Shown here one piece after another: positions 1 through 64,000 of a stretch of DNA of 64,000 bases. The stretch is from Alphaproteobacteria bacterium (lineage in GTDB: Bacteria; Pseudomonadota; Alphaproteobacteria; UBA2966), in NCBI GenBank assembly GCA_018650465.1, contig JABIFY010000007.1:1-64000 (forward strand). Reading direction: 5' to 3'. How positions within the stretch are numbered: position 1 is the stretch's first letter; each line of letters starts with the position of its first letter. A program made the translations under genes and the position numbers. The notes beneath the pieces are model-generated. The model worked only from the letters and a program-made list of their open reading frames with translations. It made no database searches and was not told where the DNA came from.

Positions 1-386
1 CCCGCCAGCATCAATTCAATACCAATGGTGTAACAGTAGCCGCGCACCGCCGAGACCACAGGTTTGCTGCGCAAGGGCGGATAGAGGTCCATAGGATCAA
101 TCATTTCTTCCGGAAAGACACCGCCGGTTTTTTTCATGAACGGCGACACTTTGGGTAGATCGAGACCCGCCGTAAAATGATCACCGTGGGCAAACAAAAC
201 CGCGGCACGGGCATCAGGGTCATGTTCAAAATCGGTATAGGCCTGGGCCAGTTCAACCAACATTTTTGGCGTGAAGCCATTATATTTTGCCGGGCGGTCC
301 AGACCGATCAGGCGCACGTGGCCATCAGCCGCATAGGTAATACGGCCGTCTGCATCATTTTCTGTATCAAGTTCAGTTGAGGTCAT
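1..386 (-). CDS. Enoyl-CoA hydratase/isomerase family protein, 3' end outside window
   Basis: The first 128 residues of a crotonase-fold protein are visible and the rest runs off the left edge. The N-terminus carries the usual strand (LIGLDRPAKYNGF), the first oxyanion-hole segment AHGDHFTAGLDL near residue 70, and the start of the second (SAVRGYCYTIGIEL near residue 115). In the second segment the usual Gly-Gly-Gly run is altered to Tyr-Thr-Ile-Gly. Family members hydrate or isomerise enoyl-CoA thioesters; the substrate cannot be told. The start ATG lies inside the end of the upstream DUF1178 gene (14-nt overlap), so the two are probably translationally coupled. Confidence 0.88.
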   Translation of the reverse strand, partial: MTSTELDTENDADGRITYAADGHVRLIGLDRPAKYNGFTPKMLVELAQAYTDFEHDPDARAAVLFAHGDHFTAGLDLPKVSPFMKKTGGVFPEEMIDPMDLYPPLRSKPVVSAVRGYCYTIGIELMLA

Positions 387-810
387 CAGGTTCTTCTTCA
401 TCCGTCCATGGCAAGACACCAAAATCGATATCTTCGTCGACCAGTTCTTCGGCCTGTTCCTTGGTTGCCTTGCCGTAAATGTTGCGTTTTTCGGTTTCGC
501 CGTAGTGGATTTTGCGGGCTTCTTCGGCAAAATTTTCGCCGACGTTGTCGCAATTATCTTCTACTTGCTGGCGCATTTGATACAGGGTTTGAATAACGTC
601 GGTGGCCGCCTGGGCAGTTTCCACGTCTTTTGCCGTGGCCTGGCCTTTGGCTGGAACGGAAGGGGCCATCAGGGATTTTTCGACTTTGGTATCACCGCAG
701 GCAGGGCAGACCACGTCGCCTGCAGCACGCTGGGCCTCGAAGCCTGCACTGTCACTGAACCACGCCTCAAAAACATGAGCGTTACTGCATGCCAGATCAA
801 AAACAATCAT
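373..810 (-). CDS. DUF1178 family protein
   Basis: A 145-residue protein matching the DUF1178 pattern: MIVFDLAC at the start, then a short zinc-ribbon-like CPACG at residues 35-39, then a Lys/Ala-rich middle and an acidic tail ending in PWTDEEEPDDLN. The function of the family is unknown; the cysteine knuckle (Cys8, Cys35, Cys38) suggests metal binding. In alphaproteobacteria it commonly follows a nitrilase-like amidase and glutaredoxin, as here, although a plus-strand methyltransferase gene now separates it from them. It overlaps the downstream crotonase gene by 14 nt. Confidence 0.85.
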   Translation of the reverse strand: MIVFDLACSNAHVFEAWFSDSAGFEAQRAAGDVVCPACGDTKVEKSLMAPSVPAKGQATAKDVETAQAATDVIQTLYQMRQQVEDNCDNVGENFAEEARKIHYGETEKRNIYGKATKEQAEELVDEDIDFGVLPWTDEEEPDDLN

Positions 811-911
811 GATGCCAAAAACAAATCCTTGGTATTTTGCTTACAATCCATCTCATTCGAGCGATTATACATAATACTGACATATAACTTCTCGCAACAG
901 AGTTCCATAGC

Positions 912-1502
912 ATGACCGATATATCCAGGCCACCAGGCACACCAATTGAACTCGTCACCATCAGCACGCCATCTGCCTGGGTTGTGCGCTTTGCGCCCCT
1001 GGTACCGACAGGTGGTGCGGTCATGGATGTGGCATGTGGCGGCGGGCGTCACAGCCGGTTATTTGCTGAACGGGGTCATCCCGTACTGGCCATGGACAGG
1101 GATATCAACAAGTTGGGCGATGTGGCAAATCTGGATCTTGTGACCGGCGTTGCAGCCGACCTGGAATATACCGCCCCCTTTGAGGCGGCAGGACAAAACT
1201 TTTCCGGCATTGTTGTGACAAACTATCGCAGCGATAATTTGATCAAAGTCCTTGCCGGTGCCCTGGTGCCGGGCGGTGTGCTGATCTACGAGACATTCGC
1301 TATTGGCAACGAACGTTTTGGCAGGCCCAACAATCCGGACTTTTTGTTAAAGCCCGATGAATTGTTAGAGGAATGCATGGCTGAAAACCTGACAATCATC
1401 GCCTATGAACATGGCGATGTGGAGACACCAAAACCGGCCACCCGGCAACGCATCTGCGCCATGAAAATGGCGCAGGGCCAGCATACGGCATTACCGGTTT
1501 AG
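912..1502 (+). CDS. Class I SAM-dependent methyltransferase
   Basis: A 196-residue protein with the Rossmann methyltransferase motif I VMDVACGGGRHS at residues 38-48, an acidic residue ending strand 2 (AMDRD, residues 60-64) and a post-motif strand GIVVTNY. It resembles small TehB-like methyltransferases; the substrate is unknown. It diverges from the DUF1178 gene across about 100 nt and converges on the amidase gene with an 11-nt gap. No strong ribosome binding site precedes the chosen ATG, but this start leaves room for the helix before motif I. Confidence 0.85.
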   Translation: MTDISRPPGTPIELVTISTPSAWVVRFAPLVPTGGAVMDVACGGGRHSRLFAERGHPVLAMDRDINKLGDVANLDLVTGVAADLEYTAPFEAAGQNFSGIVVTNYRSDNLIKVLAGALVPGGVLIYETFAIGNERFGRPNNPDFLLKPDELLEECMAENLTIIAYEHGDVETPKPATRQRICAMKMAQGQHTALPV

Positions 1503-1512
1503 TAAAACAACA

Positions 1513-2364
1513 CTAAGCCGCTGATTCCTTGCTGACCGCTGGTGGCAAGCTGTAGTCGCGGTCATGTTGCAAGGACGGCACCATGGCACGGGCGCTGGTC
1601 ACATGGGCCATATCGATATCAGCTATAATAAATCCAGGTTCGGTGCCTGCATCGGCCAGAACCTTGCCCCAGGGGTCGATAATCACACTGTGACCGAAAG
1701 TCTGGCGCTTGCCAGGATGTTCACCGCACTGGGCCGCCGCAAATACGAAGCTGCCGGTCTCGATGGCCCGTGCCTGCAACAACACATGCCAGTGGGCCTC
1801 CCCCGTGACACGGGTAAAGGCGGCCGGAACGGTGATCAACTGGGCACCGCCGTGGGCCAACGCCCGATACAAATGCGGAAACCGCACGTCATAACAAATC
1901 GTCATGCCAAGCGTGCCCCAGGGTGTCTCAGTATTTATAGCTGCTTCACCGGCATTAAAGCGGTCAGACTCGCGATAACGTTCGCCGTTCGGTAAATCCA
2001 CGTCGAACATGTGGATCTTGTCATAATGGGTACGCACCTGGCCGTCTGGTCCGATAAAACAGGAACGGTTCGCCAGTTTGTCGTTGTCCAAACGAATGCC
2101 GAGGGAACCCGCCAGCAACCAAACACCGGTTTCCCTTGCCACATCCCGGAATGCCTGCAAGGCCGGATGATCCGCCTGGAGGTGGGCAGCGGCCCGTGTT
2201 TCTTTCGAATTCAGGCCCATGAAAGCGACATTTTCAGGCAAGGAAATAAACTCTGCCCCGGCGCTGGCGGCGTCCCGGATCAGATCACAGGCAACACGCA
2301 CATTGGCTCGCATGTCATTTTGCGCATTGACCTGAACACAAGCCGCCTTGAATGTTCCTGTCAT
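1513..2364 (-). CDS. Carbon-nitrogen hydrolase (Nit1/Nit2-like amidase)
   Basis: A 283-residue nitrilase-superfamily protein. The catalytic Glu-Lys-Cys triad is visible as Glu44 (SLPEN), Lys116 (HYDKIHMFD) and Cys157 (MTICYDVRFPHL). The closest class is the Nit1/Nit2-like amidases, which hydrolyse deaminated glutathione or related omega-amides; placement beside a glutaredoxin gene suits a glutathione-repair role, but that is inference. Its ATG overlaps the grxC stop codon (ATGA), indicating a two-gene operon. Confidence 0.9.
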   Translation of the reverse strand: MTGTFKAACVQVNAQNDMRANVRVACDLIRDAASAGAEFISLPENVAFMGLNSKETRAAAHLQADHPALQAFRDVARETGVWLLAGSLGIRLDNDKLANRSCFIGPDGQVRTHYDKIHMFDVDLPNGERYRESDRFNAGEAAINTETPWGTLGMTICYDVRFPHLYRALAHGGAQLITVPAAFTRVTGEAHWHVLLQARAIETGSFVFAAAQCGEHPGKRQTFGHSVIIDPWGKVLADAGTEPGFIIADIDMAHVTSARAMVPSLQHDRDYSLPPAVSKESAA

Positions 2365-2648
2365 GCGGTACCTGTCAATAAAGTATTCAGGCGACCTTCA
2401 TGTTCCAACTGGTGAAGTTCGTCGCAGCCACCGACCAACTGGTCGTCGATAAAAATCTGCGGCACCGTGCGGCCACCATTGGAGCGTTCTTTCATTTTTG
2501 CCCGCAAGCCAGCGTCTGAGCTGACGTCATATTCAATGAACTTGACGCCCTTGGTCTCCAACAACCCTTTTGCGCGCCAGCAAAAGCCACAAAACATGGT
2601 GGTGTAGATTTCAACTTCGGCGGTGATGTCTTCGGGTGCAATGGTCAT
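2361..2648 (-). CDS. grxC: Glutaredoxin 3
   Basis: A small thioredoxin-fold dithiol oxidoreductase. I chose the ATG at 2648, giving 95 residues, because it places the active site at Cys20-Gly-Phe-Cys23, normal for the family; the reading frame is open upstream to 2723 and a 25-residue extension is possible. The cis-proline loop TVPQIFI and the glutathione-binding GGCDEL are present. The active site is CGFC rather than the commoner CPYC. It uses glutathione to reduce protein disulfides. It overlaps the amidase gene by 4 nt. Confidence 0.9.
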   Translation of the reverse strand: MTIAPEDITAEVEIYTTMFCGFCWRAKGLLETKGVKFIEYDVSSDAGLRAKMKERSNGGRTVPQIFIDDQLVGGCDELHQLEHEGRLNTLLTGTA

Positions 2649-2884
2649 GGTCGGGGTACTTTGTCCGGCTTTGATAGGTGATTTGAATATGTTAGCAATT
2701 ATTTTAAGCATCTGGTCAAGCATCTGGTTTCCAAACGTTCAGAATTCCAGTTGAGTGGTTCAACAGTTTAACCTGAAACAGCTCCAAATATAGGGTCGAT
2801 TGCCCGCCAGACAAGCAGGCTGGCGCAAGCGTGATCAATTTTGACTTATCTGGCCTGATCTTTATCTGGTACCGGAATCGGCCA

Positions 2885-3088
2885 TCAACTGGAGCGCCCG
2901 GCACCGCGTTTGGCCGCACCAAGGTTTGTGACATTGGCGTTTGACCCAGGCCCCTTGATCGAATGCGAACCGGCGTCAAAGCGACCTGGATGGTCATTTT
3001 TGTCTGGCTGGTCAGCCATGGCCTTGCGTTTGGCAATTTTCTGACCTGCCTTGGCTTTGGCGCGTTCGCGGGCTCTTGCTTTTGTCAT
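2885..3088 (-). CDS. Small conserved basic protein of unknown function
   Basis: A 67-residue, highly basic protein (MTKARARERAKAKAGQKIAK at the start, then a run ending SIKGPGSNANVTNLGAAKRG). I recall similar short proteins, starting MTKARARERAKA and containing SIKGP..NANV, annotated as hypothetical in alphaproteobacteria, so I take it as real. It is followed by about 160 nt with no recognisable gene before grxC. The basic, low-complexity N-terminus could bind nucleic acid, but nothing shows this directly. Confidence 0.6.
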   Translation of the reverse strand: MTKARARERAKAKAGQKIAKRKAMADQPDKNDHPGRFDAGSHSIKGPGSNANVTNLGAAKRGAGRSS

Positions 3089-3246
3089 GACTGGAATACC
3101 TTATCTGGAAAATCAGATGCCAGCCTAACACCTGACGGCAATAACAGGAACCCGGCCAGAAATATGCTCTTGCGCGGTTTTGACTATCATCATCAAATAT
3201 CCGATGATTTGGAAACACCTGCATCAGGGATATAGAAGGTCAGAGA

Positions 3247-4074
3247 ATGCTGGACAAATCCGAGGTAAGTCAGTTTGAGAAAGACGGTTATGTATCGCCA
3301 ATTTCAGTGCTTGGCACTGATGAGGTCAGCACGATAAGGCAAAAACTGGAACGTGTTGAAGCGGCCCAGGACGGTGCCCTGTATCCGGGCCAACGCAGCA
3401 AATCTTTTTTACTGTTCAAGTGGTTAAACGACCTGATCCGGGACCCACGGGTACTGGACCCCGTCGAGCAACTGATCGGCCCCGACATTTTGTTGTGGAA
3501 CACGATCTTCTGGATCAAGGAAGCCGGGGCTGGCAGCTTTATTTCCTGGCACCAGGACACCAGGTACTGGGGTCTGTCCAGTGAAAATGTTGTCACCGCC
3601 TGGATGGCCCTGTCACCGGCAAGCATTGAGGCAGGCTGTATGAAAGTCATGCCCGGTACCCACCGGGGCGAAGTCCTGAACCATGAAGACCGCTGGCACG
3701 AAGATAACATGCTGACGCGAGGCCAGGAAATCAGTGTCGATCTGGATGAGAACAAAGCTGTGTTCATGCCCCTGGAGCCCGGTCAAATGTCTATCCACAA
3801 TTATCGCCTGGCCCATGCCTCAGGCCCCAATAATGCCGCCGACCGACGCATTGGCGTCTCCATGCATTTCATGCCGCCAGACACAAAACAAATTGTCGGC
3901 AGTTGGGATTGCGCCTCACTGGTACGTGGCAATGACCCCTATGGCCATTTTGCAACCGCCCCCGTGCCTGAATGCGACTTTGACCCGCCGGCCGTGGCTT
4001 TTCATGAAAAGGCGTCAAAGGCTGCAAACGAAGTTTTGTATGCCGGGGCGGAAACCAACGACGCCAAGCTGTAA
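3247..4074 (+). CDS. Phytanoyl-CoA dioxygenase (PhyH) family protein
   Basis: A 275-residue Fe(II)/2-oxoglutarate-dependent oxygenase. The metal facial triad is visible as His102-x-Asp104 (SWHQDTRYW) and His190 (YRLAHASGPN), with a 2-oxoglutarate-binding arginine at about residue 200 (DRRIGVSMHF). The length is normal for the family. The substrate is unknown; bacterial PhyH proteins act on diverse small molecules. The gene is single, with an AGG-type site 8 nt before the ATG. It converges with comF (7-nt gap) and splits comF from grxC, which are usually closer in related genomes. Confidence 0.88.
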   Translation: MLDKSEVSQFEKDGYVSPISVLGTDEVSTIRQKLERVEAAQDGALYPGQRSKSFLLFKWLNDLIRDPRVLDPVEQLIGPDILLWNTIFWIKEAGAGSFISWHQDTRYWGLSSENVVTAWMALSPASIEAGCMKVMPGTHRGEVLNHEDRWHEDNMLTRGQEISVDLDENKAVFMPLEPGQMSIHNYRLAHASGPNNAADRRIGVSMHFMPPDTKQIVGSWDCASLVRGNDPYGHFATAPVPECDFDPPAVAFHEKASKAANEVLYAGAETNDAKL

Positions 4075-4081
4075 GTTTAAT

Positions 4082-4882
4082 TCACACAGATGGTTTGACC
4101 ACGCGGGCCAGGGTCAGAACACAGACGCTGGCGGCACCGGATTTCAGCAAGGCCTTGCAACAGGCCTCCAGTGTCGCACCCGTAGTCATGACATCATCGA
4201 TCAGCAGAACATCCTCCCCGCGCAGCTGATTGCGCCGCCTGGGGCGGACGGTAAAGGCACCGCGCACATTCAAACGTCGGGCCCTGGCGCTGAGCCCGCC
4301 TTGAGTTCGTGTCCGTTTCTTGCGCACCAGCAAATCAGGACAGACGTGCAAGTTTGCCGGTGCTGGTGATTGTTTGTCGAACTGTACCAGGGCCTGGGCC
4401 AGCAGGGCCGACTGGTTAAAGCGTCGGGAAAACAGCCGCCAGCGATGCAGCGGCACCGGCACCACCAACATGCCTGGTTTGAACAGGGGCTTGCCAACGC
4501 GGTGCAACCAGCTGCCAAACATGGGGGCCGCGTCCGTGCGGTCGCCGTGTTTGAACCCCAGGATCAAATCCCGGCAGGCATCACCATAATGCATGACCGA
4601 GCGACCGGTCTCAAAGGCAGGGGCCTCGCGCAAACAGACACCGCATTGCATTTCCACACCTTCATCAAAGTCAAAGGGCAGACCGCAGGTGTAACAAACC
4701 GGGCCATCGATAAAATCAATGCTCGCCCAACAGGTGGCACACAAGGCCCCCGTGTTGGTCACCGAAGTTCCGCAGACCAGACAACGCGGCGGCAGCAGCA
4801 CATCAAGCACAGCCGTCGCTGAACTTTGGGTAACCCTGATCAGTGTCCCCTGCACTGTTCCGATAGACTCTGGCAAATTCAT
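4082..4882 (-). CDS. comF: ComF family protein
   Basis: A 266-residue protein with an N-terminal cysteine-rich zinc region (pairs Cys34/37, Cys48/51, Cys63/66, Cys80/83) and a C-terminal phosphoribosyltransferase domain with the PRPP-binding loop VLLIDDVMTTGAT starting near residue 225. ComF proteins take part in DNA uptake in naturally competent bacteria; in alphaproteobacteria the role is not established. It diverges from the NDUFAF5-like methyltransferase gene across a short (about 45 nt) intergenic region. Confidence 0.92.
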   Translation of the reverse strand: MNLPESIGTVQGTLIRVTQSSATAVLDVLLPPRCLVCGTSVTNTGALCATCWASIDFIDGPVCYTCGLPFDFDEGVEMQCGVCLREAPAFETGRSVMHYGDACRDLILGFKHGDRTDAAPMFGSWLHRVGKPLFKPGMLVVPVPLHRWRLFSRRFNQSALLAQALVQFDKQSPAPANLHVCPDLLVRKKRTRTQGGLSARARRLNVRGAFTVRPRRRNQLRGEDVLLIDDVMTTGATLEACCKALLKSGAASVCVLTLARVVKPSV

Positions 4883-4927
4883 TCAAGCAAACTAGCGCTT
4901 CAGGGCCGGTCATGCCATATAGCTTGC

Positions 4928-5827
4928 ATGGACCAGCAAACACCTTTTGATCGCGCCCTGTTGCGCCAGCGCCGCAATCGCGCTGCGACCCGATATGGCG
5001 ACTACGACTTCCTGACGGCGGAAGTAACCGATCGTTTGCTGGACCGGCTGGACGACATCAAACGACCCTTTGCCGATATATTGAACCTTGGCTGCCACAC
5101 AGGCCTGGCAGGTGAAATCATGTCTGCCCGAGCGGACACAAAGTTTCTTGTGCAAAGTGATTTGTCTGATCGCATGGCCGGACTTGCCCAAAACCGTAAC
5201 GATCTTTTGACAGCGATCCTCGATGAAGAGGCCCTGCCCTTCGCCGAGGAAAGTTTCGACCTGATCGTCAGTGCCCTTACCCTGCATAACGTCAATGACC
5301 TGCCCGGTGCCTTGATTCAGGCCAATCGCTGTTTGCGGCCCGACGGGGTATTTTTGGCGTCCATGTTCGGCGGGCAGACCCTGGTTGAGCTGAAAGAAGT
5401 TTTGATGCTGGCGGAAAGTGAGACGGCAGGCGGCGTGGCCTTGCGGGTATCACCCTTCGCCGATGTAAAGGACCTGGGTAATCTGTTGCAGCGAGCCGGA
5501 TTTGCCCTGCCCGTTGCCGACAGCGAAATCATCACCGTGCGCTACGAAAGCCCGATGAAGCTGTTTACCGACCTGCGCGGCATGGCCGAAAGCAATATCC
5601 TTAATGCCCGTTCGCGCAAGCCCTTGCGCCGGGATACCTTGATGCGGGCTGCCAGTCTTTATACGGAACGTCATGGCGGTGATGATGGTCGCGTGCCCGT
5701 GACCTTTGAAATTGTCAACCTGACCGCCTGGCGACCGGACGCCAGCCAACCAAAACCTGCAAAACGTGGGTCCGCAACCCACTCGCTTGCAGACGCCCTG
5801 AAGGTTCCGGACAAGCCCAATCGTTAA
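4928..5827 (+). CDS. Methyltransferase-fold protein, NDUFAF5-like
   Basis: A 299-residue protein starting MDQQTPFDRALLRQRRNRAA, the typical N-terminus of alphaproteobacterial homologues of human NDUFAF5, a methyltransferase-fold assembly factor that hydroxylates an arginine of complex I. The SAM-binding segment reads LNLGCHTGLAGE and a later strand LIVSALTLHNVNDLPGAL. The start is set at 4928; the frame is open to 4826 but that extension would overlap comF. A role in complex I assembly is inferred from homology recalled, not shown. Confidence 0.82.
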   Translation: MDQQTPFDRALLRQRRNRAATRYGDYDFLTAEVTDRLLDRLDDIKRPFADILNLGCHTGLAGEIMSARADTKFLVQSDLSDRMAGLAQNRNDLLTAILDEEALPFAEESFDLIVSALTLHNVNDLPGALIQANRCLRPDGVFLASMFGGQTLVELKEVLMLAESETAGGVALRVSPFADVKDLGNLLQRAGFALPVADSEIITVRYESPMKLFTDLRGMAESNILNARSRKPLRRDTLMRAASLYTERHGGDDGRVPVTFEIVNLTAWRPDASQPKPAKRGSATHSLADALKVPDKPNR

Positions 5828-5830
5828 TTA

Positions 5831-5895
5831 GTGCCAGGCACCTGTTAACCTTCATTAAATAGTGCCTGTCACTATTTAATGGTCACTATTTAATG
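5831..5895. repeat. Short palindromic repeat cluster
   Basis: Three related units lie just behind the methyltransferase stop codon. AGTGCCAGGCAC is at about 5830-5841. CATTAAATAGTG (5853-5864) pairs perfectly with CACTATTTAATG (5870-5881) across a 5-nt loop. CACTATTTAATG is then repeated at 5884-5895. The arms match the sequence around the in-frame TAG at 19.5 kb. The layout resembles REP-type palindromes, and the hairpin could also terminate transcription. Confidence 0.7.
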
Positions 5896-5923
5896 TGAGC
5901 AAAAAACGGCGGACAAGAATTAA

Positions 5924-5952
5924 CCCGCTGACATCAATCAAATGCCAGCGGG
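5924..5952 (-). terminator. Possible terminator after the NCS2 permease gene
   Basis: CCCGCTG (5924-5930) pairs with CAGCGGG (5946-5952), a 7-bp stem with a 15-nt loop. Read on the minus strand it lies 47 nt beyond the permease stop and is followed by a moderately T-rich stretch. It is plausible but weak. Confidence 0.35.
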
Positions 5953-5998
5953 CTAGTCTACTTTCTGGACTACGCTCTAAAACTTTGTCAGAAATGCC

Positions 5999-7366
5999 TT
6001 AGTCAGTCGGATCTTCACCCAGTTCCTTCGGCAGGATCAGGTTCAGGATGATGGCAAGGAAGGCCGCAGGTAACAGACCTGATGTCAGCAGGATTTTTGC
6101 TGTCGACGGCATATGTTGCAAGGCATCAGGCACAAGCTGAAGCCCCAGACCGACCGACAATGAAACGGCAAATATAACCATATTGCGTTTGTTCCAGGTC
6201 ACGTCTGACAGCATGGACACACCAGCCGCGCAGACCATTCCGAACATGACGATAACACCGCCACCAAGGACCACAATCGGCACAGTGGAGATGATGGCAC
6301 CAACTTTTGGAATAAGACCACACAGGATCAGAAAAATGGCACCAAAGGTCACAACATGGCGGCTCATAACACCGGTCATGGCGATCAGGCCAACATTTTG
6401 GCTGAAAGATGTATTTGGCAAGCTGCCGAAAAGGCCGGCAACCGCACTGCCAAGGCCGTCTGCATAAGTGGCACCAGTGATCTCTTCCGTTGTGGCTTCG
6501 CGCTTGGCACCGCCTTTGGTGATACCCGACACGTCCCCAACTGTTTCAACTGCTGAAACAAAGGCCATCAGGCAGAAACCGATGACCGCGGCGACGCTGA
6601 ATTCAAAACCGAAATGCAGCGGGTTAGGCATGGCGAAAGAGGCAGCCCGTTCAATATTGCCAAACGAGACCATGCCCATGAAATAAGCCACAATGTAGCC
6701 GGCAATCAGCCCGAGCAGCACCGCAGCGATTGAGACCATACCGCGGGTGAAAAACTTCAACCCTAAAGTGACGACGATCACGACCAGGGCCACGGACCAG
6801 TTTTCCAAGCTGCCAAATTCAGGCTTGCCCATGGCCGGGACACCACCAGCAGCATATTGGATACCAACTTTGACCAGAGCCAGGCCGATCATCAAAACAA
6901 CCAGGCCCGTGACAAGTGGTGGTAAGGCAAAACGGATTTTGCCGATAACTGTCCCCAGCAAAGCGTGGAAGACACCACCAATAATGACACCACCAAACAA
7001 GGCGGCCATACCATCAACGCCTTTCCCGGCGACCAGTGGAATCATGATCGGCAGAAACGCAAAGCTGGTGCCCTGAACAATCGGAAGCCGGGCACCGACC
7101 GGGCCAAAACCGATAGTCTGGAACAAAGTTGCGATGCCGGCAAAAAACATCGACATCTGAATCATGTAAATCATTTGTGGAAAATCGGGTGAGTTTGACC
7201 CGAAGCCAAACCCGGCCGCACCACAGACGATGATGGCGGGTGTCACGTTCGACACAAACATCGCGAGCACGTGTTGAATGCCCAACGGAATCGCTTGCGC
7301 CAATGGTGGTGTGTAGTCCGGATCACGCAGCTGTTCTGCTGTTCCGATTGAGGTATCACTTGTCAT
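5999..7366 (-). CDS. NCS2 family nucleobase:cation symporter (uracil/xanthine permease)
   Basis: A 455-residue polytopic membrane protein with about 12-14 hydrophobic segments. It carries the nucleobase-ascorbate transporter signature as QNVGLIAMTG (Asn-x-Gly-x4-Thr-Gly) near residue 325, preceded by SLPNTSFS. The family imports purines or uracil with protons; the residues visible favour a purine or xanthine carrier but this is not decisive. A G-rich site (GGGGGG) precedes the ATG. No purine catabolic genes are adjacent; the upstream gene is an AEC transporter in the same orientation, 96 nt away. Confidence 0.88.
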   Translation of the reverse strand: MTSDTSIGTAEQLRDPDYTPPLAQAIPLGIQHVLAMFVSNVTPAIIVCGAAGFGFGSNSPDFPQMIYMIQMSMFFAGIATLFQTIGFGPVGARLPIVQGTSFAFLPIMIPLVAGKGVDGMAALFGGVIIGGVFHALLGTVIGKIRFALPPLVTGLVVLMIGLALVKVGIQYAAGGVPAMGKPEFGSLENWSVALVVIVVTLGLKFFTRGMVSIAAVLLGLIAGYIVAYFMGMVSFGNIERAASFAMPNPLHFGFEFSVAAVIGFCLMAFVSAVETVGDVSGITKGGAKREATTEEITGATYADGLGSAVAGLFGSLPNTSFSQNVGLIAMTGVMSRHVVTFGAIFLILCGLIPKVGAIISTVPIVVLGGGVIVMFGMVCAAGVSMLSDVTWNKRNMVIFAVSLSVGLGLQLVPDALQHMPSTAKILLTSGLLPAAFLAIILNLILPKELGEDPTD

Positions 7367-7462
7367 TCTGAATGCCCCCCCAGGCTTTTAATTTACTGGA
7401 TAATAAATCAACGGAATCAGCCTTAGCAATTGATGCGGCATTTGGGAAGTTCTTTTTAGGGA

Positions 7463-8392
7463 CTACAACGCCGCCGCCAGGGTAATCGTCAGCAACGATC
7501 CGATGCTGGAATAAAAAATAGCGCGGGCGATGGCATCCACCCGGACCTGGTAATTCAGGGCAAGGACAAAAGCCATGGCACCGCAAGGGGCTGCAGCGAC
7601 CATCATGGCGGGCGTGCTGATGGTGGCCGGTAAATCAAAGAAGCTCACCAGAACCAGCCAGGCGAGGGCCGGGTGGATCAGAAGTTTGACGGCCGTCAGG
7701 ACCACTGGCAGCAGGGCCCGGTCGCTATCCTGTTTCTGACTGAGGATCACACCCAGCGAGAACAAGGCACAAGGGGCCGCCGCCCCCCCGGCAAATTCCA
7801 GGAACACATCAACATTTGCCGGCACATCAAACCCGGCCAAAGCCACCAGCAATCCACTGCTCATGGCCACCACCGGCGGGTTACGCATGATCTTTCCCAG
7901 CAGGTGGAAAACCGATCCGTCCTTGTGAACGATGATATCCATGGTCATCGATGTGAGACTGAACAGAACAATGGAATCCATGGTGATGATCGCAACAATA
8001 GGTGCAGCGGCCTGTTCACCAAACAGTGTGATGGCGATGGGCAAGACAAACAGAATATGATTGGTCAGGGCACAGGCGAGGCCCAGCAATATGGCTTCCC
8101 GACGCGAGGTCTTGAACATATAGCGGCCAACGACAAATCCGGCGCCATACATGACAACTTCGGTGGCAAAAAATCCGGCCAGCAGGCGAACGTCAAAATC
8201 TTCCAGCGGGGCGTGGGTGATTAAGCGAAAACCCAGGGCCGGGATACCGACATAAAAAGCGAAGCGATTTATGGCCCCGGCTGTTGCGACATCGAATGTG
8301 CCGAGGCGACCAAAAATCCAGCCGATGGCACCAATGGCAAAAATCGGCAGAACACCGCCTGCAAAAATGTCAAACAATTCGCTCTCCCTCAC
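7463..8392 (-). CDS. AEC family transporter
   Basis: A 309-residue integral membrane protein of the auxin efflux carrier family, with about 10 hydrophobic segments, the N-terminal half opening with VLPIFAIGAIGWIFGR and the second half with the usual Pro-rich SFFDLPATISTPAMM segment and APCGAMAF. Family members export or import small carboxylates and amino-acid derivatives; the substrate is unknown. It is one of two AEC genes in the window (the other starts at 30221). It probably shares a transcript with the NCS2 permease. Confidence 0.88.
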   Translation of the reverse strand: MRESELFDIFAGGVLPIFAIGAIGWIFGRLGTFDVATAGAINRFAFYVGIPALGFRLITHAPLEDFDVRLLAGFFATEVVMYGAGFVVGRYMFKTSRREAILLGLACALTNHILFVLPIAITLFGEQAAAPIVAIITMDSIVLFSLTSMTMDIIVHKDGSVFHLLGKIMRNPPVVAMSSGLLVALAGFDVPANVDVFLEFAGGAAAPCALFSLGVILSQKQDSDRALLPVVLTAVKLLIHPALAWLVLVSFFDLPATISTPAMMVAAAPCGAMAFVLALNYQVRVDAIARAIFYSSIGSLLTITLAAAL

Positions 8393-8549
8393 CAGGTTCG
8401 TTCAGGCTGCCAGCAAAACTCAAACTTCGGGAGAAACATCCCGGTCACTTTATATTTATTATTTCTTGAAGCATGCCTAATATGGATTAAATTCTGCTGT
8501 GATAGCGTCAAATCATATTCCCGCCTTCTCTATTAGTGATCGACCATAA

Positions 8550-9881
8550 ATGCAAATACTTGCGTCCTTGTCCATGCTGTACAAATTCGAAGACAGCAAT
8601 GGTGCCCTGACCGGGCTACTTCGAATACAATCATTTATTGCTGCATATGCCGGGCCATTACTGGGGCTGGCGGGTTTCGCCATTGTCTGGCTCTATTCGG
8701 AACAGGACCTGCTGCCCATCGAGCTTGGGATTGTTGCGGGCCTGGCTGCCAGCGTCGTATTGTTGATATCTCCTTTACTTGCAGTTTTATTGCCAAATAT
8801 GGCTTTGGTTGGTCTGGTGTTGATCACGAGTGTCTGGATATCTTTGTCCATTGGAGCGCTGGAAACTTCGGGCATTCAGTCCGGGCAAATTCCCTTGATG
8901 GTTCAGTTGCCGGTGTGGTCGACATTTTTCTTTGGCCGCAAAGGTGCATTGGCCTTTTTGTGTCTGGTCCTGTTCTCATTCGTCATTTTGCTTTTGGTTG
9001 GACCAACCTCAATCCTGGACGCAGACAAGTCTCGGATGCTTCTTATTATTGCGGACGGCATTATGGCCATTACAGCCGCATCGATCGTGTTGGTTATTGT
9101 CTACATCCAGGAATATTTATTAACAAATCTCGCGGAACGAACCCAAGAAGCTGAAAAAAGTAACGCTGCCAAATCAGAGTTTCTGTCGTCAATGAGCCAC
9201 GAGTTGCGCACCCCGTTGAATTCAATAATAGGATTTGGACAGGTCCTGGAGACTGACAACGAGACACCGCTGAATGATGATCAAAAAGACTCAGTTAAAC
9301 ATATTGTTTCAAGCGGCAGGCATTTGCTGGAGCTGATCAATCAGGTATTGGACTTGTCCAGCATTGAAACAGGCAACGTCGCCCTGAATATGGAATCGGT
9401 CTGGCCCAGCACTCTCTTTCGCGAAAGTATGGAAATGGTCAGAAAAATGGCCGAAGCCAGAAGCATCACTTTGAGCGGTCAAAGAGAATCTGAGCAACTG
9501 ATTAATGTTGACCCTGTCCGGCTGACCCAGGTTATTGTCAATCTGCTTTCCAATGCCATCAAGTATAACAAGGAGGGCGGTACCGTAAAATTTGGCTGTT
9601 TGGACAAGCCCGGAAACATAGTCCATATCTATGTTTCTGATACCGGCCAAGGCATCCCGCAGGCATTGCAAAAAGGATTATTCGAACCCTTCAACCGTCT
9701 CGGAAAAGAAGCATCCAATATTGAAGGAACAGGCGTTGGCCTGACAATCACCCGCCAACTGGTAGAAGCCATGGGCGGGCACATGGGATTTGAAAGCCGG
9801 GAAGGTGAAGGAGCCACGTTCTGGGCAGAATTTCCCGCCATTGCCGCTGGTGAGCCGGATCAGACGAACATCACCTCATGA
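8550..9881 (+). CDS. Membrane-bound sensor histidine kinase, orphan
   Basis: A 443-residue kinase. Residues 30-190 hold about six transmembrane helices with no periplasmic sensor domain. A short linker leads to the HisKA domain with the phospho-accepting His217 (FLSSMSHELRTPLN), then a HATPase domain with N-box NLLSNAIKYN, G1 box DTGQGIP and G2 box GTGVGLTI. No response regulator is nearby. It is transcribed alone, diverging from the AEC gene. No clear ribosome binding site precedes ATG 8550; ATG 8574 is an alternative. The signal may be membrane state or a hydrophobic ligand, by inference from the layout. Confidence 0.9.
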   Translation: MQILASLSMLYKFEDSNGALTGLLRIQSFIAAYAGPLLGLAGFAIVWLYSEQDLLPIELGIVAGLAASVVLLISPLLAVLLPNMALVGLVLITSVWISLSIGALETSGIQSGQIPLMVQLPVWSTFFFGRKGALAFLCLVLFSFVILLLVGPTSILDADKSRMLLIIADGIMAITAASIVLVIVYIQEYLLTNLAERTQEAEKSNAAKSEFLSSMSHELRTPLNSIIGFGQVLETDNETPLNDDQKDSVKHIVSSGRHLLELINQVLDLSSIETGNVALNMESVWPSTLFRESMEMVRKMAEARSITLSGQRESEQLINVDPVRLTQVIVNLLSNAIKYNKEGGTVKFGCLDKPGNIVHIYVSDTGQGIPQALQKGLFEPFNRLGKEASNIEGTGVGLTITRQLVEAMGGHMGFESREGEGATFWAEFPAIAAGEPDQTNITS

Positions 9882-9983
9882 AACCAGGCCTTGGCCTCAT
9901 GAAACAGGTGCTGGCGGTCAACTCCTGGAAAACCTGATTGTCACGGAGTCCTGAAGTCCTGAGCCTCTATCGTCCGGTATTTC

Positions 9984-11072
9984 CTAGTCCAGCCCTTTCA
10001 AGGCTTCCTTGGTATAGGGCGCGATATCTTCATAGCGTCCTTCCCGAATCTTGTGGGCCCAGTCGGGTTCGGACAGAAGCTGGCGGCCAACGGCGGCAAG
10101 GTCAAATTCACCTGCCGCCATACGCTTGACCAGTTCATCCACATCCGTTGATTTGGCCCCGGCCCAGTCAGGATTCTCCAGGCCGATGCTGCCCACAGTG
10201 ATAACCGGCTTGCCACAAAGTTTTTTGGCCCAACCCGCCAGGTTGAGGTCGGAGCCTTCAAATTCAGGCTCCCAGAATCTTCGCGTCGAACAATGAAAGA
10301 CATCAACACCAGCGTCAGCCAGGGTCTTCAGAAAAACGTCCAATTCTTCCGGAGTGTTGGCAAGCTTGGTTTTGTAATCGTCGATCTTCCACTGGGAAAA
10401 GCGGAAGACAATCATAAAGTCCGGCCCACAAGCCGCCCGGATGGCTTCGACAATTTCCTTGCCAAAGCGATTACGGTTCTCGAAACTGCCACCATATTCG
10501 TCGGTGCGCTGGTTCGAGCGTTCCCAGAAAAACTGGTCCACCAGATAGCCGTGCGCGCCATGCACCTCGACACCATCAAAGCCGACTTTTTGCGCGTTGG
10601 CCGCGGCCTCGGCAAAGTCAGCGACGCATTGTTTGACATCTTCGTTTGTCATTTCGACGGGGACTTCGCGGTCGCCGGTGGCAATGGCAGAAGGTGCGTG
10701 CCCGGGCACATCGCGATCCGGCTCAACACCTTTTACGCGGTGGGCACCCACATGCCAGATTTGCGGAATGATCTTGCCACCTGCGGCGTGGACTTCATCG
10801 ACAACGTGTTTCCAGCCTGCAAGTGCAGCATCGTTATAAATATCCGGCACACCGTCATAACCGTTAGCACCCTTGTGACGAATGAACGTACCTTCGGTAA
10901 TGATCAGGCCCACGCCCCCTTCGGCACGGCGGCGGTAATAGGCGGCGACGTCGGCACCGGGCACGTTGCCGGGGCTTTTACGCCGGGTCATGGGGGCCAT
11001 GACAACGCGATTGGGAAGGGTGACGCCTTTGACAGTCAAAGGCGCGAACAAAACGTCCGTATTAGCGGGCAT
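9984..11072 (-). CDS. NADH:flavin oxidoreductase (old yellow enzyme family)
   Basis: A 362-residue TIM-barrel FMN enzyme. The start at 11072 is chosen because AGGAAA lies 5 nt upstream and the protein then begins MPANTDVLFAPLTVKG; the frame is open to 11162. The N-terminal LPNRVVMAPMTR, the substrate loop HGAHGYLVDQFFWERSNQR and the FMN phosphate-binding VGSIGLENP and AVGRQLLSEPDW segments are typical. The family reduces activated C=C bonds such as enones and nitro compounds; the physiological substrate is unknown. It lies about 100 nt downstream of an SDR gene in the same orientation, possibly one transcript. Confidence 0.9.
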   Translation of the reverse strand: MPANTDVLFAPLTVKGVTLPNRVVMAPMTRRKSPGNVPGADVAAYYRRRAEGGVGLIITEGTFIRHKGANGYDGVPDIYNDAALAGWKHVVDEVHAAGGKIIPQIWHVGAHRVKGVEPDRDVPGHAPSAIATGDREVPVEMTNEDVKQCVADFAEAAANAQKVGFDGVEVHGAHGYLVDQFFWERSNQRTDEYGGSFENRNRFGKEIVEAIRAACGPDFMIVFRFSQWKIDDYKTKLANTPEELDVFLKTLADAGVDVFHCSTRRFWEPEFEGSDLNLAGWAKKLCGKPVITVGSIGLENPDWAGAKSTDVDELVKRMAAGEFDLAAVGRQLLSEPDWAHKIREGRYEDIAPYTKEALKGLD

Positions 11073-11171
11073 GGGATTTCCTGTGGGTATGATGAGCGCG
11101 GCGGCGCTGGATGGGAGTGCAGTTGAGGTTGTCTGTTTAACCTGAAACAGCGAACACGTCACGCCACACTA

Positions 11172-11933
11172 CTAATTTACCAGGCCAATCTTTTTCAAGG
11201 TGGCTTCATCTTTCAGGGAAACATCGGTGCCAAGATAACTGCTGTCGTCATCGGCACAGAGCCAGGCTATGGCCCGGCCCGGCCAGTCGGCAGGAATATG
11301 AACCGAAGGGTCAAGCTGGCTGACAGGATTAAGGCCCGATGCCTTGATTTTGACCTGCATGTCCGTGGCAACGGTTCCGGGACTGAGGCCCAGCACACGA
11401 ATGCCGCTGTCGCGATATTCTTTGTCGGCACACATGGTAAGGGACAAAACCGCTGCCTTGGTCGAACAATAATGGCTCCAGCCTTCAAGGGCCGCAGAAG
11501 CCGCCCCGGAACTGATATTGATGATCGTGCCAGAACCCTTTTTTTCCATCCCCGGAATGGCAGCGCGCAGGCCATAATAAACGCCCTTGTAATTGATGTC
11601 GGCAACCTTGCTCCAGGCCTCGGGGTCAGAATCGGCAAGGCGGGCGATGGGGTCAATCACACCGGCATTGTTCACCAGAATATCAAGACCACCAAATTCA
11701 GCCTCGCATTTGGCCACGGCCGCTTCGACATCTGCATAGTTGCTGACATCACAGGCAATCGCCACGGCCTTGCCACCTGAGGCATTGATGGCATCCGCAT
11801 TTTTTTTGATTTCGACTAAAGTCCTGGCGGCCAGCACAACAGCGGCACCCTGTTTGGCGAACTCAACGGCTGTCGCCGCCCCGATCCCACGACTGGCGCC
11901 TGTAACCAGGGCCACTTTACCTTGAAGAGACAT
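11172..11933 (-). CDS. SDR family oxidoreductase
   Basis: A 253-residue classical short-chain dehydrogenase. The cofactor motif TGASRGIG is at residues 11-18, NNAG follows strand 4, and the Ser-Tyr-Lys triad is seen as INISSGAA plus HYCSTKAA. The Arg after the cofactor-motif strand (LAARTLVEI) suggests NADP(H). The substrate is unknown. Together with the old yellow enzyme downstream and the DsbA-fold isomerase upstream it may form a small catabolic group, by position only. Confidence 0.9.
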   Translation of the reverse strand: MSLQGKVALVTGASRGIGAATAVEFAKQGAAVVLAARTLVEIKKNADAINASGGKAVAIACDVSNYADVEAAVAKCEAEFGGLDILVNNAGVIDPIARLADSDPEAWSKVADINYKGVYYGLRAAIPGMEKKGSGTIINISSGAASAALEGWSHYCSTKAAVLSLTMCADKEYRDSGIRVLGLSPGTVATDMQVKIKASGLNPVSQLDPSVHIPADWPGRAIAWLCADDDSSYLGTDVSLKDEATLKKIGLVN

Positions 11934-12070
11934 TTGATTTTCTTTCTGTGAAATCTGGATGCCATATATAGGCAGCCAGGCGCGCTATTGCTATGGATGC
12001 CTGAAACCATGCGCCATGGTCACAGAATAGATGGTGAATGATGAGCGGATGCCGGGCGTCGACCTGAAGA

Positions 12071-12658
12071 TCAGAACGAGGCCGCAGCCAGGGCATCAGC
12101 CAAGCGGTCATCTCCCCAGAAGAGTTCTTCGCCGACGATAAAACTCGGTGCACCGAACATGCCCTTCGCCACAGCTTCATCGGTTTGGCTTCGCAATCCG
12201 GTTTTTGTTTTGGGGTCTTGTGTTCTGGCCAGATAGTCATCGGCGGACAGTTCAAGTTCGGTCAGGATATCGCCCAGCACCTGGACATCTGAAATATCCT
12301 TGCCGGCAACAAACTGGGCTTCATACACCTTTGTGGAAAATTGAGGGCACCAGTTTTCTTTCGCGCCCAGCCAGGCCAACCTTGCGGCTGTCACACTATG
12401 GGCCGGGAAGATTTTCGGCTGGTTGAATTCAAGTCCATATTTTTGGCATTGCCGGACCATGTCCCGCCACATGTAATCGCCCTTGACCGGATAGATATTA
12501 AAGTTCGAATCGTTCCAGCCCTGGCTATTGAAAATCGGCCCCAGCAAAAATGGCTTCCAAATAACCTCCACACCCTGCTCCGCCGCAGCCACATCAATAC
12601 GCATGGCCGAGAGATAGGAATAGGTGCTGGCAAATTCATACCAGAATTCAATTTTCAT
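12071..12658 (-). CDS. 2-hydroxychromene-2-carboxylate isomerase family protein (DsbA fold)
   Basis: A 195-residue member of the kappa-class GST/HCCA isomerase family. It starts MKIEFWYEFASTYSYLS; the serine in the position of the usual disulfide marks the glutathione-dependent isomerase branch, not thiol oxidases. A VKGDYMWRDM segment and the C-terminal MFGAPSFIVGEELFWGDDRL are characteristic. Known members isomerise aromatic ring-cleavage products using glutathione. A second, more distant member lies at 61688-62323. The start is well defined by homology to the beta-alpha-beta N-terminus. Confidence 0.88.
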   Translation of the reverse strand: MKIEFWYEFASTYSYLSAMRIDVAAAEQGVEVIWKPFLLGPIFNSQGWNDSNFNIYPVKGDYMWRDMVRQCQKYGLEFNQPKIFPAHSVTAARLAWLGAKENWCPQFSTKVYEAQFVAGKDISDVQVLGDILTELELSADDYLARTQDPKTKTGLRSQTDEAVAKGMFGAPSFIVGEELFWGDDRLADALAAASF

Positions 12659-12692
12659 CTTCGTAGCTCTCTCTGGTGGTAGCTGGCTTCCT

Positions 12693-13154
12693 CTACAGAT
12701 AATCCCGCAGCATGGCGATCAGGGGAATATCCGCAGGTGGCATGGGGTAGTCTTTCAGTTTCAGCGGTGCCACCCATTTCAGGCTTTGGCCTTCTCGTGA
12801 CGATGGCGAACCCTGCCAGGTGCGAATGATGTAGACCGGCATCAGCAAGTGAAAATCTTCGTATGTATGTGAGGCAAAAGTAAAAGGTGCCAGGCAGCTC
12901 TCACGCGTGTCGATGCCGAGTTCCTCCTGCAATTCCCGAATGAGGGCAGTCTCAGGTGTCTCGCCTGCATCAACCTTGCCGCCGGGAAACTCCCACAGGC
13001 CCGCCATGGATTTTCCTTCAGGGCGTTGCGCCAGCAGCACACGGTTATCGACATCAACCAGGGCTGCCGCCACGACCAGAATTTGTGGCAGGGCGCCTCT
13101 GGCTTTGCGGGCTGTCGGATCATCTTCTGACGCGCCCCAGCAACCGTCCAGCAT
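12693..13154 (-). CDS. mutT: MutT-type 8-oxo-dGTP diphosphatase (Nudix)
   Basis: A Nudix hydrolase with a complete Nudix box, GGKVDAGETPETALIREL followed by QEELGI, and the flanking MAGLWEFPGG typical of MutT. It removes oxidised nucleotides from the pool. The start is uncertain: ATG at 13196 or 13178 would overlap argJ by up to 38 nt, whereas ATG 13154 begins 4 nt after the argJ stop and still leaves an N-terminal extension of about 25 residues before the first strand; I use 13154. The argJ-mutT order is common in alphaproteobacteria. Confidence 0.85.
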   Translation of the reverse strand: MLDGCWGASEDDPTARKARGALPQILVVAAALVDVDNRVLLAQRPEGKSMAGLWEFPGGKVDAGETPETALIRELQEELGIDTRESCLAPFTFASHTYEDFHLLMPVYIIRTWQGSPSSREGQSLKWVAPLKLKDYPMPPADIPLIAMLRDYL

Positions 13155-13158
13155 GATC

Positions 13159-14400
13159 TCAGCTTCTGTAATCGGCATTGATCGTAATGTATCCATGGGT
13201 CAGATCGCAGGTCCAGACAGTGGCTTTGCCGCGCCCCACACCCACATAGGTTGAGATCGAAATTTCATCGCCCTTCATATATTGGGCGACCGGGGTTTCG
13301 TCATAATCCGGTACGGCACCGCCTTCGTTGGCGATGACATGATCCCCATATGAAATGCTGATCTTGTCCCGGTCAGCCGCCTCGCCTGCCTTGCCTACAG
13401 CCATCACGACCCGGCCCCAATTGGCGTCTTCACCCGCTATGGCTGTTTTGACCAACGGCGAATTGGCAATCGACAGAGCGATCTTTTGCGCGGCCTTGTT
13501 ATTTTGTGCCCCTGTCACATTAATCGTCACAAATTTCGTGGCACCCTCACCGTCGCGCACGATCTGGTGCGCCAGCGATTGCATGACCTGGTCCAGGGCC
13601 GCTTTAAATTCTTTCAGGGCCGGATCGGCGGCAGATGTAATTTTGCCGTTTTTGGCCTCGCCCGTCGCAAACAACAAACAGGTGTCCGAGGTCGAGGTAT
13701 CGGAATCCACGGTGATCGAGTTGAAGCTCTTTTTGTTGGAAGCTGTCAGAAGTTTTTGCAAAACAACGGCAGGGATTTTTGCGTCCGTAAACACAAATGA
13801 AAGCATCGTCGCCATATCCGGCGCGATCATGCCAGAACCTTTGGCGATACCGCCGATGGTGATTTTTTTGCCGCCAATCATCGCTGTGGCCGTTGCCGCC
13901 TTGGAAAACGTATCGGTTGTACGAATTGCTTCTGATGCCGCCTTCCAGTTGCTTGATTTCAGGCCTTTTGCCATTTTTTCGACCAGTTTTGCGATCAATT
14001 GTCCATCAAATGTCTCACCAATGACCCCTGTTGAGGCCACAAAAACCTGTGATTTTTGACAACCGACAGCTTTTGCCGTGGCCGCAACCGTAATATCAAC
14101 CGTCTCAAATCCGGCCGCCCCGGTGAAGGCATTTGCGTTCCCCGCATTGACCACAAGTGCGCGACCCTTGCCGCCTTTAAGGATATCTCTGTTCCACAGA
14201 ACGGGGGCTGAAGCAGTTTTCGAGGTGGTAAAGACTCCGGCAACCTGAGTGCCGGGGGCGAGCTCCGCCAGCAGCAAATCCTTGCGGCCCTTATATTTCA
14301 GGCCCGCCGCCAGCGCACTGAAGCGCACCCCTGCAATAGCCGGCATGCGCGGAAAGCGCAAAGGGGCCAAAGGCGATACGGCTTCATCGTTTTTAGTCAT
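13159..14400 (-). CDS. argJ: Bifunctional ornithine acetyltransferase / N-acetylglutamate synthase
   Basis: A 413-residue ArgJ, which transfers acetyl groups from N-acetylornithine to glutamate in arginine synthesis. The self-cleavage region is present as KGSGMIAPDMATMLSF, where the conserved Thr becomes the N-terminal nucleophile of the beta chain. GNANAFTGAAG near the N-terminus and DSDTSTSDT in the beta chain are family hallmarks. ATG 14400 is chosen over the open frame to 14487 because homologues begin shortly before SPLAPLRFP. It diverges from secA across 214 nt. Confidence 0.95.
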   Translation of the reverse strand: MTKNDEAVSPLAPLRFPRMPAIAGVRFSALAAGLKYKGRKDLLLAELAPGTQVAGVFTTSKTASAPVLWNRDILKGGKGRALVVNAGNANAFTGAAGFETVDITVAATAKAVGCQKSQVFVASTGVIGETFDGQLIAKLVEKMAKGLKSSNWKAASEAIRTTDTFSKAATATAMIGGKKITIGGIAKGSGMIAPDMATMLSFVFTDAKIPAVVLQKLLTASNKKSFNSITVDSDTSTSDTCLLFATGEAKNGKITSAADPALKEFKAALDQVMQSLAHQIVRDGEGATKFVTINVTGAQNNKAAQKIALSIANSPLVKTAIAGEDANWGRVVMAVGKAGEAADRDKISISYGDHVIANEGGAVPDYDETPVAQYMKGDEISISTYVGVGRGKATVWTCDLTHGYITINADYRS

Positions 14401-14529
14401 TATCAAGTGCTGTCCCGGTGCTGTTGAACTATGTTTCCGGACTGTTGCACATGGCCTGCAAATCAGCAAGTAATCCAATGAAACCAAGGCCTGCGGGCCC
14501 TAAAAGCATGCTTGAATCGATGCAGGTCG

Positions 14530-14558
14530 TTGACATGGACCTTGACGCCGCTTATGTC
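14530..14558 (+). promoter_or_regulatory. Candidate secA promoter
   Basis: A perfect -35 TTGACA at 14530-14535 is followed after 17 nt by TATGTC (14553-14558), a poor -10. It lies 56 nt before the secA start codon. Confidence 0.3.
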
Positions 14559-14560
14559 TC

Positions 14561-14584
14561 AATCTGCCTCTGCTTCGGCAGATT
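14561..14584 (+). other. Hairpin in the secA leader
   Basis: AATCTGCC (14561-14568) and GGCAGATT (14577-14584) form a perfect 8-bp stem with an 8-nt loop, 30 nt before the secA start codon and followed by CAGAATTTTT. It may be a leader structure or a weak terminator from upstream transcription; its role is unknown. Confidence 0.45.
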
Positions 14585-14614
14585 TCAGAATTTTTCCAAG
14601 ATCGAGGATATTTC

Positions 14615-17317
14615 ATGTTTGGCGCCATTGCCAGAAAGCTGTTTGGTACGGCTAACGAACGCGTCGTCAAGGAGCTTGGCGGCAAGATAGAAGCCATTAA
14701 TGCTCTGGAATCCGGGCTTGAAGAGCTGAAGGATTATGAGCTGCGCGGTCGTACGGACGAACTGCGCGGACGTATTGCCAATGGCGAAAGCCTGGATGAT
14801 ATCCTGGTTGATGCTTTTGCAACCGTCCGCGAAGCCGCCAAACGCACCCTGGGCCAGCGTCACTATGATGTTCAGTTGATGGGCGGCATGGTCCTGCACC
14901 AGGGCCGCATCGCCGAAATGGCTACGGGTGAAGGTAAAACCCTTGTTTCGACCCTGCCGGTTTATCTGAACGCCCTTGCTGGTAAAGGCGTTCACATTGT
15001 GACGGTCAACGATTACCTCGCCCAGCGCGATGCCAACTGGATGGGCCAGATTTATCAGGCCTTGGGGATTACGGTCGGCTGTGTGGTGCACGGCCTGGAC
15101 GATGATGAACGGCGTGTGGCCTATGGATGCGATGTAACCTACGGCACCAACAATGAATTTGGTTTTGATTATCTGCGCGACAACATGAAATTTTCGCTGG
15201 ATACCATGGTTCAGCGCGAATTCTCCTATGCCATCGTCGATGAAGTTGACAGTATCCTGATCGATGAAGCCCGCACCCCGCTTATTATTTCCGGTCCAGC
15301 TGAAGACAGTTCGGAAATGTATCTGCAGATCGATACGATCATCCCTGATCTGGTGGATCTGGATTTCGAAGTTGATGAAAAATCCCGCACAGCCAGTTTG
15401 ACTGAACTGGGCGTCGAACATGTCGAACAGTTGCTGGTCGAAAAAGGCATGATCGAAGAAGGCAGTCTGTACGACATTCACAACGTCACGATCGTCCATC
15501 ACGTGAACCAGGCCCTGCGCGCGCACAAATTGTTTGTCCGTGACGCCGACTACATCGTCCAGGATGACAAGGTCATCATTATCGATGAGTTCACGGGTCG
15601 TATGATGGAAGGCCGACGTTATTCAGAAGGTCTGCATCAGGCGCTGGAAGCCAAAGAAAAGGCCCATATCCAGAACGAAAATCAGACACTGGCTTCAATC
15701 ACCTTCCAGAACTATTTCCGGCTTTACGAAAAACTGGCCGGTATGACCGGTACGGCCATGACCGAAGCCGAAGAATTTGGTGATATCTACAGCCTGGAAG
15801 TTGTGAATGTTCCAACGAACGTGGAACCAAAGCGTGTTGATTCTGACGATGAAGTCTATCGCACGGCCTCGGAAAAATATGATTCGATCATCAAACTGAT
15901 CCGCGATGCGCAGGAGCGAGGCCAGCCAGTGCTGGTGGGCACAGTTTCCATCGAAAAGTCCGAACATCTGGCTGATTTGCTGAAATCCAACAAGATCGAA
16001 CATAGCGTCCTGAACGCCCGTTATCACGAGCAGGAAGCCCAGATCATTGGTCAGGCCGGTCGTGCTGGCGCCATCACCATCGCCACCAACATGGCGGGTC
16101 GCGGCACGGATATTCAGCTGGGCGGCAATCTTGAGATGCGCCTTGAGGAAGAAAATGCCACCGGAGAACGCGCCAAGGCCATCGAAGCCGAAATCGCCGC
16201 AGAAAAAGCAAAAGTATTTGAGGCTGGCGGGCTTTATGTGGTCGGTACCGAGCGCCACGAAAGCCGTCGCATCGACAACCAGTTGCGTGGTCGCTCCGGA
16301 CGGCAAGGCGATGCTGGTGCCTCGAAATTCTTCCTGAGCCTGGAAGACGACCTGATGCGGATATTTGGGTCCGAACGCATGGACGGCATGCTGCGCAAAC
16401 TGGGGCTGGAAGATGGTGAAGCCATCGTGCACCCATGGATCAACAAGGCGCTGGAAAAAGCCCAGCAAAAAGTTGAAGCCCGTAACTATGACATTCGCAA
16501 AAACCTGCTGAAATTTGACGATGTCATGAACGACCAGCGCAAGGTCATTTATGAACAACGTAAAGATTTGATGCGCACGGATGATGTCTCGGAAGATGTT
16601 GCCGATATGCGCCACGAGGTTGTCACCGGCCTGGTCCAGCGACACATTCCCGAAAAAGCCCATGTGGAACAGTGGGAAACAGAGGCCTTGCAGATCGAAC
16701 TGCACCGTGTCCTGAACATGGAACTGCCGATCAAGGAGTGGGCCGCCGAAGAGGGCGTGGCCGAAGTCGAGATTGAAGACCGCGTGCTGGATGCTGCCAA
16801 CCGCAAGATGGCAGAAAAAGCCGTCAATTATGGCACCGAATTGTGGCGCATGGTGGAAAAAAATCTTCTGCTTCAATTGCTTGATCAACACTGGAAAGAA
16901 CATCTGCTGGCCCTGGATCATTTGCGCCAGGGCATTGGCCTGCGCGCCTATGGCCAGAAGGATCCGTTGAACGAATACAAGCTGGAAGCCTTCAACATGT
17001 TCGAAGGCATGTTGTCCACCTTCCGCGAGCAAGTGACAACTATGCTGTTCCACGTGGAATTGCAGTTGGAACAACAAATCCAGCAACCCATTGCCCCTAT
17101 GCATGCATCTTCTGATCTTGCCGAACAGCATCTGGACCCGGTCACCGGCGAAAATGAAATGGCTGAACTGGAAGCAGGCCCGGCCAAAGCCGTCGCCGAT
17201 AGCGATGTCATGGAACTTGACCCAAACGAGCCGTCGACCTGGGGCAAGGTGCCACGCAACAAGGCCTGTCCTTGTAATTCAGGTAAAAAGTACAAGCACT
17301 GTCACGGCAAAGGCTGA
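14615..17317 (+). CDS. secA: Preprotein translocase ATPase SecA
   Basis: A full-length 900-residue SecA. The Walker A GEGKT is at residues 105-109, the DEAD-like [15 protein letters not shown] near residue 207, and the second nucleotide-binding domain has [13 protein letters not shown] and RGRSGRQGD. The C-terminus ends in the zinc-binding SEC-C motif [14 protein letters not shown], used for SecB and phospholipid contact. It drives proteins through SecYEG by ATP hydrolysis. GAGG lies 8 nt before the ATG. In many alphaproteobacteria a parvulin-type isomerase gene sits between secA and argJ; it is missing here. Confidence 0.98.
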
Positions 17318-17347
17318 CATCAGCCGACATCCATTCAGGGGGAAGAC

Positions 17348-18511
17348 ATGAAACCGTTCAGAATTGAAGTTCCGGACGCGGTGCTTGACGACTTGCAGGC
17401 CAGACTGGCGCTGACCCGGTTTCCGGATGAAGCGACAGATGCGGACTGGTCCTGGGGCGCAAATCTTGGCTACATGAAAGACCTGGTTGCTTATTGGCAG
17501 AACGGTTACGACTGGCGGGCCGCGGAAGAAAAACTCAATGCATTTCCGCAATTCATTGCCCCGGTCAGTGAGCCCGTATCAGGTGAAAAGTTCGACATCC
17601 ATTTTGTTCACGTCAAAAGCCAACAGGAAAACGCGACGCCCTTGCTGATCAGCCATGGCTGGCCGGGTTCATTTTATGAATTGCTGGGTATCGTTGAGGC
17701 CCTGGCCAATCCGGCCCAACATGGCGCACCAGATGCGCCAGCTTTTGACGTGATTGTGCCATCCTTGCCCGGCTACGGTTTTTCATCGGCACCGGCACAA
17801 CCGATCACGCCAAAGGACATTGCTCGTATCTTCAACAACCTGATGACCAACACCCTTGGTTACGACAAATATGTGACACAAGGCGGCGACTGGGGCAGCG
17901 TTGTAACCGCCTGGATGGCACAGCTTTATCCCGAACATGTAGCGGCCAGTCACTTTAATATGTTGGGCCTGAGGCCTGACCTGGGAACGGGCACATCACC
18001 TGTTACTGCCGAAGAAGGCAAGTGGATCAAGCAACTGCAAAAGCGCATGAAAAGTGAAGGTGGCTACCAGGCGATCCAGGGCACCAAACCCCAGACACTG
18101 GCTTATGGTCTGACAGATTCACCGGTAGGTCTGGCAGGCTGGATCACCGAAAAATTCCATGGCTGGCCCGCTGCCGACGGGTCACAAACACCGCCCTTTT
18201 CCATGGATCAACTGCTGACCAACATCATGATCTATTGGGTCAATGGCAACATTAATCAGGCGAACTGGCTCTATATCGGGCTTATGGATGGTAGCGCTGC
18301 CAGCCTCGGGCCAGGCGAGCGTGTCACCGTACCCTGTGGCTTTGCCCTGTTCCCCTGGGACCTGTTCCCGCCCGCCCCGCAAAGCTGGATTGAGCGTGGC
18401 TACAATGTGGTCCATCGCACCGACATGAAAGACGGCGGCCATTTTGCAGCCATGGAAAAACCAGCTGAATTGATCGCTGATATGCAGAAGTTTTTTGGCG
18501 CTCAGCTCTAA
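17348..18511 (+). CDS. Epoxide hydrolase family protein (alpha/beta hydrolase)
   Basis: A 387-residue protein with the N-terminal EHN lid domain (residues 1-90, including FRIEVPDAVLDDLQARL and the WSWG segment) and an alpha/beta hydrolase core. The oxyanion motif HGWPGS is at 103-108, the nucleophile is Asp181 (GGDWGS) and the His is near 364 (DGGHFAAMEKP). This fits microsomal-type epoxide hydrolases, which open epoxides to diols. It starts 30 nt after secA with a strong GGGGGAAG site and may be co-transcribed with it. Confidence 0.9.
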   Translation: MKPFRIEVPDAVLDDLQARLALTRFPDEATDADWSWGANLGYMKDLVAYWQNGYDWRAAEEKLNAFPQFIAPVSEPVSGEKFDIHFVHVKSQQENATPLLISHGWPGSFYELLGIVEALANPAQHGAPDAPAFDVIVPSLPGYGFSSAPAQPITPKDIARIFNNLMTNTLGYDKYVTQGGDWGSVVTAWMAQLYPEHVAASHFNMLGLRPDLGTGTSPVTAEEGKWIKQLQKRMKSEGGYQAIQGTKPQTLAYGLTDSPVGLAGWITEKFHGWPAADGSQTPPFSMDQLLTNIMIYWVNGNINQANWLYIGLMDGSAASLGPGERVTVPCGFALFPWDLFPPAPQSWIERGYNVVHRTDMKDGGHFAAMEKPAELIADMQKFFGAQL

Positions 18512-18540
18512 ATTCTTCTTTTCCCAAACACTATATCTAC

Positions 18541-18697
18541 GTCATGCGCGGGCTTGACCCGCGTACCCACGTCTTCGGGAAACGAGTTGGCCAGAAGCCA
18601 GGTTTTCCAATTTTCGCAACTCCCGTAAAAGGCCAGAAACTTTTGCCTCAAGCCAACTGCTGTCAAGACGTGGATGCCGGATCGAGTCCGGCATGAC
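18541..18697. repeat. MITE-like inverted repeat, copy A
   Basis: This fills half of a 307-nt gene-free stretch. The left arm GTCATGCGCGGGCTTGACCC (from 18541) and the right arm, ending GAGTCCGGCATGAC at 18697, are imperfect inverted repeats of about 35 nt that share GTCATGC at the ends and CCACGTCTT inside. About 85 nt of unrelated sequence separates them. Similar GTCATG-bounded units occur at 20974, 54024 and 63882. No coding content is seen. Confidence 0.75.
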
Positions 18698-18753
18698 AGA
18701 GAGTGTGAGTGATAGGCAAACCGTAACTTGCCCATCACCCCTCCCGCATACAC

Positions 18754-18786
18754 AAAAAAACCCGTTCTGAAAAATCATGAACGGGG
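18754..18786 (-). terminator. Rho-independent terminator of the cassette
   Basis: On the minus strand CCCGTTC pairs with GAACGGG (18761-18767 with 18779-18785) and is followed by seven T residues. It lies 33 nt beyond the stop of the 204-residue frame, and ends the minus-strand cassette. Confidence 0.75.
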
Positions 18787-18818
18787 CGGGCCTGCGGGGG
18801 AGTTGGGGTCTGACTAAA

Positions 18819-19433
18819 TCACCAGAGTTTCTTTCGTTTCGATTGAGCGTGTCGTGCCAAATCTGTCAGGGTTGGATTAAGGGGCAAACGGAATTCCTCC
18901 TCGTCGACCTCTGGCTGCGGATTTGGATCAGCTGCTGCAAGCCGCCGGGCGACGGACTCATTTTTCGCCACGTCCGGATATTTTGTGATTGCCATTGCCA
19001 CAGCATCGTCCGACCAGGGCTCGTACTCATCTTCATTATATCCCATGGCCAGATACATCTTTTCCGCTGTCGACAGTTCCTGACCATCACGCCGAACCAG
19101 AGGCGGCAACTGCGGCTTGCCCATATTCGGATAGAGGTTGTCCAACATTTTCCGCTCCCGGGCATCTTGTGCCTCATAATCGGGAACGGAGGGGGCAGGT
19201 GATACGAGGGTGTTCACGGGCTGGGTGTCGTTACGCGCGACCAACAAAGAGTTGCTTCGCCCCGCTGTTGCCGGTTGGCTGTACAGGGATGGGGTAGGCA
19301 GTACTCCTGTTGGCGTTGCAGTCTGCGACTCCAAGCCTGGTGATGCGTCGGGTGTAACGGGTTGCATCTGTTGAAAAGCGGCAGGCATGTGTTCTTGAGA
19401 GGGCGCATTGTCGGAGCGTTCATTCCTGCCCAT
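18819..19433 (-). CDS. Unrecognised protein, C-terminal part of a TAG-interrupted frame
   Basis: The reading frame gives 204 residues from the first ATG. The N-terminal half is rich in Pro, Gln, Thr and Ser (residues 10-85), followed by a charged part with LDNLYPNMGKPQLPP, MAITKYPDVAKNESVARRLA and a basic end QSKRKKLW. I do not recognise the family. Translation upstream of this ATG is still protein-like (AGEWKKEELKSKGILDGLMG) and continues without frameshift to a single TAG, beyond which the 79-residue frame lies in the same frame. It is therefore probably the distal part of one gene of about 307 codons. No good start site stands before ATG 19433. Confidence 0.5.
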   Translation of the reverse strand: MGRNERSDNAPSQEHMPAAFQQMQPVTPDASPGLESQTATPTGVLPTPSLYSQPATAGRSNSLLVARNDTQPVNTLVSPAPSVPDYEAQDARERKMLDNLYPNMGKPQLPPLVRRDGQELSTAEKMYLAMGYNEDEYEPWSDDAVAMAITKYPDVAKNESVARRLAAADPNPQPEVDEEEFRLPLNPTLTDLARHAQSKRKKLW

Positions 19434-19502
19434 GAGGCCATCCAGAATACCCTTCGATTTAAGTTCCTCCTTTTTCCATTCCCCGGCGATAAATTTATAG
19501 TG

Positions 19503-19505
19503 CTA
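19503..19505 (-). other. In-frame TAG splitting a longer reading frame
   Basis: The minus-strand frame opening at 19742 reaches TAG here, then stays open to 18819 in the same phase (the starts at 19742 and 19433 differ by 309 nt, 103 codons). The TAG sits inside AGTGCCTAGCACT, a near-palindrome closely matching the repeat at 5861-5880. A nonsense mutation, insertion of a repeat unit, or suppression are all possible. Confidence 0.8.
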
Positions 19506-19742
19506 GGCACTTTTTTTAGCGCGTTTGGCTTCCTCGTCATATCGGTCCCAGTCTGCCTTGTCTTGTGCCGAGTTCCGGTTTTTGATAGCTGCGGCCTCGA
19601 TTTGGTCGTAGCGTTTAGCGGCAGCGTCATATCTAAGTCGCTGCGACCCAGCGTAGCGATATTTCCTCAAGGCCTTTTCAGCTGGACTTTCTTGCCTCTC
19701 GTTTTCAGAGTTGTTTGAGTCTTGTGGTGTAAGGGGTGACAT
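19503..19742 (-). CDS. Unrecognised charged protein, N-terminal part of a TAG-interrupted frame
   Basis: A 79-residue, strongly charged, predicted helical frame: a polar start MSPLTPQDSNNSENERQESP, then repeated aromatic/basic turns (KYRYAGSQRLRYDAAAKRYD) and an acidic-basic end DWDRYDEEAKRAKKSA. The family is not recognised. The start ATG follows a complete terminator by only 13 nt, with GGAAAC as a weak ribosome site. It continues past its TAG in the same frame into the 204-residue frame, so it may be the front of a single longer gene or a truncated product. Confidence 0.5.
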   Translation of the reverse strand: MSPLTPQDSNNSENERQESPAEKALRKYRYAGSQRLRYDAAAKRYDQIEAAAIKNRNSAQDKADWDRYDEEAKRAKKSA

Positions 19743-19754
19743 AATTTGTTTCCA

Positions 19755-19782
19755 TAAAAAAAGACCGCCTAAGGCGGTCCCG
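19755..19782 (-). terminator. Rho-independent terminator between cassette genes
   Basis: GACCGCC and GGCGGTC form a 7-bp stem with a 3-nt loop (19763-19779), followed on the minus strand by TTTTTTT. It closes transcription from the 294-residue gene. It ends 13 nt before the start codon at 19742, so the downstream frame would need read-through or its own start within the hairpin region. Confidence 0.85.
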
Positions 19783-19875
19783 ATTGAATTGATTGTTGTT
19801 GAACTTCAGGTGTTTATGAATGTCAGTGCATTTTCATCTCCTGTTTGCTGATGTGTTGATCATCCGGACAATCCC

Positions 19876-20760
19876 TTATTCTTCTTGCCGAGCAAAAAGA
19901 TTAATACCAGTCCATTCGTAGATCTTGACCAATGTGCTTCCGATAAGATCGGTCACAGTATCGTTCATAAAATAATACTGGCGGAGATTGCCAATCTTCC
20001 TCGGGTTGATCCCCCTGATTCCATTTTCGTTGATCGTAGAAATATATCTGTCAATAATGACATCATTCATCGGCTGCCAACTACTTTGAACTAGATATGG
20101 CATCTGGTAGTAACCCGGTTCCATTTCCCAGCAGTAGTTATTTTTGGCAGGCAGATATCTGAAAACCGGGCCACCTCTTGCGCAATCATGTTCGGGAGAA
20201 TTTGCCAGAACTTTGCCGACTTGCGGTTTGAAGTTGGTGTCTTCCGAGATAAAATATTCCCCGATGGCCAATTTCTTTTTGGGTGGCCAGGCTGGGTCAA
20301 ATTCCACGATATCGTATCGGCAAAATGCCGGGCAGACATTCCCAACTTCCTCAACAAACAAATTCAGGACTCTATGTCTGCTGGAAAACGGAACCGATGA
20401 AACCAGGGCAATAGAGACAATCAACACAAGGTGTGTCTTTGTCAGCAAGCGGCGTTCGATTCCCTTGAAATCAATAGCCAATAAGGCCAGGGACACCCAA
20501 ATTGCAATATCGACCAACTCATAAGCCTTCGGATACCAGAGAAGGTGGTCATTAGCATAGTTCGACGGATGGAAGTTGATAGAAAAGAGCGAAATAAAGT
20601 ACAGGGCAAAAAGCAGGCCGCCAAATATTTTCCTGCCGATGGAAATTTGATGCAGTCCCGGGAAGAGAATAAAGACGGTCAGTCTGGTGACATATTTCAC
20701 CCCGCGCGCAACTGTCCAGTCAGGCGGCAGAAAAGGTATTTTTGATTGTATGAGTTTCAT
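19876..20760 (-). CDS. Unrecognised membrane protein
   Basis: A 294-residue protein with three or four hydrophobic segments in the N-terminal 125 residues: about 29-60 (with FPGLHQISIGRKIFGGLLFA, a Pro-Gly...Gln...Gly-Arg pattern like TM2-type membrane proteins), 85-100 and 110-125. The remaining 170 residues are soluble-looking, with cysteines in NVCPAFCRYD, HDCARGG and NNYCWEME that could form disulfides outside the membrane. It does not match a family I can name. It is AT-richer than its neighbours and has its own promoter candidate and terminator. Confidence 0.65.
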   Translation of the reverse strand: MKLIQSKIPFLPPDWTVARGVKYVTRLTVFILFPGLHQISIGRKIFGGLLFALYFISLFSINFHPSNYANDHLLWYPKAYELVDIAIWVSLALLAIDFKGIERRLLTKTHLVLIVSIALVSSVPFSSRHRVLNLFVEEVGNVCPAFCRYDIVEFDPAWPPKKKLAIGEYFISEDTNFKPQVGKVLANSPEHDCARGGPVFRYLPAKNNYCWEMEPGYYQMPYLVQSSWQPMNDVIIDRYISTINENGIRGINPRKIGNLRQYYFMNDTVTDLIGSTLVKIYEWTGINLFARQEE

Positions 20761-20881
20761 GCCCTCCAGTATGAAGGGATTAGAGGGGTTTTTTCGGAAA
20801 TGTTTGAATTTTTTTGATGTGGGTTGGATTTGGTCTGTCCGATAACCTGTTCAGGCGCGAAACTCCACCACATCTTTTTGC

Positions 20882-20910
20882 ACATTACAGGAAAAGAAAC
20901 GCTTTGTCAA
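20882..20910 (-). promoter_or_regulatory. Candidate sigma70 promoter of the membrane-protein gene
   Basis: On the minus strand a perfect TTGACA (20905-20910) is followed after exactly 17 nt by TAATGT (20882-20887). It lies about 120 nt upstream of the start at 20760 in an otherwise gene-free 307-nt stretch. The -10 is only partly matched. Confidence 0.45.
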
Positions 20911-20973
20911 CGCATAAAACGTAATATACGTAGATATTTTGATGTTGGGTTTCTGATGGTACATTCCCTATAG

Positions 20974-21021
20974 GTCATTACCGGGCTTGACCGGCGTACC
21001 CGTGTCGAGCACGGGCATGAC
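20974..21021. repeat. GTCATG-bounded palindromic repeat, copy B
   Basis: A compact 48-nt copy: GTCATTACCGGGCTTGACCG at the left and GTGTCGAGCACGGGCATGAC at the right, in inverted orientation. Together with copy A (18541-18697) it brackets the cassette of unrecognised genes. The remainder of the 20761-21067 stretch holds only the promoter candidate and T-rich sequence. Confidence 0.7.
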
Positions 21022-21067
21022 AAGGTAATAAAATTTGGTTTTTTGGTGAACCGCAGCAGACGGTTCT

Positions 21068-22024
21068 TCAGGCTATTCCAGCGCGACCCATATCGAGGAA
21101 TTTCTGACGGCGCTCAAGGCGCAAGGTCTCACCGTCTTTTTCGACCAGGTTATCCAGAGCTTCGGCCAGGGCATCGCCCGTTGCAGTGATAGTTTCAGCA
21201 GCACCACGATGGGCACCACCCAGTGGTTCCTTGATGATTTTGTCGATCACACCAAGTTCCAGCAGGTCCTGAGCGGTTAATTTCATGGCTTCAGCGGCGT
21301 CGCGGGCCTTGTCGCCTGAGCGCCAGAGGATAGAGGCGCAGCCTTCCGGCGTAATTACAGAATAGATCGCGTGTTCCAACATCAGGACAGTGTTGCCGGC
21401 GGCCAGGGCAATAGCGCCACCAGAACCACCTTCGCCGATGACGATGCTGATGAATGGAACTTTCAGGCTGAGGCCTGTGTCGATGGAACGGGCGATCGCT
21501 TCTGCCTGGCCGCGTTCTTCGGCTTCAATGCCCGGATGGGCCCCGGCCGTATCAACAAAGGTAATGACCGGAATGTTGTTCTTTTCAGCAAGCTTCATCA
21601 AACGCACTGCCTTGCGATAGCCTTCCGGCTGGGCCATGCCAAAATTATGTTTGATGCGGTCCGTGGTGTTCGAACCTTTTTCCTGGCCAATAACCATGAC
21701 AGAGCGTCCGCGAAAGCGACCCAGACCACCGAGAATAGCCTTGTCTTCACCAAAGCCGCGATCCCCGGCCAAAGTTGTAAAATCTTCAATCAGGCCTTCC
21801 ACATAATCCAGATAGTGTGGGCGGTCGGCATGGCGAGCCACCTGAGTTTTTTGCCAGGCCCCGAGGTCTTCATAGGTTTCCCGCAGCAGCAGATCGGAAC
21901 GCGTCTCAAGCTTGGCGATTTCGGACGAAACATCAACATCGCCATCTTCGGCGAGATGTTTCAATTCCTTCAATTTGCCTTCGATATCGGCAAGCGGTTT
22001 TTCAAATTCGAGAAAACTGTTCAT
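21068..22024 (-). CDS. accA: Acetyl-CoA carboxylase carboxyltransferase subunit alpha
   Basis: A 318-residue AccA, the alpha half of the carboxyltransferase that makes malonyl-CoA for fatty acid synthesis. It starts MNSFLEFEKPLADIEGKLKEL, and carries the PEGYRKAVRLMKLAEK, TAGAHPGIEAEERGQAEAIA and VIGEGGSGGAIAL segments of the crotonase-like core. The subunit partner accD is not in the window. AGGG lies 8 nt before the ATG. It follows xerD and the malyl-CoA lyase-like gene on the same strand, as the accA-xerD pairing in related genomes would predict. Confidence 0.97.
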   Translation of the reverse strand: MNSFLEFEKPLADIEGKLKELKHLAEDGDVDVSSEIAKLETRSDLLLRETYEDLGAWQKTQVARHADRPHYLDYVEGLIEDFTTLAGDRGFGEDKAILGGLGRFRGRSVMVIGQEKGSNTTDRIKHNFGMAQPEGYRKAVRLMKLAEKNNIPVITFVDTAGAHPGIEAEERGQAEAIARSIDTGLSLKVPFISIVIGEGGSGGAIALAAGNTVLMLEHAIYSVITPEGCASILWRSGDKARDAAEAMKLTAQDLLELGVIDKIIKEPLGGAHRGAAETITATGDALAEALDNLVEKDGETLRLERRQKFLDMGRAGIA

Positions 22025-22130
22025 TAAATGACCCTGGATCGTGCCTTAAACCATGAATATGTGGTTGCAGACGCGATCCTGCAATATTGAATCCTGTACC
22101 CCTAGTCTCTAGCACGTCACAAAGAGCACA

Positions 22131-22168
22131 AAAAGGGTGTCAGGCACCATTAAAACGATGCCTGACAT
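22131..22168 (-). terminator. Rho-independent terminator after the HpcH/HpaI gene
   Basis: On the minus strand TGTCAGGCA (22159-22167) pairs with TGCCTGACA (22138-22146) and is followed by CCCTTTTTG. The arm also contains the dispersed GTGTCAGGCACC motif, so this terminator is built from a repeat unit. Confidence 0.7.
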
Positions 22169-22177
22169 CTGATTTCT

Positions 22178-23248
22178 TTATTTCTTCTTTTTGCCCGCAG
22201 GCTTTTTCTTGGCCGTCACCTTTTTGCCAGTTGCTTTTTTGCCGGCATCAGCCAACGCTTTCAACCGCTTGTCTGCAGCGGCAATCTGACGAGATGCAGA
22301 AACCATGACCTCAGCCTGCTTGATGGAAGCGATGTCAATCAAGCGACCGTCCAGAGCGACAGCGCCCATACCGGCATCTGTCGCTTCTTTCATGGCCTTC
22401 AAAATACGTTTGGCCTTGTCGACCTCGGCTTTTGAAGGTGTGAAGGTTTCATTGGCGAGGCCGATCTGGCTGGGGTGAATGGCCCATTTGCCTTCGCAGC
22501 CCAACACGGCTGCCCGGTTGGCCTGGGCGACATAACCGGCATCGTCCGAGAAGTCACCAAAAGGGCCATCAATGGCACGCAAGCCATTTGCGCGGGCCGC
22601 AACCACCATACGGGCAATGGCATAGTGCCACATATCTCCCCAGTGGATGTCACGGTTACCTGCTTCGTCGGCATCCGTCAGAACGTGGTAAGCCGGGTTC
22701 GGGCCGCCAATGGCAGTCGTGCGTGCCTTGGTCGAGGCCGCATAATCTGCCACACCAAAATGCAGTGATTCGTTGCGTGGGCTGGCGGCAGCGATTTCAT
22801 CGATATTGGCCATACCCAGCGCCGTTTCGATAATCATTTCAAAACCAATGCGCTTTTTCAAACCCACGGCATCTTCAACCTGGGTGACCAGCATATCGAG
22901 GGCATAAACATCGGCTGCGGTACCGACCTTGGGGATCATGATCAGGTCAAGATGTTCACCGGCCTGTTCGATGACATCGATCACATCGCGATACATATAA
23001 TGTGTGTCGAGGCCATTGATACGAAGGCTGACAGTACGCTTGCCCCAGCGTTCGTCCTGCAAGGACTGGATGATGTTCTTGCGGGCATTGTCTTTGTCGT
23101 CGGGTGCGACGGCATCTTCCAGATCAAGAAAGACGATATCGGCAGGGGATTGCAGGGCGCGGTCAAGAAATTTGAGATTACTGCCGGGAACGGCCAGTTC
23201 TGATCGGTTCAGACGTGCGGTGGCATCTTTGGGAATAGTGAAACTCAT
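22178..23248 (-). CDS. HpcH/HpaI aldolase family protein, malyl-CoA lyase-like
   Basis: A 356-residue citrate-lyase-beta-like TIM-barrel enzyme. The start RLNRSELAVPGSN, the metal-binding FLDLEDAVAPDDK, the MIPKVGTAADVYALD segment and FEMIIET match L-malyl-CoA/beta-methylmalyl-CoA lyases of alphaproteobacteria, which cleave malyl-CoA to acetyl-CoA and glyoxylate. Whether the substrate is malyl-, methylmalyl- or citramalyl-CoA is not settled. After a normal barrel end near residue 330 there is a tail of about 20 residues made largely of Lys, Ala, Thr and Pro, unusual for the family. GGAG lies 11 nt before the ATG. Confidence 0.87.
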   Translation of the reverse strand: MSFTIPKDATARLNRSELAVPGSNLKFLDRALQSPADIVFLDLEDAVAPDDKDNARKNIIQSLQDERWGKRTVSLRINGLDTHYMYRDVIDVIEQAGEHLDLIMIPKVGTAADVYALDMLVTQVEDAVGLKKRIGFEMIIETALGMANIDEIAAASPRNESLHFGVADYAASTKARTTAIGGPNPAYHVLTDADEAGNRDIHWGDMWHYAIARMVVAARANGLRAIDGPFGDFSDDAGYVAQANRAAVLGCEGKWAIHPSQIGLANETFTPSKAEVDKAKRILKAMKEATDAGMGAVALDGRLIDIASIKQAEVMVSASRQIAAADKRLKALADAGKKATGKKVTAKKKPAGKKKK

Positions 23249-23388
23249 GGAATAGAAACTCCTGGCGATGGGGGGTCAAATGCGGTGGCAGTGTGCCGAC
23301 AGGGAAATTCAGGGTACTTGGCAATTCAGTGTCCCTGGCAATTAGCACGCCCGACCGATGCTCGCAAGTCCAGGCCGGTTTTCGACCG

Positions 23389-24312
23389 TCAGGCCGTTTT
23401 CCCCGCCAGAGGGTGGTGATTTTCCACCAGCGCCTTCAAGCGGGATTCCAGCACGTGGGTATAGATCTGGGTTGTTGAAATATCGGCATGGCCCAGCATC
23501 TGCTGAACGGCGCGCAAGTCCGCACCGTGGGCCAACAGATGGCTGGCAAAGGCATGACGTAAAACGTGGGGAGAAACCCGTGAGGGCTTGATTTCCGCCA
23601 TAATCGCCAGTTTTTTGAGCAATTGGGCAAATCGTCGATCCGTCAAATGACCGGATTTGCCACGCGATGGAAACAGCCAGGGTGAATCCGCCCCTTCGGG
23701 GATGAAATAAAGCCGCACATCGCGATAATTTGCGACCGCCTCAAGTGCCGGATCGCTGACCGGCACAATACGTTCCTTGCCGCCTTTGCCTCTTACGATC
23801 AAAAAGCGCACGTCGCGCGTGACAGCTGACAGGGGCAAGCCAACCAGTTCAGATACCCGCAGACCGGTGGCATAAAGAACTTCCAACAGGGCAACCAGAC
23901 GCTTCCCCTCCGGCCCCTTTGCTTCGTGGGCTTTGGCCAGCAAAAGGGCCACTTCTTCTTCAGACAAATATTTGGGCAGCGGTCGACGGATACGCGGACC
24001 ATCGACCGTTATTGTCGGATCGTCGGTCCTGAGGCCTTCTGCATAGAGAAACCGAAAAAACTGCTTTATCGCGGAAAGGCGGCGGGAAACGGTCGAGGCT
24101 GCCAGGCCAGCGGCAGAAAGTGAGGCGATATAGGCGCGGATGTCTTCCGTCGATGCGTCATCCAGGCCGCTCGCTTTAGCCGCCCCGGTTGCCATAAAGG
24201 CGTTAACATCAGCAAGATCTCGACCATAACCCTCTATGGTTTTTGGCGCAGCACCGCGTTCAACCGCCATCATTTCGAGAAAGGTTTCGAGATATCGGCT
24301 GTGCTCCGGCAT
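23389..24312 (-). CDS. xerD: Site-specific tyrosine recombinase XerD
   Basis: A 307-residue tyrosine recombinase with an N-terminal SAM-like DNA-binding domain and a catalytic domain. Catalytic residues are visible as Arg in ATGLRVSELVGL, Lys in RGKGGKERIVPV, His-x-x-Arg in SPHVLRHAFASH, His in MLGHADISTTQ and Tyr284 in IYTHV. With XerC it resolves chromosome dimers at dif. The neighbours accA, aroK and aroB and its standard length point to the housekeeping XerD, not a phage or integron integrase. Confidence 0.93.
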   Translation of the reverse strand: MPEHSRYLETFLEMMAVERGAAPKTIEGYGRDLADVNAFMATGAAKASGLDDASTEDIRAYIASLSAAGLAASTVSRRLSAIKQFFRFLYAEGLRTDDPTITVDGPRIRRPLPKYLSEEEVALLLAKAHEAKGPEGKRLVALLEVLYATGLRVSELVGLPLSAVTRDVRFLIVRGKGGKERIVPVSDPALEAVANYRDVRLYFIPEGADSPWLFPSRGKSGHLTDRRFAQLLKKLAIMAEIKPSRVSPHVLRHAFASHLLAHGADLRAVQQMLGHADISTTQIYTHVLESRLKALVENHHPLAGKTA

Positions 24313-24328
24313 TCAAATCGCCCTTAAA

Positions 24329-24353
24329 GCGATTCCGGTTTCGCCGGAAACGC
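24329..24353 (-). other. Intercistronic hairpin before xerD
   Basis: GCGATTCCGG (24329-24338) and CCGGAAACGC (24344-24353) form a 10-nt stem with one mismatch and a TTTCG loop, in the 112-nt gap between the large envelope gene and xerD. There is no T-run, so it is more likely an RNA-stability or processing structure than a terminator. Confidence 0.4.
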
Positions 24354-24424
24354 CACGTTTCATATTTGCATTTCTTAGCAAAGGGTTACTGTCATCAGGT
24401 GTTTCAATCAAGATTGAAAACACT

Positions 24425-26629
24425 CTAGAAGCCTCGTCCCAGCACAGCTTCCAGGGCCAGAGATCGCGCTTCGGCCTGAAGCCCAACCGTATTGAATGCC
24501 CGGATAACACTGCGCAAGGTTGATGGTGCTGCACCGGCTGGCCCCACATTGCCCAAGGCCAACAAGCCCAACAGGACGGTTTCGCCAAGTCGTTTATTCA
24601 GGGCAGCGCCTTCCAGGCTACGCACCAGGGCAGGCGAGGGCACATAAGCCGTCACCGTCAGTGACCCTTGAAGCAAGCCATCCCAAGCCGCGTCGGGCAA
24701 TCCATAGCCCAGGGCGTCAAACAGAATGAACAACAGGGCCGACCGTTCTGCCGCCACGGCTTCACCCAATTGTTTTTGCTGTAAGGGGAACCAGGCATCA
24801 ACAGCCCGTGGGTTCCAGCCCAATTCATGTGTGAAGTCAGCCAGTTGCATCATGGGCCACAAATCAAGGACTGCCCTTGCCGCCAGGCCCACGGGGCGGG
24901 GCGAAGGCGGAGGAGCGGGCATCGCAATGGCGACGGGTTCTGCGACGGCTAATTTTGGCAAGGCAGGGGCCGCGTCTGCTTCAGCAGAAGCTGGCGCAAC
25001 TGGTGCAACAGGGGTCACCGCCTGAGGTTTATTTTCAGGCAGCAAAGCCAGTTGGCGAACGTAATCAAACCAGCGTCGTGCCGACTTGACATCGCCCACC
25101 ATCAACAAGGCACGTGCGATATCAACAGCAGCCCAAACCAGATCATCTTCTGGTTCAACGACCCGCGCCAGGTCATAAGTCACCCGCGCCATGGTGCCAA
25201 AACCACCTTCATCCCGGCCCCGCTGCCAGGCAGTTTGCAAAATATTCATGCGCTTTTGAATGTCGACTTCAACGGTTGCAACCTGGAACAGCAAGGCGTT
25301 CAGCCGGGCGCCGGGCATCTTGCCGATTTGTTCTTTCCAGTTTTGCAGTTCCGCTTCATTGAACTGAATTCCACCATAGATCTGCGACAACAGCTCGGTT
25401 GACAAAGCGCCTGCCGTCTCGGCTTTTTCGGCTGCCGCCAACCTTAATTCGATGTCGGCATTGGCCATGGTAGCTTCGGCCCGCAGGATGCCGGGGCTGG
25501 CCCCAGGCACGGCATCCGCTGGCAAGGGCTGTTGGGCCGCCCGCAGCATAGCCAACTGCAAGGGTGTTGGATCAATCAGGCTTTGCACCAGAGCTTGTTC
25601 ATCTCCGGTCAGTGCGCGCGCCAGTGTGAAAAAAGTCTCATCGCCTGTCTCACCCTGGTCCTGCAGGATCGACACAGCCATATCGACAGCTTCAACCTCC
25701 CCTTCCAGCGCCTTGCAAAAGGCCAGGCCTTTCAGCCAATAAGGATTGGGATCTTCCGCGACCAGTCCCTCGATACGCACGCAAAAAGATGCCCGGTCTC
25801 CGCCCAGCAACAGTCCTTCCATTTCCGCTTTGGTAAAGGCTGGATCATTCAAACGGGCTGGTACCAACCGCAAAAGCTGGTTTGTTTCGTTGGTCAATCC
25901 GCCTGCGCCAAGACGCTCGACCCGCAGGCCCAACAAACTTGGGGCAATGGCCTGTCCCTCAGGCACAGCGCTGGACGACAGCAACAAGCGACGCGCCAGA
26001 GACTGCATGGTCGGTGACAGGGAGCCCATGGGTAAACGCGGCAGCATGGTTTCAATGCGCTTGCGGTCGCTGCCTCGCCACATATGCGGCCCAAAGCCTC
26101 CCGTCGCCGGGTCCAGCAAACCAACCGAAGAGGGATCGAGTTCCGTCAGCTCTCCAACAACAACGCCTGTGGGGGGCTGTTCGGTTTTAACCGCCGATAC
26201 GGGCGTCACCGATGTTACAGGTTTCGCGACAATGTCTGGTGGCAACAACGACCTGGGCTTGCTGATCGTCAAGGTCATGGTGCGGCGCGGCTTTTCCGGC
26301 TGCACGGGTGTCTTTGGTGATATCAATGGCTTGGGTGCGGCCGCCTGTGGGACTTGCTGCACTTGCAAGGGTTGTGATCCAGAGGCAGGGGCCAGGCCCA
26401 GTACCGGAACTGGCTTTGGTTCGGCGGGGTCAGTCGCCGGCGCTGCTGAACTGCTTGTGCTACTTGTGCTGCCTGGGACCAACTTGACCGGATTGCCCGC
26501 CAGAGCAACATTCAGACTTGAGAGCACAGAAAACAACGCAACAGAAGCAACAACTGCTTGATATTTTGTGGGAATAATCAGGAAAGGACGCCCCGTTTTA
26601 TTGCTGTACCTAGCGAGGGAACCGGTCAT
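24425..26629 (-). CDS. Large uncharacterised exported protein with proline-rich linker
   Basis: A 734-residue protein from ATG 26629, chosen because AAAAGG lies 9 nt upstream and the overlap with the preceding gene is then only 20 nt. A hydrophobic segment at about residues 22-44 (VVASVALFSVLSSLNVALAG) looks like an uncleaved anchor or signal peptide. A low-complexity Pro/Ala/Thr/Ser-rich region follows to about residue 160, then an alanine-leucine-rich, probably helical-repeat domain without recognisable motifs. Similar large proteins near xerD/aroK may occur in Rhodospirillales, but I cannot name a family. A periplasmic or inner-membrane scaffold role is conjecture. Confidence 0.8.
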   Translation of the reverse strand: MTGSLARYSNKTGRPFLIIPTKYQAVVASVALFSVLSSLNVALAGNPVKLVPGSTSSTSSSAAPATDPAEPKPVPVLGLAPASGSQPLQVQQVPQAAAPKPLISPKTPVQPEKPRRTMTLTISKPRSLLPPDIVAKPVTSVTPVSAVKTEQPPTGVVVGELTELDPSSVGLLDPATGGFGPHMWRGSDRKRIETMLPRLPMGSLSPTMQSLARRLLLSSSAVPEGQAIAPSLLGLRVERLGAGGLTNETNQLLRLVPARLNDPAFTKAEMEGLLLGGDRASFCVRIEGLVAEDPNPYWLKGLAFCKALEGEVEAVDMAVSILQDQGETGDETFFTLARALTGDEQALVQSLIDPTPLQLAMLRAAQQPLPADAVPGASPGILRAEATMANADIELRLAAAEKAETAGALSTELLSQIYGGIQFNEAELQNWKEQIGKMPGARLNALLFQVATVEVDIQKRMNILQTAWQRGRDEGGFGTMARVTYDLARVVEPEDDLVWAAVDIARALLMVGDVKSARRWFDYVRQLALLPENKPQAVTPVAPVAPASAEADAAPALPKLAVAEPVAIAMPAPPPSPRPVGLAARAVLDLWPMMQLADFTHELGWNPRAVDAWFPLQQKQLGEAVAAERSALLFILFDALGYGLPDAAWDGLLQGSLTVTAYVPSPALVRSLEGAALNKRLGETVLLGLLALGNVGPAGAAPSTLRSVIRAFNTVGLQAEARSLALEAVLGRGF

Positions 26630-26909
26630 CGGGCAGAACCTTTTCAACACGTTCAGAGGGCGCCGGGATATCCCAGGTCGCCAGAAAAACACCGCCGCCG
26701 ACGACAACCGTCATAAGCAAAAGAATAATAATGAATGTCGTCCGGTACATCAGGCCCCAAATTTCTTTTTCTAATCTATCCCCCTTGTCTTGCAATTCAG
26801 GGGTGCGCTCATTTAATACGGTCTGGTAATACGGCTTGGACAACCGCCAAAACCTGCCATCCACCTTTACACCGGCCTCGTCCAGGATGCTACTTTGATA
26901 TGACCACAT
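26610..26909 (-). CDS. Small single-pass membrane protein
   Basis: A 99-residue protein from ATG 26909 (a TTG at 26960 would add 17). A charged cytoplasmic-looking part of about 55 residues (MWSYQSSILDEAGVKVDGRF onward) is followed by one strong transmembrane helix (TFIIILLLMTVVVGGGVFLA) and a short tail PAPSERVEKVLPDDRFPR. That tail reads like a conserved end seen in alphaproteobacterial hypothetical proteins. It overlaps the large downstream envelope gene by 20 nt, so the two are probably made together. It diverges from aroK. Confidence 0.7.
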   Translation of the reverse strand: MWSYQSSILDEAGVKVDGRFWRLSKPYYQTVLNERTPELQDKGDRLEKEIWGLMYRTTFIIILLLMTVVVGGGVFLATWDIPAPSERVEKVLPDDRFPR

Positions 26910-27002
26910 ATCTTTGTTCAATGTTGAATTTGGCCTGATTGTGGGTCTCAATTGTGGCAAAGATGCGTCAGTCTATCGATTTGAGGATATCTGTTCAACG
27001 AT

Positions 27003-27030
27003 CCCCGCTGAACTGGCCCCGCTGAACTGG
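27003..27030. repeat. 14-bp tandem duplication upstream of aroK
   Basis: CCCCGCTGAACTGG occurs twice in direct succession (27003-27016 and 27017-27030), 34 nt before the aroK start. It is probably a recent slippage duplication in the leader. Confidence 0.8.
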
Positions 27031-27063
27031 CCTCGATGAACGACCCGGCAACAGGAGACACGA

Positions 27064-27657
27064 ATGACAGAGGACACCAGCAGTGATGACGACCGGATAA
27101 CGGACAGCGTGCCCGTTCTGGATCGTTCGCTGGTCCTTGTTGGTCTGATGGGTGCTGGCAAAAGTACCATTGGTCGCCGCCTGGCCGCACGCCTGGATTT
27201 GCCTTTTGTCGATGCGGACAACGAAATTGAAGCGGCTGCAGATTGTTCCATCCAGGAAATTTTTGACGAACATGGCGAAGACTATTTCCGGGATGGTGAA
27301 AGACGGGTGATCGAACGTTTGCTGAACGGTCCTGTATGCGTGCTGGCCACCGGTGGCGGTGCGTTTATGAACCAGACCACGCGCGAGTTGATCAAACAAA
27401 AAGGACGCTCACTTTGGCTGCGGGCCGACATTGAAATTCTCGTACAACGGACCAGCCGACGCAGCCACAGGCCGCTGTTGAACAAAGGCAATCCCCGCGA
27501 AATTCTTCAGGATTTGATGGACCAGCGCTACCCCGTTTATCAAACTGCGGATTATTCCGTCGAAACAGATGATTCGCCCCACAGTGTTGTGGTTGAGCGC
27601 GCCCTGAGCGCCCTGACAGAACAGCGACCTTTGGACGAAAATGGAACACTTGCATGA
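27064..27657 (+). CDS. aroK: Shikimate kinase
   Basis: A 197-residue shikimate kinase, which phosphorylates shikimate in aromatic amino acid synthesis. The Walker A GLMGAGKST is at residues 27-35, followed by the shikimate-binding DADNEIE, FRDGERRVIE and GGGAFM. About 20 extra residues precede the first strand, including an acidic run. AGGAG stands 8 nt upstream of the ATG. Its last codons overlap aroB by 4 nt, so the pair is translationally coupled. Confidence 0.96.
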   Translation: MTEDTSSDDDRITDSVPVLDRSLVLVGLMGAGKSTIGRRLAARLDLPFVDADNEIEAAADCSIQEIFDEHGEDYFRDGERRVIERLLNGPVCVLATGGGAFMNQTTRELIKQKGRSLWLRADIEILVQRTSRRSHRPLLNKGNPREILQDLMDQRYPVYQTADYSVETDDSPHSVVVERALSALTEQRPLDENGTLA

Positions 27658-28808
27658 CTTTTGATGCGACCACCACTGATGCAACAACGGTCGTCGTTGA
27701 TCTTGGTGCCAGGTCCTATGACATCATTGTCGGCAAAGATTTATTGCCGCAGGCCGGACCACTGATTCGACCGGTTTTATCGGCAGGGGATAAACCAAAG
27801 GTCGTTATTGTTACCGACGACATCGTGGCAGGCCATCACCTGAAAACGCTGACGAGCTCTTTGGATGCTTCTGATATTGCCTGGTCGACAATCACGGTCC
27901 CGGCTGGTGAGGCCAGCAAAAACTTTCAACAGCTCGAATTGGTTCTGGCGCAAATGATTGAGGCCCGGATCGAGCGCAATGATGCGGTCATTGCCCTGGG
28001 CGGCGGTGTTATTGGCGATCTTGCCGGTTTTGCAGCCTCGGTTTTGCGCCGCGGCGTCGACGTGATCCAAATCCCGACAACCTTGCTGGCCCAGGTCGAC
28101 AGTTCGGTTGGCGGCAAAACGGCCATTAACGCCGCACAAGGCAAAAACCTGATCGGAACTTTTCACCAGCCCCGCCTCGTCATCGCCGATATTTCGGTTT
28201 TGCAGTCACTGCCGCCTAGAGAACTAAAGGCCGGCTATGCTGAAATAGTGAAATACGGCCTGATTGATGACCCGGCATTTTTTGACTGGCTGGTGGAAAA
28301 TGGATCCGCTTTGCTGGACGGCGACAACGACCGGCGTCAATTCGCCGTGGTCAAAAGCTGTGAAGCAAAGGCGCGCATGGTCGCCGGGGATGAGCGCGAG
28401 ACGGGAAACCGGGCCTTGCTGAATCTGGGCCATACCTTCGGTCATGCCCTGGAAGCTGAAATGGGTTATGGCGATGGCCTGCGCCATGGTGAAGCTGTTA
28501 GCATCGGCATGCGTATGGCCTTTGATTTTTCCCTTGCGACCGAATTGTGTCCTGAAGAGGATACTGAGCGACTTAAACAGCATCTCATTGCGTGCCATAT
28601 GCCGGTTCATATTTCAGATATTCCCGGCAAGGCACAAGATGGAAAATGGACTGCGGATGTCTTGCTTCACCATATGGGACAGGACAAAAAAGTAAGCGCC
28701 GGTGAAATGACCTTCATCCTTGCGAAGGGCATCGGTCAAAGTTTTGTGACCCGGGACATCGACACAGAAGAATTGATGACTTTTCTGACTGTTGAAGTCA
28801 GCAAATAA
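27654..28808 (+). CDS. aroB: 3-dehydroquinate synthase
   Basis: A 384-residue NAD-dependent enzyme that closes the ring in the second step of the shikimate pathway. Motifs are VALGGGVIGDLAGFAASV, QIPTTLLAQVDSSVGGKTAIN (Lys and Asn catalytic-site residues), KYGLI and LNLGHTFGHALE with metal-binding His residues. The length is normal for the family plus a short N-terminal extension. It overlaps aroK by 4 nt, giving the usual aroK-aroB operon, and is followed 121 nt later by the CorC-type gene. Confidence 0.96.
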   Translation: MTFDATTTDATTVVVDLGARSYDIIVGKDLLPQAGPLIRPVLSAGDKPKVVIVTDDIVAGHHLKTLTSSLDASDIAWSTITVPAGEASKNFQQLELVLAQMIEARIERNDAVIALGGGVIGDLAGFAASVLRRGVDVIQIPTTLLAQVDSSVGGKTAINAAQGKNLIGTFHQPRLVIADISVLQSLPPRELKAGYAEIVKYGLIDDPAFFDWLVENGSALLDGDNDRRQFAVVKSCEAKARMVAGDERETGNRALLNLGHTFGHALEAEMGYGDGLRHGEAVSIGMRMAFDFSLATELCPEEDTERLKQHLIACHMPVHISDIPGKAQDGKWTADVLLHHMGQDKKVSAGEMTFILAKGIGQSFVTRDIDTEELMTFLTVEVSK

Positions 28809-28929
28809 ACAACAACAGCTTAGAGCTTTTGCATCGACAGCAAAATCGCCTAAGATGAAGCGTGCCCGACAAATTTGTGGCACGATCTTGCCTGCAAGGG
28901 CGTCACTGAGGGGGCAACCAGAGACTTAA

Positions 28930-30216
28930 GTGGACGTGAGCCTGTTAATTTCCATTGCGGCGATAGTAATTCTGCTTGTCTTGTCGGCCTTCTTTTCTGG
29001 TTCTGAAACTGCTTTGACTGCGGCCAGTCGCGCTCGCTTGCATCATCTTGAGCACAAGGGCAATCGGCGGGCAAAAACTGTTGGTCGCTTGAGTGAACAA
29101 AAAGACCGTCTGATTGGCACCATCCTGTTGGGTAACAATCTGGTCAACATTTTGGCTTCGGCCCTGGCGACCAGCATTCTGATCAGTTATTTTGGTGATG
29201 CCGGTGTGGCCTATGCGACCATCGGCATGACGGCACTGGTCCTTATCTTCGCCGAAATCATGCCAAAAACCTATGCGCTGCGGCAACCTGACAGAACGGC
29301 TCTGGCCGTTGCACCTGTGATCAATGCCTTTGTCATTGTGCTTTCCCCCCTGACCCGCGGTCTGCAAATCATCGTTCGCCTGAGCTTGCACTTGGTCGGT
29401 ATCGATGTTCGTGACAATGAACAGTTGACCAGTGCCGCTGAGGAAATTCGCAGCACAGTTGATCTGCACAGCATGGACGGTAACATCGTCAAGCATGAGC
29501 GCGACATGATCGGGTCAATCCTGGACCTGTCTGATGTGGCCCTTGATGAGATCATGATCCATCGCAAGAACATGGAACTGATCAACGCCGATAATTCAAC
29601 CTCGGAAATTGTCGACCAGGTGTTGGGTAGCAGCTATACCCGACTGCCCATGTATCGTGGCGATGCTGACGATATTGTCGGCGTCTTGCATGCCAAGGAC
29701 GTTCTGCGGGCTATATCGACCCACGAGGGTGACCTGAATGATCTGGATATCGTTGCTGTAGCCTCTGCGCCGTGGTTTGTGCCGGAAACAACAACGTTGC
29801 GTGAACAATTAAATGCTTTTCGCCAGCGGCGGGCTCATTTTGCCCTTGTTGTTGATGAATATGGTGCCTTGATGGGCCTGGTGACGCTGGAAGATATCCT
29901 GGAAGAAATCGTTGGCGATATTTCAGATGAACACGACCAGCATATTGCAGGCGTGCGCAAGGAAACGGACGGCTCCTATATTCTCGATGGCACGATGAGC
30001 ATTCGCGACCTGAACCGGCTTTATGACTGGAACCTGCCAGACGAAGAAGCTTCAACCATTGCCGGATTGGTGGTCTATGAAGCCGCCGTCATCCCGGTAC
30101 CCGGCCAGCGCTTTACGTTCCATAATTTCCGGTTCGAAATATTGCGCCGTCAGCGCAACCAGATCATCAAACTTCGTATTACGCCGCCAGTGACAACACC
30201 AAACGAAACCCGCTAA
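28930..30216 (+). CDS. HlyC/CorC (CNNM) family membrane protein with CBS domains
   Basis: A 428-residue protein from a GTG start. An N-terminal CNNM/DUF21 domain of three to four helices (residues 5-180, with AFFSGSETALTAASRARLHH) is followed by a CBS pair (about 210-335) and a C-terminal CorC_HlyC domain. These proteins take part in magnesium or cobalt efflux and divalent-ion homeostasis. The location after aroK-aroB is typical of alphaproteobacteria. The GTG has no good ribosome site; GGGGG lies about 15 nt upstream and a second GTG is at 28936. Confidence 0.9.
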   Translation: MDVSLLISIAAIVILLVLSAFFSGSETALTAASRARLHHLEHKGNRRAKTVGRLSEQKDRLIGTILLGNNLVNILASALATSILISYFGDAGVAYATIGMTALVLIFAEIMPKTYALRQPDRTALAVAPVINAFVIVLSPLTRGLQIIVRLSLHLVGIDVRDNEQLTSAAEEIRSTVDLHSMDGNIVKHERDMIGSILDLSDVALDEIMIHRKNMELINADNSTSEIVDQVLGSSYTRLPMYRGDADDIVGVLHAKDVLRAISTHEGDLNDLDIVAVASAPWFVPETTTLREQLNAFRQRRAHFALVVDEYGALMGLVTLEDILEEIVGDISDEHDQHIAGVRKETDGSYILDGTMSIRDLNRLYDWNLPDEEASTIAGLVVYEAAVIPVPGQRFTFHNFRFEILRRQRNQIIKLRITPPVTTPNETR

Positions 30217-30220
30217 TTCG

Positions 30221-31096
30221 GTGTTTGCGCAATTGATTGCCATCATGGCACCAGTGCTGGTCAGCGTCGGTATTGGCTACATTTGGGCGCGGCGCAAACA
30301 CGCCTGGGACACGGAATTCGTTACGCGCCTAACCTATTATGTCGGCACGCCCTTTCTGGTTTTTTCGACCATGACCAAGACCGGCCTTGACGGTCTGGCT
30401 TTCAGCGAGATGGCGGGTGCTGCCTTGCTGGCCCTGGCCGGTTTTATCGTCGCCAGTGTGCCCATGCTCTGGCTTTTCCGCCTGCCTTTGAGGACCTATC
30501 TGCCTGGATTGATCTTTCCAAATTCAGGCAATACCGGCCTGCCACTTTGTCTGTTTGCTTTTGGCGAGCCTGGTTTGGCACTGGGTATTGCCTATTTCAC
30601 GGTGACGTCCATCAGTAATTTTACGCTGGGGCAATGGATCAGTTCCGGTCAGTTATCGCCGGCAGAGCTATTCAAAACGCCACTGATTTATGCTGTTGCG
30701 ATCGCTCTGGTATTTATGGTCAGCAACACAATTGTCCCGCCTTGGCTGGCCAATACCTCAGCCCTGATTGGCAGCCTGACAATCCCCTTGATCCTGATTA
30801 CACTTGGCGTCTCCCTTGCCAGCCTGAAAATCACAAGCCTCAAACGCGCGACCCTTTTATCAGTTTTCCGATTGATAATGGGTTTGGCTGTCGGCATGGC
30901 TGTCGCCACATTTTTTGACCTGGAAGGAACTGCCCGCGGCGTTGTTATTCTCGATTCAGCAATGCCCGTCGCCGTTTTCAATTATCTGTTTGCCCAGCGC
31001 TATGACAATTCGCCCGGCGATGTGGCCGGCATGGTCGTTGTTTCAACAGCACTTTCATTCGCCACATTACCTGCCTTACTGCTGCTGGTTATCTGA
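30221..31096 (+). CDS. AEC family transporter
   Basis: A 291-residue AEC transporter of about 10 helices: it starts MFAQLIAIMAPVLVSVGIGY from a GTG and carries the central FPNSGNTGLPLCLFAFGE segment, conserved in this family. The substrate is unknown. It begins 4 nt after the CorC-type gene, so probably belongs to the same transcript. Its last 97 nt are overlapped on the opposite strand by the RHH gene (31000-31350). It is only distantly like the AEC gene at 7463-8392. Confidence 0.88.
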   Translation: MFAQLIAIMAPVLVSVGIGYIWARRKHAWDTEFVTRLTYYVGTPFLVFSTMTKTGLDGLAFSEMAGAALLALAGFIVASVPMLWLFRLPLRTYLPGLIFPNSGNTGLPLCLFAFGEPGLALGIAYFTVTSISNFTLGQWISSGQLSPAELFKTPLIYAVAIALVFMVSNTIVPPWLANTSALIGSLTIPLILITLGVSLASLKITSLKRATLLSVFRLIMGLAVGMAVATFFDLEGTARGVVILDSAMPVAVFNYLFAQRYDNSPGDVAGMVVVSTALSFATLPALLLLVI

Positions 31097-31350
31097 CGAC
31101 CGCCATCTGTAGTTGATGCACGAACACCTTGCCTGGCTTTGTTACGAAAATAATTCAGGCAATAGACCCTGAGGGCTGATGTGAAGGATCGGTTATCGAC
31201 CTGGGTCGAAGACACTTCCTGGCATAAATCTCTGAGCCGACAGCCCAGATCAAGGCAAATTTCCTCAAGCGCTTCCCACTCAACCGTTTCCAACCTTACG
31301 CTGGTGCGTTGGCTTCCAACAAAAACATTTTTGCTGACTGTTGTACTCAC
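31000..31350 (-). CDS. Ribbon-helix-helix domain protein
   Basis: A 116-residue protein from a GTG start. Residues 10-75 match the RHH_4-type domain: GSQRTSVRLETVEWEALEEI, then RDLCQEVS and SALRVYCLNYFR. Such proteins are small DNA-binding regulators conserved in alphaproteobacteria. A Ser/Thr-rich tail of about 45 residues follows, encoded entirely opposite the 3' end of the AEC transporter gene. The target is unknown; the gene stands alone, 215 nt before bolA on the same strand. Confidence 0.72.
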   Translation of the reverse strand: MSTTVSKNVFVGSQRTSVRLETVEWEALEEICLDLGCRLRDLCQEVSSTQVDNRSFTSALRVYCLNYFRNKARQGVRASTTDGGRQITSSSKAGNVANESAVETTTMPATSPGELS

Positions 31351-31565
31351 CGACTTGCTTTCGACAAAAGAATCACTCTCAACAGGAGAGCTTTAATATT
31401 TTTTCACACGCAATTTTTATCACAATCTAACTACACATCTCAATCTTTTTTTGATATTTGCAATATTTTACATACTATTAGTTGTAGTTTTTGGCAGTAT
31501 AATAGGCCAAGGCTCGATTACCCTGCCGATTTTTCGGAAATACGGGAAACTCAACTCAGGTTGCG

Positions 31566-31850
31566 TTACTCGCCCGGCGCCCGTGTTGACAACTCCAGGG
31601 CATGAATACTTCCTTCCATTTCATCTTTCAGCGCCCGGTACACCTCACGCTGGCGAGCCACGCGGTTTTTTCCAGCAAAAGCTTCGCACATTATTTCCAC
31701 CTTGAAATGAGTTTCTCCCCCTGGGCGGGCACCAGAATGTCCCTCGTGCCGCCATGACTCGTCTTCCACTTCCAGGGTTTCAGGCTGGAATGCTGCGGTC
31801 AGTTTTTCGTGGATGCGATCTGCCATTGTTGATTTGTCCGCAGTCGTCAT
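31566..31850 (-). CDS. bolA: BolA family protein
   Basis: A 94-residue BolA from ATG 31850, chosen for the excellent site AAGGAGATATCAA directly upstream; the frame is open to 31907. The fold is recognisable by MADRIHEKLTAAF, the HFKVEIMCEAFAGKNRVARQ helix-turn-helix-like segment and the end IHALELSTRAP. BolA proteins work with monothiol glutaredoxins in iron-sulfur handling and stress. A weak promoter, TTGACA at 31902-31907 with a 17-nt spacer, points the same way. The bolA / J-domain / cobS / cobT neighbourhood is common in alphaproteobacteria. Confidence 0.93.
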   Translation of the reverse strand: MTTADKSTMADRIHEKLTAAFQPETLEVEDESWRHEGHSGARPGGETHFKVEIMCEAFAGKNRVARQREVYRALKDEMEGSIHALELSTRAPGE

Positions 31851-32103
31851 TTGATATCTCCTTAAAAATGATGCCGAAAAAATGGCCAGGTTACCGGTGC
31901 CTGTCAACAGACTAAGAAACTGGTGATTGCAAAGGGAAATGGCTTTGTTTATCAGACTAAATTACTATGTTATATAAGATAAAACCATTCCAGTATGGCT
32001 ATATTCGGCTAAAACCCGCCATTTTTTTGTGGCCATTTAACCCTTGTGTATTTATTTTATCCGAGTTATTTTCTCAGAATATGGTTTGTATCTAATTATT
32101 TGA

Positions 32104-32529
32104 ATGGATTATGCAATGACAGCACTTGCAGCGGAATACGACCACGAGTCGAATGTACAAGCCACAGCACCGGCGAAAACGCGGGCCCGCGAAGTTGATT
32201 TATATGTCGGTCAACGCATTCGTGAGCGGCGCACAATGATGGGTCTGACCCAGCAGCAAATGGCTGATTTGATCGGCGTAACCTACCAGCAAGCGCACAA
32301 ATATGAGCGCGGCATCAACCGGGTTTCAGCAGGTCGCCTGTATGACATTGGTCAGGCTCTGGCTGTACAAACCGGATATTTTTATGAAGGCCTCGATTCT
32401 GGTGATGAAAGTCAGGTATCGCAACACCAACGCATGTGCCTCGAATTGGCTCGCAATTTTGGACAAATCAACAACGAGCGCCATCAACGTGCATTGAGCT
32501 CGCTTGCCAGGGCCCTGGTCGAAGACTGA
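32104..32529 (+). CDS. XRE family transcriptional regulator
   Basis: A 141-residue protein with an XRE/Cro-type helix-turn-helix at residues 35-95 (GQRIRERRTMMGLTQQQMAD, then YQQAHKYERGINRVSAGRL), followed by a C-terminal helical tail. It is of the short Rhodospirillales/Rhizobiales type with a free N-terminal arm of 30 residues. The gene stands alone between bolA and the J-domain gene, diverging from bolA over about 250 AT-rich nt, and ends at a clear terminator. Its targets are unknown. Confidence 0.9.
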   Translation: MDYAMTALAAEYDHESNVQATAPAKTRAREVDLYVGQRIRERRTMMGLTQQQMADLIGVTYQQAHKYERGINRVSAGRLYDIGQALAVQTGYFYEGLDSGDESQVSQHQRMCLELARNFGQINNERHQRALSSLARALVED

Positions 32530-32592
32530 GGAGATATTTATCCGTTACAGTTAATCGATACCATAAATTTCTGCCGTTACATTAAAATTCGT

Positions 32593-32630
32593 AAGCCATT
32601 TGAAGCCGTTCAACTTCAAATGGCTTTTCC
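32593..32630 (+). terminator. Rho-independent terminator of the XRE gene
   Basis: AAGCCATTTGAAG (32593-32605) and CTTCAAATGGCTT (32614-32626) form a perfect 13-bp stem with an 8-nt loop, ending in TTTT. It lies 64 nt after the XRE stop. Confidence 0.8.
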
Positions 32631-32709
32631 ATGTCATAAACGAAATTTGGGCAAATTAAGGGCGTGTCGGGCACCTGGGCCTTGAAGGGTAATGCAAATT
32701 CAAGGTGGG

Positions 32710-32738
32710 GCGTTTTCGATTTAATCCGAAAACGCTTT
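32710..32738. terminator. Second hairpin in the XRE/J-domain gap
   Basis: GCGTTTTCG (32710-32718) pairs with CGAAAACGC (32727-32735), a 9-bp stem with an 8-nt loop and a short TTT. It could be a back-up terminator. A GTGTCGGGCACC unit of the dispersed motif lies at 32664-32675, just before it. Confidence 0.45.
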
Positions 32739-32814
32739 AGCGCCACAAGCTCAATAAACTTTCATACTAGCGTCTCATCTTGCGTCCCCATGCATCAGAC
32801 CGCATAATTTCCCT

Positions 32815-33375
32815 ATGGCTTTATCCAGATTTCAACGCGCCGCAGAGGCTGAAGCAGTGAATACCTGCGATTATCCGGATTGTAGTTCCGGTGGTGCCTT
32901 TCGTGCACCCAAATCGCGAGAACGACTGGATGAGCACTATTGGTTTTGTTTGGATCACGTACGGGAATACAACAAATCCTGGAATTTTTTTGTCGATATG
33001 TCCGGTGACCAGATTGAAGAGTTTCAGCGCGCCGATGTGACCGGGCATCGCCCAACCTGGCGTCTGGGCCTGAATGCCTCAGCCGAAAACAGCGGCCACA
33101 TTCAGGATGAGCTTGGCATTCTGCACGCTGCGGGCCTGAGCGGGCGCTACAACGAAACCGAACATGATCTCAGACCCTTGCCGCCGGAACAGCGCGACGC
33201 TCTTGCAGAGCTCGATTTACCACCTTTGGCCAGCCTTGATGTGATCAAGTCGCGTTACAAGGAACTGGCCAAAAAGTATCATCCGGATCTGAATAATGGT
33301 GATGCCAGTCTGGAAGAAAAGTTCAAGGCCGTCGGCAAGGCCTATAATTACCTTCTGACATGCGGTTACGTCTGA
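32815..33375 (+). CDS. J-domain protein with N-terminal cysteine motif
   Basis: A 186-residue co-chaperone-like protein. The N-terminus has a likely metal site (CDYPDC, then FCLDH at about 44-48). The J-domain is at the C-terminus (residues 140-186) with an intact HPD in KYHPDLNNG, so a Hsp70 partner can be stimulated. This inverted layout is conserved next to bolA and cobS in alphaproteobacteria. The client is unknown; proximity to cobS-cobT hints at chelatase or metal-protein assembly, but that is inference. Confidence 0.88.
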
Positions 33376-33572
33376 CCATGCCAGGGCAAGACATCGAATA
33401 AGACAATGGCGTTCTAAAGGTTGCCGTAAGCTGCTCTTCCAATTATACAGAACACTCAAAATTCGGCCTTCAGGCTTCATTTCCTGTCAGGCTGCCCTCA
33501 TTTCTCCTGTAATGCCATTCTTTGCAGGAACCATCACAAGACTTCCAAGACACACCAGATACCCAGGACACG

Positions 33573-34583
33573 ATGACCATGAGCGATCAAACCAGTAGCG
33601 TTGAAGCAAACGACCACCCTACAGGGTCACCAGATATTACAGTTTCCGTCCGCCAGACATTTGGCCTGGACGTCGATTTTGAAGTCCCTGCCTTTTCGAA
33701 CGCATCCGGTCATGTGCCGGACGTGGACGAGGGTTATCGTTTTGATCGTGACACCACGTTGGCTATTCTGGCAGGCTTTGCCTATAACCGCCGCGTTATG
33801 ATCCAGGGTTATCATGGCACCGGCAAATCCACCCATATCGAACAGGTCGCAGCCCGTCTGAACTGGCCTTGTGTCCGGGTTAACCTGGACAGCCATGTCA
33901 GCCGGATTGACCTGATCGGCAAGGACGCCATCGTACTACGTGAAGGCAAACAGGTAACTGAATTCCGCGAAGGTATTTTGCCCTGGGCCTTGCAGTCACC
34001 AACCGCCCTGGTTTTTGACGAATATGATGCTGGTCGCGCTGATGTTATGTTTGTCATCCAGCGTGTTCTGGAAGCAGAAGGCCGTTTGACCCTGCTGGAC
34101 CAAAACAAGGTTATCAAGCCGCACCCGTCCTTCCGTCTGTTTTCGACCACCAACACAGTTGGCCTAGGCGACACAACAGGCCTCTATCACGGCACGCAGC
34201 AAATCAACCAGGGCCAGATGGATCGCTGGTCCATCGTCACCACGTTGAACTATTTGCCCCATGATCAGGAAGCCGAGATCGTACTGTCCAAATCGCCGAC
34301 CTATGACAATGCCGATGGTAACAAGACCATCGACGCCATGGTCAACCTGGCAGACCTGACCCGTCAGGGCTTCGTCAATGGTGATATTTCGACAGTGATG
34401 TCGCCGCGCACGGTGATCACCTGGGCTGAAAATGCCCGCATATTCAATGACATTCCCTTTGCCTTCCGGCTAACGTTCCTCAACAAATGTGACGAGATGG
34501 AACGTGCCACAGTTGCCGAATATTACCAGCGGGCCTTTGGCGAAGAATTGCCTGAGTCGGCTGCCAATATTTCAATCGCCTGA
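33573..34583 (+). CDS. cobS: Cobaltochelatase subunit CobS
   Basis: A 336-residue AAA+ ATPase subunit of the aerobic cobaltochelatase, which puts cobalt into hydrogenobyrinic acid a,c-diamide in B12 synthesis. ATG 33573 is chosen (AGGA 5 nt upstream) over an in-frame TTG at 33522. The Walker [11 protein letters not shown] is at about 79-88; Walker B reads [10 protein letters not shown] and sensor 1 RLFSTTNT. It is followed 21 nt later by cobT. The large subunit cobN is not in the window. Confidence 0.95.
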
Positions 34584-34604
34584 ACCTGAATAGCGGATCA
34601 TCCC

Positions 34605-36467
34605 GTGGCTGATAAAGACAACCCGTCTGATCCTTTCAAGCAAGCCGTTGCTTCAACGGTGCGCGCCATTTCCGCGCGCGATGAGCTTGAAGTGACTTAT
34701 TCCACCGATGCGCCGGGTGTCGCTGGCGACAGCGTTCGCCTGCCCATGCCGTCACGTGATCTGGGTGCAAATGAAGTAGCCACCATACGCGGCACAGCCG
34801 ATCAGATGGCCTTGAAGTTGCGCTACCACGATACCAGCATGCACGCCAAGGCCATGCCGCAAGGGGCCGACGCCCGCGCTGTGTTTGACGCTGTTGAACT
34901 CGCCCGCGTTGAGGCCATTGGTTCGGCCCGCATGACCGGGATTTCGGACAATCTGAATGCCGCCCTGGAAGATCATTGCAAAACCAAAGGCTTTGATGCG
35001 GTGCGGGATTTATCCGATGCCCCCTTGGCAGATGCCTTGCGCTTGATCGTGCGCGAACGCCTGACAGGCGCCAAGCCACCGGAAGCGGCGCAATCAATTG
35101 TCGATCTTTGGAAGCCCACGGTGCTGGACAAAGCCGCTGGCGATCTGGCTGATCTGGTCGACAAAATTGAAGATCAGGCTGCCTTTGCCAAATGTGCCCG
35201 TCAGCTGATCGCCGACATGGACCTTGCCGACGAGTGGGATGGCGAGGAGATGGACGACGATTCCCAGGGCGATGAAGACGGCGCTGCGGAGCAGGAAGCC
35301 AGCGACGAAGGTCAAACTTCCGAAGGCCCGGAACAATCTGAAGCCGACAGCCAGGAATCAGCCGAAGGCGACGCCGAGGCCGGCATTGAAGCTGAAGGCG
35401 ATGTGGGCGAAGACCAGGCAGAGGCCGCAGGCGATGATGATGCCGGACGCAGTGAACAGCCCTGGTGGCCCGATGATCTGACCAATGGGCCCCCTGGCGA
35501 GCGCCCCTATCGTCCGTTTACAGCGGCCTATGACGAAGTGGCCTACGCCACCGAATTATGCGATGACGAAGAGCTCACACGGCTGCGCGCTCATCTGGAT
35601 CAACAGCTTAGCCATTTGCAAGGTATGATCGGCAAGTTGGCCAACCGCTTACAGCGCCGCTTGATGGCCAAACAAACCCGGTCCTGGGATTTTGATCTTG
35701 AAGAAGGCATGCTGGATGCCGGCAAGTTAAGTCGCATCGTCACCAATCCCGAAAGCCCGCTTAGTTTCAAGCTGGAAAAAGAAACCGACTTTCGCGATAC
35801 AATCGTTACCCTGCTGCTGGATAATTCAGGTTCCATGCGCGGTCGCCCGATCAGCGTTGCCGCCATGTCCGCCGACATTCTGGCCAGGACGTTAGAGCGT
35901 TGTAATGTCAGCGTCGAAATTCTGGGCTTCACGACACGTGCCTGGAAAGGTGGGCAGTCGCGGGAAAAATGGCTGGCAGACGGTAAACCGGCTAATCCCG
36001 GACGCCTCAATGACTTGCGCCATATCGTTTACAAATCTGCAGACGAGCCATGGCGGCGGGCGCGGAAAAATCTTGGCCTGATGTTGCGCGAAGGCCTGCT
36101 GAAAGAAAATATCGACGGCGAGGCTTTGCTGTGGGCGCACCAGAGATTATTGGCCCGCCAGGAAGACCGCCGCATATTGATGGTCATTTCAGATGGTGCG
36201 CCGGTTGATGATTCGACCTTGTCCGTTAATCCCGGCAATTACCTGGACCGGCATTTGCGCCAGGTGATCCAGTGGATTGAAACCCGGTCCCCCGTTGATC
36301 TGGTGGCGATCGGCATTGGCCACGATGTGACGCGTTACTATCGCCGTGCCGTGACCATTGTGGACGCAGAACAATTGGGCGGCGTCATGCTGGAAAAACT
36401 GACGGAACTGTTCGAAGATGATCCTTTGGCGAAATTGCCGCCTGCTGCACGGCGGCGCATGAATTAA
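34605..36467 (+). CDS. cobT: Cobaltochelatase subunit CobT
   Basis: A 620-residue partner of CobS, from a GTG start. An N-terminal helical domain (1-205) is followed by a very acidic, Glu/Asp/Gln/Ala-rich linker (about 212-290), a conserved [19 protein letters not shown] stretch and a C-terminal von Willebrand A domain with the [13 protein letters not shown] at about 406. The acidic linker is normal for CobT. CobS and CobT form the ring complex that acts with CobN. The gene is followed 14 nt later by an alpha/beta hydrolase gene. Confidence 0.95.
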
Positions 36468-36481
36468 GGCGGGATTTTTAC

Positions 36482-37429
36482 ATGACACTTCATCCAGGGG
36501 CCAAGTGGGTTGTTGAAGCGGCGGCCGCAGCGCTGGAAATGGGCCAGACCCCCATTGAAGAAAAATCAGCTGAAGAAGCCCGGGCTTTTTACAACGACAG
36601 CCGGGCCGCTCTGACACCTGATTTGCCTGAAGTTGGCCTGGTTGAGGATTTTGAAATCCCCGGCCCACTGGGCGACATCGCGGTGCGTTATTACCGCCCT
36701 TTGGGGTCATCGGCTGACGACGTTCTACCCTTGTGCCTGTTCTATCACGGGGGCGGCTGGGTTATCGGTGACCTGAATTCCCACGATTATGTTTGCCGTC
36801 GCATGGCAAATACTGGCGGCTTTGCCATCGTGTCCGTGGATTATCGTATGGGCCCGGAACATGTTTTTCCGGCAGCGGTAAATGATTGTTATACGGCATT
36901 AAAGTGGGCTGCGGCAGGTGCAGGCGGTCGTACAATAGATCCTCAGCGCCTTGCGGTAGCCGGTGATTCCGCCGGAGGTAATCTGTCCATTGTCACGACA
37001 ATCCTGGCCCGCGATACGGATGGTCCCCACATCCGCTTTCAGGGTCTGATTTATCCAGCAACTGATATGAACATGGTCACCCGGTCCCATGTCGACTTTG
37101 CAGAAGGTCATATCCTGACGCATAAAAGCATGGTCTGGTTTCAGGAACAGTATCTGTCGTCACCTGAAGATCGAGAGGACTGGCAGGCTTCCCCCATCAA
37201 GGCCAAAGATCTGAGAGGCTTACCGCCTGCCATTGTAATAACAGCTGGCCACGATCCCCTGAAAGACGAAGGCAAGGCCTATGCAGATCGTTTAAGCGAT
37301 GCAGGCGTTGACGTCAGTTTCAAATGTTATGAGGGCCAGATTCATGGCTTTGTGACGATGGCCAAGGTTATCGACGAAAGCGACGTCGCCATAGATCAGA
37401 TCGCCAACGCCATCAAGGCGGCGGTCTAA
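36482..37429 (+). CDS. Alpha/beta hydrolase, hormone-sensitive lipase family
   Basis: A 315-residue esterase-like protein. The oxyanion motif HGGGW is at residues 89-93, the nucleophile Ser163 in AGDSAGG, the acid in TAGHDPLKDEG and the His in GQIHGFV. This is the HSL (family IV) esterase pattern; it hydrolyses short carboxylic esters. The physiological substrate is unknown. It starts 14 nt after cobT and may be read with it; nothing links it to B12. Confidence 0.9.
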   Translation: MTLHPGAKWVVEAAAAALEMGQTPIEEKSAEEARAFYNDSRAALTPDLPEVGLVEDFEIPGPLGDIAVRYYRPLGSSADDVLPLCLFYHGGGWVIGDLNSHDYVCRRMANTGGFAIVSVDYRMGPEHVFPAAVNDCYTALKWAAAGAGGRTIDPQRLAVAGDSAGGNLSIVTTILARDTDGPHIRFQGLIYPATDMNMVTRSHVDFAEGHILTHKSMVWFQEQYLSSPEDREDWQASPIKAKDLRGLPPAIVITAGHDPLKDEGKAYADRLSDAGVDVSFKCYEGQIHGFVTMAKVIDESDVAIDQIANAIKAAV

Positions 37430-37436
37430 ACTTCAG

Positions 37437-37979
37437 TCAGCTTTTGGCCTCTGCCGGAGCCACATAATGCATCAAGGCCCTGAACGGGATCAGCATGGCG
37501 AGCGCCAGAACCAGCTTCACACCAAAGTCGCCAATACCAAGTGTCACCCACGGTACCGGTGTGGCGTAGAACGCAATTGAAAAGAACAGAGCTGTATCCA
37601 GCGCTGAGGCCAGAGTCGATGATATCAATGGTGTTTGCCACCAGGTCAGGCGACGCAGGCGGTTAAAGATATAAACATCAACCAGTTGTGCCAGCAAAAA
37701 GGCGGTACCGGAAGCCACAGCAATACGTGCACCGGCAAACCAGATTGACAGAATCACAGCCAAGGCAAAGCCCGCATAAACCACCAGGCGGGTCTTGGCA
37801 GGGCCATAGCGGCGGTTCGTCAGGTCCGTGACAAGGAAGCATACCGGGTACGTCAGCGCCCCCCAGGTCAACCAGTCATTGATCGGGATTTGCACGACGA
37901 TATTGGACACTACAACGATGATGATCATGGCCAACGTCGGCAGCCATAATTCCTTGATGTACGTACTTGAGCTGTTCAT
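37437..37979 (-). CDS. VUT family protein (queuosine precursor transporter-like)
   Basis: A 180-residue protein with six hydrophobic segments, of the VUT/YhhQ family that imports queuosine precursors. Hallmarks are TYPVCFLVTDLTNRRYG and FLLAQLVDVYIFNRLR. The open frame reaches 38033, but those codons overlap a strong hairpin; ATG 37979 has AAGGAA 7 nt upstream and is preferred. No preQ1 riboswitch was recognised ahead of it. It converges with the esterase gene and follows rpmB. Confidence 0.85.
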   Translation of the reverse strand: MNSSSTYIKELWLPTLAMIIIVVVSNIVVQIPINDWLTWGALTYPVCFLVTDLTNRRYGPAKTRLVVYAGFALAVILSIWFAGARIAVASGTAFLLAQLVDVYIFNRLRRLTWWQTPLISSTLASALDTALFFSIAFYATPVPWVTLGIGDFGVKLVLALAMLIPFRALMHYVAPAEAKS

Positions 37980-38018
37980 CGTCATTTCCTTTTCGTCGTA
38001 TTCTTCGACATCATACCG

Positions 38019-38058
38019 TAAAAAGTAGTTCACCCGCGCCTGTTTCCAGGCGCGGGTG
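38019..38058 (-). terminator. Terminator behind rpmB
   Basis: CACCCGCGCCTG and CAGGCGCGGGTG (38031-38042 and 38047-38058) form a perfect 12-bp GC-rich stem; on the minus strand the loop is GAAA. AACTACTTTTT follows. It stands 24 nt after the rpmB stop and 40 nt before the VUT-family start. Confidence 0.65.
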
Positions 38059-38081
38059 AAAAACAGTATTGACTAGCCGGT

Positions 38082-38378
38082 TCAGGCGGCAGCAGCGGCC
38101 TTGGCTTTTTTGGCCAGCTCGCGCTTGATCCGCAAGGCACCCGAAGACAACTGGTCGTCCTTGGCTTTCAGCAAAAATTTATCCAGACCACCATTATGCT
38201 CGACCGAGCGCAGAGCGTGGGCTGAAACCTTGAAACGCATGGAGCGATCCAGTGACTCGCTGTACAGGTTTGTTTCCTGAACATTGGGAAGAAAACGGCG
38301 GCGGGTCTTGTTGTGAGCGTGGCTCACGTTATTCCCGGTCAGTACACCTTTTCCGGTCAGTTCGCAGCGTCGTGCCAT
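38082..38378 (-). CDS. rpmB: 50S ribosomal protein L28
   Basis: A 98-residue L28, starting [20 protein letters not shown] with the expected RRRFLPNVQ and RMKV-like ([15 protein letters not shown]) segments, and an Ala/Lys tail. A single gene with its own 234-nt upstream region and terminator. The upstream region holds a short perfect hairpin. Confidence 0.97.
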
Positions 38379-38405
38379 GGTTCTGGTACCTTTAGTCGTT
38401 TGTTA

Positions 38406-38425
38406 TTTCAGGATAATTCCTGAAA
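38406..38425 (-). other. Hairpin in the rpmB leader
   Basis: TTTCAGGA and TCCTGAAA form a perfect 8-bp stem with a 4-nt loop, 28 nt before the rpmB start codon. On the RNA it could pause or stabilise the leader; autoregulation is conjecture. Confidence 0.4.
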
Positions 38426-38612
38426 AGAAATTCTGTTTCCAAATATGATTTGCTCTCGAAGCCACACAATCGTCTGGTCGCCAATATTAAGGGGCGCTCA
38501 TTTTCGAAATAAGTGGCTCAACAACAGCAAAGCATTGCACCCAGGCTCTTCAGCTCGGGAACGGCGCTTTTTAAGCCACCAATGGCGCGGCGTCAAGGAA
38601 ATACGGGATTAA

Positions 38613-39620
38613 TTAATCCTCTTTTTCGCCCCGGAAAGCCGCCATCAGCCTGCGCGCAGCAACAGAAGGCGTCATCCGGCCAGCGGCAACTTCGGCTTCA
38701 ACGTGATGCAACTGTTTCCCGACGACGGAATCCCGCCGGAAAGCATCGATTAAACTTTCTTCGATTTCACCCCACAGCCACGCTCTGGCCTGATCTGCAC
38801 GATGGTCAAAAAGCGAGTCGGCCGCTTCAAAAGCCTGATGATGGTTCAGAATTGCGGCCAAAATCTCTGCCATTCCCCTTTTTTCGATGGCGGAACAAAT
38901 CAGGACTTCGGGCTGCCACAGATGAGTTGAGGGCCGCATCAGTCCCAGGGCACCGGCATATTCAGCTGCAAACCGACCGGCAACAGCCTTCAAGTCACCG
39001 TCAGCCTTGTTGACGACCACGAGATCAGCCAGTTCCATGATACCGCGTTTGATACCTTGCAGCTCATCACCACCACCTGGGGACAGCAACAACAGGAACA
39101 TATCGACCATAGCTGCCACAGCTGTTTCAGATTGTCCCACACCCACTGTTTCAATGATGACAATGTCATAACCTGCGGCTTCACATACCAGCATCGTTTC
39201 CCGTGTGCGACGGGCGACACCACCCAGGGTACCGCCAGAAGGTGACGGCCGAATGAAGGCGTTGGAATCACGAGAGAGTTCTTCCATGCGGGTTTTATCG
39301 CCCAGAATGGAGCCACCGGATCGCACTGATGAGGGATCGATCGCCAAAACAGCAACACGCTTGCCGGTTGCCACCAAATGCAAGCCAAAGGCTTCAATAA
39401 AGGTAGATTTACCGGCGCCGGGCGGACCGGTAATACCCAGACGTATGGCCTTGCCGGATTGCGGCAACAGCAAAGACAGTAGTTCATTTGCCTGTAACTG
39501 GTGATCGGCCCGTTGTGATTCGATCAAAGTAATGGCCCGGCCAAGGGCCCGGCGCTCACCGGCCACAACACCATCCGCGAGAGCCTGCATTGCTGAAGTG
39601 GCTGTGGTCGGATCAGACAT
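38613..39620 (-). CDS. meaB: Methylmalonyl-CoA mutase-associated GTPase MeaB
   Basis: A 335-residue G3E GTPase that protects and reloads B12-dependent mutases. Walker A GPPGAGKST is at 65-73, followed by AIDPSSVRSGGSILGDKTRM, IVETVGVGQSE-like text (IIETVGVGQSE), and NKADGD. The mutase itself is at 42877-45039 on the same strand, four genes away, so the two act together without sharing an operon. The open reading frame end reads FRGEKED. Confidence 0.95.
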   Translation of the reverse strand: MSDPTTATSAMQALADGVVAGERRALGRAITLIESQRADHQLQANELLSLLLPQSGKAIRLGITGPPGAGKSTFIEAFGLHLVATGKRVAVLAIDPSSVRSGGSILGDKTRMEELSRDSNAFIRPSPSGGTLGGVARRTRETMLVCEAAGYDIVIIETVGVGQSETAVAAMVDMFLLLLSPGGGDELQGIKRGIMELADLVVVNKADGDLKAVAGRFAAEYAGALGLMRPSTHLWQPEVLICSAIEKRGMAEILAAILNHHQAFEAADSLFDHRADQARAWLWGEIEESLIDAFRRDSVVGKQLHHVEAEVAAGRMTPSVAARRLMAAFRGEKED

Positions 39621-39658
39621 GAACTACCGGCTAAATATCCAAATTTTGAAAAAGGCAG

Positions 39659-40084
39659 TCAGGTATCGCGCTCAGTGCCAAACAACTCGTCATCATCTGT
39701 TTCGCTGGCGGCGACAACAATTTCCGGCTCATACTCGGCTTGCACAGGTTCAGTTTGAGGTTTGTCCAAAGCACTTTCCAGCATGCGCTGTCGTGTTTCA
39801 AGATCAAGTTCGCCCAATGCTTCCTGGGCTTTTGCCTGATTAACCATCGCGGTCTGGATTTCGGTCTGTCTTTTATCGGAAATACCCAGGCTTTGTCCGG
39901 CCTGGGTATTCATGGCCTTGACCAGAGCATTGGTCTTGGCCATCTCAACCTTCAACTCATCTTCCAGTTTGGTCACATAGGCCCGACGCGCCAAAGCACG
40001 ACGTCCTTCCTTATCAAGGAACATCGACAAAAACATGCGGGTTATAAAGCCGAGCACACGGAACCTCCGGTTAGACATCTGCAC
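39659..40084 (-). CDS. Uncharacterised small protein with hydrophobic N-terminus
   Basis: A 141-residue protein from GTG 40084 (AGGTGAG 7 nt upstream; ATG 40078 is the alternative). The first 20 residues are basic and hydrophobic (RFRVLGFITRMFLSMFLDKE), then a long charged helix (residues 35-100) and an acidic tail with many Glu/Asp. I do not recognise the family. It lies 38 nt before meaB and could be co-transcribed. The N-terminal segment could be a membrane-associating helix. Confidence 0.65.
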   Translation of the reverse strand: MQMSNRRFRVLGFITRMFLSMFLDKEGRRALARRAYVTKLEDELKVEMAKTNALVKAMNTQAGQSLGISDKRQTEIQTAMVNQAKAQEALGELDLETRQRMLESALDKPQTEPVQAEYEPEIVVAASETDDDELFGTERDT

Positions 40085-40195
40085 TTGATCTCACCTGATT
40101 TCACCAAGGCTCAAGCGCGCGTCACAGACCGCGATATTGCAGTCAATTTGTGTATAATGTAAAGGCAAACAGCGGTCTAAGATCAAGGATTTCAC

Positions 40196-40879
40196 ATGAC
40201 GCCAGGATGTAAGAATCTCATAAACAAGATGAAAGCGATGGCGGATCCCGAAGCCCTGGCGGGTAAGGCCCGTTTTGGAATCAACATTGAAAATTCCCTG
40301 GGCCTGCGAATGCCGCAAATTCGCAACCTGGCCCGCGAGATTGGTCGCGACCACAACCTGGCTCTGGAACTGTGGCAAACCGGCATCGTCGATGCACGCA
40401 TATTGGCCCCGCTGATTGCACAAAAAAAGGAGGTCACAGACCAATTGATGGAAAGCTGGGTCACTGATTTTGCCTCCTGGGATGTCTGTGACCAGTGCTG
40501 CATCAACCTTTTTCGCCATCATGCCACTGCTTTTGACAAGGTTACGACCTGGGCTGCACGGGAGGAGGAATTTGTCCGACGGGCAGGCTTTGCCTTGCTA
40601 GCCACCCTGGCAGTTCACAAAAAACAGGAACCTGACCAAACCTTCATCGATTTTTTTCCTTTGATCGAACACTACGCCTTTGATAACCGGAACTTCGTAA
40701 AAAAGGCTGTGAACTGGGCCTTGCGGCAAATCGGCAAGCGCAACAAGGCGCTGAATCTGGCGGCAATCGGCGTCAGCAACCGCATTCTGGAACAGGATAC
40801 GCCCCCCACCCGATGGATCGCCAATGATGCCTTGCGGGAGCTACACGACAAAAAGATTCTTGCCCGTTTTAAAAACTGA
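40196..40879 (+). CDS. DNA alkylation repair protein (AlkD-like)
   Basis: A 227-residue HEAT-repeat-like DNA glycosylase family member. Recognised by FGINIENSLGLRMPQIRNLA, the ligand-region Trp/Asp in SWDVCDQCC and the NWALRQIGKRN helix. AlkD-type enzymes remove 3- and 7-alkylated bases without base flipping. A TATAAT at 40153-40158 stands 38 nt before the ATG; no matching -35 is seen. It diverges from the uncharacterised gene at 39659. Confidence 0.88.
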   Translation: MTPGCKNLINKMKAMADPEALAGKARFGINIENSLGLRMPQIRNLAREIGRDHNLALELWQTGIVDARILAPLIAQKKEVTDQLMESWVTDFASWDVCDQCCINLFRHHATAFDKVTTWAAREEEFVRRAGFALLATLAVHKKQEPDQTFIDFFPLIEHYAFDNRNFVKKAVNWALRQIGKRNKALNLAAIGVSNRILEQDTPPTRWIANDALRELHDKKILARFKN

Positions 40880-40952
40880 CTGGTGAAATCACTTGCAAAG
40901 ACCATAGAAATAGCCATTTCCAAGGTCTGGTATTAACGAAATAACGGAGCAC

Positions 40953-41267
40953 ATGATGGATAGCGAGACCAAAAGCAACCTGACTGAACAAAGCACATGG
41001 AAGCGTATCGCCTACATGGTTTTGTTTGTAATCACGTTTAACGTCGCTGAAATGGTTCTGTTTGTCGTTGTTGTTCTGCAAGTTGCCTTCAAATTGCTGA
41101 CCGGCAAACCCCTTGATCCCCTGAAGGAACTAGGCCAGGAAATCGGTACCTATTTGCGTAGCGTCGTCAATTTTCTGACATTTGAAACTGAAGAGATGCC
41201 TTTCCCTGTGAAGCCTTGGCCCAGCAGCAATCCAAAAAGCGGTGGCCCTGTCAGCACAAGCGTTTGA
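40953..41267 (+). CDS. DUF4389 domain-containing membrane protein
   Basis: A 104-residue protein with one long hydrophobic region (about 20-50, WKRIAYMVLFVITFNVAEMV onward), then LLTGKPLDPLKELGQEIGTY, and the end FLTFETEEMPFPVKPWP. This is the DUF4389 pattern. The function is unknown. It follows the DNA repair gene by 73 nt on the same strand. Confidence 0.88.
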   Translation: MMDSETKSNLTEQSTWKRIAYMVLFVITFNVAEMVLFVVVVLQVAFKLLTGKPLDPLKELGQEIGTYLRSVVNFLTFETEEMPFPVKPWPSSNPKSGGPVSTSV

Positions 41268-41378
41268 AAACCACGAGTTAAAGGCTCCAGGTCACAAACA
41301 AAATTTTGTCCGGTGATGGTCTAAAGGCCACTATCTGTTTTATCATGGCGACAAATCAACCAGCTTAGCGGAGTTCCC

Positions 41379-42869
41379 ATGCGCCTGGTTATCGCCATGA
41401 TGAAACACGAAACCAATACGTTCTCGCCGGTCCCGGCAAACTTTCAACGGTTTGAGGACTGGGGGGCCCAATTTGGTGATGCCGCCCGCGAAGCTTATGA
41501 ACATACCGCCATGCCCATGGCCGCTTATATCAAACTGGCCCGGGCCAGAGGGCATACGTTCGTCACTCCTTTCGCTGGTGAGGCCATGCCATCAGGCAAG
41601 GTGACCAAAGATGCCTATGAGCGCATGAGCGACGCTATTCTGGATGCCGTGCGCGTGGGCTGTGATGCGGCCTTGCTGGATTTACACGGAGCCATGGTGG
41701 CTGAAACCACCGACGATGGTGAAGGCACCTTGCTGGAACGCATCCGCGAAATTGCCCCCGATTTGCCCATTGCGGTGACCTGCGATTTGCACTGCAATTT
41801 AACACAGAAAATGATCGACAACTGCACTGCCCTGATCGGCTACAAGACCTACCCTCACGTGGATATGTATGAAGTCGCGGAACAGGTTGGTGAAATTCTG
41901 TTTCGCCATCTTGATGGTGAAGTTAACGCCACCATGGCCTGGGGCAATCGTCCGGTTCTGGCGCAAACCCTGCGCATGGGAACAGATGACGAGCCCATGA
42001 AATCCCTCATCGACATGTGTAAGGCCGCTGAAGAGGAACCGGGCGTTCTGGCTGCAACAGCGTTTGGCGGCTTTCCTCTGGCGGACATTCACGATGCCGG
42101 ATTATCCTCAATTGTCATTAGCGATGGTAACGTTGATCAGGCTGTTGAGGTCCGCGACCGGATTCTTAATATCGGCTGGAAAGAACGCGAGGATTTTGTC
42201 TATAAGGGCGAACCCCTGGAAGACGCCGTTGCCCGCGCCAAAACTCTGGAAGCCCCTGTTGGCGACAATCCTGTGATCATGCTGGATCATGCTGACAATA
42301 CTGGCTCAGGTGCCACTCAGGACACAATGGAAGTTATCGAAGAAGTCTTGCGTCAGGGACTGGAAGATGTCGCTGTCGGGGCCGTATGGGACCCTGAGGC
42401 TGTCAAACAAATGCAAGCCGCAGGCATCGGCAATACCATCACTCTGGAACTTGGTGGCCGCACCGACATGCCGTCCATCAACAAAAAGGGTGAGCCCCTG
42501 ACAGTGACCGGCAATGTGAAAACCCTGACGGATGGGAATTGGGTGGTGCGTGGCCCCATGTATACCGGCGTTGAAGTTCGGCTTGGTGACACCGCCGTGC
42601 TGGACACCGGCAATATGGAGATCGTGATTACGTCTTTGCATCACGAACCCTGGGACCAGGGCATTTTCACGTCCGTTGGCATTGATCCGAAATTCAAAAA
42701 ATACCTGATCCTGAAATCACGCATTCACTATCGCGCCGGATTTGCATCAATTGAGCGGGAGACGGTGACTTGTGACGGTGTGGGCGTGACGACCTCGGAC
42801 AACAGTCAGCTCGAATTCGTCAATATCCGCCGCCCTATCTATCCTCTGGATTTGATCAACGAGCCTTGA
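41379..42869 (+). CDS. M81 family metallopeptidase (MlrC-like)
   Basis: A 496-residue protein of the MlrC family, named after an enzyme of microcystin degradation; most bacterial members have unknown substrates. The N-terminal domain opens with RLVIAMMKHETNTFSPVPA and contains DLHGAMV and DLHCNLT, both likely metal-binding regions. The C-terminal MlrC_C domain contains DTAVLDTGNMEIVITS. It is a single gene converging with the mutase gene (7-nt gap). The role here may be in amino-acid derivative or peptide catabolism, not shown by the sequence. Confidence 0.88.
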   Translation: MRLVIAMMKHETNTFSPVPANFQRFEDWGAQFGDAAREAYEHTAMPMAAYIKLARARGHTFVTPFAGEAMPSGKVTKDAYERMSDAILDAVRVGCDAALLDLHGAMVAETTDDGEGTLLERIREIAPDLPIAVTCDLHCNLTQKMIDNCTALIGYKTYPHVDMYEVAEQVGEILFRHLDGEVNATMAWGNRPVLAQTLRMGTDDEPMKSLIDMCKAAEEEPGVLAATAFGGFPLADIHDAGLSSIVISDGNVDQAVEVRDRILNIGWKEREDFVYKGEPLEDAVARAKTLEAPVGDNPVIMLDHADNTGSGATQDTMEVIEEVLRQGLEDVAVGAVWDPEAVKQMQAAGIGNTITLELGGRTDMPSINKKGEPLTVTGNVKTLTDGNWVVRGPMYTGVEVRLGDTAVLDTGNMEIVITSLHHEPWDQGIFTSVGIDPKFKKYLILKSRIHYRAGFASIERETVTCDGVGVTTSDNSQLEFVNIRRPIYPLDLINEP

Positions 42870-42876
42870 GGCAGTC

Positions 42877-45039
42877 TTACTCCGCCGCCTCGTGACGCGC
42901 TGAAACCAGGTCAATCACATCAGCGGCGGCTTCAGTAATATTTGTGCCCGGACCAAAGATCGCGCCGACACCGGCGGCCCGGAGTTCATCGTAATCTTTT
43001 GGCGGCACAACCCCACCAACAATCACCAGAATATCACCTGCACCTTCGGCCTTCAGGGCCGCAATAAGCTGCGGCACCAAAGTCTTGTGACCAGCTGCCT
43101 GGGACGACACACCGACGATATGCACATCATTTTCCACGGCTTGGCGGGCGGCTTCTTCCGGGGTTTGGAACAAAGGTCCGATATCTACATCAAAGCCCAG
43201 ATCAGCAAAGGCCGTGGCGATAACCTTGGCACCACGATCATGACCGTCCTGGCCCAGCTTCACCACCATTAAACGCGGGCGACGGCCTTGGGCGTCGGCA
43301 AATTTGGTAACGTTTTTCTGAATATTGCTGAAGCTTTCATCATCGGCATAGGCACCGCCATAAACCCCTGACACGGATTGGGTCGTCGCTTTGTGGCGCG
43401 TGAAAACACGCTCCATGGCATCAGAAACTTCGCCGACACTGGCCCGTGCGCGAACGGCATCTACGGACAAGGCCAGCAGGTTACCGCCTGAACGGGCGCC
43501 TGCCTCCAGAGCCTGCAAAGCCGCTTGGGCTTTGGCTTCAACCCGACCGGAACGCATGTCTTTCAAACGTGAAATCTGCGATTCCCGTACCGCATCGTTA
43601 TCGACTTCCAGCAGATCAATTTCTGCCTCATCCGCCAGCTTGTATTTGTTGACGCCAACGATGACATCTTCACCGCGATCAACACGGGCCTGACGGCGGG
43701 CCGCACTTTCTTCAATGCGCAGCTTGGGCATGCCTTCAGCCACGGCCTTTGTCATGCCACCCAGCTCTTCCACTTCGTCGATCAGCTTCTGGGCTGCTTC
43801 GGCCAACTCGTGAGTCAGGCTTTCAACGTAGTAGCTGCCTGCCAAAGGGTCGACCACATTGGTAATGCCGGTTTCTTCCTGCAGGATAATCTGGGTATTG
43901 CGGGCGATGCGGGCCGAGGTATCCGTTGGCAAGGCCATGGCTTCGTCAAAGGCATTTGTATGCAGGCTTTGGGTCCCGCCCAGGGCCGCGGACAGTGCTT
44001 CGTAAGCTGTGCGCACAACGTTGTTGTAAGGGTCCTGCTCCGTCAGGGAGACCCCCGAAGTCTGACAGTGGGTGCGCAAGGAAAAAGAGCGCGGGTCTTT
44101 GGGGTCAAACTGTTGCATCAGGCGCGCCCACAGCAGGCGGGCAGCGCGCAATTTGGCGGCTTCCATAAAGAAGTTCATGCCAATCGCAAAAAAGAATGAC
44201 AGACGCGGCGCAAATTTGTCCACGTCCAGGCCTTGCGCCACAGCTGCCCGCACATATTCAACGCCGTCGGCCAGGGTAAAGGCCAGTTCTTGAACGGCCG
44301 TCGCACCCGCTTCCTGCATGTGATAGCCGGAAATTGAAATCGAGTTAAAGCGCGGCATATGTTCCGCCGTATAGGCAATAATATCAGCCACAATCCGCAT
44401 ACTGGGTTCCGGCGGATAGATATAGGTATTGCGGACCATGAATTCCTTCAGAATGTCGTTCTGCACCGTGCCGGACAGCTGGGCCAATTCCACGCCCTGT
44501 TCTTCCGCTGCCACGATATAACCCGCCATCACGGGCAAAATCGCCCCGTTCATCGTCATGGAGACACTGACCTTGTCGAGCGCAATGCCTTCGAACAGGA
44601 CTTTCATATCCTCGACGGAATCGATGGCGACACCTGCCTTGCCGACGTCGCCAACCACACGTGGATGGTCCGAATCATAGCCCCTGTGCGTGGCCAGGTC
44701 GAAGGCGACAGATACCCCTGTTTGCCCGGCGGCCAGATTGCGATGGAAAAAGGCGTTGGTCTCCCGGGCCGTGGAAAATCCACCATACTGGCGCACTGTC
44801 CATGGACGACCGGTATACATGGTGGCACGGGGCCCGCGTGTGTAAGGCGCGATCCCCGGCATTGTCGCTGCGTCATAGCCTTCAGCCCGTGCGGCTTCCA
44901 GGTCTTCAGCGGTATACAGCGGCTTGACGTCGATCCCTTCCGGTGTTTTCCAGGTCAGGTCATCCAGGTCGCGCCCTTTCAGCTCTTTTGAAGCCAGGTC
45001 GCGCCAATCTGCAAGGGTTTTTTTCTCGAAATCACTCAT
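42877..45039 (-). CDS. scpA: Methylmalonyl-CoA mutase, single-chain
   Basis: A 720-residue adenosylcobalamin-dependent mutase (also called mutB or mcmA) that converts methylmalonyl-CoA to succinyl-CoA. The N-terminal TIM barrel opens with a typical [19 protein letters not shown]. The C-terminal B12 domain has the base-off motif DGHDRG and [11 protein letters not shown]. The length is that of the catalytic large subunit; no small partner gene is adjacent. It fits with MeaB upstream and the B12 genes cobS and cobT. The entry point of propionyl-CoA carboxylase is not in the window. Confidence 0.97.
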
Positions 45040-45190
45040 TACGAAATCTCATTACTCAGAGTATGGACCTAAATCCAGGTGGGGGGCTTTTCGCACTTGC
45101 GAGATGAGAAAATGCGCCAAAGTCACGGTTTAGTCAATTGTTGGACCAGGGAATGGGCCGGGGAGATACTCAATAAATTGCAATGCAAAT

Positions 45191-45293
45191 AGTTATAACA
45201 TCTGTATTCCCTCTCAAACCAAGCCATGCATAAACTGAACGCCATAAATATGGTCGTCAACACGACCCTAATAAGTTATAACATATGTATTCC
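45191..45293 (+). promoter_or_regulatory. Paired operator-like direct repeats upstream of the TA genes
   Basis: AGTTATAACATCTGTATTCC at 45191-45210 and AGTTATAACATATGTATTCC at 45274-45293 match in 19 of 20 positions, 83 nt apart. Each contains the palindrome GTTATAAC. The second ends 15 nt before the antitoxin start codon. AbrB-type antitoxins repress their own operon, so these are likely operators. Confidence 0.6.
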
Positions 45294-45308
45294 ACACGGA
45301 GATATTTG

Positions 45309-45533
45309 ATGTACAAGCTGAAAGTTCGGAAAATTGGCAACTCTCTGGGGGTCACGTTGCCCAAAGAAGCTCTTGCCCAACTGGATGTTGCGGAGGGGGA
45401 TGAAATCTATGCGACCGGCGCCGGTGACAGTCTTACACTAACCGCCAGCGACGAAACATTTGGCAAAGCCATGGAGGCCTATAAGGAAATGCGTCGCACC
45501 TACCGCAACGCCCTTGGTGAGTTGGCAAAATGA
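45309..45533 (+). CDS. AbrB/MazE/SpoVT family antitoxin
   Basis: A 74-residue protein from ATG 45309, with GGAG 8 nt upstream; the frame is open to 45285. The swapped-hairpin DNA-binding domain is seen in KVRKIGNSLGVTLPKEALAQ and GDEIYATG. The C-terminal part (about 45-74) would hold the toxin-binding helix. Its end overlaps the Doc-like gene by 4 nt. It most likely represses this operon and, originally, neutralised the partner. Confidence 0.85.
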   Translation: MYKLKVRKIGNSLGVTLPKEALAQLDVAEGDEIYATGAGDSLTLTASDETFGKAMEAYKEMRRTYRNALGELAK

Positions 45534-45901
45534 CGGAGCCGGTCTGGCTGACGGTCGACATCATCAAAACGATTCAGGCGGACCTGATCCAACGCTTTGG
45601 TGGAGAACAAGGCCTGCACGATGAAGCCCTGCTGGAATCGGTCATGATTCTAGCCAGAGACCGTTGGCATGCCGAAAATCCGGATATTCATGAACTGGCA
45701 GCCTGTTACGCCTACGGTCTCGCCGGAATTCGGGCCTTTGTCGATAGCAACCTGAGTATAGCTTTTGCTGCAGCCGATGTATTTCTACGGTTAAACAACA
45801 GCCAGATCAAAGTTTCCGAACCAAAGATTGTCCTGACCTTTCTCGATCTTGCCGCCGGAGACCTGGACGAGGAAGGCCTCGCCAAAGCAATTGCAGCTTA
45901 A
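45530..45901 (+). CDS. Doc-family toxin with destroyed active site
   Basis: A 123-residue protein of full Doc length and fold pattern (GEQGLHDEALLESV near 25-37, then ELAACYAYGL). Active Doc proteins carry His-x-Phe-x-Asp-Gly-Asn-Lys-Arg and phosphorylate EF-Tu. Here residues 68-76 read Arg-Ala-Phe-Val-Asp-Ser-Asn-Leu-Ser, so the catalytic His, the Gly, the Lys and the Arg are all lost while the flanks are intact. The reading frame is not broken. It is translationally coupled to the antitoxin. A non-toxic remnant or a repurposed binding partner is likely. Confidence 0.85.
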   Translation: MTEPVWLTVDIIKTIQADLIQRFGGEQGLHDEALLESVMILARDRWHAENPDIHELAACYAYGLAGIRAFVDSNLSIAFAAADVFLRLNNSQIKVSEPKIVLTFLDLAAGDLDEEGLAKAIAA

Positions 45902-45952
45902 TCAAAATCGTCGAAACTGGAATCGGCCATGAGCAATCAGGACCGGTAAATC

Positions 45953-47155
45953 TTACTTCTGCCGGTTCAGCAGCTTCAACCGCAAGGCATTCAATTTGAT
46001 GAAACCCTCGGCGTCGTGCTGGTCATAGACGTCATCTTCTTCAAAAGTGACGTGTTCCAGGCTGTACAAAGATTTGGGAGACTTGCGGCCAACAACCGAA
46101 GCAACGCCCTTATACAGTTTCATGCGCACGGTGCCGCAGACGTTTTCCTGGCTCTTGTCGATCAGGGCCTGCAGCATTTCTCGTTCGGGTGAGAACCAGA
46201 AGCCATTATAAAGGATTTCAGCATATTTTGGCATGATATCGTCCTTGAGGTGGGCGGCGCCACGGTCAAGGGTAATCTGTTCAATGCCCCGGTGCGCGGC
46301 CAGCAAAACCGTACCACCTGGTGTTTCGTAAATGCCGCGCGACTTCATACCAACAAAGCGGTTTTCCACCAGATCAAGGCGACCAATACCGTTGGCTCCG
46401 CCCAGTTCGTTCAGCTTCGTCAGTAAGGTCGCCGGAGACATCGCCACGCCATCGATGGCAATGGGATCCCCTTTTTCGAATTCGATTTCCGTATAAGTCG
46501 GTGTGTCCGGAGCAGCCTCGGGTGCGACAGAGCGGGAATAAACGTATTCACCGGCTTCGACCCACGGGTCTTCCAGGGCCTTGCCTTCGCAAGAGATGTG
46601 CAAAAGATTGGCGTCCTGGCTGAAAGGTGACTCACCGCGCTTGTCTTTGGGGATCGGAATTTGGTGTTTTTCAGCGTAGTCGATCAAGGCTTCGCGAGAT
46701 TGCAGATCCCATTCACGCCATGGGGAGATCACCTTGATATCCGGGTTCAGGGCATAATAACCCAGCTCAAACCGGACCTGATCGTTGCCTTTGCCTGTTG
46801 CCCCGTGACACACAGCATCAGCGCCGACCTCTTTGGCGATTTCGATCTGGCGTTTGGAGATCAGGGGGCGCGCAATGGACGTGCCCAGCAGGTACTCGCC
46901 TTCATACAAGGCATTGGCGCGGAACATTGGGAAGACGTAGTCAGCCACAAATTCTTCCCGCAAGTCATCTATATAGATTTCCTTGATGCCCAGCATTTCG
47001 GCTTTCTGACGCGCGGGTTCCAGTTCTTCGCCCTGGCCCAGATCAGCTGTGAAAGTCACAACTTCACAGTCGTAGGTTTCCTGCAACCACTTCAGAATGA
47101 TCGAGGTATCCAGACCGCCTGAATAGGCCAATACGACTTTTTTTATGTCACTCAT
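45953..47155 (-). CDS. argG: Argininosuccinate synthase
   Basis: A 400-residue enzyme that joins citrulline and aspartate in arginine synthesis. The ATP pyrophosphatase P-loop SGGLDTS is at 12-18; [25 protein letters not shown] and SPWREWDL follow. The single gene lies 52 nt downstream of the cupin gene on the same strand; argJ is at 13-14 kb. Confidence 0.97.
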
Positions 47156-47208
47156 TACTTGTCTCCGGGAACGCCAGTAAATGGGGAATAGGGCTTGGCA
47201 ACAACGCG

Positions 47209-47568
47209 CTATATACGCTCGGGATTGTGTACGGTCAATTCGCTTTCCGCGTCGCCTGTGTTCAACAGGCCAGCCGGTTCGATCAGCACAACTTCAACTT
47301 CTTCTTCTGCCACCGGTTTATGCTCGATGCCACGGGGTACCACGATCATCTCACCCGGCCCGACCATGACTTCGCGATCGCGAAAGCACATCTTCAGATT
47401 GCCACTGATTACCCAGAAAAGTTCGTCGTCATCTTCGTGGCTGTGCCAGACAAATTCGCCCAGCGCCTTGACTACTTTCAGGGATTGGCCGTTGACTTCG
47501 GCGATGACCTTGGGCGTGAAATGCTCGCTAAATGAACCCAGCTTTTCAGCAACGTTGATTTTGTTCAT
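47209..47568 (-). CDS. Cupin domain-containing protein
   Basis: A 119-residue single-domain cupin. The first motif is [20 protein letters not shown] (His, His, Glu) and the second has [10 protein letters not shown] (His). A metal is probably bound by these residues. The reaction is unknown; such single cupins include isomerases and stress proteins. It precedes argG on the same strand. Confidence 0.88.
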
Positions 47569-47582
47569 TTGATCATTTCTCC

Positions 47583-47645
47583 GAAAAGAAAAGCCGCCGT
47601 TCTGAAATCGTAAGGCCTGAAATTATAACTTCAGAACAACGGCTT
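47583..47645 (-). terminator. Rho-independent terminator of the SDR gene
   Basis: AAGCCGCCGTTCTGAA (47591-47606) pairs with TTCAGAACAACGGCTT (47630-47645), with a two-base internal mismatch. On the minus strand it is followed by TTTCTTTTC. It lies 15 nt beyond the SDR stop. Confidence 0.6.
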
Positions 47646-47659
47646 GACTTAAATTTGGC

Positions 47660-48421
47660 TTAACGTGGCGCCATACGTAGCGAGCCATCCAGACGGACGG
47701 TTTCGCCGTTCAACATGACGTTTTCACACATACTTTGCACCAACTGGGCGTACTCGTCGGGACGGCCAAGACGAGGCGGAAACGGCACACTGGCACCCAG
47801 GCTGGCTTGAATTTCTTCTGGCAGGGTTTCCATCATGGGCGTCAGGAACAGACCAGGGGCAATCGTCAAAACCCGGATGCCCCACTGGGCAAACTCACGG
47901 GCCAGCGGCAAGGTCATGGCGGCGACACCGCCTTTTGACCCGGCATAAGCAGCCTGGCCGATCTGACCGTCAAAGGCGGCGACGGAAGCTGTATTAATGA
48001 TCACACCACGTTCGGCGGTATCCAGTGGCTCTTCCTTTTGCATAGCGGCAGCAGAAAGGCGAATAATGTTAAAGGTGCCGATCAGGTTAATGTTCACGAC
48101 CTGAGCAAAAGCTTCCAATGCCAGGGGGCCATGTTTGCCAACGGCTTTACCAGGTGTACCAACACCGGCGCAGTTGACGACAATGCGTCCAACACCATGG
48201 GCAGCCTGCGCTTCGGCGATTGCAGCTTCAGAGCTGGCGGCATCCGTGACATCACATTTCAGACCAAGGCCGTCAATATCGGCGGCGACGGCTTTTGCGG
48301 CGTCTACATTTACATCAAGGCAAGTGACTTTTGCGCCAGCTGCTGCGAGGTGGCGGGCTGTTGCTGCACCAAGGCCTGAACCGCCGCCTGTTACCAAGGC
48401 GGCTATACCATTTATATTCAT
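47660..48421 (-). CDS. SDR oxidoreductase, HSD10-like (3-hydroxyacyl-CoA dehydrogenase type 2)
   Basis: A 253-residue classical [11 protein letters not shown] at 11-18, [26 protein letters not shown] (Ser-Tyr-Lys triad with SKGG). The sequence after the cofactor strand ([16 protein letters not shown]) favours NAD. The whole strongly resembles HSD17B10/type II 3-hydroxyacyl-CoA dehydrogenases, acting on short-chain or branched 3-hydroxyacyl-CoA. A single gene. Confidence 0.9.
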
Positions 48422-48475
48422 TGGGGGTCTCCATATTAGGTTTAAGAATCAGTTTTCGCCGTCCCGTTTAGCAGA

Positions 48476-49426
48476 TCAAGCGGGCTTGCTCCAGTCCTCA
48501 GACATCTGAGCGACATTGTTAAGGTCTTCGTGCTTCTTTCGTGTGGCTTCGCGGTGGGCGATATAGAGGGACGCCCCAATGATCACAGCCGCCCCAACCC
48601 CGGTCCAGATATCCGGCACTTCGCCAAACAACCAGTAGCCAATGGCTGCCGCAATAATGATCCGGGCATAATCGAAAGGCATCACCGCTGTGGCTTCACC
48701 GATTTTCAGGCCACGCACAACACAGGCCTGGCCTGCGACGCCAAAAACGCCTGCTCCGACCAGCATCAGGAACTGATCAAATGTCGGCTCTCGCCAGTCC
48801 AGCAGTGCCGGAACCGACGTCATGGCGATAGAAATGATGCCAAAATAAAATAGCATCAGCGACGGTCGTTCAGTGACTGAGAGTTTTTTGACGGTGACAA
48901 ATGTCGCGGCAACTAACATAGTGCCCAGCAAGGCAGCCATCGTCCCAGCGTCGATGTTACTGCCGTCGGGACGTACCATAATCATGACACCCGCAAACCC
49001 CACTGCCGTAGCGGCCCAGCGGCGAACGCGCACGACTTCGCCCAGAAACAACACAGCCAACACGATCAGAAACAGAGGACGGGTAAAGGACAGGGCAACA
49101 GCGTCAGCCAAAGCCAAATTTGTGACGGCAAAAATACCGCAAAACATGGCTGAAGTACCAAGCATTCCGCGAAAAAGATGCAGAACAGGACGATTGGTTC
49201 TCAGGCCTGCCAATCCTGCGCTCAAGGCAAAGGGCAGGATCGTCAGGAAACTGAATATGGCCCGATAAAAAGCGATTGTCGGCGTTCCCAAAGAAGGACC
49301 AAGGTATTTGATGAACACCGCCATAACAGAGAACAGAATTGCGCCACTGAGTATCCACAAAGCGCCTTGCAGGTTTGGCGGCAATTGCCCGACTTGTGAG
49401 AGGGGATTTTGTGCTTTTTCGTTCAC
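48476..49426 (-). CDS. DMT superfamily transporter (EamA)
   Basis: A 316-residue protein with ten predicted helices in two EamA halves. The first half reads FSVMAVFIKYLGP, AVGFAGVMIMVRPDGS. The second ends with IWTGVGAAVIIGASLYIAHRE. Substrates of such exporters are metabolites such as amino acids or nucleosides; unknown here. Its ATG overlaps the stop of the paralogue upstream by 4 nt, making a coupled pair. Confidence 0.9.
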   Translation of the reverse strand: MNEKAQNPLSQVGQLPPNLQGALWILSGAILFSVMAVFIKYLGPSLGTPTIAFYRAIFSFLTILPFALSAGLAGLRTNRPVLHLFRGMLGTSAMFCGIFAVTNLALADAVALSFTRPLFLIVLAVLFLGEVVRVRRWAATAVGFAGVMIMVRPDGSNIDAGTMAALLGTMLVAATFVTVKKLSVTERPSLMLFYFGIISIAMTSVPALLDWREPTFDQFLMLVGAGVFGVAGQACVVRGLKIGEATAVMPFDYARIIIAAAIGYWLFGEVPDIWTGVGAAVIIGASLYIAHREATRKKHEDLNNVAQMSEDWSKPA

Positions 49427-50430
49427 GAGCCTGTCTTCCTGTCCACCGACGCGGCAGCTGCTTCGGCGTCAAGGCCCGCGTCAACACCGTGAGATGCGCT
49501 GGCTGTGGCCGCAACAAGAACTTCATCTTTTGACTTCAGGCGGGCTTCGCGCCAGGAGATATAGATCGTGCTGGAGAAAATCACGGCAGCCCCGATCCAG
49601 GTCCAGAAATCTGGCACCTGACTGAAGGCCAGATATCCAACCAGGGCTGTGAAAGGCAGGCGGGTAAAGTCGTAAGGCAAAACAGATGTGAGATCACCCA
49701 GGCTGATCGAACGGGTAATACACAAGTGCCCGATGGTGGCGATCACGCCCAACAGAACCAGCCAGAGCAGGGATTCTGGCGACGGCCAGATCCAGACAAA
49801 CAAGGCTGGCACCAGAGTCATGGGCACCATCAGAATACCGGCCCAGGCGACCGCTTGTGCCGGCGTATCAGTGACCATCAGTTTTTTTATGAATATGCCT
49901 GACGTCGACATGGACGCTGCTGAAATCATTATCATTATGATGCCAGGCTCGAGCGTGGAAACCACCGGTCGCAAGATAATCATGGCACCAATAAAACCGA
50001 CCAAAGTCGCCGTCCAGCGCCGGATACGGACTTTTTCACCGAGGAAAAATATGGCCAAAACCGTGGCAAATAAAGGTGCTGTAAATGACAGGGCCGTGGC
50101 CTCAGCCAAAGGTACCAACGTCAATCCCACAAACCAGAAACACATGGTCACGGTGCCGAGTGTTGCGCGCCCCAGATACAGGCCGAAACGCGTTGTCTTC
50201 AGGGCCCCGACGCCATTGCGCAAGAACCATGGTGCCAGCGCCAACAAGCCAAAGACATTACGAAAGAAAACAATTTCCAGGGCCGGGACCGTCTCTGAAA
50301 TATGCCGGATCAGGCCCGACATCAGAGAAAATATGGCGCAAGCCAAAATCATAAACACCGCCGCCTGCAAGCTTTGCGGCAGGCGGGACAACAGTTTATG
50401 AGGCAGGGAAAACACGGACGGAGCAGTCAT
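49423..50430 (-). CDS. DMT superfamily transporter (EamA), paralogue
   Basis: A 335-residue ten-helix EamA transporter resembling the downstream gene in layout (FSLMSGLIRHIS, GFIGAMIILRPVVST, FWTWIGAAVIFSSTIYISWR). The two arose probably by tandem duplication but have diverged in residues. The tail of about 30 residues is Ala/Asp-rich. It diverges from the acetoacetyl-CoA ligase gene. Confidence 0.9.
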   Translation of the reverse strand: MTAPSVFSLPHKLLSRLPQSLQAAVFMILACAIFSLMSGLIRHISETVPALEIVFFRNVFGLLALAPWFLRNGVGALKTTRFGLYLGRATLGTVTMCFWFVGLTLVPLAEATALSFTAPLFATVLAIFFLGEKVRIRRWTATLVGFIGAMIILRPVVSTLEPGIIMIMISAASMSTSGIFIKKLMVTDTPAQAVAWAGILMVPMTLVPALFVWIWPSPESLLWLVLLGVIATIGHLCITRSISLGDLTSVLPYDFTRLPFTALVGYLAFSQVPDFWTWIGAAVIFSSTIYISWREARLKSKDEVLVAATASASHGVDAGLDAEAAAASVDRKTGS

Positions 50431-50550
50431 TGAAACATTCTAAAGAAGCGGCCGAGCGAGCACCAGCGTCATTCCCACATGGCAGCATTGCGTGACCGGA
50501 CACCACGTTATAGTTTTGCCAAAGTATTTCCGAACAAGGGATTTTTTTCC

Positions 50551-52506
<1,956 letters not shown>

Positions 52507-52518
52507 AGCGGCACCTTC

Positions 52519-53451
52519 ATGGACGTCAGCACTCATTTCGCCTTTCAGCACCGGGTCTTCAGCGCGCCGGGCAGCTATTTTACGACGGACAAATCCCGTG
52601 ACAGGGCTGTGTTTGTGACCCCCATGGGGGAGAGCAATGCACTGGTTCAACTGCCCTCCCTGCGCAAGGAATTTGGCATTAGCGCCGGAAGCGATGACGG
52701 CGACTTGCTGGATATAGTCGACAAGGCCCTGAAGTTTGTCGACACCATCCGGATCAATGACAGCATTCCCAATGAACTGTTGGATGGCTCGGCTTCCTGG
52801 TCGGTAGCGGATCGCCACCAGCTTGTTGCGCGGGCGCGACTGACCATTGAACTGGTGGCCTGGGTGACCGGCAAACCGGCTAGCGAGATCGGCCGCGGCA
52901 ATATTGTGCAGGAGCTTGAGAAACCCGAAATCAGGGCCAAAATCAAAGAAAGTATCGGCAAGCTGGCGCAGCATCTGGAACTGGAAAATGGCGGCGACGG
53001 CGGTGTTGTCGAAGTGGAACGGCGCATGGATGACCTGGTGCACGAGACCGCCTTTGTCGAAGCCTTGCGCGAACGTTTGATGCTGATCCATAGTATCGGC
53101 AAGCGGGTTAAAACGGCCGGAACGATTTGCCACAACAACATGGCAGCTCGGGAAAGCCTGGAGCGTGTGCCGCCATTACTGACGAATGCCTACAAGAAAC
53201 TGGACAGCGAATTCACGCTGCTGGACAAGCAAAACCAGAATGTGGCCGACGTCCTGCGGGATATGGATTCCTCCATCTACCTGATCCGCGCCGTGCGCGA
53301 CGAAATCCACTGTACCCTGAAGATCTGGGACAACCTGGTCGCCGCCTGGCAGGAGCGGGGTGACAGCCGCGACACCACTGTGCTCGCGTCCCTGCTGTCG
53401 GATACGCACCGCTTCCTTGCTGAAAATTATCCCATCGTCAGCACCTGGTGA
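52519..53451 (+). CDS. Uncharacterised helical cytoplasmic protein
   Basis: A 310-residue protein without signal peptide, membrane segment or motif I know. Residues 1-45 look like a beta/loop cap (FQHRVFSAPGSYFTTDK, AVFVTPMGESNALVQLP). The rest is strongly predicted helical with charged heptad-like stretches (about 130-290), for example RMDDLVHETAFVEALRERLM and LDKQNQNVADVLRDMDSSIY. It lies 12 nt behind acetoacetyl-CoA ligase and 106 nt before a HIT gene. Codon use is like its neighbours. I have no function to propose. Confidence 0.75.
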   Translation: MDVSTHFAFQHRVFSAPGSYFTTDKSRDRAVFVTPMGESNALVQLPSLRKEFGISAGSDDGDLLDIVDKALKFVDTIRINDSIPNELLDGSASWSVADRHQLVARARLTIELVAWVTGKPASEIGRGNIVQELEKPEIRAKIKESIGKLAQHLELENGGDGGVVEVERRMDDLVHETAFVEALRERLMLIHSIGKRVKTAGTICHNNMAARESLERVPPLLTNAYKKLDSEFTLLDKQNQNVADVLRDMDSSIYLIRAVRDEIHCTLKIWDNLVAAWQERGDSRDTTVLASLLSDTHRFLAENYPIVSTW

Positions 53452-53557
53452 TTGGTTATGGCAGGGATAAAACGCCCAGCTGAGTTAAACCAGAAGGCAA
53501 ATACGTGGCACGATCTATAGCAACCCCAGCCATCACTTTCACAAAAGGACCAGCCCC

Positions 53558-54013
53558 ATGATCGACGAACGTCTCACATCTTCCACCTGGCCCGTCGTCG
53601 AACTGGAAACCTGCGAAGTGCGCCTGAGCCGCGAGTGGTCATATCCCGGTCGCTGCCTGGTTATCCCCATGGAACAGTATTGCGACATCCATGAAGTGGA
53701 CGGCGAGACTTATCTGTTGATGATGGGCGAAGTGCGCTTTGTGACCGGCGTGCTGGCACGGCTATACAAGGCCGACAAAATGAATGTGGCCTCCTTCGGC
53801 AACATGGTGCCCTGGCTGCACTGGCACATCATCCCCCGCCATGAAGGTGATGCCGCCTGGCCAGCCACCCCATGGGAAAACACCGACGCGCCTGTAGATG
53901 CCTCAGAAGAAACCCTCGCAGATCACGCCGACCGCATCAGCTGGGCGTTGTTGGATGCGGAGTTTGATGAGGGGGATGGTGAAGACGGGGCAACCGACGG
54001 CGACACAGCCTGA
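53558..54013 (+). CDS. HIT family protein
   Basis: A 151-residue histidine-triad protein. The N-terminal half reads REWSYPGRCLVIPMEQYCDI, and the triad is LHWHIIPRHEGD. The third His of the classic HxHxH motif is replaced by Ile, as in a subfamily with LHVHVIAR; hence the middle His may still act as the nucleophile. The family hydrolyses nucleoside phosphoramidates or dinucleoside polyphosphates. An acidic tail of 35 residues follows. Confidence 0.85.
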   Translation: MIDERLTSSTWPVVELETCEVRLSREWSYPGRCLVIPMEQYCDIHEVDGETYLLMMGEVRFVTGVLARLYKADKMNVASFGNMVPWLHWHIIPRHEGDAAWPATPWENTDAPVDASEETLADHADRISWALLDAEFDEGDGEDGATDGDTA

Positions 54014-54023
54014 CCCCCGCTCC

Positions 54024-54141
54024 GTCATGCGCGGGCTCGGCTCGCGTATCCACGTCTTATTACCTGTTCGGCATGAGAGACTGAGGACTGCGGCCCGGCA
54101 TGGCCAGGTCGGGTTCCGTCTGGATTCTTGGGTCTTGAGAG
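54024..54141. repeat. GTCATG-bounded repeat, copy C
   Basis: The left arm GTCATGCGCGGGCTCGGCTC (54024 on) with CCACGTCTT is nearly identical to that of copy A. The right side is degraded: CGGCATGAGAG near 54069 and CCGGCATGGCCAGGTCGGGT at about 54095-54114. It lies in the 259-nt gap between the HIT gene and the small lipoprotein. Confidence 0.6.
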
Positions 54142-54272
54142 AAACCATGTTGTCTCACAGCAATAAATAGTGTTAATTCCCCCGTCGCTTTTATTTCTCA
54201 AGGTTGCGCGCCACATGGGTCGCGCATAATTGAGTGAAGCGCTGAACAATTATTGAAGATGGAGACGAGTGA

Positions 54273-54446
54273 ATGCGTTTGGGCAAGATTGTTGTACGGG
54301 CTGCCTTGCTGGGCACCCTCGTGATCGCTGTTTCAGCCTGCGGCCAGTTTCAGGTCCCTGAACTGGGCAAAGTCTTTCAGGAAAACCAAGCGGCCAAGAA
54401 AGTCAAACGCGATGGCATGGGCAACCCGGTCCTGCCCAAAAGCTGA
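54273..54446 (+). CDS. Small lipoprotein of unknown function
   Basis: A 57-residue frame: MRLGKIVVRAALLGTLVIAV then SACGQ, a basic-hydrophobic signal peptide with lipobox Val-Ser-Ala-Cys at Cys23. The mature part of 35 residues is polar (QFQVPELGKVFQENQAAKKV, then RDGMGNPVLPKS). GGAG stands 8 nt before the ATG. It resembles LptM-type lipoproteins in size but lacks their Gly-Pro-Leu signature. It converges with the PCu(A)C gene. Likely anchored to a membrane; function unknown. Confidence 0.7.
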   Translation: MRLGKIVVRAALLGTLVIAVSACGQFQVPELGKVFQENQAAKKVKRDGMGNPVLPKS

Positions 54447-54467
54447 ACCGGGTCCCACTAACGCGCC

Positions 54468-55037
54468 CTAGTTCTTTTTCATCTTCTTGTGGTCCATTTT
54501 GTGACCACCTGTCGCACCCATTTTCATGATACCAACCTGGATGGTCACTTCACCGGCCTGTTTGAACACAAGCGTCAAGGGAAATGACTGGCCGGGCTTC
54601 ATAGGCTTATTCAAACCCATCATCATAACGTGATAACTGCCGGGCTTGAGCGTCGCCATGCCTTTGGCGGGCACGGGTATGCCCGACACATGTTTCATTT
54701 TCATGATACCGCCTTCGGACACGGTGCGGTGCAACTGAACCTTTTTGGCCAGGTCAGCACGCGCATCAATCAGCTCATCTGCCGCACCCATATTGTGGAT
54801 CGTCATGAAGGCGCCGCCACTGCGCGGTGTGCCCCGGGCCCAGGCATCCTTGATCATAAGAGAGCCAACCTTTACTTCAGCGGCCTGGGCCGAAGCTATG
54901 CCGACCAGATTGCTCACCACCAGGCCCAGGGCCACAACAAGCGCCAGGACCAGCGCTGCCATAGGCGCCATACGGCTAATGGACGTCTTTGAAGTCGGGT
55001 ACAGTGTATTGGTTTGATTTGTCATGTTGTTCATCAT
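54468..55037 (-). CDS. Copper chaperone PCu(A)C
   Basis: A 189-residue periplasmic copper carrier. A long signal/anchor segment at about 25-52 (ALVLALVVALGLVVSNLVGI) precedes the mature domain, with copper ligands in VQLHRTVSEGGIMKM (His, Met) and GSYHVMMMGL (His, Met). The C-terminus ends in a His/Lys/Met-rich tail. PCu(A)C delivers copper to cytochrome oxidase. A DUF2946 gene precedes it by 76 nt on the same strand. Confidence 0.92.
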   Translation of the reverse strand: MMNNMTNQTNTLYPTSKTSISRMAPMAALVLALVVALGLVVSNLVGIASAQAAEVKVGSLMIKDAWARGTPRSGGAFMTIHNMGAADELIDARADLAKKVQLHRTVSEGGIMKMKHVSGIPVPAKGMATLKPGSYHVMMMGLNKPMKPGQSFPLTLVFKQAGEVTIQVGIMKMGATGGHKMDHKKMKKN

Positions 55038-55113
55038 CTGAATTCTTTCGCAAAAAGCTGTCGAGGATATCCGGTTTCATCCGAATAAGCCTCAGGGGAG
55101 TAGCGATAAGGTC

Positions 55114-55524
55114 TCAGATGTGGTGTGGCGGCCCACGGGCGGGCAAGTGGCGTATGGCCTGGCGATCTACCCTGCCTGGAGCCTCAGGAGCGACAATAGT
55201 CTTGCGCCCGTCGATCTGCTCAATCGAGACCGCATCGGGCGTTAGAACATGCTGGCCGAATAAACCCGGCGTGCAAACATCACAGGCCGCAATTTCCTTG
55301 CCCGCGTCATTTTTCGGTACCTGCTCTTCACCGGCGTTCGCATAGATTGCCAGCGGCACAATACCGCGCGGCGTACAAATAAAGATCGTCGAATCGGACT
55401 CAGCCGCCCGCACCATCTGCCCAAGCGGCAGCAGCGTTTGCAGCAACAAGGCAAACAACGCCAGCCAAACAGCCCCGCGCCTTTTCCCTTTGAATGAAGT
55501 CCCGAACGTCAAACTATTTCTCAT
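55114..55524 (-). CDS. DUF2946 family protein
   Basis: A 136-residue protein with an N-terminal signal or anchor (GAVWLALFALLLQTLLPLGQ) and the pattern FICTPRGIVPL...EIAACDVCTPG typical of DUF2946, which is often found beside copper genes. Paired cysteines (CDVC) may bind metal. It is probably co-expressed with the PCu(A)C gene. Confidence 0.82.
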   Translation of the reverse strand: MRNSLTFGTSFKGKRRGAVWLALFALLLQTLLPLGQMVRAAESDSTIFICTPRGIVPLAIYANAGEEQVPKNDAGKEIAACDVCTPGLFGQHVLTPDAVSIEQIDGRKTIVAPEAPGRVDRQAIRHLPARGPPHHI

Positions 55525-55653
55525 TCGCCTGTGAATTTATCGGATGCCAAGGTGGCACCGTACGTCAGTATATAGCGCACGCGATTGCCAAGGGCCATGC
55601 AACATTTTGACGCGGGTCAGAGCGCAAATATCAGCGACACATAATTACGCGCC

Positions 55654-56154
55654 TTAGTCGGCAAACTCCAGTGTCTCCGTGATGGCGTTAACACCGGTCA
55701 TGCCGCAGACTTCGTCTATTTCGGGATCAGCACCGGCGACGCCGATGCCGCCGTAGAAGTGGCCGCCGGCGGAGATGGGGACGCCGCCGATCATCAGTAA
55801 GATGCCGGGAGCAAATCTCAGGTCGGGGCGGTTGGTGACTTGTGAGGTGACGGCCTGGAGGGTGGCGGCAGTGAAGGCCTTGCCTTGGGCGACCTTGATG
55901 GTGTGCGGACCCGACAGGGGGTCGCGCAGGAAGGCGGCCAGATTACCGGCCCGGTCGACCACCGCAACGGCGACCTTGTAGCCACGCTTTGTGCAATCGG
56001 CGACTGCTGCGGTCACGGCCTGGTTGGCCAGATCCGGACTGAGGAAGCGCAGGGGCATTACCGGTGCCTGATCTTCAGCAATGGCGCTGGCAGATTGCAC
56101 GGCGAGCGGCAGCAAAAACAACATCAGTGCGCTTGTTTTCAACCAGTTTTTCAT
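55654..56154 (-). CDS. GlcG/HbpS family heme-binding-like protein, exported
   Basis: A 166-residue protein from ATG 56154, set by GGAGGAACAAAA directly upstream; the frame is open to 56250. Signal peptide MKNWLKTSALMLFLLPLAVQ, cleaved after SASA. The mature domain is of the GlcG/HbpS type (GYKVAVAVVDRAGNLAAFLR, GGVPISAGGHFYGGIGVAGA). Such proteins bind heme or small molecules; role unknown. The start is 16 nt behind the MATE gene's stop, so the pair are co-transcribed. Confidence 0.88.
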   Translation of the reverse strand: MKNWLKTSALMLFLLPLAVQSASAIAEDQAPVMPLRFLSPDLANQAVTAAVADCTKRGYKVAVAVVDRAGNLAAFLRDPLSGPHTIKVAQGKAFTAATLQAVTSQVTNRPDLRFAPGILLMIGGVPISAGGHFYGGIGVAGADPEIDEVCGMTGVNAITETLEFAD

Positions 56155-56170
56155 TTTTGTTCCTCCGGTA

Positions 56171-57535
56171 TTATTTACAGATCGTGGCATCTTGTCTGGC
56201 CTCTTGTACGGCTTCTGGCACGCTGCGCAGCAGGGCCGGGTATCTGACAACCAATGTAACCGCCCGCATGATCATGTAAATGTAAAACGCTGCCCATAAC
56301 CCATGATTACCCCACAGGGGCACCATGATCCAGACGCCAAGCAAAAAGCTGGCAAGCGATATGGCCATGCCGTTGCGCATGGCGCGGGTGCGGGTGGCAC
56401 CGATGAAAATACCGTCCAGCTGAAAACTCCAGACCGAGACCAGCGGTGAGAGCACAGCCCAGATCAAGAAGGTTCGGGCGGTCTCGCGTACCGTGCCAAT
56501 GTCGGTCATACCGTTGATGATCAAGGTTCCGGCGACAGCATAAACGGCACTGAAGAGGCCTGCAAAAATACCGGCCCAGATGGTGCTGATACGCACAGCT
56601 TCAATAAGCTTCGCCCGGTCCTTTGCCCCGATGGCGGCCCCGATCAAGGCTTCGGCGGCAAAGGCAAAACCATCAAGGGCATAACCCACAATCATCTGGA
56701 AATTCATCAAAATGGCATTGGCCGCCAGCAAGGTATCACCCATGCTTGCCCCGCGACTTGTGAAATAGGCGAAGGCTGTGACCAGGCACAGGGTGCGAAC
56801 AAAGATATCACCATTGACGACAAACAAGCGCTTCAGTTGCAACGGATCGATCAGGCGATCCAGCGACCATTGCCCACCGATTTGGCCCAGCACCCTGAGT
56901 GCCAGGACAATACCAAGACCGGCCGCGGCATATTCTGAAATGGCGGTGGCCAGGGCCACACCTTCGACGCCCCAACCAAGGCCGAGCACGAACCACAAAT
57001 CCAGAACGATGTTCACGCCGTTCATGAATATCTGCAACATCAAGGCGCTTTTGGCCCGCTGCAATCCCAGCAACCAGCCAAGCACGGCATAGTTCGCCAA
57101 GGCTGCGGGGGCGGCAAAGACCCGGATATCAAAATAGCTGTGGGCCAGGGTTTCCACCTTGTCGCTGGCCTCGATGAACCACAAAGCACCGGAAATCAGC
57201 GGCCATTGCAGGGCAAAGATGACAATCCCCAAGACCAACGCCAGCAACAGCGCGCGGCCCAGCAAGGCCCGGATCTCGACGGTGTCATTGGCCCCGTAGG
57301 CCTGCGCCACGAGCCCTGTGGTGCCCATGCGCAGGAAACCAAAACCCCAATAGACATAACTGAAAATCATGGCACCCACGGCCACGGCCCCGATATACCA
57401 GGCCTCGGGCAGGTGACCCATCACCGCCGTATCCACCACCCCCAGCATAGGCACGGAAACATTGGCCAGAATAATCGGCCCGGCCAGACGCCAGACCTTG
57501 CGGTGGCGGTTTTCATTAATGATAGTTGATTGCAT
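56171..57535 (-). CDS. MATE family efflux transporter
   Basis: A 454-residue protein with 12 predicted helices in two MatE halves: PIILANVSVPMLGVVDTAVM at the N-terminus and the second half opening with FVVNGDIFVRTLCLVTAFAY. It resembles the DinF-type branch. These export drugs or metabolites using sodium or protons. It is co-transcribed with the GlcG-like gene downstream, an uncommon partnership. Confidence 0.92.
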   Translation of the reverse strand: MQSTIINENRHRKVWRLAGPIILANVSVPMLGVVDTAVMGHLPEAWYIGAVAVGAMIFSYVYWGFGFLRMGTTGLVAQAYGANDTVEIRALLGRALLLALVLGIVIFALQWPLISGALWFIEASDKVETLAHSYFDIRVFAAPAALANYAVLGWLLGLQRAKSALMLQIFMNGVNIVLDLWFVLGLGWGVEGVALATAISEYAAAGLGIVLALRVLGQIGGQWSLDRLIDPLQLKRLFVVNGDIFVRTLCLVTAFAYFTSRGASMGDTLLAANAILMNFQMIVGYALDGFAFAAEALIGAAIGAKDRAKLIEAVRISTIWAGIFAGLFSAVYAVAGTLIINGMTDIGTVRETARTFLIWAVLSPLVSVWSFQLDGIFIGATRTRAMRNGMAISLASFLLGVWIMVPLWGNHGLWAAFYIYMIMRAVTLVVRYPALLRSVPEAVQEARQDATICK

Positions 57536-57606
57536 ATCCCCCGGTAGTTACATGAAACAAAGGCCGGGACAAGCTGCGCGCCCGATGTTTTTGTGGAATA
57601 CCTTTC

Positions 57607-58506
57607 CTAACTCCGTCGTTTGTCATTCGCCGCGGTTTCAATCACCCAGTCCCGAAAGGCGGCGACCTTGGGGCGGTCGGCGCTGGCCTCAGGGGCCACG
57701 ACGTAATAGGCAAATTCACGGGGCAGGCTGATATCAAACACCCGCACCAGACGCCCGGCGGCGAGGTCATCTGCCGCCAGTGCGGAACGGCCAAGGGCGA
57801 CGCCTTCGCCAGCAATGGCCGCTTGCAACAGATTGGCACTATCTTCATAAACCGGGCCCCGGTCCGTATCGATGTCGGTTACCCCTGCCGCCAGGCACCA
57901 GCGTGTCCAGTCCTCGAAATAGTCGTCATGCAACAGGGTGTGTCGCTTCAGATCGTGCGGTTCTTTCAAAGGGTTTTTGCCCTTCAACAAATCTGGACTG
58001 CAAACCGGAAAGATGTCTTCGGTCAAAAACTGGTCCGCTCGCATACCAAACCAGTCGCCCCGGCCATAGCGCAAGACGACGTCGACCGCCTCGCGACTGA
58101 AGTCAGTCAGGTGGGTGGACGGTGACAGGCGCACATCGATTTCAGGATATTTCTCGCGAAAGCCGCGCATGCGCGGCACCAGCCACTTGGCGGCAATGGA
58201 GGGCAACACTGAAACCGTCAAGGTGCCCGAACTGTCGAGAGCGTTCAGCCGCGCTGTCGCCTTGTCAATCTCGTCAAAGGCCATGCCAAGTGGCCCGAAA
58301 TAGGACTGGCCTGCTTCCGTCAGATAAAGGTTTCTGTTCTTGCGCCGGAACAGGGGCTGGCCCAACCAAACCTCCAGCGCCTTGACCTGATGGCTGATGG
58401 CAGCCTGGGTTACAAAAAGTTCCTCAGCCGCCCGGGTGAAGGACAGGTGCCGGGCGGCGGCTTCAAAGGCACGCAGGGCATTCAGGGGTGGCAGGCGACG
58501 GGCCAT
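57607..58506 (-). CDS. LysR family transcriptional regulator (GcvA-like)
   Basis: A 299-residue LysR protein. The helix-turn-helix is in residues 1-65 (PLNALRAFEAAARHLSFTRA, then ELFVTQAAISHQVKALE). The effector domain (90-295) is of the GcvA type. It lies 71 nt upstream of MATE on the same strand and diverges from DUF1127. The target is not known: autoregulation is likely, and MATE may be a target by position. Confidence 0.92.
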   Translation of the reverse strand: MARRLPPLNALRAFEAAARHLSFTRAAEELFVTQAAISHQVKALEVWLGQPLFRRKNRNLYLTEAGQSYFGPLGMAFDEIDKATARLNALDSSGTLTVSVLPSIAAKWLVPRMRGFREKYPEIDVRLSPSTHLTDFSREAVDVVLRYGRGDWFGMRADQFLTEDIFPVCSPDLLKGKNPLKEPHDLKRHTLLHDDYFEDWTRWCLAAGVTDIDTDRGPVYEDSANLLQAAIAGEGVALGRSALAADDLAAGRLVRVFDISLPREFAYYVVAPEASADRPKVAAFRDWVIETAANDKRRS

Positions 58507-58531
58507 CGATTTGGTTTTCCCTAGATTTTCT

Positions 58532-58548
58532 AATTCATTTCATGAATT
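58532..58548. promoter_or_regulatory. LysR-type operator candidate
   Basis: AATTCATTTCATGAATT is a 6-bp inverted repeat with a 5-nt spacer, fitting the T-N11-A core of LysR-type sites. It lies 26 nt before the LysR start, in the gap shared with the DUF1127 gene. Confidence 0.5.
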
Positions 58549-58648
58549 TATATCGTTTGAGATCAAGTGAAATCAAGCCTATTTTCCTAATCAGCAGCAA
58601 CAAACCGGTTACTGCAACAAATATGAGACGATTTTGCAGGAGAATATG

Positions 58649-58852
58649 ATGGAACGTTCAATTCATTCGATGATTAGCTTTTCTCGGTCATTTTCAGTAG
58701 TTGGTGGCCTGTTGGGTACCCTGAATACCTGGTATGGCCGGACGCAGGAACGCCGTCGCTTGGCCGAGCTTGAGCCACATATGATGAAAGACATCGGTCT
58801 GGAAAGCTGGCAATTACGTGAAATGGCCAATCGGCCCTTCTGGCGTGCTTGA
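58649..58852 (+). CDS. DUF1127 domain-containing protein
   Basis: A 67-residue protein (or one more from the ATG at 58646; AGGAG lies upstream). The domain reads WYGRTQERRRLAELEPHMMK then DIGLESWQLREMANRPFWR, the YjiS-like DUF1127 pattern. Small DUF1127 proteins bind RNA or regulate phosphate and carbon metabolism in alphaproteobacteria. It diverges from the LysR gene. Confidence 0.88.
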   Translation: MERSIHSMISFSRSFSVVGGLLGTLNTWYGRTQERRRLAELEPHMMKDIGLESWQLREMANRPFWRA

Positions 58853-58993
58853 TCAGATCGGTTGACCAGCTCAAGCTTTATATTCGTTTAAGCCCGGGTT
58901 CTAATGGTGTTCTGATTGCCTCGGCCATTGACGCCACCCCACTCCCGGTTCCATTCTTGTTGCAAGATTAGACATGGAACCGGGATTTATATT

Positions 58994-59500
58994 TTGGCAC
59001 TTTCACTGCACGAACATTTCAAAACATTTGCCCACTACAATGCCTGGGCGAACGTCAAAATTTATGACGCCTGCGCTAAACTCAGCGAGGCTGAATATCT
59101 GAAATCCCGGCCGAGCTTTTTTGGCTCAATCCATGCCACCCTGAACCATATTCTGGTCGGTGACCGATCCTGGCTGGCGCGGTTTACCGGCGGCACATCG
59201 GGTATTTTGGCCTTGAACCAGGAATTGTATGCCGACTTTGTCGGTTTGCGTGTGGCCCGACTTGCCGAAGATGCCCTGATTATCAATTACGTCGAAAATC
59301 TGGATGATGGCGCTCTGATGAGCTGGCTGGAATATCGCAACATGGCCGGGGAAGATCAGGCGGACGAAATTTCGATTCTGCTGAGCCATTATTTTAATCA
59401 TCAGACCCACCATCGCGGCCAGGCCCACGCCTTGCTGTCACAAACGGATGTCCCGCCACCTCAACTGGACCTGATTTATTATTTGCGGGAACACCAATGA
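58994..59500 (+). CDS. DinB family protein
   Basis: A 168-residue four-helix-bundle protein. The likely metal-binding His residues lie in LNHILVGDRSW and HYFNHQTHHRGQ. No ATG is available in the frame; TTG 58994 gives a start (LALSLHEHFKTFAHYNAWAN) typical of the family, while the frame is open to 58916. Members include thiol-dependent hydrolases and S-transferases. The stop overlaps the GNAT gene by 4 nt. Confidence 0.85.
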   Translation: MALSLHEHFKTFAHYNAWANVKIYDACAKLSEAEYLKSRPSFFGSIHATLNHILVGDRSWLARFTGGTSGILALNQELYADFVGLRVARLAEDALIINYVENLDDGALMSWLEYRNMAGEDQADEISILLSHYFNHQTHHRGQAHALLSQTDVPPPQLDLIYYLREHQ

Positions 59501-60003
59501 TTACCTTTCGTCTGGAGGCAGCCGGTGAAGCGGGCCTGATCTACGATCTTGTGCACCAGACCTTTGGCCAAGAGGCTGAAGCCATATTGGTTGAAGACCT
59601 GTGCAAAGATGGCGATGCCCTGATTTCAATTGTCGCTCTGGACGACGATATTATCGTCGGCCACATTTTGTTCAGCGACATACCTGTCGGCACAAGCAAG
59701 AACCTGTTACGCGGGGCAGCGCTGGCACCCCTGAGCGTTTCTGCCGCGCATAAGGACGAGGGCATTGGCGGCGGACTGATCATGCAAGGGCTGCGGGAAT
59801 GCCGCAAACATGGGGTGCAGGTCGTTTTGGTCTTGGGCGACCCGGATTATTATGGCCGCTTTGATTTTTCCTCAAGCCTGGCGGACGAGCTTGATTCGCC
59901 CTATCAAGGAGATTCTTTTCTGGCGTTGGAATTGGAACCCGGCGTCCTTGAAGGCATCACCGGCAATGTGCTCTACCCCAACGCCTTCAAAAAACTGGAC
60001 TAG
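59497..60003 (+). CDS. GNAT family N-acetyltransferase
   Basis: A 168-residue GNAT of the YhbS-like type: AAGEAGLIYDLVHQTFGQEA at the start, the acetyl-CoA-binding segment AALAPLSVSAAHKDEGIGGGLI, and VLVLGDPDYYGRFDFS. Substrate unknown. Translationally coupled to the DinB gene upstream. Its last 17 nt overlap the decayed EamA gene on the other strand. Confidence 0.9.
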   Translation: MITFRLEAAGEAGLIYDLVHQTFGQEAEAILVEDLCKDGDALISIVALDDDIIVGHILFSDIPVGTSKNLLRGAALAPLSVSAAHKDEGIGGGLIMQGLRECRKHGVQVVLVLGDPDYYGRFDFSSSLADELDSPYQGDSFLALELEPGVLEGITGNVLYPNAFKKLD

Positions 60004-60335
60004 ACCAACACCGGTTTTGCCCCACTTGCCCGTGCGACCCGCTTTGCCTTACGGACTTCCCCTTTCCGGATTCCCAACGGATCATATAAAGCGCCGAACA
60101 AATGATTATCGCGGCCCCGGTGAGGGTCCAGGCATCTGGTACATCCTGGAAAAACCAAAAGCACAAAATAGCCGCATGAACAAGTTCGGTATATTTGATG
60201 CTGCCAACCAAACTGGCGTCACCGCAGCAGCCGCTCCCATGGACGCACCGATGTGAATAAGACTGGTCAAGCCTGTGAAGCCATCAAGACCTGGCCTTAC
60301 GACGATCACGACACCTGCAAAGCCGATCAGGATGC
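59987..60335 (-). pseudogene. Remnant of an EamA/DMT transporter
   Basis: Two fragments in different frames. Upstream, from about 60333 to 60215, the frame reads GILIGFAGVVIVVRPGLDGF and on to GASMGAAAAV, which is the mid-part of the first EamA half. Downstream, from about 60211, a second frame reads VGSIKYTELVHAAILCFWFF then DVPDAWTLTGAAIIICSALY, the end of the second half. The N-terminal 120 or so residues and about 90 between the fragments are missing. It begins within the last codons of the kinase gene upstream, suggesting that the join created both. Confidence 0.75.
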
Positions 60336-61685
60336 CAGGGGAAGCGTAAAGCTGAAGGTGCTGCCCTCGCCCGGTGTGCTTTGTGCTTGTATTTTACCGC
60401 CCTGGTTTTCGACGAATTCCTTGCACAAAACCAGACCAAGGCCTGTGCCGGATTCACCACTGGTGCCATCGGTGGATTTTTCCGGATCGATATCAAACAG
60501 GGTTTCAAGCCGCGCCGCTTCTACGCCGATACCACTGTCACAAATATTGATCCTGGCAACCTTGCCGTCTGATGCGGCGGTGACCTTTATCTGGCCTTCT
60601 TCCGGCGTGAACTTGATGGCATTACTGATCAGATTGCGAAGCACTGTCCGGCACATCTGGCGATCTGCCATGGCTGTCATAGCCGTACTTTCATCTATCA
60701 GCTGGATGTTTTTTTCATGGGCGACAAATTCTATTTCGCGCAGGGTTTCAGCGATCAGTTCGCGCAGGGGACAGGGTTCCAGTTCCGCTGCCCGTTGATG
60801 CATCCGTATCTGGGACCAGCCCAGCAAATCCTGCACCAGAAGTAACGCACCCTCGGTCGCCTCGTTCAGGGCGCCACTGAGTTCGGCGACTTTCTCCCGA
60901 CTGATGGACCGGGCGCTGGTCTTCAGCATCTGGCTGTAATTCAGCAGAATCGTAAAGGGACTCAACAAATCGTGGGCAATGATTGAAAAGAACTGATCCT
61001 TTTGATTGTTCAGATCTGTAAGTTTTGAACGGGTGATTTCGTGTTGTTCGATTTCCAGGCGCAAACGTTCGTTGGACCGAATTGCACCGATGGTGGAATG
61101 CGAGACCCCCATGGCTGATCTCAGTGTGACAATCAGCCAGCTCGCGCCAATCGCCGCAAGGATCAAATAACCTTCTTCCTGCCGGATCAGAAAGGCAATG
61201 GAGGCCAGGCCAACGGACCCGGCACTCACGGCCAAATACACGGCAGGCAAGGTTGAAAAACCCGCACAAGCAATGCTGCCTGTTGTCGCAAGGACAATAA
61301 ACAGGATCAATTCCGGGACAAGGTTTTGTGTGGCAGGCAGGATAAAAGCGGCGAGGCCAAGTGGTAAGGCCCCGAAGAAACTGAGAATAACGCGATACCA
61401 GCCCCATTGTCCTGCGTTGGTCGGGCCTACGTCCGCGGAATGGTATCGCATTTCCAGAATACCCGTGGCGATGTTTGTTGCAAAAGCGGCACAAGCCCAG
61501 ACCACCAGTATATTCGTTTCCAGCCCAGCGTACCAAAGCGCTGCGCCAATCCAGAAATAGGCAAACAAAATACGAAAACGATTGCCCAGACCATGCTGAT
61601 AGGACAGGCGCACGCATTCCATTCTGACCAGGGCTTCCACGTCATCAGCCTGTACATCCGCTTCATTCTGGTCAGCCGTCTTCAA
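60327..61685 (-). CDS. Membrane sensor histidine kinase, orphan
   Basis: A 452-residue kinase from TTG 61685, with GGGGG 7 nt upstream and 2 nt after the previous stop; ATG 61622 is the alternative. Residues 35-190 hold six or seven helices with no extracellular domain. The dimerisation box is FFSIIAHDLLSPFTILLNYS (His in IIAHDLLSP); the ATPase part has NLISNAIKFT, DSGIGV and GTGLGLVL. No response regulator is near. The closest gene, coupled upstream, is a DsbA-fold isomerase. The end reads FSFTLPLAS. Confidence 0.9.
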   Translation of the reverse strand: MKTADQNEADVQADDVEALVRMECVRLSYQHGLGNRFRILFAYFWIGAALWYAGLETNILVVWACAAFATNIATGILEMRYHSADVGPTNAGQWGWYRVILSFFGALPLGLAAFILPATQNLVPELILFIVLATTGSIACAGFSTLPAVYLAVSAGSVGLASIAFLIRQEEGYLILAAIGASWLIVTLRSAMGVSHSTIGAIRSNERLRLEIEQHEITRSKLTDLNNQKDQFFSIIAHDLLSPFTILLNYSQMLKTSARSISREKVAELSGALNEATEGALLLVQDLLGWSQIRMHQRAAELEPCPLRELIAETLREIEFVAHEKNIQLIDESTAMTAMADRQMCRTVLRNLISNAIKFTPEEGQIKVTAASDGKVARINICDSGIGVEAARLETLFDIDPEKSTDGTSGESGTGLGLVLCKEFVENQGGKIQAQSTPGEGSTFSFTLPLAS

Positions 61686-61687
61686 AA

Positions 61688-62323
61688 TTAATCCCCCAGC
61701 TTTTCAAGCTTTGGCCATTCATCCCTGAACGGTTCGGCCAGGGCACGTTCCACCATCTCCAGCCGGTCCTGGCCATAAAACATATCGCCATCGACAATAT
61801 AAGTCGGAGAGCCAAAAACCTTGTTGTCGATGGCTTGCCTCGTGTTGGCTTCGTAGGCTTCGGTGACTTGCCGGGACGCGGCAGCAGTAATCAGCGACAG
61901 CCCGTCCAGGCCAACCTTTCTGACCAGCCCAACCAACGTGGCCCCATCTGCCAAATCAGCATCGTCAGCCCAGTGGCCGTCCAGAAAAGCATGCGCCAGG
62001 GCATCAACATTATGCCCGGCAAGGATCGCGGCCACCAAAACCCGATTGGCCAGTTCATAGCCATGATGATGATATGTCGGACGTCGCCCCAAGGTGCGCA
62101 AGCCGCGATATTCGGCCCAGCGTTCCAGTTCGCGATTAAAAAAATAGTTGCGGAAATCCAGCGAGCGTTCGGCAAATGACGTGCTGCCTGCCGCCGCCAT
62201 CACACGATGTAAATCGATCGGTTTATGGACAAGGGCACGACCTGACGTCGCAGCAATTTCCAGCAACCGGGCCGACCCCAGCCACGCGTAAGACGAATAG
62301 GCTGCATAGTAATAAGTGATCAT
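61688..62323 (-). CDS. 2-hydroxychromene-2-carboxylate isomerase family protein (DsbA fold)
   Basis: A 211-residue relative of the protein at 12071, from ATG 62323; the open frame to 62491 would overlap the oxidoreductase gene. It starts MITYYYAAYSSYAWLGSARL; PIDLHRVMAAAG, YHHHGYELANRVL and FGSPTYIVDGDMFYGQDRLE follow. It lacks Cys-x-x-Cys, like glutathione-dependent isomerases. Substrate unknown. It lies 41 nt behind the quinone oxidoreductase and 2 nt ahead of the kinase, probably one transcript. Confidence 0.86.
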   Translation of the reverse strand: MITYYYAAYSSYAWLGSARLLEIAATSGRALVHKPIDLHRVMAAAGSTSFAERSLDFRNYFFNRELERWAEYRGLRTLGRRPTYHHHGYELANRVLVAAILAGHNVDALAHAFLDGHWADDADLADGATLVGLVRKVGLDGLSLITAAASRQVTEAYEANTRQAIDNKVFGSPTYIVDGDMFYGQDRLEMVERALAEPFRDEWPKLEKLGD

Positions 62324-62364
62324 ATCAGTCGACCCTGGCGCTGGTTTCTGCCATCGCCCCGATC

Positions 62365-63342
62365 CTAATCCAGAGTCAGCACGACCTTGCCGGTGGATTT
62401 GCGCTGGATCATCATTTCCAGGGCATCGGCGGCCTTTTCCATGGGGATTTGATGGCTGACATGAGGCTTGATCTTGCCGGCATCGTACCACTGCAACAGG
62501 GTCTTCATTGAGTCCATGACGACTTCAGGTTTCTTGATGTTGTAGGAACCCCAATAGAACCCGACCACCGAGATATTCTTGACCAGCAGGATATTGGCTT
62601 TGGCTTCTGGCACCCGGCCTGAGGCAAAACCGATTACCACCAGACGGCCTTCCCAGGCGATGCTGCGCATGGCGGCATCAAAGGCATCGCCGCCCACCGG
62701 ATCATAAATCACGTCGGCCCCCTTGCCGCCAGTGATTTCCTTGACCCGCTCGCGGATGTCTTCTTCGGAATAGTTGATCACATGATCAGCGCCATATTGT
62801 TTGCAGACTTCCAGCTTTTCAGCCGAGCTCGCCGCCGCAATAACCGTGGCCCCCATCGCCTTGCCAATTTCCACAGCTGTCAGACCAACACCCCCGGCGG
62901 CCCCCAGAACCAACAGGGTTTCGCCGGCTTTCAGACCAGCGCGATAATCCAGACCCACATGGCTGGTGCCATAAGCCACGGGGAAAGCAGCCGCATCTAC
63001 AAAGGGCATGCTGTCGGGAATGGGGATCAACAGCTTGGCGTTCACAATAACTTCCTGGGCAAAGCCGCCATGGCCGGTCATGGCCAATACGCGATCGCCA
63101 ACCTTGTGATGCTTAACGCCTGGACCCACTTCAGAAATCTCGCCCGCACATTCCATGCCTGGGCTGAAAGGCAGTTCCGGCTTGACCTGGTAGGTTCCGC
63201 GAATGATTAAGGTATCGCCAAAATTGACGCCACAGGCATGAATGCGCAGCCTGACTTCCCCCTCACCCGGTGTTGGCGTGGGAATGTCGTCCACCACCAA
63301 AGTTTCGGGTCCACCAAATTCCTTACACAGCACCGCTTTCAT
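62365..63342 (-). CDS. NADPH:quinone oxidoreductase family protein
   Basis: A 325-residue medium-chain dehydrogenase/reductase without structural zinc cysteines. GAAGGVGLTAVEIGKAMGAT is the nucleotide-binding motif (Rossmann start near 145). The N-terminal part has the GMECAGEISEVGPGV segment. It reduces quinones or 2-enoyl compounds with NADPH. It precedes the isomerase gene on the same strand; Mug-like gene upstream is 19 nt away. Confidence 0.9.
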   Translation of the reverse strand: MKAVLCKEFGGPETLVVDDIPTPTPGEGEVRLRIHACGVNFGDTLIIRGTYQVKPELPFSPGMECAGEISEVGPGVKHHKVGDRVLAMTGHGGFAQEVIVNAKLLIPIPDSMPFVDAAAFPVAYGTSHVGLDYRAGLKAGETLLVLGAAGGVGLTAVEIGKAMGATVIAAASSAEKLEVCKQYGADHVINYSEEDIRERVKEITGGKGADVIYDPVGGDAFDAAMRSIAWEGRLVVIGFASGRVPEAKANILLVKNISVVGFYWGSYNIKKPEVVMDSMKTLLQWYDAGKIKPHVSHQIPMEKAADALEMMIQRKSTGKVVLTLD

Positions 63343-63361
63343 GTCTTTATCCTGTTGTTGA

Positions 63362-63871
63362 TTATTTGATCTGATTCACAAGTCGCGCCAGTTTTGACCA
63401 CCAGCTGTCATCCCAGTAACCGCGCGCCCGTCCTGAGGGAGAGGGAAGCACAAACAGACGTGTCTCGCCAAGCCTTTGTGAAAATAAACCGTAATCGATT
63501 TTTTTCAAACCCAGGGTTGAGGCAGCCGCCGTCTTTGACGTGAAGCCCACGCAGGCAGGCTGATATTTTCTGATCTTGTCCTGCAAAGCATCCGCATCCC
63601 AGGCATCGTCGGGGATTTGCGCGTCCGACCCGGTGGCGGATTTGGCAATATCTGTCAGGCCAATGCCAAGGCCAAGCAATTCGCGGAATTCAGTTGGGGC
63701 AAACTTTCGGGGGGTCAGACCGGACTTATAGAGTGTCGGCCAAAAGAAATTACCGGGATGGGCATAATAAGCCTGCGCTGTGGCTGATGCCGCACTGGCA
63801 GCGGTGCCGATGAACACCAGCTTCAGATCGGGGGCGAGCAGATCCGGCAGGACGTGGGTTTTGGGTTTCAT
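63362..63871 (-). CDS. Mismatch-specific DNA glycosylase (UDG superfamily)
   Basis: A 169-residue member of the Mug/TDG-like branch, from ATG 63871. Motif A reads FIGTAASAASATAQAYYAHP then GNFFWPTLYKSGLTPRKF, with Gly-Thr-Ala in place of the Gly-Ile-Asn-Pro-Gly of classic Mug. Motif B reads VLPSPSGRAR. The variant motif A is common among alphaproteobacterial members as I remember them. It should excise mispaired or damaged bases. The frame is open to 63901 but those codons lie in the adjacent repeat. Confidence 0.85.
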   Translation of the reverse strand: MKPKTHVLPDLLAPDLKLVFIGTAASAASATAQAYYAHPGNFFWPTLYKSGLTPRKFAPTEFRELLGLGIGLTDIAKSATGSDAQIPDDAWDADALQDKIRKYQPACVGFTSKTAAASTLGLKKIDYGLFSQRLGETRLFVLPSPSGRARGYWDDSWWSKLARLVNQIK

Positions 63872-63881
63872 TAGTTTACTC

Positions 63882-63984
63882 GTCATGCCCGTGCTCGACA
63901 CGGGTATCCTCGTCTCAACGAAAGCAGCCCCAAGACGTGGGTACCGGTCAGCCCGCCAGGGAGGGGGTCAAGCCCGGCCATGAC
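63882..63984. repeat. GTCATG-bounded repeat, copy D
   Basis: GTCATGCCCGTGCTCGACAC begins at 63882, CGTCTC follows, and AGACGTGGGTACC returns at about 63934; the element ends GGGTCAAGCCCGGCCATGAC at 63984. The arms are imperfect inverted repeats of about 34 nt with an insert. It stands just before the DNA glycosylase gene at the window's right edge. Confidence 0.7.
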
Positions 63985-64000
63985 GAATTGGAAGAATTGA

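Follow-up and report, generated by a model that had tools for sequence, protein, structure and literature searches.

A probable recent nonsense mutation in one copy of a multi-copy gene family restricted to a single alphaproteobacterial genus

Background

The survey of Belinky et al. (2021; PMC7918605) reports a dN/dS below 1 for many bacterial genes that carry internal stop codons, and argues that internal stops of this kind are widespread in bacteria. The gene described here resembles the nonsense-mutation genes of that survey: it has one in-frame stop, is otherwise intact, and shows a dN/dS well below 1 downstream of the stop. Unlike the genes surveyed, it comes from a single genome, so that the persistence or reversion of the stop cannot be judged.

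Two further described systems resemble parts of the locus. As in the REP/RAYT systems (PMC2817692, PMC3116915), a RAYT-type Y1 transposase is encoded in the genome (at C64) with short dispersed palindromes directly after it, some palindromes occurring as opposed pairs; unlike in those systems, the site within the gene matches the palindrome core only and is at most a putative copy. The family of the gene upstream of the interrupted one appears to have the C-terminal layout of signal peptidase I (family S26), but it lacks recognisable Ser-Met-x-Pro and Lys motifs, and it differs further in its conserved CPxxC cysteines and in its added membrane helices.

Here we analyze a stretch of 64,000 nucleotides (hereafter the window) from an alphaproteobacterial draft genome, in which a first-pass annotation, made from the sequence alone, had proposed that one gene is split by an in-frame TAG. 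We put the probability at roughly 0.7 that the stop arose by a recent nonsense mutation and that the gene is one copy of a multi-copy family confined to a genus.

Results

Layout of the locus and coding signal across the stop

The interrupted gene occupies positions 19742..18819 of the minus strand, where a 79-codon frame and a 204-codon frame have a common phase, just as the first-pass annotation had stated (79 codons from 19742 to 19503; 204 codons from the ATG at 19433). The upstream part (19503..19742, minus strand), delimited as an open reading frame, encodes a charged, helix-rich N-terminal region and ends at the TAG, which lies at 19503..19505 (minus strand) in the context GCC TAG CAC, a short way past a run of seven A. 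In total 23 open codons, all in the same phase, separate the TAG from the ATG at 19433 (19434..19502, minus strand; HYKFIAGEWKKEELKSKGILDGL). The 204-codon frame (18819..19433, minus strand) starts at an ATG without a well-placed Shine-Dalgarno sequence, comprises a linker and a conserved C-terminal domain of about 105 aa (LPPLVRxDGQ..EKxYPAMxYxE...W; 18819..19148, minus strand, as delimited by the family alignment), and terminates at a TGA (18821-18819). Just ahead of the start codon of the upstream part lies an intrinsic-terminator hairpin (GACCGCCT-T-AGGCGGTC, then T7; 19763..19779, minus strand; folding z -2.96), an arrangement found alike in the paralogues, and the gene is followed by a terminator (CCCGTTC..GAACGGG and a T-run; 18761..18785, minus strand) similar to those of the paralogues.

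Codon bias keeps to one frame through the TAG. With a codon-usage score trained on 23 genes of the window, the coding frame reached +0.08 bits/codon before the TAG (versus -0.33 and -0.56 in the other two frames), +0.52 bits/codon directly after it (versus -0.81 and -0.30), and -0.13 bits/codon in the linker (versus -0.41 and -0.33), and it again scored highest in the domain stretch. The earlier remark that the 23 codons between the frames read like protein is borne out, as these codons are open and coding-like in the same frame only. The shared phase of two frames is by itself a 1-in-3 chance, and it is the paralogues that make the claim of one gene solid. We also considered a hidden frameshift at the run of seven A and rejected it, the frame being identical on both sides. 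The same continuity bears on the reading that the stop is an error, or a minor variant, in the consensus of the assembly, to which a draft of 163 contigs and a stop just behind seven A lend some credit: the unchanged frame rules out an error of homopolymer length and leaves a substitution error as a requirement, and we consider such an error quite unlikely.

Paralogues and the one-gene architecture

The C-terminal domain has 11 matches in its own genome and three in a MAG of a sister species (SI054_bin61; JABILA01), with none in the other 383 of the 385 Alphaproteobacteria searched; the same MAG was the sole match when GTDB r220 genomes were scanned with a domain pattern. The domain matched no family in Pfam, NCBIfam or PHROGs, the region had no match in Rfam, and no relatives were found in phages, plasmids or viral contigs. 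Six copies (L006, L007, L009, L012, L015 and L017) run uninterrupted in a single frame; intact copies measure about 240-300 aa, and their N-terminal part is charged and mostly helical. The closest intact paralogue, the C62 copy (L007), is a single frame of 297 aa with 95% amino acid identity in the domain, and its sister-species orthologue (L006) is a single frame of 296 aa. In most intact copies an upstream membrane gene is followed by a hairpin and T-run, then by a Shine-Dalgarno sequence and ATG within about 15-20 nt, and a terminator stands after the gene (the exceptions to this shared context are L015, which has no hairpin, and L012, which lies near a contig end). The window gene has the same upstream partner, the same hairpin, T-run, Shine-Dalgarno sequence and ATG, and the same terminator; because it has the full start context of its paralogues together with the partner gene and terminator, the ATG at 19742 and the domain belong to one gene. 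The proposal that a single gene is split by the TAG is thus supported by paralogues of the downstream part that are single proteins and share both the two-gene context and the hairpin-Shine-Dalgarno-ATG start of the window gene.

A comparison with homologues of both parts, as the first-pass annotation had suggested, gave a divided answer: the paralogues of the downstream part have an N-terminal part of their own in unbroken frames, whereas the N-terminal half of the window gene has no homologue to set beside them. The N-terminal parts differ, so the comparison with the six unbroken copies at the stop position is one of frame continuity and not of aligned residues. No homologue of the N-terminal half was found in 61 relatives, its matches among 385 genomes of the class were weak and apparently composition-driven, and a profile built from eight other N-terminal parts fails to recognise it, 998 of 1000 shuffles scoring equally well. 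With no homologue of this half to compare, the codon that stood there before the TAG cannot be reconstructed. A gapless alignment with L009, made by eye and of equal length across the stop, was unsupported by the profile test and was dropped as evidence. With the TAG read as a residue, the predicted structure has one long helix (residues 20-96) through the stop position; at a mean pLDDT of 56 and a pTM of 0.19, this low-confidence helix would be consistent with one gene.

The dispersed palindrome

The first-pass annotation had also located the TAG within AGTGCCTAGCACTAT and matched it to a unit at 5861, which is correct with two mismatches, and it had taken the site for a copy of a dispersed repeat, which is not confirmed. 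The dispersed repeat of this genome is a palindrome of about 25 nt (TTAAWTAGTGCC[TA]GGCACTAWTTAA), of which the copies at 5823-5880 form an opposed pair (BIME-like) and the copies at C64 stand directly behind a RAYT-type transposase gene (Y1_Tnp 1.9e-17); the loci noted for the palindrome and this transposase are 5823-5880 in the window and L001 1350-1560. At the gene site (19497..19511, minus strand) the resemblance is to an 11-nt core with one mismatch, the palindromic flanks being absent, and this weak match is probably due to chance or is a degenerate relic. Against a profile of the palindrome the gene site scores 13.5-14.8 bits, compared with 36-42 bits for the true copies at 5823-5880 and a maximum of 13.3 bits in 20 random windows, a resemblance that appears somewhat above chance for one window and clearly not that of a full copy.

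That a REP-like unit inserted in frame and brought the stop, one of two alternatives offered earlier, would draw on the single base that separates the gene core GTGCCTAGCAC from the repeat core GTGCCTGGCAC and on the RAYT-type transposase at C64, which could move such units. The weakness of the match and the missing flanks leave this insertion unsupported, although it keeps some small probability because the N-terminal half has no homologue to compare, and the copies inspected closely (5823-5880 and C64:5526) are intergenic. Moreover, insertion alone would not bring a TAG, because the commonest core GTGCCTGGCAC reads GCC TGG CAC in this frame. We regard such an origin of the stop as highly improbable.

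Read-through of the TAG

TAG serves here as an ordinary stop, contrary to what a reassignment would require. It ends 4 of the 23 window genes and the family copies L007, L013 and L016, and the search for a suppressor tRNA found no CUA anticodon among 32 detected tRNAs, a set that is incomplete, with several isoacceptors absent. These observations count against the other earlier alternative, namely that some ribosomes read through the TAG and yield a low amount of full-length protein, as do the RNA past the stop, which is less structured than shuffles (z +2.25), and the intact copies, none of which has a stop at a comparable place. In its favor are the coding signal in the same frame on either side of the TAG, the dN/dS of the domain, and the base that follows the stop, which is C; a C after a TAG is a known leaky stop context. 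Nothing was found in support of programmed read-through, low-level leakage is possible, and we judge read-through as an account of this gene to be unlikely.

Selection on the domain and the age of the stop

Between the window gene and L007 the domain has a dS of 0.22 and a dN of 0.015 (dN/dS 0.07), with 13.5 synonymous differences. When changes were polarised with L006, the window branch carried six synonymous and two non-synonymous changes, one of the latter being a P->L change at a proline kept by all other family members. Neutral drift along the entire window branch is rejected (P 0.003-0.012), and the neutral share of that branch is at most about 30-40% (95% bound). The domain was under strong purifying selection from its split from L007 until recently, and it follows from the low dN/dS and the bounded neutral share that the TAG is recent, or that the domain is still made; a dN/dS of 0.07 fits a recent lesion and read-through equally. 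Gene conversion with the C62 copy is another way in which the counts of changes could be lowered, but with 13.5 synonymous differences a very recent conversion is hard to reconcile. One genome of this species was compared, and the sister species has no module at the same site.

The domain might also still be made as a separate protein of 204 aa, by re-initiation at the ATG at 19433 or from an alternative start. Its continued constraint would agree with this, and an AAGGAGG does lie between the TAG and that ATG, but at about 32 nt from the ATG it is too distant; in no copy of the family is the domain a gene with a separate start and signals of its own, and L008, a lone domain, has no in-frame ATG ahead of it. 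Separate production of the domain therefore seems to us very unlikely.

Loss is routine in the family, because other copies are frameshifted, truncated or deleted: the C114 copy is frameshifted; a start, a TAG and the last 43 residues remain of the C68:99889 copy; the L008 copy has no N-terminal part; and the C69 and G001:C24 copies are without the domain. A recent nonsense mutation fits this turnover of copies.

The upstream membrane gene and the two-gene module

The partner gene (19876..20760, minus strand) encodes a membrane protein with a CPxxC motif that resembles a degenerate signal peptidase I (S26). Peptidase_S26 (PF10502) matched 2 of the 13 members of the membrane family, these being more divergent relatives (best E 6.9e-6), and left the window protein itself unmatched; the best solved-structure matches of the membrane-protein model were signal peptidases as well, at weak scores (best E 5e-3). 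Inspection by eye did not reveal a recognisable catalytic Ser-Lys dyad, as neither a Ser ahead of the Met/Cys-Pro motif nor a Lys within the RIVGxPG box is conserved. Extra copies of S26-like membrane genes, tandem or fused, occur at L054 and L055 (G000:C157 and C129), where a 499-codon frame at C129 holds two.

The two genes form a module that spans 18715-20951 in the window and is also present at L007, L009, L015, L016, L017, L019 and others; in one genome its parts give 14 membrane-gene and 11 domain matches. The 3' end of the module (18715..19237, minus strand) has 88% DNA identity to the intact C62 copy (L007), and the 5' end (the promoter region together with the initial codons of the membrane gene; 20681..20951, minus strand) has 87.5% identity to the same copy. 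The central 1.4 kb or so diverges from C62; it contains the bulk of the membrane gene as well as the second gene's N-terminal part, and the two membrane proteins are 37% identical. From this one clear pair, we infer that the family may consist of modules whose ends are conserved and whose cores can be exchanged. The flanking genes (epoxide hydrolase and accA) lie side by side in the sister genome, where the module is absent. A second type of palindromic repeat (GTCATGCCGGACTCGATCCGGCATCC-like) flanks the module at 18540-18700 and 20975-21022, the sister genome having no module here.

Elsewhere in the family (L010, L014 and L016) the N-terminal parts joined to the domain are of another, calcium-binding-like kind; among these proteins, L014 has a match to a phage 'protease' family. 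A hairpin and T-run directly before the Shine-Dalgarno sequence and ATG of the second gene was observed in the window (19763-19779) and in L006, L007, L009, L012, L016 and L017, with stem sequences that differ; read-through of the terminator may be needed for the second gene.

Discussion

A recent nonsense mutation, the explanation that we favor, would have struck a gene for one protein of about 307 aa, composed of a variable and predictedly helix-rich N-terminal part, a disordered linker and the conserved C-terminal domain, and made behind the degenerate signal-peptidase-like membrane protein. A point change, presumably a substitution, would have turned codon 80 into TAG, and the present product would most likely be a 79-aa fragment without the conserved domain: a fresh loss-of-function allele, from which functional full-length protein is probably no longer made. 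The point against a recent loss is that the domain is almost without relaxation, which would also suit continued expression via read-through or re-initiation. A bolder proposal is that the TAG, as a leaky stop that is regulated or tolerated, sets the dose of one partner in an undescribed paired module. The module would join a degenerate signal peptidase to a protein whose N-terminal part is variable and whose C-terminal domain is shared, the two exchanging their central part between conserved ends; we find this proposal very doubtful.

As for the role of the module, it is plausible, judging from its composition, that the shared C-terminal domain acts in sorting or docking and has an S26-like membrane protein, catalytically dead, dedicated to it. 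If the favored explanation is right, the stop itself is ordinary gene decay, and the family around the stop is the more interesting part. Known from two marine genomes only, this two-gene family, to which the stop points, is undescribed and restricted to one genus; its ends are conserved, its core is variable, and its copies appear to be gained, exchanged and lost within one lineage.
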